From: Camarhynchus parvulus
Taxonomy: Eukaryota; Chordata; Aves; Passeriformes; Thraupidae
Direction of reading: 5' to 3'
NCBI RefSeq assembly: GCF_901933205.1
Contig: NC_044573.1
Location: forward strand, 112,961,702 to 113,025,701
Length of the DNA: 64,000 bases
Part shown: positions 1-64,000 of the stretch, piece by piece
Position numbering within the stretch: position 1 is the first letter of the stretch
How the letters are laid out: each line of letters begins with the position of its first letter
Position numbers and translations under genes: made by a program
Notes under the pieces: model-generated
Told to the model about the DNA's origin: nothing
The model's database searches: none
What the model saw: the letters and a program-made list of their open reading frames with translations, nothing else

Positions 1-2838
1 ACCGCTTCCTGGACCTCTCAGATGTGAGTATGCCCTGTGGGGCAGGCGGGGCTGGCTCTGTGACAGGGCTGGCTCTCCAAGGGGACAATGCCATTGCCAT
101 TGCTGCCACAGGGCCACTGCAGACCCCCAGGCTGGCCAAGGCTCTCGTGAGGCTCCTGCAGGGCTGCACATTGGAGCTTGGACTGATGGGTTGAGAGCCC
201 CCAGAGCCCACCCAGCGTGTGCCTGGAGCAGGGGGCACCCTCACACTGCCTGTGGGAGGCCCTGCCATGCAAGGCACCTGCACAGCCCTGCCCAGGTCAC
301 CCTGGGTGTGCCAAGAGCACATTGGCCTGACAGTTTAGGCCTGAAATCCTCATGGCTGCAGATGCCATTACAGCTTTCAGGGTGATCACTCAAGTTGTTC
401 CAAGGGAAGAAAAACTGCTTGGGAGCTGGAGGCCATGGCCCAGTGCTTTGTCCACTGTGATACAGGACTTGGGAGTCCCCTCAGTCCCAGGCTGGCCACC
501 AGAAACACCAAATCCAAGGGAGCTGACACCTCGCTGTGCCACACTCTCAGGTGCTGTCAGCAGCAGCTGGGGGAAAACAAAAGCACCCAATTACATCTTT
601 CCCTTTCTCAAGGCCACCTGCACAGGGCAGAGTCTGAGACACTGCAGAGTGTGGTCATGGGTGACAGGAGGGCCTGGTCACCACAGCACCAACAGGCAGG
701 GCCATCCTGGCCATGAATTGTACTGTGAGCTCTGCAGCTGGCATTGCCCACTGCTGTACCCCTTCTTTCCAGGCCATTGAAGAAGGGAACCTGGATTCCC
801 TGGACCACTCTGATTTTCAGCAGACGGACATTCCCTTTGAGGTGCCCCTTCCAGCCCATCAGCACGTGCCTGTGAGTGTCACCTGTCCTCTTCAGCAGAG
901 CTGCTGCTGCAGGGCCTCTGAACAGGGAGTGGGGTGGGGCTGGGATTGCAGAGGCTGCAGGGCATGGAAACGGACCCAGAACTGGCCCCTGCTGCCTGTC
1001 CCTCCACTGTGAGCACACAAACACACACAGAGACGTGTGCACACAGCTGTGAACACAAACACGTGTGCACAGACGTGTTGCACACACCCACACAAACACA
1101 CCCACAGAAACACACCTGTGTGCACACCCACACCTGTGTACACACAGACACACATACACACACACACACACTATGTACACACACACCTGTGTGCACACAC
1201 ACCTGTGTACACACACCCAAACACACACAAAAGACTAACACCTGTGTGCACACACAGACCTATGTACATACACACACCTGTACACACACATACCTGTACA
1301 CACACAAAACACACACAAACACACCTGTGTGCACACACAGACCTATGTACACACACACCTGTGTACACACACACACCTGTACACACACACACCTGTACAC
1401 ACACACACACTCTCTCTCTCCCCCCAGCACACACACTCTCAAGCCACACCATGCACCATGCATGCCTGTGCTGTGTGTGCATCATGCCCGCCCATCCTCT
1501 CCCCTGTGCTCCCTGGTGCCGTGGGGCTGCGCTGGGGCGGCAGCAGCAGCAGCCCCGTTCAGCCTGGCACTGGCTTTGCCCGCAGGAGGAGCAGCGGGAG
1601 GAGGTGAGGGACTGGGTGCTCACGGTGTCCATGGACCAGCGGCTGCAGCAGGCGCTGCCACAGGACGAGCGCGGCACCTACGAGGCCTCGCTGGTGGCAG
1701 CGGGGACAGGGGTGGCCTCCCTGCCCTGCCTGCTCACAGGTGAGCTCCAGATGACACAGTGCCCTGCAGGGTGGGTCTGGCAGGAGGTCTGGGCTGTGCT
1801 CTGACAGCAGTGGAGGGACTGTGTGGCTGTGGGGCACCAGCTCTGCTGGAGGAGTTCGGGTGTTTTTACTCTGGGGGGTGAGGGAGCACTGGAACAGGTT
1901 GCACAGAAATTGTGAGAGCGCATCCTTGGAGACAGTCAAAAGCTGTCTGACACAGCCCTGGGCTGGGGTGGCCCTGCCTCAACAGGAGGTTGAACCATAC
2001 AGACCCCAGAACAATTCTGAGCTCCGACACTCTGTGGCTCAGGGGTGGCTCAGGCTGCCACAGCACAGTCAAGAATGGGCAGCACCTGGCCCTGCTCTGT
2101 AGTGCAGGACTAAAAAAGGGTCAGAGAAGGGGGAGCAGGAGAGGGCCACCAGGAACAGGGCTGTGGCTTGAGAGTCAGAAGCTGGGTGTCATTGTTGGAC
2201 CTACACACGTGGGTGTCATTGCCCAAGGGCAGTTCAGCCTTAATCTTAATTTGATCCCCCCCACTTTGAACACCCCTTCTCCATTTTGGTCTCCTAGAGA
2301 CCAAGGCAACATTATTCCCCCTACACACTGTGCTGTGGGGCAGCCCCACACAGCACAGGGAAGGGGTGCCCCAGGTGGGGGGATGCTTGCTATGGGGCTC
2401 AGCTTGTTCTGAATGTGTCACTTTGTGCCCAGGGTACCCAGTGCTGGGAAACAAGATTGAGTTGAGGCCAGGCCGAGAAGTGAAGAAGGATGTGTGGTAC
2501 AAATTCGTGATGGCTGTCAAGGTGAGCCAGAGCCCCCAGGCAGGGAGATGGGCTGTGGGGGGGTCCAGCCCCTCGTGCTGGCAGTGCAGCATCCTTGGGT
2601 GAGTCCTGGTCCCAGGGCATTCACTGCACTGACAGTGCTGCTTGCTGGGCATCACCAGACCCAGTCCTGCCAGCCCACATGGTGCCTTCAGGCAGGGGGC
2701 ACAGGGGTGCAGCCCCCTTCCAGTGCCAAGGCCTGTCTCTTTCTGCAGACATCCCACAGCCCAGCAGGCCAGGATGTGATCGAGTTCCTCCGACGGTGGT
2801 GTGGGGGACTCCCAAGCACCAGCTTCTCATTCCAGTGA
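1..2838 (+). CDS. IFT172: IFT172, C-terminal five exons (5' part outside window)
   Basis: Intraflagellar transport protein 172, an IFT-B complex subunit that travels along the ciliary axoneme. Only the C-terminus is present. Exons: up to 23, 773-871, 1586-1739, 2433-2521 and 2749-2838 (TGA at 2836). All junctions are GT/AG and phases match (0, 0, 1, 0). The peptide reads RFLDLSD, then [34 protein letters not shown] and YPVLGNKIE, and ends [13 protein letters not shown], which I recognise as the conserved IFT172 end. These segments belong to the C-terminal TPR/alpha-solenoid tail. The intron before exon 1586 carries a long CA-rich repeat and the next one a CR1 fragment. The gene is convergent with KRTCAP3, as in mammals. 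No break is seen in the visible part. Confidence 0.96.
1013..1440. repeat. CA-rich compound VNTR in IFT172 intron
   Basis: About 430 bases of interrupted ACAC tract. A higher-order unit resembling CACACACCTGTGTGCACACA or CACACCTGTACACACA recurs many times, mixing CA runs with ACCTGTGTA blocks. It lies 145 bases upstream of the exon at 1586. Open frames across it are repeat artefacts. Confidence 0.9.
1850..2010 (+). mobile_element. CR1 LINE 3' fragment
   Basis: The text from GAGCACTGGAACAGGTTGC through GTCAAAAGCTGTCTGACAC to GTGGCCCTGCCTCAACAGG follows the familiar avian CR1 3' region in sense orientation. It is diverged and truncated. It lies in the IFT172 intron between exons 1586-1739 and 2433-2521. 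Confidence 0.7.
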
Positions 2839-2887
2839 GCAGAACTAGGGCAGCTTTCAGGCCTGTTCCTCAGCACCTTCCACATCC

Positions 2888-2893
2888 AATAAA
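2888..2893 (+). terminator. IFT172 poly(A) signal AATAAA
   Basis: A canonical AATAAA lies 50 bases after the IFT172 stop codon, so the 3' UTR is very short. It is the only hexamer near the stop on this strand. Confidence 0.85.
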
Positions 2894-3177
2894 CATGTTA
2901 TCTCAGCCCTGCAGTGCTCCTGTTTGCCAGGGGATGCTGGGCCCAGAACACTGCAGCTGCTGGGCATGGGCTGCAACCCCCGTGTCTCAACCCCCCCATC
3001 CAAGAGTGACTTCCACACTGAGGCCACAGGTTTGCCACCATCCCTGTACTTGGGGAGTGCCAGGCACAGGGACAGGCTCACAGAGTAGCTGCACTTTCCT
3101 TCCCTTGGCATGCCTTGTTCCCAACCAGCACTCACCTGGCAGGGCCACTTAGAACAGCCAGTGTAGAAAGGAAAAGT

Positions 3178-3187
3178 TTATTTATTC
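3178..3187 (-). terminator. KRTCAP3 poly(A) signal (AATAAATAAA)
   Basis: On the minus strand the sequence reads AATAAATAAA, about 530 bases beyond the KRTCAP3 stop. That gives a 3' UTR of about 0.5 kb, ending roughly 270 bases from the IFT172 poly(A) signal on the other strand. Confidence 0.75.
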
Positions 3188-3702
3188 AAGAAAACTAGAG
3201 ATCTACACCGACGGGATTCTTCCCTTTCTGTTCCCCGACTCATCTGAGCACAGACACAGCCAGCTGCCATGCCTGCAATGGCACCAGGACTGCCCACCCC
3301 CATCAGTGCTGCCAGAAACCAAGAACCTTCATCACACCAGGAAGGGCCCAGCAGCTCGGGGCGAGGATGGGAGAGCATCAGGGGCCCACGGCACCTGCTG
3401 ACCTGCAGGGTCTGTCCCAGGTGGGCTGGTGGAGCTGGGGGCAAGGCACATCCTCACCCCTGCAGCCCACTGCAGGAGCTGTGACACCACCTTGGCCCCA
3501 ACCTTGCTGGATCACAGCGCTCCTGCAGCACCACCTGGGAGTGGAGGAGCAGTGTCAGTGCCAGGCTGTGCTGCAGGGCCCAGCACCACTGACTCCTCTG
3601 CCCATGTTCCTAGCAAGAGGTGTTCTGGGGGGCTGGTGGGGGCATGGGCCCTCTTGATGGCAGAGTCTGCTCCCCCCATCCCAAGCATGGCCCACGTGGG
3701 GC

Positions 3703-3709
3703 ACTCACC
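3703..3709 (-). other. Strong splice donor just after KRTCAP3 stop
   Basis: Minus strand reads TAG CTGGAGAG then GTGAGT, a consensus donor only 8 bases beyond the stop codon. A usable acceptor (GCCCCCAG) is present near 3440. A spliced 3' UTR is plausible; with the stop so close to the junction it would escape nonsense-mediated decay. Confidence 0.45.
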
Positions 3710-3716
3710 TCTCCAG

Positions 3717-5488
3717 CTACACTGGAGAGTCAGAAATTCCTGCCAGGAGCTGCTCCCTCTCACGGAGTGGCTTCTCCACAGCTGTACTTGGCCGGGCCAG
3801 CTAGAGAGAAAAAAAAAAGACAAAAAGTAGTTAGGGTGGCAAGGACACATGATGGGCAGTGTTCTCACAAAAAAAAAGAACAGGCCTGGCTACCAGGGGA
3901 TGAAGAAGAGGGTCCCTCTGCAACTCCCCATGAAGGGGTGCTGGTCTGGCACTTAGGCTGGCTAGAAGAGGTTCCAACTCAGCATCCCCCCTACTGCTGC
4001 TGCACAGCCTCCTTGTTCCCAGCAGAACCCAGCGCCTTGCAAGTGCAGCACAAAGGCAGCAATCACAGGGGAGGGAGATCCAGGGAGATTTGTACCTGCT
4101 CTTTGCCATAGCTGTGTGCACAGGGCCCGATGCCCCGGAAGACCAGAGCCACCAAGCAGCTCCTGCCCGAGAGCACGGCTTCCACAGCTGCCAGCAGCAG
4201 GGAGAGGAACCAGAGGGCCAGGGCTGTGTCCTGTGGGGCAGGGGGTCACAGGAACGTGGGCACTGCACCAGGCTGGCTGAACACACTCAGCAGAGACTGT
4301 GTGGACAGCAGGGGGAAAGAAGGGGGAGAGGGAGAGAGAAGGGGAGTGGGAGGGAGAGTGAGAGTGAAACGAAAAGACGAGAGGAAGCAGGAAGAAGCTG
4401 CTGGGAGGAGTGGGGCTGTGCAGTGACTCACGTAGATGCGCGTGGTGTTGAAGGGACAGTCGTTGGTCGCAATGGCTTCACGGGCGTCCAGGGGCAGCGC
4501 GGAGCTGTCGCAGCCCCGGACCAGGTGCGTGCCCCGGCTGTGCACCGTGAGGGCGAAGGCCAGCGCCAGCCCCACGCTGCACGCCGTGGACAGCAGGCAG
4601 TTCAGCAGAGAGACGCCCAGCAGGGTCCAGTGCTGCAGGACGCAAGAATACGAGTGGGATGGCAGGAGCTTGGGGAAACGCTCGGACCGGGCACCTGTGT
4701 CCGCGCACGCCCGCTCCCCCGAAGGGCACACAGGACCTCTCGCTTCTTCCAGGACGGCTCAGCCACGCCCTCGGGTGAGGCTCTCGCACCTTTCGCATCC
4801 TTCCACCCCCTGTGAGCTCGGTACCGCCGGACGCCCCTTGGCTCGGGCTCCGTGGAGACCCTTGGCCGGGAGCCCCCAGCCCGGCGCACCCCGCCCCGTG
4901 CCCGCCCACCCTGCGAGCCCACGCGGGACCCCCGACCCGGCCGCAGCTTCGCCCACCGAAGCGCTTCTGCCCGAGAACGGCGCTCCCGCCCTCCGGGAGC
5001 GGCCGAGCGGGGACGGGCGACACCCGCAATGCCGGCAGCCGCCGCCGAGGCGGAAGGAGCCCGCGGGGCCAAGGTCCAGGGCAGCGGCTGCCGGCGGGGC
5101 AGGGCGGCGCCGAGGCCCCCCCACAGCCCCGCACTCACCAGGACCGCCCGGGACAGGTTGTGCGACACCAGGATGGCCACGATGCCCGCGGCGATGCTCT
5201 GCGGGGAGAGCTGCGCTCAGCGGGGCCCGGGCGGGCCGGGCCGCCGCCCCCCCCCCGCTCCGCTCCGGCCGCGCTCACCAGCAGCCCCGAGCACACCGAC
5301 ACCACGTTGGCCGCCGCGTACTCAGGGGTGACGGCGCGGCGGGCGCCGGCCACGTGCCGCAGCACCGAGCCGTGCACGATGGCGCCCAGCACGAGGCTGC
5401 CGTGGCCCAGCACGATCAGCCCCAGCCCGGTGCGCATCAGCCGCCGCGGCTCCGCCAGCGCTCCCGCCACCCGCCGCCCCCCGGCCAT
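3717..5488 (-). CDS. KRTCAP3: KRTCAP3, keratinocyte-associated protein 3 (tetraspan membrane protein)
   Basis: Exons on the minus strand: 5488-5279 (ATG at 5488), 5198-5139, 4632-4432, 4230-4096 and 3800-3717 (TAG at 3719-3717). They give 229 codons plus stop; the human protein is about 240 residues. All boundaries are GT/AG and phase 0. Four hydrophobic segments are visible, at about residues 20-42, 57-82, 91-119 and 160-187. The motif [17 protein letters not shown] and the stretch [11 protein letters not shown] match KRTCAP3. A sequon Asn-Thr-Thr at residue 152 lies in the loop before TM4, in [10 protein letters not shown]. The C-terminal tail keeps the REREQLL element. The ATG was chosen as the only Met just ahead of the family start; a longer GC-rich upstream frame exists but is not family-like. 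Molecular function is poorly known for the family. Confidence 0.92.
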
Positions 5489-5880
5489 GGCCGCCGCCGC
5501 CGCTCGCACCGCCCCGGGCAGGGACGGGCGACTCGGCCCGGCCCCCCGGCCCGCCCCGCCCCGCAAGAGGCGGCACTCGCGTCTTTACAAAACAGTTTAT
5601 TAAAAATAGGAAATGATAGAAATGAGATGCAGGAGCCGCGGCTCGGCCCCGCCGCGCGCCAGGACGACACTGGAGCCCGGGGCCGCTGCAGCCCCGGGAG
5701 GCCCCGGTAAGGACCGGGGGCTGCAGGGGCCGCAGCCCGGGGCCAGCACACGCCGTGACCCCGGCGGTGCGAACCAGTAAACAAAGTGCAGCCGGCGGCG
5801 GGAGCGAAGCGCCGGGCGGGGAAGGGGGACGAGCTCGGCCACCCCTGGGCCCGTGGCGCGGGAATGGGGGGGAGTGACCG
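4750..5880. promoter_or_regulatory. CpG island spanning KRTCAP3 promoter and NRBP1 3' end
   Basis: Dense CpG and C/G runs surround the KRTCAP3 ATG (5488) and continue into the NRBP1 3' UTR. No TATA box is seen. The KRTCAP3 transcription start must lie in the roughly 100 bases between its ATG and the NRBP1 poly(A) signal at 5596, or inside the NRBP1 3' UTR. Confidence 0.6.
5596..5601 (-). terminator. NRBP1 poly(A) signal AATAAA
   Basis: TTTATT on the plus strand reads AATAAA on the minus strand, about 690 bases past the NRBP1 stop (6289). It is the first canonical hexamer after a conserved-looking 3' UTR and lies only 108 bases upstream of the KRTCAP3 ATG on the same strand. Confidence 0.75.
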
Positions 5881-5917
5881 GGGGTGCAGGGCTTAGGGGC
5901 TCACCCCTGCTTACCTT

Positions 5918-5923
<6 letters not shown>

Positions 5924-5951
<28 letters not shown>
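5924..5951. repeat. 28-base A tract (T tract in NRBP1 3' UTR sense)
   Basis: An uninterrupted run of 28 A on the plus strand, followed by AGAAAAAACC. In the NRBP1 mRNA sense it is a U28 tract in the middle of the 3' UTR. It may be length-variable. Confidence 0.9.
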
Positions 5952-5959
<8 letters not shown>

Positions 5960-6288
5960 CCATTTCTGTGCTGTGCAAAAGACACTTTGTACAATTCAAA
6001 CAGAACAAACTCCATGCACATGAGTGGGGCTGCAGAACGCCTCAAGCCAGGCCTTAGCTCCGCAGCACAACCTGGCAAATCCCAACAAAAACAGGGCTGG
6101 AAATAATACTGATGCGCAAAGTCCCCTTTAGGAGGTGGGCAGGGAGGACTGTCGATGAGCCCAGCCACGGCACATGCAGGATGAGCTTCCAAGCACTGCA
6201 GCTGGGGTCTTGCGGGTGCCCGACAGCGAGGGCAGACACAGATGGTCGCAGGCAGCGAGGCCACGCTGGCTGCCCCGGAGCCACGGGG

Positions 6289-9200
6289 CTAAGATGACAC
6301 AGTCACGGCCGTCAGGGCTCCATTCCGAGTGTAGTAGAACTTGCTAAATGCCTCTTCAAGTAAACAGGTGAGTCTGCTCTGGTCAGCCTGGGCAGATAAA
6401 GGACAGTGAGGGGTAAGCCCCATCCTCTCAGAGCTGAGAGCATGGCTGGAGACCCCCAGGGCAGGGGCCTGGCTTATTCCTCCTGCCTTCTGCCCCCGAA
6501 AAGGGCACAAACCATTGAACTCTGAGGAAGGAACACAGGCCCACAGCCCTACCTGAGTCCCTGCTTACCTCGCTGATGAATCCAAGCTGGACCAGTTCAG
6601 CGGCCAGCTCCTGGATGTTGTCATCTACAACACAAGGAAAGGTGTCAGTCCTTGCTCCAAGCATTGCTGCTGGCCCAGTGCCCCTGGCAGGGGCAGAAGG
6701 TACTTACTGGGCTGAAGGTCACAGCTCAAGTGTCGATTCAACTTGTCTTCCAGTTTCAGCAGCAGTGTCAGCTGCAGGGCAAAGAAATTCTCATGAGGAA
6801 TTGCAGTCCTGCAAGCTGCCATGACAAGCTCAAAGCAACCCTAGAAATGCCCCTTGGGATGGGAACCACCTCTCCAGAGCCCCACGGGGATTTAACAACA
6901 GCCACAGGCAGTTCCATCCTGAACTGCAGCGGTCAGCACCATCCAGGGCCTGGGGGTGGGCCAGGTGCCCGGTCAGCAGCAGGCACAGCCCTGGGACAGG
7001 CTCTGGGTCCTATGGTGGCAGCTGCAGCACTGCAGGGTTACCCCAGGCCCCAGCAGCACATCAGAGCCACGAGCCCTGCACAGTGCCCCGGCCTCCCCCT
7101 GCTCAGCCACAGAAACGTACGTGGTGCTTCACGCCCTCCTCCACAGACTCAATGTTGCACTGCATCAGCACCACCTGGAACAGAGGCACAGACCCCATCA
7201 GCAGCTGCCCCAGAGCCCTACCTGGCCATGGAGAGCGGGGCTGAGCCCCTCCTCAGCCAGGCTGAGCCTTTACCTTGCGGGTCTCCACCTCAGCGGGCTC
7301 TGGAGTTGGGGTTTTCACCGACGGGGGAGCAATGGGAGATTTCACCACCACCTGCTGGGGCTGCTGGGGCCGTGGCATCCCAAAGGCTGTGAGGGGATAG
7401 ATTCCATTCCTACAAGGAAGGAGCAGCATCTGAGGTTATACCTCTACAGAACTTTTCCAGTCTCACACACAATGGAAGGTGTCTTAAAAAATCCCTCTTA
7501 CCTCACATCCTCCAGGAACTTGTCCAGCTCCAGCGCTGGAGATTGTGAGAAGCTGGAAAACAAAATGTCCTGAGATGAGAAATCATCTCATAGTACCATC
7601 CACTTGGGTCTCTTGGAGTGCACTTTCAAATGCCCATGTCCTGGGCTGTGTCCACAGGCAGGATGGGTATGGACAGGCAGCCACTGGTGTGACAAGCTCT
7701 TATCTTCCCTTAAGGACATAACCACCTATGTGAGCTGAGGGTGAGGCAGCAGCTATGGCAGAGCCAGTCTCACAGCCCTCAGACCTGTGCAATGCTGTTA
7801 TTTGGAGGGTGGCCCAATGACACTGCTCCTGGTGAGCTGTTTCACAAATACCTGCCATACCAGGTCCCTGGTTGCAACAAACACTTGGAATAGCCAAACC
7901 CCTGTCTCAAGGCTGCTCTGAAGCATTCCAGAGATGAGGTAAGGACTGCAAAACTGCTGGAAGCCTGACAGGATGTTCTCAAGTGCTTTATGGGCTGCAC
8001 ACCTGCCTCAGCTCCCAAACCACCCTCCAGCCCCTCCCACAGCCCCAGCAGCTGGGATAATCCTATCTTCTGACACAGCAGTAGGTTTCAACAAAAACTT
8101 CCAATTTTTCTCTAGCAGCTTGGTTTGCATGGCAGTCTGATGAACCATCCAGAAATGATGCTGACATTTCAAGTGATTGCTGCTTTCTTTCCCTTTTCCA
8201 GCATCTCTGAGGTGTGGCACCACCAAAAGGAAAGTTCCAGGCTGGCACCCATGGACAGCCACGCCTGCAGAGGCTGACATCCCATGTGTGTGAGGATCTC
8301 TCCTTACAGCTTTGGTTGTTCACTTGTTGTCCTCCATTTTGAAACTATATCAAAAACATTCCAAAGGGAATTTCAAACTACATTTCCTAGCACTATGACA
8401 ACTGGAATGTCAGCTTTTGGAAGGGTCTCTGTGGCTCAGAGAGCTGCTTATACAGATGGAGCTGTTCTTCCTTGTCATCTTACTCTTGTTCAGCAGCCTG
8501 AGCATCCCAGAACTCTGGGCTCCCTGGAAGCACCCTAGGCTTCTCTGGGAATACAGTGTTCACATCTTCGTCTTCAGCTAATCCCTTGACTAGCCAAGGC
8601 TTTGTTATCCAAAATGCACATCACTTTTTCGGCACTCTGCTTGCTCATATGTATTACAGTCACTCCCTTAGGGGCCACCCTTGCAGTGCAAGTAGTGCTG
8701 TGTGTCACTGACAGCTGCCTCAGCTGCCTTTCCCTGCGCATAGTGTGGAATAAGATGCTCCATTAGGAAAACACTGAGGAACCCTTTCTCTGAAGTGAGA
8801 GAGACTCCATCTGACTAGTCTGTGATTGGTCAGAGCACCTTCCCAAACTGTTCAGCCATGTTTTGCTGGTGTCTGCTCCAACTACAGCATGTTCATTTAA
8901 TCTGTCCATTTGGGGAACAACTCATCTCAGCTGCACATAATCTACTGCCAGGAAACAGGTGCAAGGTCTCCTTCCACCCAGGAATAACCCTCCCCAGAGG
9001 TGTGTGTGCCCAGACAGGGACTGCTCCTTCCCCTCCAGCTCCAGCAGCTCCCACTGGCACCCAGTCAGTGAGGAAACACCAACTCTGAGGTGATGGGCAG
9101 CGTCCCAGTGCTCACACCAGGGCCCCAGCACTGCTCCCTGAGCAGCCCCCTGAGCACACCATGGGGACTCACATCATCTTGACTCCTTCCCTGTCCTCGT

Positions 9201-12200
9201 GGTTGATCTCTGCCAACACTGCGTTCATGTCAAGGTTTTTGGTAATTTCTTCTAAAGCATTTTCAGGAATCATATCTATTTAAAAAAAAAAAGAGTAACT
9301 TGCAGCAATTGCAGTTCCTCTCCAGCTTTAGAAAAGCAATGAAAAGTGCAGAAAGTGCAGAGATGCTCTCAGAGCAGGTTGGACACCACAGCCCCTCCCG
9401 GCCCTGTGTTGGACAGCCAGGAACCTGCAGAGCAGCAGGGCATGGGAGGGGTGTTCCCAGGGTGCCAGCTCACTGGGGGGAAACTGACAGCTCAGCAAAG
9501 CTCTGCAGAGCCCTGACCCACGTGGGCACGTGGCTGCCAGGGCTGGTACTCACGCTGGTGCCCAACGATGCAGTGAGCAGCCAGGAGCTTCAGCGAGGGC
9601 ACCTCGAACAGCGCCTGGTGGAACAGGAGCTCCCGGGCCGTGGGGCGCCTGCCAGGGTCCTGCTCCAGACACTTCTGAATGAACTCCTGGAGAAAAAACC
9701 TGCATGAGACCACGAGCAGCAGCAGCAGCAGAGCCATGCAGAGCCCCGAGGCCGTGGCTCACCCGCTGCAGGGGGTCCTCCAGCAGCTGGATGGCACTGT
9801 TGATGGCTTCCTGCGGCACGTAGGAGGACTCCCCGTTCCCCTGGATCTCCAGCACTGCCATCTGTAAACACAGAGCAGAGCATCAGACTCCACTGGCAGT
9901 GACAGGCTGCATGGCAGACAGGCTCAAGGAGACCACTGCCAAGCATGAGATCATCACAGCCAAGCTGTTTGGGGGTATTTAAGGTCACATTTGGAGAGAC
10001 AGAGAGAATGGCTGCCTCACTACAACAGCTTACTCCTGGTACTTCGAGACTGCCAGGGAGCCCTGGGAACTCTGCCAGCAACAACCTGGACAGTAAGTGT
10101 CTCCATTTTGAACCTCACCATCCATTGGCCTGTTAGTCTGTTTGGTAATTCCATAATGAAGCAGTGACTGGATCACTGCCAGGGTCCAGGGTCCCTTCTG
10201 GCTGTGTGAATAGCTCTGCATCGCAGAACAAGAGCAAGCACACAACACATCAAGAATGGGCTCCAGCCAACTACACAGACACTCATTCCCAGCTAGGAAA
10301 GGCTGAAAAATATTGCAGGGAGTGTCTCTGCATTCAGCTTCAGTTTTGTTTCCTGGAAGTTGTGTCTTTCCACAGTTCTCTTCCTGCTTCACTAATAGAA
10401 TGTGCAGCACAGGTTGAGGGTTCTTTATGCTGGCTCTTTCTGACAATTCTTCTCAGAAAATACTCCTAACAGCAGCTCTCATTACCTGGACCTGGACCTA
10501 CTGACTGCAAGGACAGAGGAAGCACAAAGTTGCTACGACCAGGTATGTCAGACTCACATTGACTGCAACCAGCACCTCCATCAGATGGGCACAGGCTGGC
10601 CCAGACAAAGTGACAGACTGCAGCTGTCCTCTGCCCCAAACAGCCCAGGCAGTGGTCACATACATGGACATTACATTACAGTCTGCAGCAGTGACTATTC
10701 CCTCCAGCCAATGAGTCTGACCTCAGGACTGGCCAAGACCTGCTAAGTAATTCATTACCCATTAGGAATTTGAGAAGAACTGCAGATCCCTGAGCCATTT
10801 ACTCCTTAGTGAGGCACTTGGGGGAGCCTCCATAGAGATCCCTCCAAGGCAAATTGCACTTGGCTCTGAGAACAAAACACTTGTCACTGAGCAAACCCAC
10901 CCATGGCCACAGCCCTTCCAGAGCTCTCTCTCTCTCCTCAGATTCATCATCTCTGTCCTAAAGTCCATGTTTGACACTCACCTCCAGTGCACACATCCCA
11001 AAGGAGTAGATGTCCACAGCAGTGGTGACATTGGCAACTTCTGTAACACAGAAATAGCATTATCAGTCAGCTCTGCATGCACCAGCACCATCCTGCACCA
11101 GGCTGGGACAGTCCTGCAGCTTCTCCCTCCTCTGCTGCCAAAGAACAGAGGAGCTGAAGCATTTCAGCAGGCAAATGGCTCAGAACTGTTAATGTGGCAT
11201 CTGTCAGGAGCCTGGAGCTGAGAACAAGGTGCAGGACAGCTTGGAAGCATCAGTAAGGACAAAACAAATCCCCAGGCTTGCAGCCACAGCCACAGCATAC
11301 CTCCATATTCCGGGGCAAAGAAGTGCAGGTTCTTCTGCTCCTCACGACAGGTCTTCACGTGGTTGTTAATTGTGTCCGGTGCCACTAGAAGAAAACCAGG
11401 AATGCTTAGGATACAGGAAACCACATCCCATCCCTGATGAAATCCCAGGGAACGCCTGCAGCTCCAGGCCCTTGGTGCCCAAAGGGGCAGAATGGTGGCA
11501 TTAAGGTGAGTCTTCACAGCCTTCATCTCTTGTCACCTGCCCTGACCCAATACATTCCTGCACTGTTTCCTTGGCAGCTTAGCATCACTCTCCAAGGGCA
11601 AACCTGGAGACCACAACTGCTGCCTGCCAGGAGGACAAGGTGAGAACAGCTCCCAGCAGAAATGCCTGGCTTCAAACAGATCCACAGCATTTGTCACAGG
11701 CAAGTTACTCATTCAGAACAGCAGCCTGAGGAGCAGCCAGAGGTGCCAAGGTCACTGCAGTTGGTCACCACCTCAGAGTTCAGGGAGGATGGACCTACCA
11801 TGCAACTCTTCCCCATTTCAGGAGGATGCTGGTGCCAAAGCACCTCCAGACAATAATCAATCCAAGCTGCTGAGGGAAGGGAGGTGGCCACCCAGACAGC
11901 AGAACCTCCCAGCAGCCAGCACCTCCACAAACCACTCGCAGCTAGGGGGAGGAAATAACTTGCAGCCACAAGAACAGTGAGCAGAGCATAAATATGGACC
12001 CCCATGAAAGATAAGCTTTTGGAACAGCCACATCTGCAGAGACTGCAAACAACTCTCTGAAACTAAGCAGCTATCTGCCAGGGAGAAACACTGAGGTGAG
12101 CCGGGAGCACAGAGCCACCACCCATTTGAAGCTCTACTGTCACACTGCAATGTGCTCAGTGCCACAGTCCTGTGTCCCACCTGGTCACCCCCTGGACAAT

Positions 12201-15200
12201 CACCATCAGAGATAATTTTAGAAAAAGGTTCGGCCAAATCCAGTGTCTGAGCAGGACAGGTGATAGGAAGAGGTGTGAAGCACAGCAGAGGGTAGGGCAA
12301 GCAACCTGTCTTTGACAAGCTGAACTCAATCTGGGCACTCAGTGGGCACTCCTACAGACACATGCTGTAGCTGGTCAGACTTCTCAAACCCTCAAGAATG
12401 TGCAAAAGGAGTTGGCCAGGGTAAGTGGGCAGCCTGTGTGCCCCCTGGTTGCTAGCAGTGCCAGCCAAGGAGGCAGTGGTGGCACTCCTTCCTAGCTGTG
12501 CCCACAGCAGGTTCAGCAGAGCTGCCTGGGCATCCAGCCCCTGCTCTGGAACACTCCATGCTGCAGAGGACACTTCCCTCCTGTGCAGTGTCCATCTCAC
12601 ACCCTATCTTTGCCTTTATTCTGCACTCAGAACTTTCACTTGCAGGCAGCGAAGATCTCCAGTCCCACAGCCCTGCTCACCTCCTGCAGCAGCCCCTGGG
12701 CTGTTTGGGTTCTCGTGAGCATGCAAAGCAGAACAGGACTTCCCTCCTCAGCCAAGGGCCAGTGCCCTGGCCAACAGAAAGCAGGGGGAAAAGGTGTCAG
12801 TGAAAGGATCAACAACTGATCTGTGAGATTGTCCCAGGCTCGCTGCGCAACCCAGCAATGGGATTGTACCACCAGGGACCTAAAAATTATCAACTGACCC
12901 CAAGACCACCCTCTGCAGCTGTGAAGGGGTGACCACAGGGCCAGGAGAGGTGTGAGGCCACATTTTTATCCCCTGCACTCATATGCCTGAGGCACTTCCA
13001 CTCCTGCAAAAGGGTACAAGGCTGCCCAAACCCACGACGTTAGAGTTTCCTTTCTCTGCACACAGCCATGACAAGAGCTTTTTTATTAGGGAGAGCAAGG
13101 CCCAGAAAATAAGGAACTAGGAAGTTATTCGGCATAAAAAGAAGCATACAGCCATTAAACAAGGAGTCAAACAGGAAGAAGTGTCATATTTATGCTGATC
13201 ATAGAATAAAAGCTCCCTACAGCCCTCAGATCTGTATCAGGGATTGCAAACAGTGTTTGCAAAATGTTTGCAACACTGAGTCACCAGAAGGAACAGGATT
13301 TTATTATTTTTGGCATTTGAGTATCATTAGCTGAGGGAGCAAATAGATTCAGTGTATGAAAAGTTCACCACACACTGTTCCCAGTGCAGGTAAAGCTTAC
13401 ACACATACGCACACATCTACTGACATGGCTTCCCAGCAGGAACCAACCTCTGCTAAAGCACTGCCCGTGGCTCCCTCCGGAGAAAACACTGCTGGAGCAG
13501 CATCAGTGCTACTGGCAAGGGAGAGTTGATGCCACACAAAACTGGAGATGGCTACCCTCCAAAGAAATTAACACAGAATCAAAATCATAGCATGGCTCTT
13601 GTGGGAAGAGACCTGCACAGGTCACCTTGTCCAACAGCCCTGTTCCAGCAGGGACACCCAGAGCTGGTTGCCCAGGACCATGTCTGGATGGGTAACATCA
13701 AAATGGAGACTCCATCCCAGCCCTGGGCAACCTGTGCTTGTGCCACCACCACACTGAGAATGCCTGGGATCCAGAGGGACCACCTGGGCTCCAGCCTGTG
13801 CTGTGGCCTGTGCTCCTGTTCCTGGGAGTGCATGGCTCACCTGCAGAGCCCTCCCTGGGGGTACACACACCGGGGGCTCACCTGAGAGCCCTCCCTGGGG
13901 GTGTCACACACACCGGGGCTCACCTGAGAGCCCTCCCTGCAGGTGTCACACATCACAGGCTGCTCGGGGCTGTGCCCAGCCTGTCCCTGTCCCTGTCCCT
14001 CCCAGCCCTGCAGCATCACAGGCTGCTCGGGGCTGTCCCCAGCCTGTCTCTGTCTCTCGTGTCCTGGGCACCCAGCACTGGGCCTGGACCTACAGGGGGG
14101 CTGCACTGAGCAGAGAGCCAGGACCATCCCCTCCCTCCTCTGGCAAAGTTTTGCCTAATGCAGCCCAGGGCATCATCAGCTACTCACTCCTAGGGCCAGG
14201 GCACACACTCCTGTCAGTGAGCCACAGAGGGACCGGATCACACTGTGTCACATTGCTCATGAAGCAGCAAGTGGTATTTTTACATTTAAAAGATTACTTA
14301 AGAGTTGTAAGTTGACGTGTCTGACCACATCCATCACATGGAAGCAGAAAGTAGAAGTAGGCAGAGCAGGAAAAACAAGAACAGATAAAAAAGAGCTGTA
14401 AGATTAGTACCTGTCAATCCTGGCTGCATGCAGGCTCTTAAACAGTGACTTAGGAGCTTATTGCACTTTAGCGCTGGAAGAATTCATGACACAAACAACT
14501 TCATCCCTAACAAAGTCTGTTGGGAGATCTGCAATCTGCGCCCAAAACCAAGTTCCACATTCTAGACCGGAAGAATGAAGGTTTCACTGACCATGCAAAA
14601 AAACCCCTGCTTGGGCTACACCAATGCAATATTGCTATGAAAAAGATATACATGTTCACATCACAGTGCAAGAATTACATGCAATCAGAAAAAACAAGAA
14701 CAGACATTCACTGAATGCTACAGACCGAGCTACTCCAGAGGAGCCATCTGCTCCCAGAGGACAGACGTGCTCTAGAAAACAAGTCCTCAGACTGTGAAGA
14801 TGATCTTCTGCTGTGAGCAGCTCTGCTTAACAGAAGCAGGGACTGAACCAATATAAATGTACACTCTAAAATGTAATTAGGGCACACAAGATCAAGAATT
14901 TCAAGTACAACTTTCCCAAATTTCAAACTCCCCATCTTTGATTATCATTGTTCCACAATGTGCCAAAGGGACCTTGGGAGGTTTAAGCCACAGCAAAGCT
15001 CACCCTTGGGAGCAGGTGCCAGAGTGCCAACACTGCTTGGCCGACACAGCTCCAGACCTAACCCACAAACCTGTCCAGGTTGGGAGGGACCTCTAGAGAA
15101 GACAGCTCACCCCTGCTCAGGCACAGCCAGCCACCACAGGCTGCCCCTGCTTGTTGGTGTCTGAGTGATCTTTTCAGAACTGGCACGAAGGAGCTCCCTG

Positions 15201-18200
15201 AACTGCTGAGGTTCACAAAGCCTTCAACCCAAGGGCCCTGGAGGGAAGAGACACCTGAAACTGCTGTGCTAATATGAGAATGGGCGAATTGAAGACCTGG
15301 AGGACTACAATTCACATCCCCATGCCCACTGGGAAAGTCACATAAAAGCAGAGAAAAAACAGAACTGAACAAAACTGAAGCAACAATGCCCTCAGTGCAA
15401 CACAGAAATAACAATGACCTTGGAAAATGGATGTTCCATAACCTGGAGCACTAAACAGAGACATTTAAACCTTTTAAAATATCTTGCTTAACTGAAAACA
15501 ACAACCAGTCTAAATGACCATAGTTTTCTGGTGTTTTCATGAATGAGGTCAGTCACAGCAGCACACAGAGGGTACTCTGAGCTAGGGAAACAAGTACTAG
15601 GAGCAAGAACTGGCTTTTAAACCCTCTGCAAAATAAAAATGAGTTCATTACTATCACAGCATAGAAGGAGGAGAATCTTTGCCACAAGGCCACCAAGGTC
15701 ACCAGTTCCTCCCACTAAACTGGACCTTAAAAATGCCACCACCCTCCCCTGGACACACACACGCTGAACACGGGGTCAGCAGGAGGCAGCTGGAACTTCC
15801 AGCAGGACAGAACCCACCGACTGCCACTCACCTGTGGCTGCTCCTCCTACTTTAACTCTGTGCTCACAGAAAAATCCAGGGCAGCTCTCTGGAACTGCTC
15901 TGCCACTCTAGTAACCACAGCAGCAGCTACAGCATTGCAGCATTACAATTGCATCATTGTACCATTACCATTACAATCAACCTCATGCTATTCAACCCAG
16001 TTTGTTCAGCAGTTTCTCAAGAACAAGCCAAATGAGAAGTGCCTTTACTTGGAGACAGGCCCATGGCAGTCAAACCCTTAAAAGAAAAACCACCCCCCAA
16101 AAAAAGTAGCTTGGATCCAACCTTGAACTTTCTTCTAGACCAAAAGTTCCACTCAAAACGATTTCCTTGCCCAATCTCTTTCCCAGCAGCACCTGTAGTC
16201 ACAGAAAAATCTTATTATGAATTTCTGCCTTAGTTTTGCCAAGTTTCTAAGGAACCAAAAATGTTTGGCTTGACAGACAATGTGCTTGACTCACACATAA
16301 AACTGTATAGTTAGAAAAGCTAAACTACATCTATTCATGTTACATTTTCCTAAATCAGTGCTAACATGCCATTTTTATGGCAGATTTTTCTATGTCTGAT
16401 GACTTAAATTATCCATTATTTTCCTTTTAAAACCACACCTGCCATAGTTGAAAAATAAAAAAGCCAGATCCAAGATATCCTACCAACCTCTTATTTCTGC
16501 ATCACCTCAGGTGTCTGTTAAGAATGTTGAAACCAGCATGGCATTGAAAGATCAGGCAACAAAATCCAAGGGAGTGAAGTGATGACTAAAATAAGATTAG
16601 TTATGAAAGCATGTCACTCACAGCCTCATCAGCTCAATGCTCAAGCAAAACAGGAGCCTTACACCCTAGATTTAGTGTTTTCAAACCCAAATCACTGCTC
16701 AAGATGCCCAGCTCTCATATCAGCAGTACCTCCTGGTACAACAGAGTGTTAGAACAAGTTCACAATCCAGGAAAGCTCAGTGTTCCAAGGCCATCTGATG
16801 CTGTTCCAGCACAGGTGAGGCACCACAGCATCTCCTTGTGCCTGCAGAGTGCTCATCCAGGCTCCTCCTGTCCTTCTAGAACCAGGGCCTTTGGTTCTGC
16901 TCACAGGGGTGCCTGATTCTGGAGGAGGGGCTGGCCAGCCCTCAGCCTTGCTGCCCTCAGCCTGGCTGAGCCCAGGCTCAGCCCCAGCCCAGGCTCAGGC
17001 TCAGCCCAGGCTCAGCCCCAGCCCAGGCTCAGGCTCAGCCCAGGCTCAGCCCCAGCCCAGGCTCAGCCCCAGCCCAGGCTCAGCCCCAGCCCAGGCTCAG
17101 GCTCAGCCCAGGCTCAGCCCGCCAGCCCAGGCTCAGCCCCAGCCCAGGCTCAGCCCCAGCCCAGGCTCAGGCTCAGCCCAGGCTCAGCCCCAGCCCAGGC
17201 TCAGCCCCAGCCCAGGCTCAGGCTCAGCCCCAGCCCAGGCTCAGGCTCAGCCAGGTTCCCACTCTGTGGGCTCAGGCTCAGCCCAGGCTCAGCCCCAGCC
17301 CAGGCTCAGGCCTCAGCCCAGGCTCAGCCTCAGCCAGGTTCCCACTCTGTGGGCTCAGGCTCAGCCCAGGCTCAGCCCCAGCCCAGGCTCAGGCTCAGCC
17401 CAGGCTCAGCCAGGTTCCCACTCTGTGGGCTCAGGCTCAGGCTCAGCCCAGGCTCAGGCTCAGGCTCAGGCTCAGCCAGGTTCCCACTCTGTGGGCTCGT
17501 TCCTGGGCCAGTTCTCTGGCTGCTGCTCTGCCACCCTGCAGCCATCCCCAGGGACACCTGCCCTCCTCAGGCCTCCAGCCCTGACCACATCCCCATGCCC
17601 CTCAGCCACACCAGATCCCAGACTGAGCTTTTCAGGAGCCCCTGCCCCGCTGGCAATGCAGGGTGGCACAGCACATCCTCCTGCCAGCCTGGAAGGCACA
17701 GAGCCCATGTGGTCAGGCCCTTGCCCTTTCCACCACTTCAGCTGATGGTTGGTAGGTTCCCAACTCAGGAGAAACAAACTCTAACCATCGAGATTAACCC
17801 TGATGGCAAAAAATAAAATAAATTATTATTTTAAATGTAAACATGGTGTTCTATGCAATAGGGTTACAAATTGCAGCACTCGAATCCTTCTCTGGCTCCC
17901 ACCAGCCCAACTCCCTCCTCATATACACAGATCTCCCCAAAACCAGAGATTTATCTGGGGAAACAACAATAGCCAAGCTTACTTCAATCCAGAGACTCAT
18001 TTGGATCTCCAGGAGGGATCTGGCCATCAGGAGCCAGACACATTCACTGAAACATTCATCTTAAAACCAACACATCTAAGGAGTTCAAACTACAAGCAAG
18101 CAATTGGATAGCCAAGCACACAGTGGGGGCTAGTCCAGGGCTGGGCCCCAGCCAAGGGCAGCAGAGCAGCAGCAGGGAAGAGCCTAATGGACGTGGGAAG

Positions 18201-21200
18201 TTCAGCTGGGAAGAGCTCAGAACAAGGCATGGCTTGTTGACATGCAGGAGCTGGCATGCACGGGGCCCGTGGACTAGCACACACTAAGAACATGGAGAGG
18301 GAGAAAACTAACAACCAGGAGACTTCACAAAGGGCAGTGCTCCCTCTCTGTAAGGCTCTGGCCAAGAGCACGAGGAACTGTTTGCATCCCCGCACAGAAC
18401 ATGAGCTCTCCAAGCAGGATGCACCTAAGCCAAACAGTTTTACACACAGCCTTATAGCAAGGGAACACTGTAAATACATCAGTGTGTATGTCTGTGTGTT
18501 ACAAATATAGATACACACACATATATATATAAATATATATATACAGATACACACAGAGATAAAATCATGTACATGACATAAGTGGAGTCACATCACAGGA
18601 GCGGAGAAGTTTGCTCACCATTAGCAAATATCCTATGAAAGACTGTTGTAACAGAGCAGCCCGTGAGCGGGAAGTAAAACGAGATAAAGTCAATGAGTTG
18701 GTGAACAGCAAAGCACTTACATCCATAGAGACAGCTGGGTCAGAGTCAGGGCACACAGGGACAGGACTGAGCACTGGGCCCTGCCTCCAGCCACCTCTTC
18801 AAATAAATTTACCTAAGGAACATCAGGGCTTCTACCTGAGAACCAGACTGGGCAGGGGACACAAGGCATCTCTGACCAAGCAGAAGATCATGGCTGACTG
18901 AGACCAAGAAGCCAGAAATTCTGTTCTTCTGTGAGTGTCCTACAGTCCCACCCACCCCACCCCTTCAGCAGAGAATTCCCTCTCTCTACATCCCAGTACC
19001 TTCTGGCCACAGATCTCAGCAGGAGAACCCACACTTACACACCTGGCCACATGATGCCACAGCAGAGCTAATACCCATAAGAGTCCTGCCCCATGGCCTG
19101 GAACTGAGGGCAGACCCTGAGCAGACACAACTGAAACAGACTGAGGCTCAGGTCAGGCGTGGTGCAGCCAGGAGAGACACACAACAGCAAGGCCTGGGGG
19201 CACAAGGGGGAAATCTGCACTGCACTCCACGAGCGTCCTCTGTGCTCCATCGAGGTCTCAGCAGATGCTGACACACTGCCATGTCTCAGGAGCACCAGAG
19301 GACACTGAGACCCTCCAGCCTGAGGCCTCCCTTCTGCTGGGGCACTCCCAGAGCTGCCCAAAAGGGTTTTAATTCAAACACATCACTTCTTTCCACCTGT
19401 GAATGGTTCTTATGCTGCCAGTGGGAATTCCAGGAACAGCTCCCAGCAATGCCAACAGGAGCAGGCAGCAGCACCAGGCACACTGTGTGAGCACCCTGTG
19501 TGTACACACTGTTCTTCCCACACTGAGAGCAGCTGCAGCCCCAGAACACACCTGGCAGCACATCCCCCTGTCAGCCAGCACAGACACCCAGGGAGGCACC
19601 ACTGTGCTGCCCCTGGGCTCTGGGAACAGTACACGCAGCAGGTGGGACATTCCAGTCTCTGGGAATACCAGTGGCAAGGTTAAGAGCTGTGAGTGTCTTT
19701 CCTATCCTCATCACGAGTTCTCTGAAGCTCTCCACTCATTTGAAACATTCTCCTTAAATCTATAAACTCAGCACTTTATGGAACTGGAGAATAAAACATT
19801 AGCAAATGAATGGATTATGGATGGCTTTTGCATTTAAGCATTATACAAAATCTTTCCTCCTTCCCACTCCCTTTTTCTCCCACAGCTGACCCCCAGCACA
19901 CAGATTTACATGCTGAACAGAGAAGCAGTGACCAGTGCAGCCAGGGCACGTGCTCCTGCCTCTGAGTGAGCAGCAAGGAGCAAAGGGCTGTTCCCACCCT
20001 GAACGAGTGTCACAGGGACAGCATCAGGCATTTCCAACGTGGGGCTGCCCTCCTGGCACGCCCTGCCCCAGCAGACAGCAGCATGTCCTGCAGCGCACAC
20101 CAGCAGCTGCCCTAGCCAGGTTTTTGCCCCACATTCAGCAAGTATTCTCTTTGCCAAAGCCACAGGGAGAGGAACTTGGGGAGCAGCATCCAGCACAGTA
20201 CGGGGGACAGAGACAGTACCAAAGCACAGCTCATAGTGCACTGAATCCTTGTTCCCCATAAATCCACAGAAATTACTGTCCTGCTGCTTTAAGTGAACGC
20301 AGGGAAGTGCTCAGATACCAGCCAGCTGTACAGAACAAGGACAGGAAGCAGCAAACATGAGCCTGGCATTGTCAGTGACCCTGGAGCAGCTGCTGTTCCA
20401 GGCCCAAAACTCAAACCCAGCCCATGTGGCACTGCAGAGGCAGCAGTGCCAGGGAGAAAGGCTCAAGCTCCAACACAACCAGCAGTCCTGGGGATGCAGC
20501 TTTGCCTTTTCTGGCTGGGTGGGCATTGCAGGAATAGGAATACATCCTGCAACACTGCCAATTCTAATTCCAGCCTGCACTGGAGCCACAGCTTTCCCAT
20601 CTGGAGGATTCCTCTTTTGACCACAAGCCCACTTGCAATCACTTCCTTTTTTATTTAGGAAAGGACCAGAATCTTTTAGATAAATTACTTCACTCCTGAA
20701 TGTGAGGTGAGGCAGGCAGCCCACAGCTGTGGAGCAGAGAGGTCAGGAACAGCTGCACATGAGCACTGCAGCTGCAGCCACATCCTGCGGCTGGAACAGC
20801 ACAGACACCCACTTCTCCTGGCACGAGCACACACACGTCCCTCCTGCTGCACCTGACAGCAGCAAAGCTTTGTGAAACTGAAGGGAGCCAAGGTGTAACA
20901 GTGCTGAGGCCACCATTCACCCACAGCTGAAGAGCCACCTTCCTACACAGCCTGTGAACAGCAGCCCTGGAGCTGCACACTCTGGGAATGGCAGGTCTGA
21001 GGAGCTGCAGGATCTCCCTGTGGTGAAAGCCGTGGCTGCAATGCCAGCTCCATGGGTTTGCTTTCACAGACAGCACTGGCTGCCCTGCAGAAACATGGCA
21101 GCTGCATGGTACCTTGAAACTAAACTAAAAAAGGGAATTTCTTGAGTACTCAAGTCTTCCCATCAGTCTGAACTGAATGCCAGGGAGTTTGCCAGCATAC

Positions 21201-24200
21201 AGGTACTAGGTGCACTCACTCTTGGAAATCTCTCTCACTTGGACAAAGTCAGCAAAACACAATAAAGCCTGTGTGATGACATGATGACATCAGCTTGTGT
21301 GAGGAGCAAGTCCCCAAGTTTACAGGCAGGTCAGGAGCAGAGTGCTCCTTCTGCCACAATCCTGTCTCCCTGGTACAAGCACAAACCTGCTACCTCAGTT
21401 CTGGAACAAAACAACAACACAGGAGCTCTTTGATGGGAAGAAAAGCCACAGGTCTGCAGCTGATGGAGAGGCTATTTCTGGAAGACAGGTGATGTAGAGC
21501 ATCCTCCCTGTACACTCCACATCAAAGCAGAACTCACATAGACATTAGCTCCAGGAAAGCAGAGACCTATTCCTCAGATCGAGAATACTTGCCGAAGTTG
21601 AACAGCAGGTAGCAAAGCTGTCCCTTGAAAGGTCATGTCAAGGTGTGAAATAATGCATCCTGACTGCAGACAGATTTTTAGAGACATGGGAACAGCAGGA
21701 AAAACCAGAGCATGAAAGGATGCTCTGCACTGCCAGGAACATCACTGCTTACTTATGAAATAAACCATTTTGGCACAGGATGACTGCTCCAGCAGGGCAC
21801 GTGTGTGCCAAGCAGGCTGAGGGCAGCTCAGCAGCCTGAAGGCACGCCCATTATCCCATGGGATAATGGCATGCTGGATAAGCCACTCGCTGCTGCCAGT
21901 CTGTCCACTTTATTACAAACATGGGCCGCTACAAGCAGCACTCTTGTGGCTGCATGAACACAGCTCCCCAGGCAGCTCCCAAAGCTCCACAGTGCTGGCA
22001 GAAGAACTCTGTGTATCAACATGAAAATCTGCAGAGCAGATGAACACACAGATTATGTGCTTACAAAACCTCCAAGTTTCAGCATCATTTCCTGTGTCAA
22101 CCCCTTGAGACATAAAGCTAAAGAGGAGGCTAAAGAAGAGTCACTCCTGCACATGACAAGGGTCCAATCAGCAGTGAATTCTGCTCCCAGTCTCTGGCAC
22201 ATCTGATGTGGAGGTGGAGAAGCACATGTACACACAGGCCTATCGTGCCAGGGAGCCTGGAAAGGAGCTGGTGCCTCTCTCTGGGCAGTCTCTGATAAGG
22301 CAGGGGCACCCCCAGCAAGCATTACCTGACCCGATTTTGATCAGCCCGTTGTGCTGGATGAAGATGGTGTCACAGGTCAGGTTGCCATGGATGATGGGAG
22401 GATCACAGGAGTGGAGGTAGCTGCAGATGCAGAACAGAGCACTGGTCAAGGCCTTGAACCCCTTCCTTCACACCCTCCCACGTCAAGAAACATCAGAAGA
22501 GAACAGGAGAGCAAAGGGCACATGCCAGGGATTTACAGCAGCTGGGAGATACAATTCAGTGACTGTACATCAGCCTCTGGCTGAGAACCAGGAACAAACA
22601 GGAATTGTCTCTATTGAATCTCCAGAACATGGCAGAGGGGAAGACAAAGCTTTCTCCTATCAGTTCCCAAGAAACTCAAGGTACCAGAGGTAAAGACACG
22701 ATTTCATCCAACCCAGTACTGCTGAGTGGATTCTAAAAGGGTTACAATTTTATTTTTATACCAAAAATATCGGAGCCTTAGTCTGTCCCTACTCAAAGGG
22801 GACCAAAGAGGCACTTAATGCTATGCACACACAACTGGGCATGCTTGTCAGCAGGCACAAATAAAGCTTTTCAGCGCTGGGTCCCAGGTACACTCTGGTT
22901 TTGCATCTCACTCTGCTTGGGTTTATGTCAGCAGCTAGCACAAGTGAGGACAGTCAGCTCCCAGAAGCTTATTAGAACCCAAACTATTCATCAATAGCTG
23001 TAATTTAGCCAAGTGGCACCAGAGTTTCCTCTATGGAGTGCAAGCCATGCTCTGTCATCCAGGCTATTGTTTTTCTAAGGTTCTAATTAGCTCCTCACCA
23101 ACTCTAGCCCTGGTGGAAAAGAGTTTTTAAAACCCACACCACATTCCACTCAGCTGTATTGCACTCAGATGGCTGCAGAAGGGCTGCACCATCAAGAAAT
23201 GTACACACACATGCCTCAATATCCATGAATCCACTGCCTGTAACAGGCCTACAGCCTGCCAACACCGTGGAAGTTTTTCTAAGCCCCCTCACACGGAACT
23301 TGAATTCCCTGTCATCTTTGCAACATCCTCCTGACCAAGGAGAAACTCAGATTATAAAGATGGATACTCTGGAGACCTCCCTAATACTTAACTGCCACAT
23401 CAGTCCCAATGGCTGGGACCTCAAGGTCAGTGCCCCACGTACCTGAGAGCAGAGAGGATCTGGGTACACCACCGCTTCCATGCCTGCAGATACAAGAGGA
23501 AAAGGAGAAAATCATCCACAAGGAGCTAATCAGCTAATCTGTAGCTCTGTGATTCACAGCCCACTCGTAGGAAGCAATACCTGCCCCAGCTTTTACTCAG
23601 TGCAGGTATAAGGAATCAGTACTCCTACAGTCAGCTTGTTTCTACAAATTCCCATGGGTCCAGAAACACACCTGTCCTCCAGTCTGCCGTATACAGACAC
23701 CTTCCCCCCTTCCTGTGAGGGCCCCTGGACAGGGCCATGCCTGTCACACCACACCTGAGAAGCTGCAGAGCTGCTGGCAGTAAAGCAGCCAGCACAGAAC
23801 TGCTGTCCCAGAGAACCTGCAGCTGACCTCAGTTACAGGGACACAGGGGAGCTGCAGCAATGTGTTATCACCAGTTCTCTCTGGGATCCTCTGCTGAAAG
23901 GGCTTTCCAGGGGCTGATGGCTCTAAAGAATGATGGTCACACAGAAAACAAGAGTTACCTTTTCATTCATAGTTTTGTGGTTTTTCTTTGTCTTCTTCAG
24001 GAATTGTTTCAAGCTCCCTGAAGACATGTACTCAGTGATGAAGATCACCTGTGAAGCAGCAGGACACGTTACCCTCCACCTTGTTAATTAGCTAACAATG
24101 AGAACCCAACAGCCTGGTGGCTGCACTTACCCTGGCCTTGTTCTCTTTTACATCAGCCCAGTATTTGTGGAACTTCACAATGTTGAGATGATCCAGCTGA

Positions 24201-27200
24201 ATCAAGTTGTCAAACACTGCTTTAACCTTTTCCTTAACATCAGAAAGACAAAAACATGTCATATCAGAGACCACACCAAATATCCTTCTTTCTTCTTGGG
24301 TTGTGGTCCCCTCAAACACTAATGTGTATGTCAAGCCCCTATGCTAAGAACAGGCAGGACCCCATTTCCTTCTGCACTGCATCTCACAGAGTGTGGTTTG
24401 ATTGCCAAGTCTAAATGAACACAAGGGCTCATGGAAATAGCACAACAGTCTTCCAGGACATTTCCTATACAGGCCAGGCTTAAGCCAAATTTGCTACATT
24501 TGGACAGCACAGCCTTTCAAACCCAGCCAATAATCAACACAAAAAGTATCCATAATCCCACCCCAGGGCAGGGTACGCTCCTCACATCCTGTTGGGAGAC
24601 ACATCAACTCACTTCCTGAAGCTTGAAGTTCTTCCGCTCAGAAAACTGAACTTCATTCCAGACAACCTCCACGCCTTCCTCGGTGTCCATGGCCAGGTAG
24701 GCACTGTCAATGCCCGGGACATTGCGCTGGTTCACCTGCAGGGAAGGGTGGAGACACCTGTGAGCACCTGTGAGCCACACCTGACCATTGCCATGCAGCA
24801 CTCCCTGGAAAATCATCGACTCTGCTCATTAACTTTTAATTAAATGAGGATTCTAGGACAGGATCTGCACATGTATCTTGGAACAGGGCATATCCCAAAC
24901 ATGAGTCACTGCAGAGCATGTGAGCAGCAAGTCCTGAGCACACTGAGGGGAAAATCTTGTGTGCACAAACGCTGTGTTGCAGCAAAGCTGCCTTCCACCA
25001 ACAATATATTAGATTTTCATGGTTAAGGACACCTGCAGGTCATTCCACCACAAAAAAACCACTCCAACAACACAAAAGGGATACAGAAATGTCTCAATAA
25101 CTCAGATACAACTTTGTGAAGGAATCCTCTGAAAGGTGATGACATCTGAAACTCAATCAAAGCAGAGAGGAACAAGGGGAAAGCTGAAGCTTCAGAGGTG
25201 GGAACCAATGACACAAGGGAAACCACGAGAGTAACTTCTTTAGTTAATAATTGTAAACATTGACCCAGCACAAGTACATCCACACATATTAAAGACACAG
25301 ATGAGCACTCAGAAAGCAGCAAGGTAAGGGGGGATTGAGAGTTTGGAGCCCAGCGCGAGAATGGCAAGGGCTGCGGGAGGACATAAGGCTGAAAGAGCTG
25401 CAGAGATCAGAGGTGAACCCTGCTCCCAGCAGCAAAGTTTTCTGTAACATTGTTCTTCAGATATGTAGCAGCATTCAAAGATAACACGGTCTCTTTCATC
25501 CAGCATCCATGGCATTCACTGTAATGCCTTTGCCAGGCAACTTCACAGGCACACAGCAGTCACAGTCATGGTGGATATCCCACTGCACTGGATTCAAAGC
25601 ACTTAGAGAGGACAAGAAGATAGAATTCACCTTTTAATTGTCAACCAGCAATCATTACTGTTCCCATCTGCTGACTACACACCAAGAATCACTTCACAGA
25701 TCCACAGGACAACCTGAGTTGGAAGAGACTCCCAAGGACCACTGCAGTCCAGCTTCTGGTCCTGCACAGGAAAGCCCCAAGAATCCCCCCCTGTGTCTAA
25801 GAGCACTGTCCCAACACCCCCTGAACTCAGGCAGGGCTGGTGCTGGTGACCTGGCAAATCCAGACTCATCTTCTATCACCTCCAAAACATTTCAGAGCTC
25901 CTCCTTCTTATACTGTGTCACCTTCTCTTCCCTCACTAGGGACCCCATCAGCATCCTACTGCTGGAAACTTCTCACCTTATATAAGAGCTCCCTCAAAAA
26001 TCCCTTCTCCCTTAGCAGCCACTTTCCCATGATCAAATTTACCCAATTTCATCATTCCAGCTGAGTTACTCCATTCCATTCTACTCCCTCCATAGCCTGA
26101 CCACACAGAGGGACAGGTCACCAACACAGGTGGGATTCTTTATGATCTCCCAAGGGACTCTGAACAGGCCCAATGACATTTAATACTCTGGCACTGCAGG
26201 TGACACTGCAGGGACAAAGGGTGCCAAGCACAGTAAAAGCAGAGTGATACAGACTTCTCTGGCAGTAAACTCAGCAGTAAAGGAGAATGACACAAGCAGC
26301 CAGCTGCAAGGCGTGGCACAGGCAGGAATAAGAGGTACAGGCTATAATTACACAAGGAGAGCCTGAGCTACAGAGGACAGCTATGGAAAATCATCACAGG
26401 AGGTGACAGCCCAGTATGAACCAACCCACTTCCTTCCACTGGAGCTGCCTACATAACTGAGGGGTAAAAGGACTGAGATTTGGTTTAGGAAGGCGTTCAT
26501 ATTGACCCTAAAAACTTGATTTTTTAAATGTATATATATATGTATATAAACACACTGATACCAACAGGCCAGGCCTGTTATGTTACATCATTAAAGAAAG
26601 CTGAAGGAATAAAAAGAATTAAGGATAGAAGATTTATTTCTTCAAATTTTAGAATAACTAATATCTTGGGGATGACAGCATAAAATCACCCAGCACAATT
26701 ACTAAAGCTGAATGGCAAAAGGCTTTACCTTCAGGGAAGGTTAAAGAAGCCCAAGGCAGCAGAAAGGCAGGTGTGTGTGAGAAGTGCAAGGACAAGGTAA
26801 CAGCCACCACACTGACACCCAGTGTCCCTGCATCCCTTTGGATTCTCCTTCTTCATCCCACCTGCTGTTGTTCACAGCAACACCTCAATGATGGATTCCA
26901 ACAGTTAAAGGCACCCAGCTTTACTGGATTGAGTAAATCCTCAAGTACCAGCTGAAAATCTGCCCCAGTAATGCAGCTGGGGCTGTGGACCTGTCACATC
27001 TCCCACTTGTGGCCAAGCTCCCTGAGCATAAATGATTTCCATGACTCATAGGTGATATCCCAGAGCACCAGATATGACTCAGGACACCAAACCCAGCTGA
27101 CATCACCCATGGCAACTCTGCTCCTCAGGAGACTCAACAGCCTGGGGAGAAGAGCAAAAGGGGAAAAATGCAGACAGATAACTGAAAGGCAACAGCAGAT

Positions 27201-30200
27201 TCCTCCTGCCTGCCAAAGCCCTATTGCACGTCCCTTCCCATGCTCGGCAAAGCAGAATCCTGAACCCTCAGAAAGCATTGAGACGATTTATTACTCTGGT
27301 GTTTGTCCCAGACAGCCCCAGAGCAGGCAGCTTCTACACTCCGAAGGAGGAAGTGTCCTGAGCCCAGCTCAGCCCCAATTTCTGCAGCACAGCACAGGAA
27401 GCAGCTCTGCACTACAGAAGTACAAACACAGCTCTGAGTCCCCGTAAGCAAAAGGCAAGGAAACTCAACAAGAATTTCAAGTACTTAAAAGAGTATAGGT
27501 GAAGTGTCACAGCAGCTCCAAGGGGGAAAAAGTATGGAAGTTAAATTTCCTTTTGGAAAGTTATTCCATTGTCCAATGCATATTTTTTCTATAGCTCTCA
27601 AACATCTGTGTATCTGTTGCTGAAAGAGCACAGACTTTTGGAGAGCCATTCTGTAGTTCACATGATCTGTCAATTAAACAAAAAATAACAACAGCCTAAA
27701 TCACAAGTCACAGTGATTATTTACAATCTAGGGATAAAAGGTATAAGCCTGGGGAAAAGTCCACTAGGGTATCAGTACAGAATGGACTTGCACATTGAAA
27801 AAGAGCTGGGCAGTGGCAGCTCACCAGGCTCCACTCCCACAAGAACCCCCAGGTCTGGTTCAGAGCAGCATGAATGTGTTACCCAGTTTCCCTGGTCACT
27901 TGTTTAAGCCAGAGAAAGGAGAAAGCTCTGTCCAGCCACCTGGGAAATGGTTGGGACTAGAGATAAGAGACCCCCAGAGCCAGCAGCTGGGCCATGAGGA
28001 GCTCAACTTCTCTTTGAGCTGCGGGGAAACTAAAAGCAGCAAATTTACCAATAGAAATTGAACAAAAAGGGCTCTTTGGGATCTGAGGCCTAATCCAGAA
28101 TGCAACACAATGAAGAACGTCAGGTCCACTGCAGACAAAGGGAAAAGAAATCCACCAAAGCAAAGAAACAATGCTACTTCATGTTTTAATTAAACTGACA
28201 CATTGGCCTTGGCAATTACAGTCATGGTAGTGAAAAGCTGAAAGGCTTTAATTCAACAAGAAATTTAAAATAACCAGTGTAATTTAACAGCAGCAAGGAA
28301 AGGAAGGTATTGATTATTACCATGGCTGTACAGACCACCTCATGCAGCAACTAAACTGTAAGGAAAAGACAATCTGACCATCAGCAATACAGTAATTGGT
28401 TCTTCCAGACATGCTGCAACAAGTAATAGGATCAAACGCATCAGCAAGAAGTTAGTCTGTTAACCCAAGGCACACATCTGGACCATTTAAAGACAGAGCT
28501 GAAAGTCCTCCATGTGCTGAGGTTCTCCCTCACTCCTACCTTCACTGCACCAGCTCAGGAGCTGCTGTGCCCAAACCCAGGCCAAAGCTGACACTGTGAG
28601 TGTCCCTGTCACGTGCCATGGGTCCTGCCCTGTGCTGGCCTGCACAGCTGAGCCCTGCTGGGAGCCAGAACAGCCTGCATGGAGCCCTCCTGCCAGCCAG
28701 GGCTGCATGTGCTCTACAGGAAAGGGACAAGTCTGGAACCCCTGCACGGTGTCACACCACTGTTCTACAGGCTGTCACCCAGTGGCAGTGTCACACCCTG
28801 CCTGTGTCACACCACCGCTCTACAGGCTGTCACCCAGTGGCCATCCAGCCTCTCCAAAAGCACTCTGACAATTCTGGCTGAACTCCACACTGCAGGACAG
28901 ACCTAACTACAAACTCCCACCAGGAAACTCCCCAGGCAGCAGATCAGCAGTTTACAAAAGCACAAAAGTATGACAGGAGTCAAGATACTTTGAATAGAAA
29001 CAGCACTCCTCTGGATACAGTCACTGAGATTGGAAAAGCAGTCTCAGATCATCGAGTCCAGCCACTCCCCCAGCACTGCCAAGGCCACCACTAACCCATC
29101 CCACACAGTGCCACATCCACACTGCTTTTAAATCCCTGCAGGGATGGGGACTGCACCCTGCCCTGCTCAGCCTGTGCCAAGACTGGACATAGCTTTAAGG
29201 AAGGAGTTTTCCTTAATACCCACCCTGAGCCTGCCCTGGCCCAGCCTGAGGCCATTTCCCCTTGTCCTGTCCCTGCTCCCTGGGAGCAGAGCCTGACCCC
29301 CCCTGGCTGTCCCCTCCTGGCAGGGACTTGTGCAGAGCCACAAGGTCCCCCCTGAGCCTCCTTTGCTCCAGGCTGAGCCCCTTCCCAGCTCCCTCAGCCC
29401 CTCCTGGGGCTCCATTCCCTTCCCAGCTCCATTCCCTTCCCTGGACACGCTCCAGCCCCTCAGTGTCCCCTTCTCTGGGCACTCCAACCCCTCAATGTCC
29501 CTTCTCTGGACACTCTCCAGCCCCTCAGTGTCCCTTCTCTGGACACTCTCCAGCCCCTCAGTGTCCCCTTCTCTGGACACTCTCCAGCCCCTCAGTGTCC
29601 CCTTCTCTGGACACTCTCCAGCCCCTCAGTGTCCCCTTCTCTGGGCACTCCAGCCCCTCAATGTCCCTTCCCTGGACACTCTCCAGCCCCTCGATATCTC
29701 TCTTGCTCAGAGGGGCCCAGAGCTGCCCCCAGGATTTGAGGTGTGCCCCACCAGTGCCAACTATCCCAGAGGGAAAGAGGCATCATTCCATCTATTTAAT
29801 GGATACCAGAAATGAATACGAATTGCAAGACCAAAGGGAGGAGTGCTCAGTTCCACTCAGTGCTTCAAAACAAACAAGGAATCCAGTGGAGTCCAAGAGC
29901 TCAGTCACGCTGAGCTGGTCTGTGGCAGGAGGAAGAGGCAATGATTCTTCATCCCTAACTCCCAAAGGGAAACAGAAACAGCACAGCAAAATAAACAAAG
30001 GAGTGTGGAAGAAACCTCAATATCTATGAATAAGCCCATTCAGACAGTTCATCAGGAAGGTTTTGGTAACTGCACTGGGAAAGAGTGCCAGCAGTGTGAC
30101 ACTCCAAGGAGAGAGGGAAAACCAGACAGGACAAACTCCATGTGAGCTATTCCCAGTCTGCTATAGCCCATCCTGTTCTTCTGTGGTACTTTCACTTGGC

Positions 30201-33200
30201 AGAGAAACCTTCAAATCACTGCAGGTAACTCTGAACAGCATCAATCATGCAGGAGGGGTTCAAAGATCAGTACTCTGAACAGAAAATGCCATAAAAATTG
30301 GTATACTGTGGAAGTATCAGTCTTGGAAACAACCCCCAAAGCCACATGAAACACTAAGGAAAAGTTATTGTTTCGTGTTTTCTGATAATACTGGAGAAAG
30401 CAGGCAATGAGGTGAGCAAACAGCATATTTTGAACAGGACCATGAACACCTGATCTTGACACACATCTCTAAATGGCAAAGCTGTCTGCCATAAGATGTC
30501 AGAAGTAAAAATGGCTGGAAGGTGAGATTATCAGTAATTCTGAATTACTGATTAATCAGGAATTAATTCTGATTACTGAATTAACCAGGAATTCATGGGA
30601 TGTTTGAGGGAACTTCCAAAAGTACGCAAAAAGAACGATCAAGACAATTGTCAAGCCAAGCCCTCAGCCTTGTCACCATCACCTGTACTGTCTTTCTGTT
30701 AAACTATTTTTCAAATTGTTTTCCAATGTGCTTCTCAATCTCTGCGTACGTGCACAGGCAAGCACACACATCTGCAAGCAACCTTCACACCAGATGAGCC
30801 AGAGCTGGGACAAGAGGCCTTGGGGTTGGATTCTGCAGAGAAAGAGGGCCTGGGAGGGAGGTACCAGACACCTGAAATGGGATTTTTCCTGAGCACTGAT
30901 AAAGAGAAACAGGATACAGCTGTCCTGCCATCCATGTCAGATCACCATGGGATGCTTGAAGATCACCACGGGATGCCTGAAGAGCACCGTGGGATGCCTG
31001 AAGAGCACCACGGGATGCCTGAGGAGCACCACGCTTTCACGGCTCACCCAGGTCTGGCTGTGCCTCTGTCCATCAGGATTTGCCAGGCACCTCCCTGCAG
31101 GCAGGATCAGGAGTCAGAGCCTCACACAGCCTCTCCCCTCTGCTGGCCCAGCAGGAAGGTTCTCCCCAGTCAGTCTAAGCTCCACCAAAGCTGTGGCAGC
31201 TGCCAGGACACCACGATGCCTGCCTGGGCTTCCCAAGACGGAGGGCTGACCCGGGCAGGCTTTGGCGCTGCTGCAGACCACGGCATTTTTAGAACAGCTC
31301 TGTAAGGAATGCAGAGGGAACTCCATGGCTCAGCTGCAGGCAGCCCAGCCCCTGCAACCTCCCAGGAGCTCTGGAGAGCAGCAGCCAGGCAGCCCTGCTC
31401 CAGCCACTGCTGCAAGGAGCGAGTGCCAGCTGTCCGTCACAGCCTGTGAGCAAGGACACAACGGGGCTGTGACAAATGCTCAACCCCCTCTGCACCCTGG
31501 AGTGCCCCTCAGCTCTTTCTGGCACTTCCCAAGGGTTCATTTCTTTCAGGAAGCCCCCACATGAGCCAAAAAAAATGTTAAAAGGCTTCACAAACTCCCT
31601 TCTTCTTAATACCTTCCCTGTGGTCAAGGAATGCTATAAAAACTACAGCATGGCATTAGTTTTCTGCACCAACTGGAAAAAAACCAGACCCATTGTCAAA
31701 GCCTGTCAGGGAGCTGGCAGCCCTCTAAGAGCCAGCTTGCTTGGAGGACTGGTGCTTATCTTTTACTACCTCAGCAAGTTTCTTTCCAATCACAACAGAG
31801 GCTGAGAAAAATCAGGCTCCAGCATCCCAGAATCCAAACACTCAGTCTGTTAGCATTTTTCTCCAAGAATCCTGCACTCTGTCCCCTTGAAGAAATGTAA
31901 ATCCAGAGGTACAAAAGTCACAAACTGCCTTCAAATGGAAAATTATTCAAGCAACTGAGACTCCCCCTAGAAGTGCGAAGACAACAAAGAGATAAAAATG
32001 CAGCAGACCCAGTGTTTCAGTTCCTGTCTGAGTTCAGGTCCTCATGAATCACAGCTCTTTTCTAAACATTGGATAGTTCCAGCATCTCTTACAGAGAGCA
32101 TCTATAAGCCTGAAATCGAGCTGTAACATCCAGCCATCAACAGCTGAGGAGTGCCAATCCAAATGACAGACAGATCTTCCACAGAAAAAAGAGAACCAAA
32201 CTCATGGCAGTGTGCTGCTAAAGGAATTTTTAAACTTCCAGCATCCACTGAAGAACGGCAAGACTTGACTCACGTGCACACTGTCAAACTCTGCTCCCTG
32301 AGCTCTGCTCCTGAGCTGACAGCCAGGCCCAGAGGGAACTCAGCCCATCACGCTGTCACAGTCTGCATGCCACCCTAGAGGAAGCTGTGAAGGTCTGCAG
32401 CTTTCATCCCAGGGTGAAAAACCCCAGACAGAAAAACAACAATTACTCAACGTGGCAACCACTGCATGCACAGCACACTGACACATGAGGCATGTGCCCA
32501 GAGATAAGGCAGAAAGGAACATCTTGATCTCAGCAGCCACTGAAGTGGGGCAGAACACGGAAAGTGCAGCAGGGGAAAGTCCGGCAGCTGATCCGCAAGT
32601 GAGTTAGTAACACATGAGCCACAGAGCAACAATCAGCCACAAGGTCACCCTTGGCTATCAGGAACTGAAACGTCCCCTTTAGCCACCCCAAAAATCCCCC
32701 TCAACACTCCAGAGTCCATGGCAGAGGTGCCCAGCCCCTGTACAGGACAGCACAGGTCAAGTTTCCAGATGATGGACAGAACACAAGCAGGGCTGCAAGA
32801 GCAGCACAGGGTTCTCCCACTGCTCCTGAGGAGCCTGGCACATTCTCTGGGAAAAGGCAAAGGTATTTAAGCACACATCAGTGCTCATTCTCCCATTTTC
32901 TGCCTCTTCTGCTCTAAGTGCCAGGCTGAAGAGTGCAGCAGCACTGGATGAGAGCAGCACTGCCCTGAGCAGGCTGAGCCTCGTGAGGAGCCCCCAGAAC
33001 AGGCAGCCAGGCCCAGGCCTCTGCCCTCCTCACCCTGACAGACACACACACACACCCTGAAAAGTGGACCTGTTTGTGCCCACACGCACGTGACACGGAC
33101 TCCTTCTCTCCAAAGTACACTACAAAGATGTCAACAAAGTACTTCTTATAAAGCCTTGGCTCACACAGTCACACAGTGTTCTCCTCCCCAGAACACGTAC

Positions 33201-36200
33201 AGAGAGAAACTTGGTCAACAGACAGCCCTGACACACAGCAAACCCAAGGACCTGGCCATCGAGGAGGGGCTGAGCCTCTCCTACTCACATGAGCTTGCCA
33301 AGCCAAATGCTATTAACGCTGGGCTGAAAATAAAGATTCTGCTGCAGCAGTGCACAGCTCTTCCTGCTATGTGTCATCCATGTAGCTTCCAGCAGGGACA
33401 GCAGGCACGGAGCTCTCAGTTTCAGGAGGCTAAACCTGACCTGCTAATGTGGTGCTGCAATCCTGCTCCATTAGGAAGTTTCTATTCCTAGGAGGCACAG
33501 CAGATAATTCTCGAGACACTTGGACAACCCAAGAAAAGTAAGCTATGATCATGCTGCCTGCAAGGAGGAAATGGAAATGTCCCGCCACAGCAGCGCAGCA
33601 GAAAGAGAGGGGTTAGGTTTTCAGGGACAGCAAGCACAAGAGAGCCAGGTGAGCACAGGCTGGGAGACCCCACCAGCCCTGTGACCACCCTGCCCTCACG
33701 CTGTGAGGCCTTGCCCTGTGCTTCAGCCACGGGACAAGACACTCTGTAAAGGCTCACCTGTGCGCTGGTCAGGAGAGAAACCAGGGATGTGGGCACAATC
33801 CCAGAGCCAGATTCAGCTCTGGGAGGAAAGCAGCACAATCCACAACACTGCAGGAACCACAGGTACTTCTCCATGTTCCACAAAAAATGGAATATGGGGA
33901 ACACAAGCATTTTCCATCTTGTTAAAAAGGGTTCCTAGTTTAAAATGTCATAGAAGCATTTGATTTTATTAAAACTACTCTGAACTTTCATGGGAATTAC
34001 ACTCATTGCACTACAGAAGCTCCCTGTTTATAGAAAGAATTACAATCAATGAACTCAACACTCAATCCTTTTTTATATCTGAAATTTAAGCAGGAATAGA
34101 ATACAGAATAGCCAGCTGGAAGGGACCTCCACAGATTTCCTGGTTCCACTGTTCAACCCAATCAGGGCTGGCCCATGACACAGCATGTTGGGCATTGTCC
34201 AAATGCCTCAGACACAGACAAGCCTGAAGCACCAATCTCCTCCCTGGGAAGCCTGGGGCAGGTGTGACCCTCTCGTAAGGAAATGCTCCCTCTTGTCCAG
34301 CCTAAGCCTCCCCAGATGAAGCTTGGAGCCGTTCCCTGGTGTCCTGCCCTTGATCCCAGGGAGAATACCTACAGAGGGAGTATCCCCTCTCATGAACATC
34401 TGGCTCTGCTGTGTATAATAGTCCCAGGATAGGGTTCCGTGCCGTCCCACGCTGCTCCCGCCTGGATGAGGTTTGCCCTCTCAATGCAGGGCACATGCTC
34501 GCTCCAGCCGAGCTGCTGCCGCCCAGCACCCGGTCCCTGTGGTCCCTTTCTGCAGGGCTGCGCTCCGCCCGCTCCTGTTCCCCGCAGCATTCCCCCTTGT
34601 GAGCCGGTGTGTTTCCGTTAGCGGGCACGGCTCAGCTCCGCTCGGTGCCGCTCGGGCCGGCGCTGCCCCGCTCCTGTCCCCGCAGCATTCCCCCCTGTGA
34701 GCCGGTGTGTTTCCGTTAGCGGGCACGGCTCAGCTCCGCTCGGTGCCGCTCGGGCCGGCGCTGCCCCGCTCCTGTCCCCGCTCAGCCCTGTTCCCGCAGC
34801 ATTCCCCCTTGTGAGCCGGTGTGTTTCCGTTAGTGGGCACGGCTCAGCTCCGCTCGGTGCCGCTCGGGCCGGCGCTGCCCCGCTCCTGTCCCCGCTCAGC
34901 CCTGTTCCCGCAGCATTCCCCCTTGTGAGCCGGTGTGTTTCCGTTAGTGGGCACGGCTCAGCTCCGCTCGGTCCCGCTCCCCTCCCCGTGCCCGGCGCAA
35001 CCCCGAGGGTGTGGCCGCCCCGGGGCGTGGCCAGAGCGGGCCGCAGCCAATGGAAGCCGCCGGCGGTGATGTAACGCTCCGCGCCACCGGTCATTGGCTG
35101 GCGAGGCCGACCCGCGGGCCCCGCCCTGGCCCCCGGCCCTGCCCCGCGGTGCCCCGGGACCGGCCCTGGTTCTGGTTCTGGTCCCGGTTCCGGTCCGGAC
35201 AGGCCGCGGGCGCTAGCGAGGGCTATAGCCTGCTTTCCCCGGGAGCGGCAGCCCGGGCGTGCGGGGCCGGCACGGCCAGCGCGGGCCGTCCTGGCCCCGC
35301 CACCGTTCCGGGACCGGCGGCGCGGGCACCGTCCCGCCGAGAGCTGCTCGTTCCGGTAAGCAGGCAGTGACATCCCCGGCGCACAGCCAGCCTGCCCCTC
35401 CCTGCACTGTCTGCACAGCTCCACCTCTGCTGCAGCGAGTGCATTGCTCATGGATGGTAAAACTATCTTAAAAATAAATAAATAAATAAATAAATAAAAA
35501 GCGAGGCCATTACATTTCAAAACCTATACCCGGAGCACAGCACTCGGAGCAGGCAGGAAAGGATGTCACACATAGGAAGTATCAGAGCAGAGGCAGAACA
35601 CGCTGTCTCAATCATGTGTGTGCACCCATTCCTCTCCAGATTATCATGTCTCATTGTTTCCACGGTGCCAGCTCATCCCACATCCAGCAGACACTGCCAT
35701 AATAAAACATCGGGATTGCATCACTGGGAAAAGGTCGGCAAACGCTTTTTCCACAGAGTAACACCATCTCCCAGAGAGCGGTAGTGAGTAAGAGCCTGTT
35801 AACACACTGCACAGACAGGAACAACCAGTGTGGACTGAGTAAAAAGGGCACTCTGCTCTGGGACGCTCAGCACAGCTGTTACACCAAATAAACCACAGGT
35901 CAGGACATCTGCAGTGCCAGAGTTTACTCCAGAGAGCAGATCAGCCCAAATGATTATGACAGCAAAGAGAGTCTGCTGTCATGCAGTTCAGGCAACAAAA
36001 GCCTCTCCACAAGCTGGGGGCTGACTGAGACATAAATTCACATGTGAAATCCAGAGACACAGCAGGATTGCACTGCAGGGTCAGCTGTAGCTGAGGCTGC
36101 TCCCAGCCAGACACACGTCTGTGCTGAGCGAAGGCTCCAGCAGCAGCAGCAGCCCTGAGCTCACCCAGATCAGCCAGCGATAATGTGTTCTGGGGCCCCA

Positions 36201-37854
36201 ACGCCCATCCCTCAGCCTCTGGTGGCACAGCAGAGCTCTGACCTCCACAGTGGCAACCTGAAGCCATAAGACAATCATTTAGCCACGCCGAAACGTCAAT
36301 TAATTTCGTTCGTCTGTTGAGAACGTACTGAAATCCAAAGAAAACACTAGAGCCTCCCAAATGTTACTTGTGGTGTAGGAGAGCATAGAAAACCCTGTGT
36401 CTCTTTGTGTCAAAATGATCAGCACTAAATAAAACATTGAAAAGACAACACAAACAAACCAGCTTTGTTCTCCACCATGTGCCCCTTCAGTGCAGAGCAA
36501 GAGATAAAGCACTTCAGGTATGGAATATATTGTGAAGGACACAGCCAGACATTCACACTTCTTTAAAAACAGAGAAAAAGGAAACTTTTTTTTTCCTGTT
36601 AAAGTTACATTTGTAACCAATCTGCAGAGTCACACCAGAACAGGCACATCCTGAGCACACCAAGCCAGCGTTTGGCTCACATTAAACCAAACCATGACAG
36701 CCCTCAGCAAGCAAAGGTGAAGAACGGCAGGGAATCCCTGACCATACTCTGACCTCCAAATTTACATCAGAACAAATGACTCTCTCACCACCCCCAGGGT
36801 TCGCACTGCCCTTTTCGAAGTGGTGGACAAAGCAGACAAACCCCTGTGCTCAGTCCGAGCTGGCTGAGAAAAGCCCCATCAGCACTTGTGCTGCAGCACG
36901 CTGTGTGGCTGTCAGCACCTGCCAGGGCTGCACAGCCTGCCCAGCCAGGGGAGAGGCACCGTGCCAGCACAGAGCAGAAACCAGTTCGTGCAGACAGCCC
37001 CCAGGAAGAAAAACAGAGCCCAGCAACGAGCGGAAAAAAGGAGAGGTCCCAAACAGCACGATCTAATCTCCTTGTGCCTTGACACAGCACGCTGCCAGCA
37101 CAGGCACTGAGGGCGGGCAGGGCAGCACAGGCCGAGGAACAAGGCTGTGAGAGCTGACTGCGCTGCATCCTGCCTGCAGACCACAAAGCAAAGTGAGCTT
37201 TCAAAGCTGAGGAGCCCGGGGAACCGGCTCAAGCACCTGGCCACCTCGGCAGCAGGTACACCCACTCCCCAGAGAACACCCAGAGCTGTCCAGTCACTGC
37301 TCCTCAGCGCTCCCAGAAAGATCGGTGAATCTTTCACCGGGAGGGCCGGAGCCACTCCCCGCTCCGCAGCAGCAGCTGGCCGTGACAGCGGCCTGCGGCA
37401 GGGCACACATCCCCGGCCGCGCTCCAGCCCGCACGCTCCGGGCCGAGGAACGGCAGCCGGGAGGCAGGAGATGGGCCACGCGCCTCCCCGCCTCCCGGGA
37501 GCGCGGCGGGCCCCCCCTGCGGGGCCGGGCTGTCCCGGGAACAGGTGGCAGGAGGACCGGGGATTGGGGGGGGAAGCGGGACGAGCGCCCGCCGGGCGCC
37601 GCCCGGGCTTCCCCGCAGCCCCGCTCCGGGAACCGGTTCCCGGCACTGACCTCCTCGCGCCGCTTCTGCCAGCGGCCGCACGGCGACTCCTCCAGGATCT
37701 CGGACTCGTCCTCGCTCTCCTCCTCCTCCTCCTCTGGGGGCGCCGCGGAAGTCACCGGCGCAGACACCGAGGTCATCCCCGGGCCAGACGAGGCGGGCTC
37801 CGGCTTGGGGTCGGAGCCACTGCTGGGCACCTGCTTGGACTCGCCCTCCGACAT
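6289..37854 (-). CDS. NRBP1: NRBP1, nuclear receptor-binding protein 1 (pseudokinase adaptor)
   Basis: Seventeen coding exons, 530 codons plus stop (human 535): 37854-37651, 24735-24613, 24232-24131, 24048-23959, 23483-23443, 22420-22326, 11384-11301, 11040-10982, 9861-9763, 9686-9554, 9275-9173, 7552-7502, 7409-7274, 7174-7121, 6771-6708, 6624-6569, 6387-6289 (TAG). Phases agree at every junction. The N-terminus is acidic ([16 protein letters not shown], about 41-56). The kinase-like fold runs about 70-335. It is a pseudokinase: the HRD position reads His-Gly-Asn (198-200), the DFG position reads Ile-Gly-Ser-Val (216-219), and no VAIK lysine is evident. The C-terminal half has [17 protein letters not shown] and ends AVTVSS, as in vertebrate NRBP1. 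Known NRBP1 roles are scaffold/adaptor functions, including links to TSC22D proteins and Elongin-cullin ligases; nothing in this sequence tests those. The ATG at 37854 is in the family position; an in-frame GTG upstream is not used. Confidence 0.97.
13585..13745 (-). mobile_element. CR1 LINE fragment
   Basis: Text such as AATCATAGCATGGCTCTTG, GACCTGCACAGGTCACCTTG, TCCAACAGCCCTGTTCCAGC and GAGCTGGTTGCCCAGGACC is the reverse complement of an avian CR1 3' region. Confidence 0.75.
13850..14065. repeat. Short tandem blocks, 38-39 bp and about 60 bp
   Basis: GGGCTCACCTGAGAGCCCTC occurs in consecutive copies with CCCTGGGGGTGTCACACAC between them. It is followed by two copies of CATCACAGGCTGCTCGGGGC plus CTGTCCCCAGCCTGTC-like text. 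The array lies inside an NRBP1 intron. Confidence 0.7.
15060..15165 (-). mobile_element. Probable diverged CR1 fragment
   Basis: AACCTGTCCAGGTTGGGAGG followed by GACCTCTAGAGAAGACAG and CCCCTGCTCAGGCACAGCC resembles antisense CR1 but is short and degraded. Confidence 0.45.
16966..17500. repeat. CCCAGGCTCAG minisatellite, about 535 bp
   Basis: Built from the 11-12 base units CCCAGGCTCAG and CCCCAG/GCTCAG in irregular order. Toward the right a second level appears: CCAGGTTCCCACTCTGTGGG is inserted four times (about 17250-17500). It lies in the NRBP1 10.9-kb intron. The strand asymmetry is strong: the plus strand is C-rich. Confidence 0.95.
18505..18562. repeat. TA/CA microsatellite
   Basis: ACACACACATATATATAT followed by AAATATATATATACAG and further CA repeats; simple sequence in an NRBP1 intron. 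Confidence 0.85.
25690..25880 (-). mobile_element. CR1 LINE fragment
   Basis: TCCACAGGACAACCTGAG, TTGGAAGAGACTCCCAAGG and CCTGCACAGGAAAGCCCC, with the later text GTGCTGGTGACC, match an antisense CR1 3' segment. Intronic. Confidence 0.75.
28745..28850. repeat. Two-copy tandem repeat of about 57 bp
   Basis: GTGTCACACCACTGTTCTAC and CTACAGGCTGTCACCCAGTGGC recur once, separated by a short spacer. Intronic. Confidence 0.7.
29020..29730 (-). mobile_element. CR1 LINE fragment with internal minisatellite
   Basis: Starts with GATCATCGAGTCCAGCCACT and continues with CCACATCCACACTGCTTTTA, CCATTTCCCCTTGTCCTGTC and CCCCTGAGCCTCCTTTGCTC, all typical of antisense CR1. It is the longest CR1 copy in the window. 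Its distal part has expanded into a tandem array (29440-29690). Confidence 0.85.
29440..29690. repeat. Minisatellite inside CR1, about 33-36 bp unit
   Basis: About seven copies of TCTCCAGCCCCTCAGTGTCC plus CCTTCTCTGGACAC, with minor variants. CR1 has this motif once, so the array looks like local expansion of a transposon segment. Confidence 0.9.
30937..31035. repeat. 24-bp tandem array, four copies
   Basis: Unit close to GATGCCTGAAGAGCACCACG, period 24. It keeps an open plus-strand frame reading Gly-Met-Pro-Glu-Glu-His-His repeats because 24 is a multiple of three. The surrounding frame (30820-31305) has no recognisable homology and lies in an NRBP1 intron, so I do not call a gene. Confidence 0.85.
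34095..34400 (-). mobile_element. CR1 LINE fragment
   Basis: GAATAGCCAGCTGGAAGGGA, CAACCCAATCAGGGCTGG, AAATGCTCCCTCTTGTCC and CCCTGGTGTCCTGCCCTTGA follow an antisense CR1. It abuts the intronic CpG island. Confidence 0.75.
34570..35400. promoter_or_regulatory. Internal CpG island with promoter-like elements in NRBP1 intron
   Basis: Very CpG-rich stretch 2.3 kb downstream of the NRBP1 start exon. The left half is a tandem array (34599, 34697, 34811 and 34925 mark unit starts). The right half (about 35000-35360) carries GGGGCGTGGCC (KLF-type), GCCAATGG and inverted ATTGGCT boxes, a GATGTAACG element and a plus-strand splice donor (TTCCG then GTAAGC) at 35356. This looks like an additional promoter: an alternative NRBP1 start, or an antisense/non-coding transcript going right. 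Inference only. Confidence 0.5.
34580..34975. repeat. 98/114-bp tandem repeat, about 3.5 copies
   Basis: Each unit contains GTGAGCCGGTGTGTTTCCGT and GGCACGGCTCAGCTCCGCTC. Spacing between successive GTGAGCCGG starts is 98, 114 and 114 bases; the longer units carry an extra CTCAGCCCTGTTCCCG. Units are nearly identical. A 38-codon repeating open frame on the minus strand is a by-product of the period. Confidence 0.95.
35472..35500. repeat. AAAT microsatellite
   Basis: About seven AAAT units. It lies about 115 bases right of the plus-strand donor of the internal CpG island. Confidence 0.9.
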
Positions 37855-37870
37855 GCTGCGGTCGCACACC

Positions 37871-38100
37871 CTGCGGGAGAGGCGCGCTCCGTGAGGCGCC
37901 AGGCCGGGGCGGGCCCACCGGGCCGGACCGGGCCGCGCCCGCCGGGCCTGTCAGCCGAGGCCACGCCCCGGGCCTGCCAGCGGCGCCCGACCCAGCCGGT
38001 CCCAGGGCGAGGCAGGGGGCGAGGGGTGGGAGCCGCGCACTTACCGGGCCCGCAGCACCTCCCAGTCCCGAGCACGGCCCCGCCGCAACCGCCGCGCTGC
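37871..38100 (-). other. NRBP1: NRBP1 non-coding first exon and 174-bp intron 1
   Basis: On the minus strand a consensus donor GTAAGT occupies 38044-38039, just after an exon ending at 38045. The acceptor CCCGCAG is at 37877-37871, giving a 174-base first intron that leads into the 5' UTR part (37870-37855) of coding exon 1. The transcription start is probably around 38080-38110, next to a CCAAT box at 38136. Confidence 0.7.
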
Positions 38101-38721
38101 GTAACGCGCCGAGCGGGGTGGGGCCTCTGCCGCAGCCAATCAGCGCCGCGAGCGGCACGTCAGCACCCGCCAATGGCCGGCGGGCGGGGCCCCCAGTGCG
38201 TCACGGCAGGGGGCGCCCTGCGAGAAGGGCCGTGAAAGATCGTGAATGGGGCGGGGCAACCCCGTGAAACAGCCAATGAGATAGCGAGAGGATGTCCTCG
38301 GAGTCGCTGATTGGCCGGTGGGCGTGACTCAGCCTATAAAAGGCGCTGTGTGCGCAAAGGGCCCTCATACAGAGGGGCTGGGCAATAATTCTACCAGTTG
38401 TGAGTCTGCGCGGTTTTATCTGTACCACCGGCTGCCCGCGGCACCGGCTGGCGGCGGCACCGCTGGTCCCAAGTGCGCTGTTCCCCCGGAGGAGCCTCAG
38501 GGCAGGTCGAAGCCGCCTGCGGGCCGTGTAGGTAGTCCCGGGGCGGAGCGGGCCGCGTGCCGCTCTAGCCGCGCCTCTATGGTCGGCGCTTCCGGCCGCC
38601 GAGCTTCCGGCCGCGCGACTTCCGGTCGCCGCCCGCCGGTGCGAGGTCCCGCCGCCTCCGCAGTCCGCCCGCGCCCCCCGGTCCGGTCCGGTCCCCGCCG
38701 ACCGAGGCCGCCGCGGCCGCA
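38045..38721. promoter_or_regulatory. Bidirectional NRBP1 / PPM1G promoter (CpG island)
   Basis: The NRBP1 first exon and the PPM1G ATG are 677 bases apart and divergent. Seen: CCAAT boxes at 38136, 38170 and 38273 and an inverted ATTGG at 38310; TGACTCAGC (AP-1/antioxidant-response type) at 38325-38333, immediately followed by TATAAAAG at 38335-38342; three CTTCCGG (ETS/GABP type) motifs at 38589, 38604 and 38619, spaced 15 bases. The ETS cluster fits a broad housekeeping start for PPM1G. The TATA/ARE pair would support a focused rightward start near 38365. Confidence 0.7.
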
Positions 38722-41700
38722 ATGGGCGCCTACTTGTCGCAGCCCAACACGGTGAAGAGCTCCGGGGACGGCGCCGGGCTCGGGCCGCGCCCGCTGCAGT
38801 TCGGGTTCAGCGCCATGCAGGGATGGCGCGTCTCCATGGAGGTGAGGGGGTGAGGCTGGCGGGGCGGCGGCGTCGGCGCCCGGCGCTCCTCGGGCTCCTG
38901 CCCCCACCGGCGGGGAGTCTGGGGCTCTCGGTCACCCCGTGCCTCCCTCACGAGGCCGGCAGGGGCACTTTGCCTCTCCCGGCGCCGCCCCAGCCCTTCC
39001 CGAATCCCGCACGGCAGCCGCGTGTTCTGGCTTCTGCGTGGGGAGTCTCCCCGTGCGCTGGGGAACACGTGCGGCGGGGTGCGTCCCTGCGAGAAATGAG
39101 GAATTCGGAGTAAAAAACGAAGGGAAGGAGCGTTTGAGTGAAAGCAGGTGGGAAATTCTCAGGGGAAATGCCTGGTTTTCTCCCCTGAAATGAAGTGTTG
39201 GTGCCTTGCTGTGCTTCCTCCCCGTTTTTATTTATTTATAGGGAAATCTGTAGGAAGAATTCTCGTGGCTGCTCTCAGTCTCCTGTTGCCAATCCTGGCT
39301 TTGCTGGGCTCGTTGTGTGCAGATGAGCTGCCCCAGACCCACACCTGGCTGAGGTTCCAGGTGTTTGCCCACGTCTCCCCAGTGTAGGAGGCTGCAGGAA
39401 CTGCCCTTAAGGCTCTTGGTTGGTGTGAGGGCACTGTGGGGCTGCCGGCCCTGCAGGTCTGTGAGCTTCAGACCCTCTGTGAGTACCAGTAATGTGCTGC
39501 TTTGTTTTCCCTTTGGGGCAGCCAGCTGACAGCTGAATTCAGTGAGGATTAATCCCTGCAGCCACCCCAGGTGCATCTCTCAGTGTTTGCTTCATAGCCC
39601 TGTGGCTGCTTTGGAGAGGATGTTCGTTCAGGCTGTCAGACATTGAATTTTTGCTGATCTAGGTCTCTAAGCCATTTTGTCAGACATTTCACTGCTTCTT
39701 GGAGTGCAACAGCAGTCACACAGGTGACAAATCAGTGACCAGAGGTGCTTCTTCCTCTCTGTGTGTGCAGCCCTGGGCTCTGCTTCTCGGGTAGAAGGTG
39801 CAGAACTGGAGCTGAGATGTACACTGAGGTGCCTGTGCTCCTGAGATTCCCTCAGAGGATGTGTGTGGAACTGGCTGGCAGGGTCTGAGTGCTCCTTGCC
39901 AGTGGCACAGGGACACTGCTGGGGTACTGAGTGTGACCTCCAAGGGATTAACGTGTGTGTAAGCAGCTCTGGCACCCCTCTGCACAGAGCTGGGGTGTCT
40001 CAGGGACCCCTCTGCACAGAGCTGGGATGTCTCAGGGACCCAGCACCCCTCTGCACAGAGCTGGGGTGTGTGGGGGACCCAGCACCCCCTGCACAGAGCT
40101 GGGGTGTCTCAGGGAGCCGGGCTGGGATGAGGGAGAGCAGAGTGACCCTGGTTTATGGTGTGGTGGGGTCACTCAGCCCTCCCCTAGCAGGGACAGGACT
40201 CTGCCTTCACTTCCCTGGGGCAGTCCCTGGTACCTGAGCAGAGGCTGGGCGAGGCCCCCAGCTGCAGGTGTGGGTTCTGCACTACCCAGCACCTCTGGTT
40301 TATCCCTGCTGGCACAGGCAGCACTGAGGCCATCAGTGTGGATGTGGTTTAGTTGGGTTATCCCAAGAAACAAGCAGATGGCAGGAGCTGAACTGCTGCC
40401 GATTGCTTCTGAGCCTGAGAGAAATGGGATTTCTGGGAGAGAAATGTGTGTTTTACACACAGCTGAGCAGTCAGTTTTCTTGCATTCCAGCACTCTGTGT
40501 TCTGCTGTCTTACCTTGTTTTGTTTTGTCGTTCTCTTCCTGTTCAAAAGTTGCACTTTTGCTCTTCTACAAGGCTTGGAGAAAGCCCTGAGCAAATGTTT
40601 GTGCTTATTGCTGTGGTTCTGTGTGTGTTGGTGGGGCCAGTCAGAGCGTGCACCTGGTAAGACACAGGACTTTTGGGTGTAAAGGAGCTTTTTGTCACCT
40701 TGTCCTTGGGTTTTAGGGGCCTTCAAGTGAGGTGGGCATACAGGGCTCTGAAGAAACACTCTAGCTTAGTCCAGAGAGGTTCCTTTGGGAGTAAGGAAAT
40801 GTCTGGGGCAGATGAGGGACCCCAAGGATAAGGATACAAAACCAAATTGTGTTAGGTACTAGGAGCAACAAAGAAAAGGGCTGAAGTCAGTTTTATGATC
40901 CAGAGGAGTGCTCTGGGATACAGTGGGAGGCACAGGATGTGCTTGGCTGGGGCTTCTCCAAACTCTGCGCCTGCTTTGGCTGTTCCCCCCCAGTGAGACA
41001 CCAACGGCCCCACTTTGCAGCTTCACTCCTTTCCCAGGCTTAGGGCAAAAGCCCTTGCTGCAAAAACTGAAAGAGTTTGGTTCAAAATGTGGAGATGTGT
41101 TAAAGGAGCGCTCAGGTTAATTTATTAATTTACTTGCTCATTTCAGCTGAATTGGGTGTTTGATGTTTCTGACAGTTTTTCACCACTGTTCCAGTAACCA
41201 CTCAGGCAGCTGGGGAGAGTGGGGGATCTCAGGGTGGCCGGAGCTGACTTTGGGAACCTCTGTGAGCTCTTTGAGCACACGGGATGACAGTGAGAGGGCA
41301 GTCCCTGCAGCTCCCTGGTCAGGGCTGGGTGCTCTGGCAGCACCTGGAGGCCATGGCTGTGGTGAATGTGTGCCCCGGCAGGGCCCGCAGCCCCGGTGCT
41401 GGAGCGAGGACCCGCAGCCCGTGCGGAGCGGGCAGAGCCCGCAGCAACCCCGGGTGGCCTTGGCAGTGCCAGGAACCCCGGGCTGGAGGGCTGTGCCCCG
41501 CAGCCCGGCAGGGCCGACGCAGCCCCGCGCCCCGGTGCTGGAGCCGGGAGCGGGGCAGGGCCCCCGTGCTGGAGCGACGGGAAGCCGCAGCCCCGGTGCT
41601 GGAGCCGGGAGCGGGGCAGGGCCCGCAGCAACCCCGGTGCTGGAGCCGGGAGCGGGGCAGAGCCCGCAGCAACCCCGGGCGGGGGGGGGGGGGAGACGCT

Positions 41701-44700
41701 CCGGAGCCGGAGCGGGGGGCAGAGCCGCCCGCAGCAACCCCGGGGCTGGAGCGGGAGAGCCCGGGGGCAGAGCCGGCGCAGAGCCGCAAGCCCCGGGGCT
41801 GAGACCCGCGCCCCGGGGTGGACCGAGCGGGAGGGCGGGCAGAGCTGCCCACAGCCCCGGTGCTGGGACCTGAGGCCCCCCTGCCCGTGTGCCAGCCCTG
41901 CCCCAGCCCTGCCCGTGTGCCCTCGGGTGGGGCTCTGTGAGGGGACAGATCAGGACAGGCCCCGAGGGGCTCAGCAAGGGCAGCACGGACTGGTTTTGGT
42001 GCCACTGCTGGGTTTCCTCCGCAGCAGTAGCATTTGCATCTCTTTAATTACACTGCTGTTTGGTCACCTGGGGCTTATCCCAGTTACTGTGTTGGGGGTT
42101 CCCTGTCTGTCTCACTGGCTTCTGTGATTGCTCACAAGGTGAGCACTAAAATGCTGCTTCTTGGTTTATCTCTGTTTTCATTTGCTCTCCAGTGAGGGTT
42201 GGGGAAATTTCCTGCATTGCCGTTCAGTCATTACTCGTTTTGAGCTCAGATGGTCACTTGCCTGTTCAGAAGCTCTTTTCATCCCAGTGCCAGCAGTTCC
42301 ATTGCAAAGAGTGCTGCATAAACCCTGAACCTCACTGTTCCTGTTTCCTGAGCAAGGAACAAAGTTCTCTTTTTACAGAAAACTGCAGCTCTGGAGAGTG
42401 AAGAGACCTTATCCAAGGAGTCATACCTAAAAAAGCAGTAGAGCTCAGTGGTTGGTGGGCTGTGAGCTAGTTGTGTGTGTGTGTGTGTGTAAATTTTGGA
42501 ATGTTGCTGGCAGCATGGACACATCCAGATATTTGGGACTGCTGTCTTGGAGTGAGCCCAGTGTTTTGGGGCAATTGTAGCACATTGAAGGTGATGAACT
42601 ACAGAAAAGATCACATTGTTGAACGTATTACGGGATACATGTTCTTCCTGACCGCAGGAGTGTGGGATGTGTCAGGTGGGGAGGGCTGGATTGAAGGAAT
42701 GTCTGGGGGTTGGCTGGGCAGGGGAAGGGCCTAGGAGAAGGGTTCAGCCTGGCCATCTGTTCCAGGCTCTGCATTGCAATAGCCAAGGTGGGTTTGCCTG
42801 CCATAGGGAAGGAGATCAGGCTGTAAAAATCACAGGGGTGCCTTCCTCAAAGCTGGCTGCTCCACAGAGCCCTTATGGAGAGAAGGGCTGTTCTCTGTCC
42901 ATGGCTTGTGGGATTGTTGAGCCTTGAGCTTTGCCCAGAGATGGGAATGGCGCTGGGCAAGGGTCTGGAGCACATGGCTGAGGGAGCTGGGGAAGGTTCA
43001 GCCTGGGGAAAAGGAGGATCAGGGGGACCTTCTCACTCTCTGCAGCTCCTTGACGGGAGGGTGCAGCCAGGTGGGGATCATGGACAGCAGAAGGGGAAGC
43101 AGTCTCAAGCTGTGCCAGGGCAGGTTCAGGTTGACTGTTGTGAGCAATTTCTTCATGGAAAGGTTTGTCCAGCCCTGGCACAGGCTGGCCAGGCAGGGGT
43201 GGAGTCACCATCCCTAGAGGGGTTTAAAAGCAGTGTGGATGTGGCACTTTGGGGGTGTGGGACAGCACTTTGGGTTGGCAGTGCTGGGGCAATGGTTGGG
43301 CTCAGAGGGCCTTTCCAACCCAAACAAATTTGTGTTGCTATGATTTTCTGTGGGTCTAATGCAATCCCTGTTGTTTCAGACCTTTGCTCTCTCTTTCAGG
43401 ATGCCCACAACTGCATCCCTGAGCTGGACAGTGAGACAGCCATGTTCTCTGTCTACGATGGACATGGAGGTAACTGCATCCACTCTGCTCTGTCTGTCCT
43501 TCAGTGGGACCCCTGGGGCATCCATCTGTTGTTAGGAATTCTGCTCCTTGATAGAAGCATTTTCTTTCATAGATACCATCAACAGAAGTTCTGAACTCTT
43601 AGAGGTCCTGGGAGGAAGGTGAGGGTTTGATCTGAAATTGAAATCAGATTTGTATTCCATCTTTTATACCTTTTGAGAATGGCTGGTTTTGTGGTGAATA
43701 AGCTGGGCAGGAGAGTCACAGAAGAAAAAGTGGTAAGAAAAATCACCTGAGATTGACTCTAGGCCGTGTGTTCTAGTGGATGCCCGAGAAAAGAGTGAAA
43801 ATCAAAACAGGTAGATCCATTCCCTGTAAGGGTTCCTTAACTGGAGATTGCAGCCATTCCATCCTGGAGACGTGGTGGAGTCTTCTGGATGAGCTAACTC
43901 TTCACAAATTTATCTAATTGCATTTTGAGAAGGTTTCTATTGTTTGGTGATTGTTTACACTGTGCATTTCGCATAGAATCATTATTTGAAAAAGATATGG
44001 TTAAATCTGCTGCCTGATAATTTCACTGCAGTATCCATGACACAAAGAATGACTGAATACTTTTACTTTTGAACTCCATATCTTTTTTTTTCCAGTCAAG
44101 AGGAGTCCAAAGCTTCTCTCTGCTTGTATGACTGAATATTTCTATTAAATATTATTGCTAATATTATTACAGAATTTGCTCTGCCAGTATAATGTAAGAG
44201 CTCAAGATCCTGCTGTTAAATCTTGCAACTTATTTTAATTTTGATAATCCTGAGTGATCCATCATGGTTTACTGACCTCTTTTCCTGTTGATTTATGTAG
44301 ATGTTTAACAACATAGCTTTTCAAGGAGCTCTCCCAGTGGCCATCCCCCATTCTGAAACCTGCTCCTATCTGTCCTCCCTGCTTTTCTTGTGGCAGCTTA
44401 GTATGGAAAACGTTTGATGGTTTATTTGAAGGCTCTTTAAAAAACCTGTGTGCAGAACTGAACTGCTTGTTTCCTCCTGTTCATTGGCTCTGTAACAGTG
44501 TCCAGTTTGTGACTGTCACTGCTGCCAATGTAGCAAGTAGCTCTTCCAAAGAGGTCCTCCCACTCTGAAGAATGTGTTTCATATCCTGAAATTACTTTTT
44601 TCCTGAACTTCATCTTAGAGTGTGCAGAGACCCATGTGGAGCAGTCACTGGTATCCTGAAGGTTCTCTTTGAGAACATGGGGATGATGAATTGGTGCTGA

Positions 44701-47700
44701 GAGGCAGGGAATGACAAGGAAATGGGATGTAGGGATCAGGAGCCACTCACCTCAGAAACTCTGTGTGTGTATGTCAGGCAAAACTAAAGATAAGGAGCAT
44801 CTATCAGAAATGGGTCAAGACTGAAGAGTATCAAACCATCTGCTCTCCTCTGAGCTCAGTGTGTTGGTTTCTCAGCTGCCAAGGTCTCACACCATGTGTT
44901 GGGTTTTAGAGAGGCTTTGGACACTCATGATATTCCTGTTAGTAGAGGACAAGTATTGTGTTTGGGGTTCTTAAATACAATAGGGGAGATCTGAGATAGA
45001 CATGGGATGGCAAAGCACTGGCATGAGTTTCTAACTCATGTTTTAGCTTTCTAGTGATTGAATCTCTGCAGCTTTCCCTGGACAAACCGTATCAGGAAGG
45101 ACATGGATATAGTTGAATCTGAATTACAAGAACAGCTTTTGCCCATCCCCTACTATTGTGTGATTTTATTGATGCATTAGTTCTTAAGTTTGAAGCAATT
45201 TCTCAGGTCTCTCCTGTGTAAGAGTAAGGTTTTGGGTGGGAACCTTGCTAAGCTTTGTTAGCTGGCAGAACAGAAACTGAATTTAACTTCTCTTATACAC
45301 CTTGCTCATCTCTCAGCCTGAAACACTCCAGTAAGCTTCCTGCTCCAGATAGGTTGGGAAAGGTTTTTATTACTGTCTTATTTGGGAAAGGATGAGTTTG
45401 GGGTTTTTTTTACATATTAGCATTTTCCATTTCATTGATCAGTTTTTCTCTTATGTTTCCCTCTTGTGGACAAGGCTTCCAGTGTTTGAAAGATGCTGCT
45501 GGGTCAGTTTTTTGCCTTCCCCAGCTCCTTTTTGATGTGCTCTGGCCTCCCTGCCCCCAGATTCTGGAGGATGATATTTGGGCAGTGTGCCCCTTGAGTG
45601 AGGGGCAGGGAGTGTTTGCTCAGTCCCTATGGCTGTCTACTTGTGCTTTAGCCTTTATTTTAATAATGTGACTTCACTGATATGTATCTTGCGTTGCTTG
45701 TCTGTCCTGAGGTTTATTTCTCTCTCTTTGCTATTTGCCTTTTCACTATTTTTAAAAAATTATTATTATTGTTTTAACTTCTCTGGACTCAAGGGCTTCC
45801 TGCCTTTTACTCTTCCAGTCCATTCCCCAGTTCCCTGAGAGGTGGGCAAGTGGCTGGGTGGTGCTGGGGTTAAACCACAGCAATCTTTTCTTGGCACCCA
45901 CCATGGGGCTGGAAGGGTTGGAGCAGCAACGGACAGAGGAAGCCAGAGGGGTTTGTGTCTGTCAGCAGCTGCAGGTCACAGTGCTGGTTTGGTGTTCCCA
46001 AGAGTCAGAGGGGTTTGTGTCTGTCAGCAGCTGCAGGTCACAGTGCTGGTTTGGTGTTCCCAAGAGTCAGAGGGGTTTGTGTCTGTCAGCAGCTGCAGGT
46101 CACAGTGCTGGTTTGGTGTTCCCAAGATCACTTTACCTGAGCCACACCACACTCTGTTCTGTGCTGTACCTGTTGCTCCTGCTGGTGTTGGCTCCTGCCC
46201 TTTGCTGGGCCCTGCAGTGATGAGTGGTGTTTGACCAAGAGGTCTGTTATTCAAACACTGACCTTGAGCCTCAGCTGCCACTTGGGCTCTGCACTGAGGA
46301 CATCACTGTCCTTCAGCTTCCATCTCACGGAGAAAAATAACATTTTTTCACCTCCCTCCAAGAGGTGTTTTTGGAGAAAACATAGAATGGCCAAGGCCTC
46401 ACAACCCTCACAGGCAAGACTTTCTGCCTAATATCCCATCTAGCACTGCCCTCTGTCAGTGTGGAGCCATTTCCCCTTGTCCTGTCACTCTAGGCCCTTG
46501 TCAGAGGTCCTCTCCAGTGTCCCCAGGTCAGAGCCAGTCTCTCTGTTCCCTGTACCATGGAATGCTTTGCAGCACTGTGTAACAGTGGCCGTTTGGCTGT
46601 TTCTGTTCTGTGAATGGCCACTTGATCCCGTGTCTTTCTCCCAAATCTCCCCACTTCTCTGCTTCCCACTATGTTCCCTTTGCTAAACTGATGGCTGGCT
46701 GCTGCTTTCCTCTCACTTCCCTTGCTCCCCATTCCCTCACAGAGCCTTGCTCCTGCCTGCACAGCTTTTCCTGATGCCCAGCTACCCACACAGTCTCTGC
46801 TGGACTCAGAGAAGGGCAGGAAGTGGGGATGTGCAGCAGGAAGATCAAGAGTTGTGTCTGGTCCATCCTGTGAAAAACCCTCCTGTAGCCCAAAGGAGAG
46901 GAGCCCACATGGTTCTCATACCTACAGGAAAGCCCCAGGTGCAGGCAGGTTCTGCCTTGCTGTGCCCTGCCACCCACCCTGCTACTTCTTTGTCCTGTGA
47001 CAGGGAATGGTTGGTCCAGCACAGCGTCAGGATGTTCCTGGACCCTGCAGTAGGACCCTCCACCTGCCTGCAGCTTGCCCTGCTCCTCTCCCTCCTCCTG
47101 TGCAGTCATTTCATTTGTTTCTCAGTTTCTGGCTCTAATTTTTGTGAGGTGTGACCCACGTCCACATTCCTGTGTCCTACACTGTTCTTTGCTCATGTAA
47201 AAACCACAATGACTAGTGTGGTCTCTTACAACTCACACTACTCTTTCTTGCCCTGTTCAAGATAAACTACAGAAATTCATCATCCCTCAATATTTACTCT
47301 TCCTTCTCTCTTAATAGCACCTTCAGGATCTAAACAAATGCCCCCCATGCCCTATTCCATACCTGACACCATTACTTACCAAGCTGGGGGAGTTCCTGGC
47401 TTTTAAAAACCTCTCAGCTGCTCTAGGATGAGCACTTGACTGGAGCTGTCTCTCAGCACTGTTATCCCCTGTGCTCTCAGCGCAGTGTTCTGGCTGCTGT
47501 TTGTCTTGCTGTGCTCTTTCCTGTACCAAGTGACTGTCCTATCTCCTGAGAGGTTCATCTCAGTCTCTGGGATCTCATTGCCCTTGGTCTGGAGCACACA
47601 CTAGGAGAGAGAACACCTTTTGTGTGCTCACTGCACACTGGTAATGCTCCCATAGAACCTGCAGTGAGCAAAAGCTTCCTGTTCCTTCTGCTTTCACTGA

Positions 47701-50700
47701 CGTGTGCAATTAAAGATTTCTAGGTAGGCTGCACCTAAAGAGTCAGCCTAAGCTCCCTCTCAGGAAGTCCACAGCATTGGCCAGACCTGGTGGTTTGGAG
47801 CTCTGAGGTGTGCCAGGGCCATCTGCACATCCCACTGGGGAGGTGTCAGCAGGATCCCCACACTCAGCTGCTGTGTCACTGCTCTGTGTCTGGAGCAGCT
47901 CTGGCTTCTGTCCCAGGATTTACCTCAGGAGTTCAGCTGCTCAAGAGCAGCTTCTGTCTGGAAGGAGCAGCCTCTTTAAATAGTTTCTGCTCTTTTTCAG
48001 GAGAAGAAGTTGCCCTGTACTGTGCCAAGTACCTCCCTGAGATCATCAAAGACCAGAAGGCCTACAAGGAAGGCAAATTGCAAAAGGTGAGGAGCCAACA
48101 CAGAGGAAAGCCCTTTTGTTTGTCCAGGGAGCTGATGGAGTCTCTATTCTTGGAGCTGTCCAGAGCCTGTCTGGGCAGAGTCCTGGGTGTCCCTGCTGGA
48201 GCCAGGAGTTGGATCAGGAGAAGCCTGTGGGTCCCTGCCAGCTGCAGCCGTGCTGTGATTAGTTACAGTGTGCAAGCTGGAAGAGACTGGATTGCACAGC
48301 ATGGCAGGCAGGCATCCTGTGGGGAAGGGGCAGCTGCCCACTCATGTCTTTGTTCACACACAGGCCCTGGAAGATGCATTCTTGGCCATTGATGCCAAGC
48401 TCACCACAGAGGAGGTGATTAAGGAGCTCTCTCAAATGGCTGGGCGGCCACAGGACGATGAAGATGAGAAGGAGAAGGTTGCTGATGAAGATGATGGTAA
48501 GTCAGATGCCAGTGCACAGACAAGGCTGCAGCTCCAGGACAGGGATGTAGAGCAGCAGGGTCGAGTCTCCTTGGGCACAAGGGTTTTCTGTCCCAGTTTC
48601 TCAGTTAAATTTTGGCTGACTTGAGCTACTGCCCCTTAGCATTGTCCGTGGCTATGGGGGGAACCTTTATCCATTTGCAAGCTTAATGCTATGGACAACA
48701 GAACAGCCTGTCCCCATTTTCTGTAGAGCTTCCTCCATGGGTTGCAGGGTTCCAGGGTATGTCAGGAATTCTGAGCTGGACTCAGATGTGGAAGGGAAAT
48801 GATGTGGTGTGCAGTGCTCAGCTCCCCCTGGCCAGTGGCAGCCACCAAGTGCACACAGGACTGAAGCAGAGCCTGGTCTTTTCAGCAGTTCTTCTTCCCA
48901 CAAAGAAGCAAGTGTTCCACCAGCAAGTGGCTCCCAGCCCAGGAGGTGCTTCCTGGGGTGGAATCCTGTGCTACTCTCACCAAGTACCTTGTGACCAGCC
49001 TTGAGACAGATGCAAGGTGATCCTGTCACCTGGAACAATATGTCAGTCTGGAAATGCTGAAATTGTTGGTATTTTTTCTACAGCTGACAGGAAGTGGGTG
49101 GGTGGGTTTTCTTTCTTTTTGTAAAGTATTTTCAGGAGCATTTGGGATATCTGTATTTGTTTTTCTTTTGGGATTAAATAGCAAAGCCAACTATATGCAA
49201 GGGCATGTCAGTAGGGAGCAGTGGTGTTTGGCCCATGGTCAGTGGGGAAAGTCATCCCACTTTCTGTCTGGTCCCACTTGGGAGATGGCCAGAGCTGTGC
49301 TCTCACCTGTTGTACCTGTCCAAATGACAGCTGGTGGGGATCCCTGGAGTGTTTCAGCTGTTCTCTTATTCCTAGCTGCAGCATTAATGACCAAACCTGC
49401 ACACAGCAGTGGTGGCTCTGCTTCCCTGCAGCTCCCAAGGAGCTTGTGCTTGGGCAAGTGAGGCTCTGCCCCTGGGCACTGACCTGATGTGCACACTGTG
49501 CTCCCACCAGCCCCCATGCTGATGTAAACACTCTGTGGTGCTGTCAGTGGGTCAGGAAGCACAGCTCTGGGGCACTGGGGGCACTGGCAGGCTGTGCTGT
49601 GCTCAGAACTGTTCCCATCCTGCTCACCTGGAGCTGTGGGAGGGCACAGCCTGGCTGTGTGCTCAGAGTCAGCCTGGGCAGCACTGCTGGGACTCTGCCA
49701 GCAGCAGCCTCAGCTGGGGCAGCTCAGCACAGGAGCCAGCGTGCTGGGGGTCCTGCTCTCTCACCCTCTCTGTCCTTATCCCCTCCCTCTTCATTTGCAG
49801 TGGATAATGAGGAAGCTGCTCTCCTGCACGAAGAAGCCACAATGACCATCGAGGAGCTTCTCACACGTTATGGACAAAACTGCACCAAGAACCTCAAAGC
49901 CAAGTCTGTAGCTGCAGCTGGGGATAGCGCTGTGGAGGGGACAGGCAAGCAGCATGATGGGGAGTCAAATATGAATGGAGAGGCTGACCCAGGGGAGCTT
50001 CCCGACCACAAGGAGAGGAAGAACGGGAAGCCAGACGAAGAAATCACGGGTATTTCCTCCACCTCAGACAAAGCCAGCGCTGGAGGCAACAGCCCTGCTC
50101 TGCAGAAGCCTGAACTAGGCAAAGGTGACGAGGCCGTCACCTCTTCCACTGGGGAGGCCGGGCCCTCCTGCTCCTCCACGGGAAAGCCCCAGCGCACAAC
50201 CAAATCCAAATTTTTTGAGGACAGTGAGGATGAGTCAGATGAGGTTGAGGAAGAGGAGGAAGACAGTGAGGTAGGAAACAGCACTGGAACAGAGTGGCCT
50301 TCTGGCTGGGCAGAATGCATTGCTTATGGTGGTGCTTGAGACGAGCCTCTGGCTCATCCTAGGTGTGTTCCTAGGAGCAGGTGTTTCAGGCTGATCCTTT
50401 GAGGCCATCCCATGGGAATGTTTGGGATTTTTGAGCTAACCCCGATGGACACACCCTCATCCTGCAGCAGCCATAGCTGATAGTCCCTGGTCCTGCTGCA
50501 TGCACCATCCCTTCATCCACTGCTGTAGTGATACCAGCTGCTCTGGTTGTAGCCATCAAGTGTGGGGGACACGTGGCAGGTCACCTCACATGTCTGGGGG
50601 AACTGACCATTGGTCCCCAGGATGGAGGGACCAGCGGGGGGACAGCACCAAGGGGCCTGTGTGACTCCTGTGGTATCTCTCCTTTCTTGTAGGAATGTAG

Positions 50701-53669
50701 TGAGGATGAGGACGGTTACAGCAGTGAAGAGGCAGAGAATGAAGATGATGAAGATGACACTGAAGAAGCAGAGGAAGATGAGGATGAAGAGGAGGAAATG
50801 TTGTTACCGGGCATGGAGGGGAAAGAGGAGGTGCAGACCCTGGTTTTGTGTTCTGCAGCTTAGTATGGAGCTGGGGGGCACTTCGGAGACTCAGCTAGGG
50901 GTTGTTCCTATTCAGGTGGGGACAGAACACCCTGTGCACTCTCCTGGGGCTGAGGGAGCTGCTGACAGCCTGGGTTTGTGCAGAAGCTGAGGGATGGGCC
51001 TGGATCTGGATGGCAGGTTGAGATCAGAGGCTGATCCTGCTGCTGGGTGTGAGGTGCTTGGAAAGCACTGTGGAGGGAGAGCATGGGCAAGAGCAGGAGG
51101 GCTCTGCTGGCACCACAGCTCCAGGGCACAGCACGACTCCTCCGTGGGCAAGGCTCTTCAACCCATGATGGTGCAGTCAGGCAGGCCCAGGGGGTCAGGA
51201 AAAGGAGACGTGGCTTCCAAAGGTGCCAATTTCTCCCTTTGGGGAAATGTCCTGACCTGAAGTGAGGATGTGCTCAAGCTGGGCTGGGGTTGGAATTAGC
51301 ACATCAGAGCAGAGGGTACAAACCTGTGGAACGCCACAGAATCCTGACCCAGCACGCTGTATGGGACTGGGATGGAGGTGTTACCTACCCCTGCCCCTCG
51401 GTGAACACACTCCCGGTGTTTCCCACTTCCCTCGGGCCTTCTCCACTGCTCCATGTGTGCTTACCCTGGGATCTGGGACACTGCTGGGGCTGGGCAGCTG
51501 GTGCTGGTGTCCTTTATGACCTGACAGGGAGCTAGAGAAGGAAATCTCACCAGAATTGTGTCCTGCAGCCTGGCTCAGACAGCGGGACCACGGCCGTGGT
51601 GGCGCTCATCCGGGGCAAGCAGCTGATCGTGGCCAACGCGGGCGACTCGCGCTGCGTCGTGTCCGAGGGCGGCAAGGCCGTGGACATGTCCTATGACCAC
51701 AAGCCAGAGGACGAGGTGGAGCTGGCCAGGATAAAGAATGCTGGTGGCAAGGTCACCATGGACGGGAGGGTGAACGGCGGCCTCAACCTCTCCAGGGCCA
51801 TCGGTGAGCAGGGAGGGGGGTGGTGGCAAGGCTGGCCTCAGGAGAGCCACGCTGACAGCACTGCCAGCCTCTGAGGCTGTGGAACAATTTTTAATGAGAT
51901 GAGTGAAACCTCTTCAGTGTTTGATGGGAGATTTCAGTCTAATTGGAGAAAACAGCCGTGAAGCAGTTGGACACCAGTGGAAAGCAGCATCTGACACATC
52001 CCAGGCTGCTGTGCCAGCAGCTGAGTTGTCAGAAACCACCTCATGTCAAGTGTCCCAAAACCAGACTGCTGCCTCTGGAACAGGACTTTTCCTGCTTACT
52101 CGGTTATTGAGGAATCTTGGTGTGTTGCTTCCTGGGGACCTGGCTTCATGGCAGTTTGAGCCCATTTATTTGTCTGAGTGTGTACAGAAGGACACAAACC
52201 AAAACTAGTTGTTTATCTAGGGAGACACTGGCACTCCCACCTGCTATTTTGTGGTGGCCCTGGATGTCCCTTCATAGGATGATAGCTGATAAGCTGCTAG
52301 TCAGAGCTGAGGGCCAGTTTTCTCAAGGGAACTTTGAATCATACAATGAACCCTGGAATGGTTTGGGTGGGAACAGGGACCTTAAAGCTCAACCAGTTCC
52401 AGCCACAGCCATGGGCAAGGACACCTTCATTAGAGCAGGTTGTTCCAGGCCCCATCCAGCCTGGCCTTACACGCTTCCAGGGATGGGGCAGCCCCAGCCT
52501 CTCCAGAGGTGACAGTGCTGTGTGCTGTTGGCCCCAGGAGGCGGGGAAGGGGCACTTGGTTTGGAGTAAAGACAGGCTGAGCTGGCCAAGACCCCTCTTC
52601 CCTGGGCTTGCCAGAGCTTACACCTGGAACCTGCAATGGTTCCTCTGCTTGGTGGCCCACAGCCTGATCCCAGGTTGTGGGAGCACCCACTGGTCCCACT
52701 GGGAATGCCCTGTGGCAGGGCACAGCACTGCCTGTGCCCAGACATCTTCCTCCCCACCACAGGGGATCACTTCTACAAGCGGAACAAGAACCTCCCTCCA
52801 GAAGAGCAGATGATCTCTGCCTTGCCTGACATCAAAGTGCTGACAATAAACGATGACCATGACTTCATGGTCATTGCCTGTGATGGAATCTGGTGAGTGC
52901 TGAGGGAGCTGTTGTGCCTGGAGGCATCACTGCTCCAGCCTTCCTCCAGAGCTGAGCCTGAGCAAGGCCTGTTGGACACTGTGGCATGTGTGCTCCCTTT
53001 GCCTGCCTTCCTGACCCCTCTGCTCTGCAGGAACGTGATGAGCAGCCAGGAAGTGGTGGATTTCATCCAGTCGAAGATCACCCAGAAGGATGAGAATGGA
53101 GTCCTGCGGCCACTCTCCTCCATTGTAGAAGAGGTAAGGGGGGGATCTCTGCTGTCCCTTCAGCGCTGTGGCATCCCTGCTGTGTGCTGGCTCTGCCCTC
53201 CCGCTCCCTCAGATGGGTTCCCTGGGCACTCCAGCCAGTGTCTGACCCCAGGGGTGCTGTCCAGCCCAAGGAGTTTCTGCCCACATTCACAAACCTGGGG
53301 CAGCTGAGGCCATCTCTGCCCCTTGTCCGGTGGGAACAGCATTTGACTCCTCCTGCACAGGTCTGGCCTGGCAGCCCCTGACCACTGTCAGATGCTGGAG
53401 CGGGCCCAGTGCCTCAGGGTGGTGTCCCAGTGTGTGTCTGCTCTCTTGTGCTGACTTGCCCTGTCCCTCCCCAGCTGCTGGATCAGTGCTTGGCTCCAGA
53501 CACCTCAGGGGACGGCACCGGCTGCGATAACATGACCTGCATCATTATCAGCTTCAAACCCCGCAACACACACCCACCTGCTGAGAGTGGGAAGCGAAAA
53601 CTGGGGGAGGCAGCAGCACCAGCAGAGGAGAACGGTGGGGACAGCACCAAGAAGGCCAAACTGGAGTAG
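38722..53669 (+). CDS. PPM1G: PPM1G, Mg/Mn-dependent protein phosphatase 1G (PP2C gamma)
   Basis: Ten exons, 559 codons plus stop (human 546): 38722-38841, 43400-43469, 48001-48086, 48364-48496, 49801-50270, 50693-50830, 51569-51803, 52763-52892, 53031-53133, 53475-53669 (TAG). All phases agree. Nuclear PP2C-family serine/threonine phosphatase linked in the literature to pre-mRNA splicing and histone H2A-H2B exchange. It begins [12 protein letters not shown] (myristoylation-type Gly2). Metal-binding residues are present: Asp41 in RVSMED, Asp60-Gly61 in DGHGG, Asp343 in the DSGTTAV motif, Asp458 in CDGIW and Asp513 in CDNMTC. The catalytic domain is split by the family-specific acidic insert (about 265-335, nearly all Asp/Glu/Ser). 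The C-terminus has basic GKRKL and TKKAKLE, likely nuclear localisation signals. The donor after exon 6 (GTGCAG) is weak but the phase requires it. No damage seen. Confidence 0.98.
39965..40118. repeat. Tandem array of about 36-41 bp, four copies
   Basis: CACCCCTCTGCACAGAGCTG plus GGGTGTCTCAGGGACC repeated with small length changes inside PPM1G intron 1. Confidence 0.85.
41385..41870. repeat. GC-rich minisatellite with G13 run
   Basis: Degenerate units containing CCCGGTGCTGGAGCCGGGAG and CGGGGCAGGGCCCGCAGCAA. A run of 13 G lies at 41681-41693. Multiple short G runs on the plus strand could form G-quadruplexes. It sits within PPM1G intron 1. Confidence 0.85.
42473..42490. repeat. GT microsatellite
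   Basis: Nine GT units in PPM1G intron 1. Confidence 0.85.
42925..43355 (+). mobile_element. CR1 LINE 3' fragment, sense
   Basis: GAAGGTTCAGCCTGGGGAAA, GAGTCACCATCCCTAGAGGG, GTTTAAAAGCAGTGTGGATG and CCTTTCCAACCCAAACAAAT, ending near ATGATTTTCTGTG, form a typical CR1 3' end. It terminates 45 bases before PPM1G exon 2. Confidence 0.85.
45944..46129. repeat. Three near-identical 62-bp tandem copies
   Basis: Unit starts at 45944, 46006 and 46068, each beginning CAGAGGGGTTTGTGTCTGTC and containing CAGCAGCTGCAGGTCACAGT. Copies appear essentially identical, so the duplication is recent or the array is homogenised. PPM1G intron 2. Confidence 0.95.
46400..46530 (-). mobile_element. CR1 LINE fragment
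   Basis: TTTCTGCCTAATATCCCATC, CCATTTCCCCTTGTCCTGTC and CTTGTCAGAGGTCCTCTCC follow antisense CR1. PPM1G intron 2. Confidence 0.75.
52325..52512 (-). mobile_element. CR1 LINE 3' fragment
   Basis: GAATCATACAATGAACCCTG, AATGGTTTGGGTGGGAACAG, CCATGGGCAAGGACACCTTC and CCTGGCCTTACACGCTTCC match an antisense CR1 3' end in PPM1G intron 7. Confidence 0.85.
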
Positions 53670-54160
53670 CAGGGCCCACCTGGGGACTGGGCTGTGCTCA
53701 CCAGACTCTCGTTTCTTACCCATGCTGAACTCAAGACTGCAGGTCTTGTCCTTTTTTTAGCCTTAGCAGAGGCCTTGTTTGTCCGTGTCCTGGTGGGGGG
53801 TGGGCGGGTCTGGTTAGCAAGGGCATGTCCACTGTTCATCCGTAACCATTCCAAAGAGGGAGCTGGGATGAGCCGTGCCCGGGAGCGCCGCGCCGCACGC
53901 TCCGTGCCGAGAGGAGCAGGAGGAGGATGTCCCCCCATTGTCTCCATGTGGTTGTTGCCATTTCTGTGCCTGTGAATTTCTGTTTGGAGGGAAGAACTTT
54001 TTCACTGTTGAGGTTTTTTTAATCTGCACCCGATTATTTAAGGCCCTTTCTGGTTTTTTTTGTGAAACAATCTGGCGGTGGTGCTGCAGCCACGCCATGT
54101 TCAGTTGTACACTTTCAATCAATACTTTTTTCAAACTAAAAGACCAGAAAATACAGGTGT
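53670..54160 (+). other. PPM1G: PPM1G 3' UTR and probable cleavage region
   Basis: About 480 bases after the stop, ending in an AT-rich stretch (CAATACTTTTTTCAAACTAAAAG) and a variant hexamer AATACA near 54151. These are followed directly by GTGTGGTCTTGGT, a GT-rich downstream element. No canonical AATAAA is present, so the end is placed by analogy. Confidence 0.6.
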
Positions 54161-56740
54161 GGTCTTGGTCCTTGGTTCTTTCCTGGAGGGGGAGATGAGG
54201 AAGGTGGGGTGGGGAAGAGAACGTTTGTCCCTGTGGTCTTGGATCACTGCAGGGTTTTCACCTGTGGCTCCCAGTTTCCCCGGGATGGCTCTTCTGAGGT
54301 GTCTCACACAGAGTGGACATGAGCCTCTGGAGAAAGTCTGTGTCTGCTCAAGGGATAGGGGCACCAGGCTTGCCCCTGAGCTCCCCTGCCCATAGCACCC
54401 ATAGAGCTGCATCTTCTGTCAAGGTGTGTCAAGAGGCAGCTCCTCCCTGATGCACAGCTCAGACAAGGGCTGTCAATAGCCATGGCTGCTCCAGCGGGAG
54501 TGAAGCCCTTGGGCTGTAAAACACTGATGGAAGGGTGTGGGCCATACAGGTGGGCTCTCCCTGTGTAGCAGACAGAGCCCACTGGAAAACAAGAGCACTC
54601 TGTGGTGATCCCTTATTTCTTTTCACACACAACTGGCTCCTTTTATTGTGCATTTTCCACACTTGTTCTTTCCCCCAGTCCCTCCTTCCCCCACAGCCTG
54701 GAGCTGTCCCACCTGCCCCAGGATTCCAGGGAGCCAGAAGCTCTCTGGGCAGCAGACCCCACTGCTGCCAGGGGGTCCCCCTGGACCTCAGGCACCCCTG
54801 TCTGACCATCCTGGGGCCCTGTGATTGACCAAAGCCACCACTGGAGGTGACCAGGGCACCTCCTTGCACAGCCCCAGGACCCTGTGCTCCTCTGTTCCTG
54901 GTGAGCTGCCAGCACTGAGCCTGCCAGGAAGGCACAGCACCCCTGCATCTGTTCCCTGAGCAGCTGCAGCAAGGCAAGGCAAACACCTGCAGCTCTGAGG
55001 GCCTTTGCTGTGGCACAGGACCCACCACAGAGCATTCTGAGTAAAAATCAGCATGATGAAACATCAGGAGAGCACACAGAAAATGGTCTACAGGTTACTA
55101 ATGTGAGGTCACCATGAATCGGAGCCATTTTGGGGACTCCACAGAGACTGGAGTCTGCATCATAAACCTTAATGACCTGGAACAAAGCCTAAAACCAAAC
55201 CCTCTGGAGATGGATGCCTGGCAGCAGGAACGGGATGACAGCACATGGCAATTGAGGCAAACTGGTTTTAATGTCACCAAGCAAAGCTGCCTCAGCTCAG
55301 GCTCTCAGGGACTGCAGAAATAACTAATACTTTAGAGCTGCTTGTCCCTGTGACTATCCATTCTGTTTATTCAAAATCTGGAGTAGCCTTGACCAGGATG
55401 TTGATAGCAGGAGGAAGCCTGAGGTCCCTTCCCAGAGCGATCCCAAGATAAACCCAGCTGGCAGCAAGTGGAAGTTGTGCTGAGAACAAATCCACTTTTG
55501 CAAAGGAAAAAAGTCTTCCTGAGAGGTGTCCTCAGGCAGCCCCATTCCAGGGGAACATGGAAACAGCCTGAGCAGCAAATCCAGCTGCAGCACTGGGGTG
55601 TGTGAGGCTCTGAAGCACCAGACTCACACAGGGCTGCAGGGGCCGAGCCTGGACACTGCAGACACCAGAGCAGTTCAGGACCGGACAATTCACTGCAGAG
55701 CCACCAGGCGGGGTGGGGAGCTGAGGCTTGGGGCTGCCAGGGAAGGAAGGGGCCAAAGGTGCCAGGAGAGGCAGCACCTGGCTGGGGAAGGACAGCCTGA
55801 ACTGCAGAAGCCAAGACAGCAGTCCAGGACCAGAAGGGTGGAGTTCATCTTCAGAAAGGGAGGATCTGTAGTGCAAGGCACTGCCAAAGGCACAGCCCCA
55901 TCACATGGGAATCCCAGAGCAGCTGGAGGAAGCTGTGCAGGTGAGCCAGCTCACAAACCTCACCTGCCATGGAGACAGGCTGGGACAGCTGGACATCTTC
56001 AGCCTGGAGAAGGATCCAGGGAGACCTTAGAGTCGCAGTGCCTAAAGGGGCTCCAAGAAACATGGAGGGACTTGGCCAAGCGCCTGGAGGGACAGGCAAG
56101 GGGAAATGGCTTCCCACCGCCAGAGGGCAGGGTTAGATGGGATATTGGGAAGAAATCCTTCCCTAGTGGGGCCCTGGCACTAGGGAAGGTCGTCCAGGGA
56201 AGCTGTGGCTCCCCATCCCTGGAAGTGTGCAAGGCCAGGTTGGACAAGGCTGGAGCAATCTGGTCTAGTGGAAGGTGTCCCTGCCCATGGCAAAGGACAG
56301 CAATGAGCTTTAAGATCCCTTCCAACCCAAATCCTTTACCCATTCTGTGACTGCCCACCTCTGAGCAGCAAAACATTCAGGAGCAGAGCAGCTTTTTTTC
56401 CCCAGGATGCTGCAGTAGAGTCAGAGTGGCAAGGATCCCAGGGCCTGAGACTATGCAACCCATCTGGCAATAGGTCCCCTACAGCCCATGGTGGTCCCTG
56501 CACACTGGCCTTGCTGCAGGATGGATCCCTGTGGGGACCAGCACCAGAGATGGGAGCTGGGGGGCTGCTGCCCTCCCCTAACCCTGCAGCCTGCTCTTGG
56601 GGCAGATCAGCTGGTACAGGGAGGGCAGAGTCCACTCCAGATAACCCCTGCATGGCCTGGGTGGCCTCTTCCTCACCCAGGTGCAGATGTGATGCCTGTC
56701 ATGCACACCAGTGGGCTGCCAGGGGGCTGTGCTGTCTGGG
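54161..56740. other. Intergenic gap PPM1G to RNF19-like
   Basis: No gene recognised. It includes a sense CR1 (55985-56350), a possible minus-strand AATAAA at about 55367 with no gene attached, and several chance frames. The frame 55114-55323 (+) has balanced composition but no family match. Confidence 0.6.
55985..56350 (+). mobile_element. CR1 LINE 3' end, sense
   Basis: Ordered CR1 blocks: ATCTTCAGCCTGGAGAAGGA, GGGATATTGGGAAGAAATCC, CCATCCCTGGAAGTGTGCAA, GCCAGGTTGGACAAGGCTGG and CCCTTCCAACCCAAATCC, ending ATTCTGTGA. It is the best-preserved CR1 3' end in the window. Confidence 0.92.
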
Positions 56741-56754
56741 GAGTTCTGCCACAG

Positions 56755-56815
56755 GAGACAGAGCAGCTTTATTTCCTAGTGAAAAGAAAGCAGAGCAGCT
56801 TTATTTCCTAGTGGT
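56755..56815 (-). terminator. Duplicated poly(A) signal of the RNF19-like gene
   Basis: The 20-base block GAGCAGCTTTATTTCCTAGT occurs twice, 32 bases apart. On the minus strand each copy supplies AATAAA (56773-56768 and 56805-56800), about 183-220 bases past the stop codon at 56988. Confidence 0.8.
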
Positions 56816-56987
56816 GCCTCTGGGAAAGGGGACAGGGCTAGTGCAGGGTGCAGCAGTGCTGGGTGCAGCTGGCACCTGCCCAGGACCCAGCTCCCAGGGC
56901 TGGGTGTGCTGGCAGAGGGGGCCTGGCTCTGCCACAGGAGGGCACAGGACCTCTGTGTGGATCATGACTCTCCCCCTCAGGCCCCCA

Positions 56988-59900
56988 TCACTCCACAGGG
57001 ACACCCACGGAGCTGCCCCTGTCACTGGTGGCTCCCAGGGAGTCCCCAGAGAGGCTCTGCCCAGACAGGGCACTGCTGAGGCTCTGCTGCCGGGCAGAAC
57101 GTGGCACTGCTTCCACCGACACCTCCACCTCGATGGTGACACCTTCCCTGCAGACAGACAGACAGACACCAGCCTGAGGGCAGCGGCCCCAAGGGGAACA
57201 TCCCATCCCTGCCCAGCACAGCGGGGACACTGTTTGAAGGGACGTGCCAGCCCCTCGGCACCCTGCCTACCTGTCAGAGGTGTCCTGGCCCTCACTCAGC
57301 ATGCTCCCAGCGAGGGCCACCGTGCTGGCTGACTGGCTGTCCCCTTGTGGCCGTGCCGGGCGCGGGCTGCGGCCGCTGCTGGGCAGGGAGAGGGAGGTGG
57401 CGGCGTCCGGAGCTCCGTCCTCGGCCGCTCTGGGGCTGGGCAGCGCCGACCAAAGCTCGTTCACTGCAGAGAGAGAGAGAACACGCCGTTCCACGGACTG
57501 CCCCGCTGCACAGGAGGGCACAGCCCAGGCCTGCCAGCTCTGAGGGACCCACGCTTGGCCAGGTTGTCCAGCTCCACCACGCCGAGGTCGCCAGGCGTGC
57601 GGCCGCCCCTGCAGCCCCAGCGGCTCCGGCACAGCGACAGCACCACGGTCCCGTACACATAGGTGAGCACCAGGGGCACGCCGACACCTGCGGGCACACA
57701 AAGGGTCACTGCCCAGCCCAGCCCAGCCCGGCTGGCCCCAGACAGCCCCCACAGTGCCACCCCCACCGTGGGCAGTGCCCTCGGCACTCACCCACAGTGA
57801 GAGCTGTTATGATAGGGGACACAAAGAGGGACAGGAGGACACTGCTGGTGACAGAGAGGCACTGCTGGCACCCGGACAGGCTGCTCCGCCGGCTCTGGCC
57901 CAGCACCTCGGGGACAAGACAGAAAGGTGAAGGGCTCCACAAAGACCTCAGCACAGCCCCAGGGACTCAGCCTCTTCCCAGCCTGGCAGAGCTCCAGCCA
58001 CAGCCACCCAGACACCCCTTCCTCGCCCCAGGGACAGGCAGCTACCACAGCACTGCCACCACAGCACAGGTGTCCCTGGAAAGCCCCCCTAGGACCCTTC
58101 CTCCTTTTGCCCACCCTGACCCCACTCCCCAGGCTGAGCACACCTGCACTGGCAGGGGCTGCTGGGGGCAGCAGCAGGTCCTGGCAAGGCAGGACTGGGC
58201 TGTCAGGGGTGGCACAGGGATGTGCTGAGGGCTATCAGGGGTGACACAGGGATGTGCTGAGGGTGGTCAGGGGTGGCACAGGGATGTGCTGTGGGCAGCA
58301 GGGAGCACTGCAGGTCTGTCCAGGCCAAGAGCCATGGGGTACCAGGTTCAGCAGGGAGCAGGACCACAGCTGCCAGTACCTTCCTACCCATGTAGATGGG
58401 GATCCCAATGGTGATGACAGGGACAGCAACGCCTGCAGCAAGGGAGATGACCATGGGCGCTCCCAGCACCATGCCCAGCTGCCACAGGATCCTCCGGGTC
58501 CGGGACCACGGCCTCTTCCCCCAGAAGGTGCAGCCAGAGGGGCTGTGGGCAGAGAGCAGGGCTGAGCCAAGGCTTCTGTGAGTGGCAGCAGAGACCAGCA
58601 GAGTCTGGCCCCATGTCAGGGACATCCACAAGCCCACCTGAGAGCAGGCAGCCAGGCTCCCCAACCCTGAGCTCCAGCTGCCTCCCACGGGGTGCCAGCA
58701 GCCAGCCCCAGCCCCAGCCAGCAGCACAGAGCACCCTGCTCCCCCTGGCTAACCCCAAACCTGGGGCAGGGCCTGGCTGCCCCCATCCCAGCTCCCCATC
58801 CTGTCAGGGCCCCCAGCCCCAAGGCTCTGCACTGACCTCAGAAAGTGCACGTCAGAGATCTCCTGCAGGCAGAGCCAGCAGAAGAGGCAGCCACAGACTG
58901 TGCAGTTCATGCGATTGCAGCTGCCATCATTGATCTTCATGATGAAGGCGCTGCAGCGAGGACAGACCTTGATGTCCTCGGCCTCAGCTGGGGGGAGACA
59001 AGATGGGATGGGGGAGCAGGACAGAGCAGTGTGCGTCCATCCCAGTCTGTCCCAGTGTGCATCCATGCCAGCCTGTCTCAGGCCTGTCCCTGTCCCAGTG
59101 TTCATCCATGCCAGCCGGTCCCAGCCTGTCCCTGTCCCAGTGTTCATCCATCCCAGCCTGTCCCTGTCCCAGTGTGCATCCATCCCAGCCTTCCTCATCC
59201 CACAGGAATCATGGGGGGAGCCAAGGTCCCTCTACACACTCCAGCCCAAGTGGCACAGGGGCTGTGAGATGCATCAGAGGGAGCTCTGGATCCTGGCTGC
59301 AGCAGCCCCCCAGGCAGGAGGCAGAGAGGCACAGGGCTGTGCCAAACCCCAGCCCTGCTGCTCCCACCCCTGGCCAGGGTGGGCTCACCGTGGGCTGGCT
59401 CCTCGGGCTGTGCTGAGGGCGTGGCCAGGCTGGGGGTGGGTGCCACCGGAGCACAGGGGCCCTCGGGGTGCCAGGGCTGCCGGCAGTGGTAGCAGAACTC
59501 GGTGCCACAGCCCTCACGGCCGCAGGTGAGGCGGGGACACTCGGCACAGCCATGGGCAAGGACAGCGTAGCTGTGGGGAGAGGGCAGCAGGGGCTGGGGC
59601 ACAGCAGGGCACCAGCTGGGGCTGGGGCACAGCAGGGCACCCCTCCCCGCACAGCCAGGCCAGGCTGTGCCAGTCCTGGTCCTGCACTGAGCTGGAGCCA
59701 CAGCCCCGGCTCAGGAGAGCTGGGACCCCCCCTCAGCTGGGATCCCACCCTGTCCAGCAGCCCTGGGGCTCACAGAGTACCTAGCACAGCCAAGGAGACA
59801 AGAGCTGCACAGGCTCTGCAGCCAGACCAGGACTGGACACCTCCCTGGGCACAGCCGGCCCAAGGCAGGACAAAGGGATGGGAACCCGGCCTGGGAAGGG

Positions 59901-60520
59901 CTCACAGGACACGGGCACACCCTGCACCCCGCCCCGCATTCCCGCCCGTGCTGCGGTACCTGCAGTCGGGGGCAGGGCACCAGCGGGTGCCGGGGTCCGC
60001 CACCAGCAGCCGCCGCAGCAGGAACTCCTCGTACTTGTCGCGGAGGGCGGGCTCGGGGAGGAGCCGGTGCACGTCGTGGGGCTGGATGGCGGCGGGGCAG
60101 TGCGGGCAGGCCACGGGCACGCGGCTCTCGGTGACGGCCAGGCGCAGGTACTGCTGCAGGCAGCCCCGGCAGGAGCGGTGCGAGCAGCAGCCCAGCGCGG
60201 GGAACGCCTCGGGGGGCTGCGGCAGCAGGCACAGGGGACACTCCTCCAGCGCCTCGCCCAGGGCCAGCACCACCTGGGGCTCCTCGGGCTCCGGTGGCTC
60301 CGGTTCTGGTGGTGCCTCCCCCCGGCGGGCCGTGGCTTCCTCCTGAAGCAGCCCAGGAGGCGGCGGGGCCCGGGCACACGCGTGGGCTGCTCCATGGTGG
60401 CCCAAGGAGGCGGCCAGGGCTGCCGTGAGCTACGGAGGGCAGCGGGGAGGAGCTGGCCCGGGGGCGGCCCCCATGGCCCGGCTCCTACCCGGGCCTCACC
60501 ACGGGCGGCAGCGGAGCCAT
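56988..60520 (-). CDS. RNF19-type RBR E3 ubiquitin ligase paralogue with altered RING2 triad
   Basis: Coding exons: 60520-60500, 60429-59960, 59570-59389, 58987-58837, 58542-58380, 57906-57792, 57687-57553, 57463-57271, 57147-56988 (TGA); 529 codons plus stop, phases consistent. RBR ligases take ubiquitin from E2 onto a RING2 cysteine. RING1 starts ECPLCLL with SHRSCRGC; then the IBR ([16 protein letters not shown] to EFCYHC), RING2 (residues 233-264), and two hydrophobic membrane segments (exons 58542-58380 and 57906-57553) after [14 protein letters not shown], as in RNF19A/B. The tail keeps ASTVALAGS and EVEVSVEA, echoing RNF19. It is shorter than RNF19A/B (over 700 residues). The catalytic Cys248 is present, but the usual Cys-x-His is Cys-Asn-Arg250 and the usual Glu-Phe-Cys is Leu259-Phe-Cys. 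The start ATG at 60520 (GGGATGG context) follows from a 70-base intron that joins in frame. Neither RNF19A nor RNF19B orthology is clear. Confidence 0.88.
58196..58300. repeat. 33-bp tandem repeat, three copies
   Basis: TCAGGGGTGGCACAGGGATG plus TGCTGAGGG, three times, in an intron of the RNF19-like gene. Confidence 0.9.
59030..59190. repeat. Tandem CATCCATSCCAGCCTGTCCC array
   Basis: Degenerate units of CATCCATCCCAGCCTGTCCC and TGTCCCAGTGTTCATCC lie in the intron just 5' of the RING2 exon of the RNF19-like gene. Confidence 0.85.
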
Positions 60521-60589
60521 CCCCAGGCGCAGTCGGTGCCGCTCAGCCTGCAGAGGAACAGAGAGAGAGGAACTGAGAGCCAGCCTGTG

Positions 60590-60930
60590 CCCTGGGACAG
60601 CCCCCGAGAGCCTGGGACAGCCCCTGAGAGCCAGCCTGTGCCCTGGGACAGCCCCCGAGAGCCTGGGACAGCCCCCGAGAGCCGGCCTGTGCCTGGGACA
60701 GCCCCCGAGAGCCTGGGACAGCCCCCGAGAGCCGGCCTGGGCCCTGGGACAGCCCCCGAGAGCCTGGGACAGCCCCCGAGAGCCGGCCTGGGCCCTGGGA
60801 CAGCCCCCGAGAGCCGGCCTGGGCCCTGGGACAGCCCCCGAGAGCCTGGGACAGCCCCCGAGAGCCGGCCTGGGCCCTGGGACAGCCCCCGAGAGCCAGC
60901 CTGTGCCTGGGACAGCCCCCGAGCCTATTC
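60590..60930. repeat. GGGACAGCCCCCGAGAGCC minisatellite
   Basis: About 340 bases built from CCTGGGACAGCCCCCGAGAG alternating with CCGGCCTGGGCC or CCAGCCTGTGCC. It starts 45 bases beyond the 5' exon 60547-60500 of the RNF19-like gene. Confidence 0.95.
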
Positions 60931-61393
60931 TGCCCCATCCTGCCTCCTTCAGCTCTGCGTGACGGGTCCAGGGACCACAGAGCTCCCAAATCCACAGCGT
61001 GGGGAAGAGAGTGGCAACACTGAGACAGCCAGGGTGACATTCACACCCAGCCCCGCCCCAGGGCTCTCCTCCCCAGGGTGACACAAGGCTAAAGCACCTT
61101 ACACTGCCAAGGGACCCCAGACCCCGTTCATTCAGTGACCAGGAGCCAGGGGATTCCTGCAGTGGGGTAAATCTGCCCGTTTCCCTCGCTTAGAGCTCCA
61201 CGGCCACAGCACACTCCCTCCCCGTGGTCCTTCCCTCTGTCCAGCCCAACGCTGCCCGTGCCCTCCCCACCGCAGCAGCGCTGCCACAGCCCACAGAGCA
61301 CTCCCGCGTCAGGGGCCTGAACCAGCGACACTCGGGCGAGGCTGAGGAGCCCCAGCACAGCTGCTCTGCTGGGCCAGGCTCTGCATCCCCACA

Positions 61394-61531
61394 GGGGACA
61401 CGGCGCTTCCCGGGGCACACGGCGCTCCCCGGGGCACACGGCGCTCCCCGGGGCACACGGCGCTCCCCGGGGCACACGGCGCTTCCCGGGGCACACGGCG
61501 CTCCCCGGGGCACACGGAGTTTCCCAGGGAG
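61394..61531. repeat. 19-bp GC-rich tandem array, about seven copies
   Basis: Unit GGCACACGGCGCTCCCCGG with a CTTCCC variant; highly regular. It lies in the 5' intron of the RNF19-like gene, about 70 bases from exon 61690-61603. Confidence 0.95.
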
Positions 61532-61599
61532 AGGGCAGGGGCAGCCGGGCAGCGGCGGGATCTCCGCGGTGTCCGGGGAGGGACACACGGCCCGGGCTG

Positions 61600-63250
61600 T
61601 ACCTGTCAGCGGGGAATCATCGCTGGCAGCACGGCACGGCCACGGCTCCGCCGGGACGGCCGCAGCCCGGCACCCGCAGCGCCCGTGGACCTGCGAAGGG
61701 ACAGCGGCGATCCGTGAAGGGCCGAGCGCGGCTCACGCAGCCGGACGCGGAGCGGAGCCACCGGAGAGCCCCGCGAGTGGTGCCGGTGGGGATGGGCACG
61801 GCCCGGGGACACCGCTGGCTGCACCGGCCACCTTCGGGACCGGCCAGAGCGCGGCGGGACCGGCCGGCCAGCGGCGCTCGGGCCCAGCGGGCGAGAGGCC
61901 AAGCCCCGGGTGTCGCCGGGGTGACCGCGCGGGGACACCGGCGAGGACTCACCGGGCTCTGCCCTCCGCGGCGCCGCTCGGCGGGGCCGGACCCGGAGGA
62001 CACCGCAGCCGCAGCCGCCCCTGACGGGGCACAGAGACCGGCAGCGTCCGGCAGCGGCCCCGGTGCCGGTCCCGGCGGTGCCACCGCCTCCCGCCGGCCG
62101 GAAGGGGCGGAGCCGCGGCTGTCCCGCCCGAGCCCCGAGCGCCGCCCGCCTGTGCCGTGCTCGGTCCCGGCCCGTTCCGGCCGCTCGCCCCCGCCGGGCC
62201 CGGGCCCGCTCCCCTCATGCCGCGGCCGCGGGGCGGGCGGGGCCGGGGGCGCGTCTGCGCACGCGCCCGCTCCGCTTCCGGGTCGCGCGGGCGCTTCCGG
62301 CCCAGCCCCCCGCGCGCCCGGGGGAAGCGGAAGCGGAAGTGTCCGGTCGAGGCGGGCGGCGGCGGCCGCCCCGGGCTGGCGGGGGCGGCTGGCGGGCCGC
62401 GGGCGGGCGGGCGGCGGGGCCGGGCCGGCGCCGGGGCCCGCCACGATGCCCCGGCGGAAGCAGAGTCACCCGCAGCCGGTGAAGGGTGAGTGCGCGGCGG
62501 GCCCGGGGGGCGGCGGCGGCGGCCCGGCGGGGACCCGCGGCGCTCGGAGCGCTGCAGCGGACGCCGAGGATGGCACCGAGGAGACGGCAAGAGCGGCGGT
62601 GGTGCTGCCCGGGAACCTGCTGCTGGGCCGTGGCCCCGCCTCCGAGAAGGGACCGCCAGGTGCGTGCGGCCCCCGCGGGGACGCCGCCCCTCTCCGGCAG
62701 CCCCGCCGGCGGCGACGCGGCCCGGCGGGCCGTACCGGGCCCGCGCTCGGCGCATCCGGCCGGGCCCGCCATGCCCCGGGCCCGCCCGGCGCGGGCTCCG
62801 GCCGAGCTTCCTCTCACGGTGGAGGCCCGGCCCCCGACGGGGCCCCGGCGTGGGTTCCGCCCGCCCGGCATTGACCCCCGGCACCGATCCCCGAACGCTC
62901 CTTCCCGCCAGGAGCCCGGGCACGACGCGTCCCCGCGGTGGGTTCGGGGCCGCGCCCCGCGGCCGGGCTTATGCCAGAGCCAGCGCAGCGCTCAGCCCCG
63001 GGGTCCCGTTCCACCGCTCCCCTCGGCGCTGCGGGGCGAACGGAGCGCGCTGAGCCCCGGCGCCCCGGCCCGGCGCCACGGGCAGCGCCTGTCCCGAGCC
63101 TGGGTCAGCCCCGGCCGACGCGGCCGGAGGAGCGAGCGCTGCTCAGCTCCAGGGAGCTGCTCACGGGACTGGTGGGAGGCGCTCCCCGCCCCGGGCACCG
63201 AGCAACGCGGGAACGGAACGGCGAGAGATGAGGGCACGGACTGTCCGGCC
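61600..63250. promoter_or_regulatory. CpG island and divergent promoter, RNF19-like / ZNF513
   Basis: Extremely CpG-rich. The RNF19-like first exon (ending 61953) runs left and ZNF513 starts at 62446 running right. ETS-type elements are visible: CTTCCGG near 62275 and 62292, and GCGGAAGCGGAAGTG near 62330. No TATA box. The arrangement mirrors the NRBP1/PPM1G promoter at 38 kb. Confidence 0.65.
62446..62659 (+). CDS. ZNF513: ZNF513, first two coding exons (rest outside window)
   Basis: C2H2 zinc-finger transcription factor; the human gene is tied to retinal disease. The start MPRRKQSHPQPVK is identical to the family N-terminus (a FOG/SALL-like MSRRKQ-type repression motif). Exon 1: 62446-62485, donor GTGAG, phase 1. 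Exon 2: 62558-62659, acceptor GCTGCAG, donor GTGCGT. It reads ADAEDGTEE, then VVLPGNLLLGRG, aligning with human TEDSLDEG and the DLLLGQD stretch. The 72-base intron between them is a multiple of three with no stop, so retention would only insert 24 residues. No zinc-finger exon lies in the window. Exon 2 limits are less certain than exon 1. Confidence 0.82.
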
Positions 63251-64000
63251 CCGTGCCCGTCCCCCGTGCCCTGCTGCGTGTGCTCGGCTGGCTGTGCCGC
63301 GCTCCTGCTCTGGCACTGAGGGATGGGGCTGCTCGAGGGCTCTGCTTCCCTGCCCTGGAGCGGCTGCGTGGCAGCCCTGGGAGCCTGCCGGGGGTTTGGG
63401 GACAAATTCTACCAGGAATTCCTGTCCTTCCCAAATTCTACCAGGAATTCCTGCCCTCCCATTCAGCCCCAGCCCAGGAGCAGGACTGGGAGCTCAGCCC
63501 ACTGACCCAGGCAGGGCAGACACGCTGTGCCATGTGGGCACTGACACGGCCCTGTAGGGAACAGTGCTCTGGGGATGCTGGGGCACTGCTGGCCCGAGGG
63601 GACAGGGGTTCCCTCAGCGTGGGACTGGCCCGAGGGGACAGGGGGTCCCTTGGCAGAGGGCTCGAGGCAGGGTCAGGAGTTCCCCCGTAAGAGCCAGGCC
63701 TTGGCAGGATGGCCTTTTCTGGTGTCTGTGTTTCCAGCAGTGCTCGTGGAAGGGCCTGGGAGGCTGCAGGGGCTGCCCCACCCCACAGCACAGGTCAGCC
63801 TCATCAGCTGGGCACAGCCAGGGTGGCAGCAGCAGGGGGACAGCCCAGGGGGGTCCCAGGATGGTGGGCAGCTGCTGAGTCTGACAGGCCCCAGGGGTGC
63901 AGGGCAGGCACACAACGGGGCCAGCAGGGCACGGCTCTCAGCTGGTCCTGGTGAGCTGCCCTGGCACTCACGGGGCCAGCAGGGCACGGCTCTCAGCTGG
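62660..64000 (+). other. ZNF513 intron, window end
   Basis: No zinc-finger or acidic exon of ZNF513 was found here. Short duplications are visible: ATTCTACCAGGAATTCCTG twice (63406-63455), GGCCCGAGGGGACAGGGG twice (63592-63650) and ACGGGGCCAGCAGGGCACGG twice (63915 and 63970, period 55, running into the window edge). Confidence 0.6.

What the first reader, a model, noticed from the sequence alone, without database searches (positions are those of the whole stretch)
58837..58987. RBR ligase whose RING2 keeps the catalytic Cys but loses the triad His and Glu
Seen: the RING2 exon reads Gly-Ser-Cys248-Asn-Arg250-Met-Asn-Cys and Cys-Gly-Cys-Leu259-Phe-Cys-Trp. Known: in parkin, HOIP, HHARI and RNF19A/B the pattern is Cys-x-His and Glu-(Phe/Trp)-Cys, and those His/Glu residues assist thioester transfer. 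Inference: this paralogue may be catalytically weakened, may use another base, or may act as a membrane scaffold or regulator. All zinc-ligand cysteines are retained, so simple decay is unlikely; the reading frame is intact over nine exons.
Basis: partly seen in the sequence, partly recalled or inferred. Interest (0 to 1): 0.78.

Follow-up and report, generated by a model that had tools for sequence, protein, structure and literature searches.

The report
Ancient RNF19 paralogue, rewired active site
A bird gene for a membrane ubiquitin ligase keeps its reactive cysteine but has swapped the two helper residues beside it; relatives from sharks to birds share the swap, so it is an old, maintained change rather than an error, although what it does to the chemistry is untested.

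Summary
The RING2 exon is at 58987-58837 (minus strand), with Cys248, Arg250 and Leu259. RNF19A and RNF19B in the same genome have the usual His and Glu. The window gene is a third RNF19 paralogue: its 216 retrieved homologues (shark, ray-finned fish, coelacanth, lungfish, amphibians, squamates, alligator, birds) plus the window lie on one side of the tree against RNF19A/B. Site 250 is Arg in 213 of 217 rows, His in 3 (Haliaeetus), Cys in 1 (Falco). Site 259 is Gln in 110, Leu in 107, never Glu. The catalytic Cys is kept in 217 of 217. RNF19A is His/Glu in 120 of 120 rows, tetrapods where named. So this is neither a sequencing error nor a private mutation. It does not by itself mean a dead enzyme: 8 of 13 human RBRs have that His (PMC3730226), and RNF144A, whose copy in this genome lacks it, is active in vitro (PMC5758712). 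Best reading: a thioester-forming ligase with His-independent transfer, unproven. 'Frame intact over nine exons' fails at the N-terminus: a frame break lies in a G run at 60323-60318.

The parts
58837..58987 (-). RING2 exon with Cys248, Arg250, Leu259 (the finding)
   Evidence: spliced translation; profile match, (L026, read)
58917..58919 (-). codon TGC of the catalytic Cys248
   Evidence: invariant in 217 of 217 rows
58911..58913 (-). codon CGC of Arg250, in place of the RNF19A/B His
   Evidence: Arg in 213 of 217 rows
58884..58886 (-). codon CTC of Leu259, in place of the RNF19A/B Glu
   Evidence: Gln 110, Leu 107 of 217 rows
An orthologue-like start ATG lies at 60395-60393 in another frame
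60318..60323 (-). run of G in which the orthologue-like N-terminal frame and the RING1 frame part
59389..59570 (-). IBR exon
   Evidence: Pfam IBR
58380..58542 (-). exon with the Ser-Pro-Ser-Gly-Cys-Thr-Phe-Trp-Gly-Lys motif and the first membrane helix (helix assigned from the model of P0001)
   Evidence: homologous exons in RNF19A and RNF19B of the same genome
57792..57906 (-). exon, first part of the second membrane helix (inferred)
57553..57687 (-). exon, end of the second membrane helix (inferred)
57271..57463 (-). C-tail exon with an Ala-Ser-Thr-Val-Ala-Leu-Ala-Gly motif (Met for Val in the RNF19A of this genome)
56988..57147 (-). last coding exon, ends with the stop codon at 56990-56988

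Best explanation
The gene is a third RNF19 paralogue of jawed vertebrates: RING1-IBR-RING2, two membrane helices and a shorter tail. Read from the tree, the active-site His became Arg once and the acid Glu became Gln once at the base of this line, and Gln later became Leu in the lobe-finned lineage that led to birds. I think it still works as an RBR ligase. RING1 takes an E2~ubiquitin (UBE2L3 by analogy with RNF19A/B), Cys248 accepts the ubiquitin as a thioester, and RING2 passes it to an acceptor without a neighbouring His base. The base would come from the substrate or a partner, or the acceptor would need no strong base, while Arg250 would hold the thiolate or oxyanion by charge. Shown here: the sequence, its age and its conservation. 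Inferred: the direction of the changes (no outgroup root) and all enzymology.
For: All 217 rows keep the nucleophile Cys248, and Gly246, Asn249, Phe260 and Trp262 around it. RING1 zinc positions are kept in 215 or 216 of 217 rows each, RING2 Cys/His positions in 216 or 217, IBR positions in 210 to 217 with the shortfall mostly gaps. A mere scaffold would not need the extra, non-zinc Cys. Of eight stretches, RING2 has the lowest mean rate (0.34; C-tail 1.44; 46 rows). RBRs without that His are read in this same genome: RNF14-like Cys-Asn-Lys, RNF144A/B-like Cys-Ala-Gln, HOIL-1-like Cys-Asp-Trp (names by my recognition). RNF144A's RBR is active in vitro (PMC5758712, passages). HOIP H887A still reacted with a ubiquitin probe though it did not transfer; Q896A had no effect (PMC3730226 section 8). 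The shark row differs from chicken RNF19A at 9 of 49 positions around RING2, and within 242-268 only at 250 and 259. Minimum changes on the 338-row tree, built without those two columns: 4 at site 250 (1 between RNF19A/B and this clade, 1 for Falco, 2 for the Haliaeetus rows) and 2 at site 259.
Against: No activity data for this protein in anything I read. In parkin, H433 is needed in cells and its mutants react poorly with a ubiquitin probe at neutral pH, so the thioester step itself could suffer; H433A and E444A both lowered autoubiquitination and probe reaction in vitro, and E444Q is a patient mutation (PMC3730226, passages). HOIP H887A is inactive. Arg250 is not absolutely fixed: Cys in Falco, His in Haliaeetus; its relative rate is 0.38, the 37th percentile of 529 sites. 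No His appears among the 15 polar or charged columns that are at least 90% fixed in this clade and nearly absent from RNF19A, so no replacement base is visible. Rows are not independent (isoforms, many birds); on 227-330 they collapse to 100 distinct sequences, 97 with Arg. The RNF19A set is tetrapod where named, and RNF19B is this genome's copy alone.
Confidence: 0.55

Rival explanations
1. Pseudo-ligase or regulator: the protein charges poorly or holds ubiquitin without passing it on, and acts as a membrane scaffold or brake on RNF19A/B by sharing E2, substrate or membrane partners.
For: The His is needed for transfer in HOIP and parkin. Both triad helpers differ throughout the clade and never return as a pair (0 of 217 rows). 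RNF19A and RNF19B persist alongside it in the same genome.
Against: Cys248 and RING1 Leu positions 73, 75 and 76 (E2-facing by recall) are kept in 215 to 217 of 217 rows. Several RBRs without the His are read in this genome, and RNF144A is active.
Confidence: 0.28
2. Changed acceptor choice: a ligase that transfers to hydroxyl, thiol or small-molecule groups rather than lysine, as HOIL-1 does for Ser/Thr and sugars.
For: HOIL-1, an RBR without the +2 His (Trp462), makes ester bonds (PMC9853177, passages). ARIH1 makes both kinds of bond (PMC10657180, abstract and section 8). RNF19A/B can ubiquitinate a synthetic secondary amine (PMC13038411, passages).
Against: HOIL-1 still needs a His (H510), placed by a special zinc cluster; no such His was seen here. 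ARIH1 makes esters although the ARIH1-like gene here has the His (L017), so a missing His is not the cause.
Confidence: 0.13
3. Decay, sequencing error or private mutation at the active site.
For: The frame break in the G run at 60323-60318, and the changes of Arg250 in Falco and Haliaeetus, show that slips or drift do occur in this gene.
Against: Arg stands in 213 of 217 rows at 250 and no row has Glu at 259, over lineages from shark to birds.
Confidence: 0.02

Closest known systems
RNF19A (Dorfin) and RNF19B (NKLAM)
   Same: RING1-IBR-RING2 order, the Ser-Pro-Ser-Gly-Cys-Thr-Phe-Trp-Gly-Lys motif, the following membrane-helix exons and C-tail motifs; the only genes of this genome that matched the RING2-plus-helix query besides the gene itself
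   Different: RNF19A/B have Cys-Asn-His and Glu (120 of 120 RNF19A rows; RNF19B of this genome). The window clade has Cys-Asn-Arg and Gln/Leu, and its listed rows are mostly shorter
RNF14
   Same: A basic residue two places after the catalytic Cys (Cys-Asn-Lys) and Tyr, no acid, at the Glu position (L029; name by recognition)
   Different: Another RBR branch; no membrane helices known to me (recall); its activity is recalled, not read (searches found nothing)
RNF144A/B
   Same: RBR ligases without the +2 His (Cys-Ala-Gln, L018/L019); RNF144A has a C-terminal membrane element and is active in vitro (PMC5758712, passages)
   Different: Gln rather than Arg; one membrane element rather than two helices
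HOIL-1 (RBCK1)
   Same: Catalytic Cys without the +2 His (Trp, L030)
   Different: Uses His510 from a binuclear zinc cluster (PMC9853177, passages); no counterpart seen here

Membership tests
RBR E3 ubiquitin ligases | RING1 with C3HC4 zinc ligands | tested here: met
   8 positions (assigned from recall), each kept in 215 or 216 of 217 rows
RBR E3 ubiquitin ligases | IBR domain | tested here: met
   Pfam IBR PF01485, E 2e-17, 63.5 bits over cut-off 24.3
RBR E3 ubiquitin ligases | RING2 with catalytic Cys | tested here: met
   Cys in 217 of 217 rows. Pfam IBR_1 just below its cut-off for the window protein (25.9 against 27) and for P0001 (26.9), above it for the shark row (30.1)
RBR E3 ubiquitin ligases | E2-to-Cys thioester and transfer activity | not testable with these tools
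   needs an assay
RBR ligases with the Cys-His-Glu triad | His two residues after the Cys, acid at the Glu444 position | tested here: not met
   Arg 213, His 3, Cys 1; Gln 110, Leu 107, Glu 0 of 217. A subset feature: 8 of 13 human RBRs have the His
RNF19 subfamily | RBR followed by two membrane helices | tested here: met
   exons homologous to those of RNF19A/B; predicted helices 269-316 and 321-370 in P0001, in a model of low overall confidence (mean pLDDT 57)
RNF19 subfamily | closest kin are RNF19A/B, from which it is a separate paralogue | tested here: met
   own-genome search finds only itself and the RNF19A/B places at E up to 0.001. In trees of RNF19 sequences the third group is one side of a branch, support 100 (52 rows; 338 rows). 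No invertebrate or other RBR outgroup, so the root is not fixed
RNF19A or RNF19B proper | orthology with either | tested here: not met
   separate RNF19A (contig C2) and RNF19B (contig C23) genes in the same genome; one species holds both this gene and RNF19A in several cases, such as Lonchura striata (P0006, P0181) and Rhinatrema bivittatum (P0072, P0221); tree

The most novel reading that the evidence does not exclude
A jawed-vertebrate RBR ligase line, apparently missing from mammals, replaced its general base with a permanently charged Arg and has kept that site since before sharks and bony fish parted. It would be a stable ubiquitin-thioester carrier on a membrane with a transfer chemistry unlike RNF19A/B (substrate-supplied base, or non-lysine acceptors).
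Probability: 0.2. Interest if true: 0.72.

Novelty: new variant of a known kind. Interest (0 to 1): 0.45.

Why it matters
Nature has made the His-to-Arg, Glu-to-Gln/Leu replacement in a ligase otherwise close to RNF19A/B and kept it in lineages from shark to birds. That gives a clean pair for asking how much of RBR catalysis needs the His. Source annotation calls the gene RNF19A, RNF19B, RNF19A-like or RNF19B-like, so bird and fish work under those names may concern a different gene from mammalian RNF19A/B. In the held library 'RNF19C' is in 0 papers and 'RNF19B-like' in 3 (an aphid, a mosquito and a carp-goldfish study by title; one passage of the last read). A search for RNF19A, RNF19B, paralog, vertebrate and RBR (at least 4 of 5) gave 3 papers, seen as a listing, none about a third gene by title. 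Other names were not searched.

Tried and rejected
Private mutation or sequencing error at Arg250/Leu259: rejected by 216 homologues.

A compensating new His near the site, as in HOIL-1: looked for at a 90% threshold against RNF19A and not found.

Structure: AlphaFold2 of P0001 with a 40-sequence alignment gave mean pLDDT 57 and pTM 0.32. Foldseek against the PDB returned RBR ligases at the top (ARIH2, ARIH1, RNF216, parkin, HOIP, HOIL-1; TM-scores by query length at most 0.25). This fits the family but says nothing on the active site; the model was not used further.

Codon-level selection (dN/dS) was not done: I had orthologue proteins, not their DNA. Protein site rates were used instead, and they speak only moderately for Arg250 (37th percentile).

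The ancestral state was not rooted with invertebrate RNF19: the three protein searches list only the best 120 rows of 1070, 1499 and 1503. RNF19A rows are tetrapod where named; fish RNF19A and other species' RNF19B were not seen.

Loss in mammals, turtles and frogs is inferred from absence among the named rows, which reaches down to teleosts; it was not tested in genomes.

Paper searches for RNF14 activity found nothing; a search for RBR with 'pseudoligase' gave 0 papers.

Full report
What is there. The RING2 exon at 58987-58837 on the minus strand reads Gly-Ser-Cys-Asn-Arg-Met-Asn-Cys and Cys-Gly-Cys-Leu-Phe-Cys-Trp exactly as reported, with AG/GT borders; the three codons are TGC 58919-58917, CGC 58913-58911 and CTC 58886-58884.

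The 16 orthologues whose N-termini I printed run from their start straight into RING1; passerine ones begin like Met-Glu-Gln-Pro-Thr-Arg-Val. The window encodes such a start from an ATG at 60395, but in another frame than RING1, with the break in a run of G at 60323-60318. Whether it is an assembly slip or a real frameshift allele I could not tell: the check for a second copy did not complete. Intact copies exist in relatives. RING2 is not touched by this.

The comparison inside one genome. The window lies near the end of contig C3 of a 1.05-Gb genome, a bird's by its closest proteins. The same genome holds an RNF19A-like gene on C2 and an RNF19B-like gene on C23; both read Cys-Asn-His-Met and Cys-Glu-Phe-Cys. 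I then read the catalytic loop of RBR genes found by the IBR_1 profile (49 matches, 30 returned as loci, 27 translated). Thirteen genes gave a readable loop. Eight have His (ARIH1-, ARIH2-, parkin-, ANKIB1-, RNF31-, RNF217-, RNF19A- and RNF19B-like). Five do not: RNF144A- and RNF144B-like Gln, RNF14-like Lys, HOIL-1-like Trp, and the window Arg. Gene names are my recognition from the sequence, not a tool result. For human the published count is 8 of 13 with His, 6 of those with an acid at the Glu position (PMC3730226, section 8 read); the two sets of thirteen are not the same genes (here no RNF216 or CUL9 loop was read, and the window gene is added).

Age and conservation. Three protein searches list 120 rows each (of 1070, 1499 and 1503). 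The window-gene search and the coelacanth search together give 216 distinct rows. Residue 250 is Arg in 213 of 217 (window included), His in 3 (two Haliaeetus species) and Cys in 1 (the Falco peregrinus cluster). Residue 259 is Gln in 110 and Leu in 107, never Glu; the Gln rows are ray-finned fish and shark where named. All 120 RNF19A rows are His/Glu; they are tetrapods where named. Rows are not independent species; on 227-330 they collapse to 100 distinct sequences, 97 with Arg. A tree of 52 rows puts the window clade on one side of a branch against RNF19A/B (SH-aLRT 100) and orders it shark, ray-finned fish, coelacanth, lungfish, amphibians, squamates, alligator, birds, some forks with support under 95. 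A tree of all 338 rows, built without columns 250 and 259, agrees. It needs 4 changes at site 250 (1 between RNF19A/B and this clade, 1 for Falco, 2 for the Haliaeetus rows) and 2 at site 259. The exceptions at 250 are what single CpG-type changes of a CGC codon would give; the codons of those species were not seen. Arg250's rate is below average but not minimal (0.38, 37th percentile), so the Arg itself tolerates change in some birds; the Cys and Asn beside it are slower (8th and 5th percentile).

The shark row is telling. Against chicken RNF19A it differs at 9 of 49 positions in 227-275; between 242 and 268 the only two differences are 250 (His to Arg) and 259 (Glu to Gln). Of 15 polar or charged columns at least 90% fixed in the clade and nearly absent from RNF19A, the shark shares 6 (164, 220, 228, 250, 457, 508). 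So the triad change is among the early, kept changes that mark this paralogue.

How it may work. Shown elsewhere: in HOIP the His887Ala enzyme still reacts with a ubiquitin probe but is inactive in transfer, and Gln896Ala has no effect (PMC3730226, section 8). In parkin His433 is needed and Glu444 is not needed in cells (PMC3709503, passages), but in vitro both mutations lower autoubiquitination and probe reaction, and E444Q is a patient mutation (PMC3709503 and PMC3730226, passages). HOIL-1 without the +2 His uses another His (PMC9853177, passages). RNF144A's RBR is active in vitro (PMC5758712, passages). RNF19A activity on a small molecule needs the RBR core with the catalytic Cys and at least one membrane domain (PMC13038411, passages). 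Inferred from these: the change at the Glu position may matter little, as in HOIP, or some, as in parkin in vitro; His to Arg may leave thioester formation possible (HOIP) or impair it (parkin), and makes lysine transfer depend on another base or another acceptor. The invariance of Cys248 over the whole clade argues for thioester formation and against a pure scaffold. No replacement His fixed in this clade was found.

Setting. The gene lies between a PP2C phosphatase gene (Pfam PP2C on joined exons; PPM1G by recognition) and a start that I recognise as ZNF513 near 62400. From memory, PPM1G and ZNF513 are neighbours in human. The human RBR list in PMC3305615 (passages) has RNF19A and RNF19B as its only RNF19 members. 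No named mammal, turtle or frog is among the 120 rows, although teleosts are. Loss in those lineages is therefore likely but not tested.

Verdict. New variant of a known kind; moderately interesting because it offers a natural, long-kept test of the RBR triad.

Noticed in passing
window 60318-60323 and 60393-60395: Frame break in a G run between the orthologue-like start of the gene and RING1; assembly slip or private frameshift.
   Followed up: partly
P0022, P0053, P0055 (Haliaeetus) and P0019 (Falco): Two raptor lineages changed Arg250 to His or Cys, the two amino acids that CpG-type transitions of a CGC codon would give; the Aquila (P0028) and Morphnus (P0044) rows keep Arg.
   Followed up: partly
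window 60575-60923 and 61394-61517: Minisatellite arrays upstream of the gene (periods such as 51 and 19, 97% and 96% matches).
   Followed up: no
window about 51570-53669 and about 62400: Neighbours: a PP2C phosphatase gene (Pfam PP2C on joined exons; PPM1G by recognition) and a ZNF513-like start (recognition only).
   Followed up: partly
PMC7658342 (passages): Chicken and salmon expression studies cited there as NKLAM/RNF19B could concern this third paralogue, because annotation of birds and fish calls it RNF19A or RNF19B (-like). Not checked.
   Followed up: no
one search list: No named turtle, frog or mammal among the best 120 rows, while caecilians, a salamander, squamates, alligator and fish are there: possible lineage losses.
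   Followed up: no
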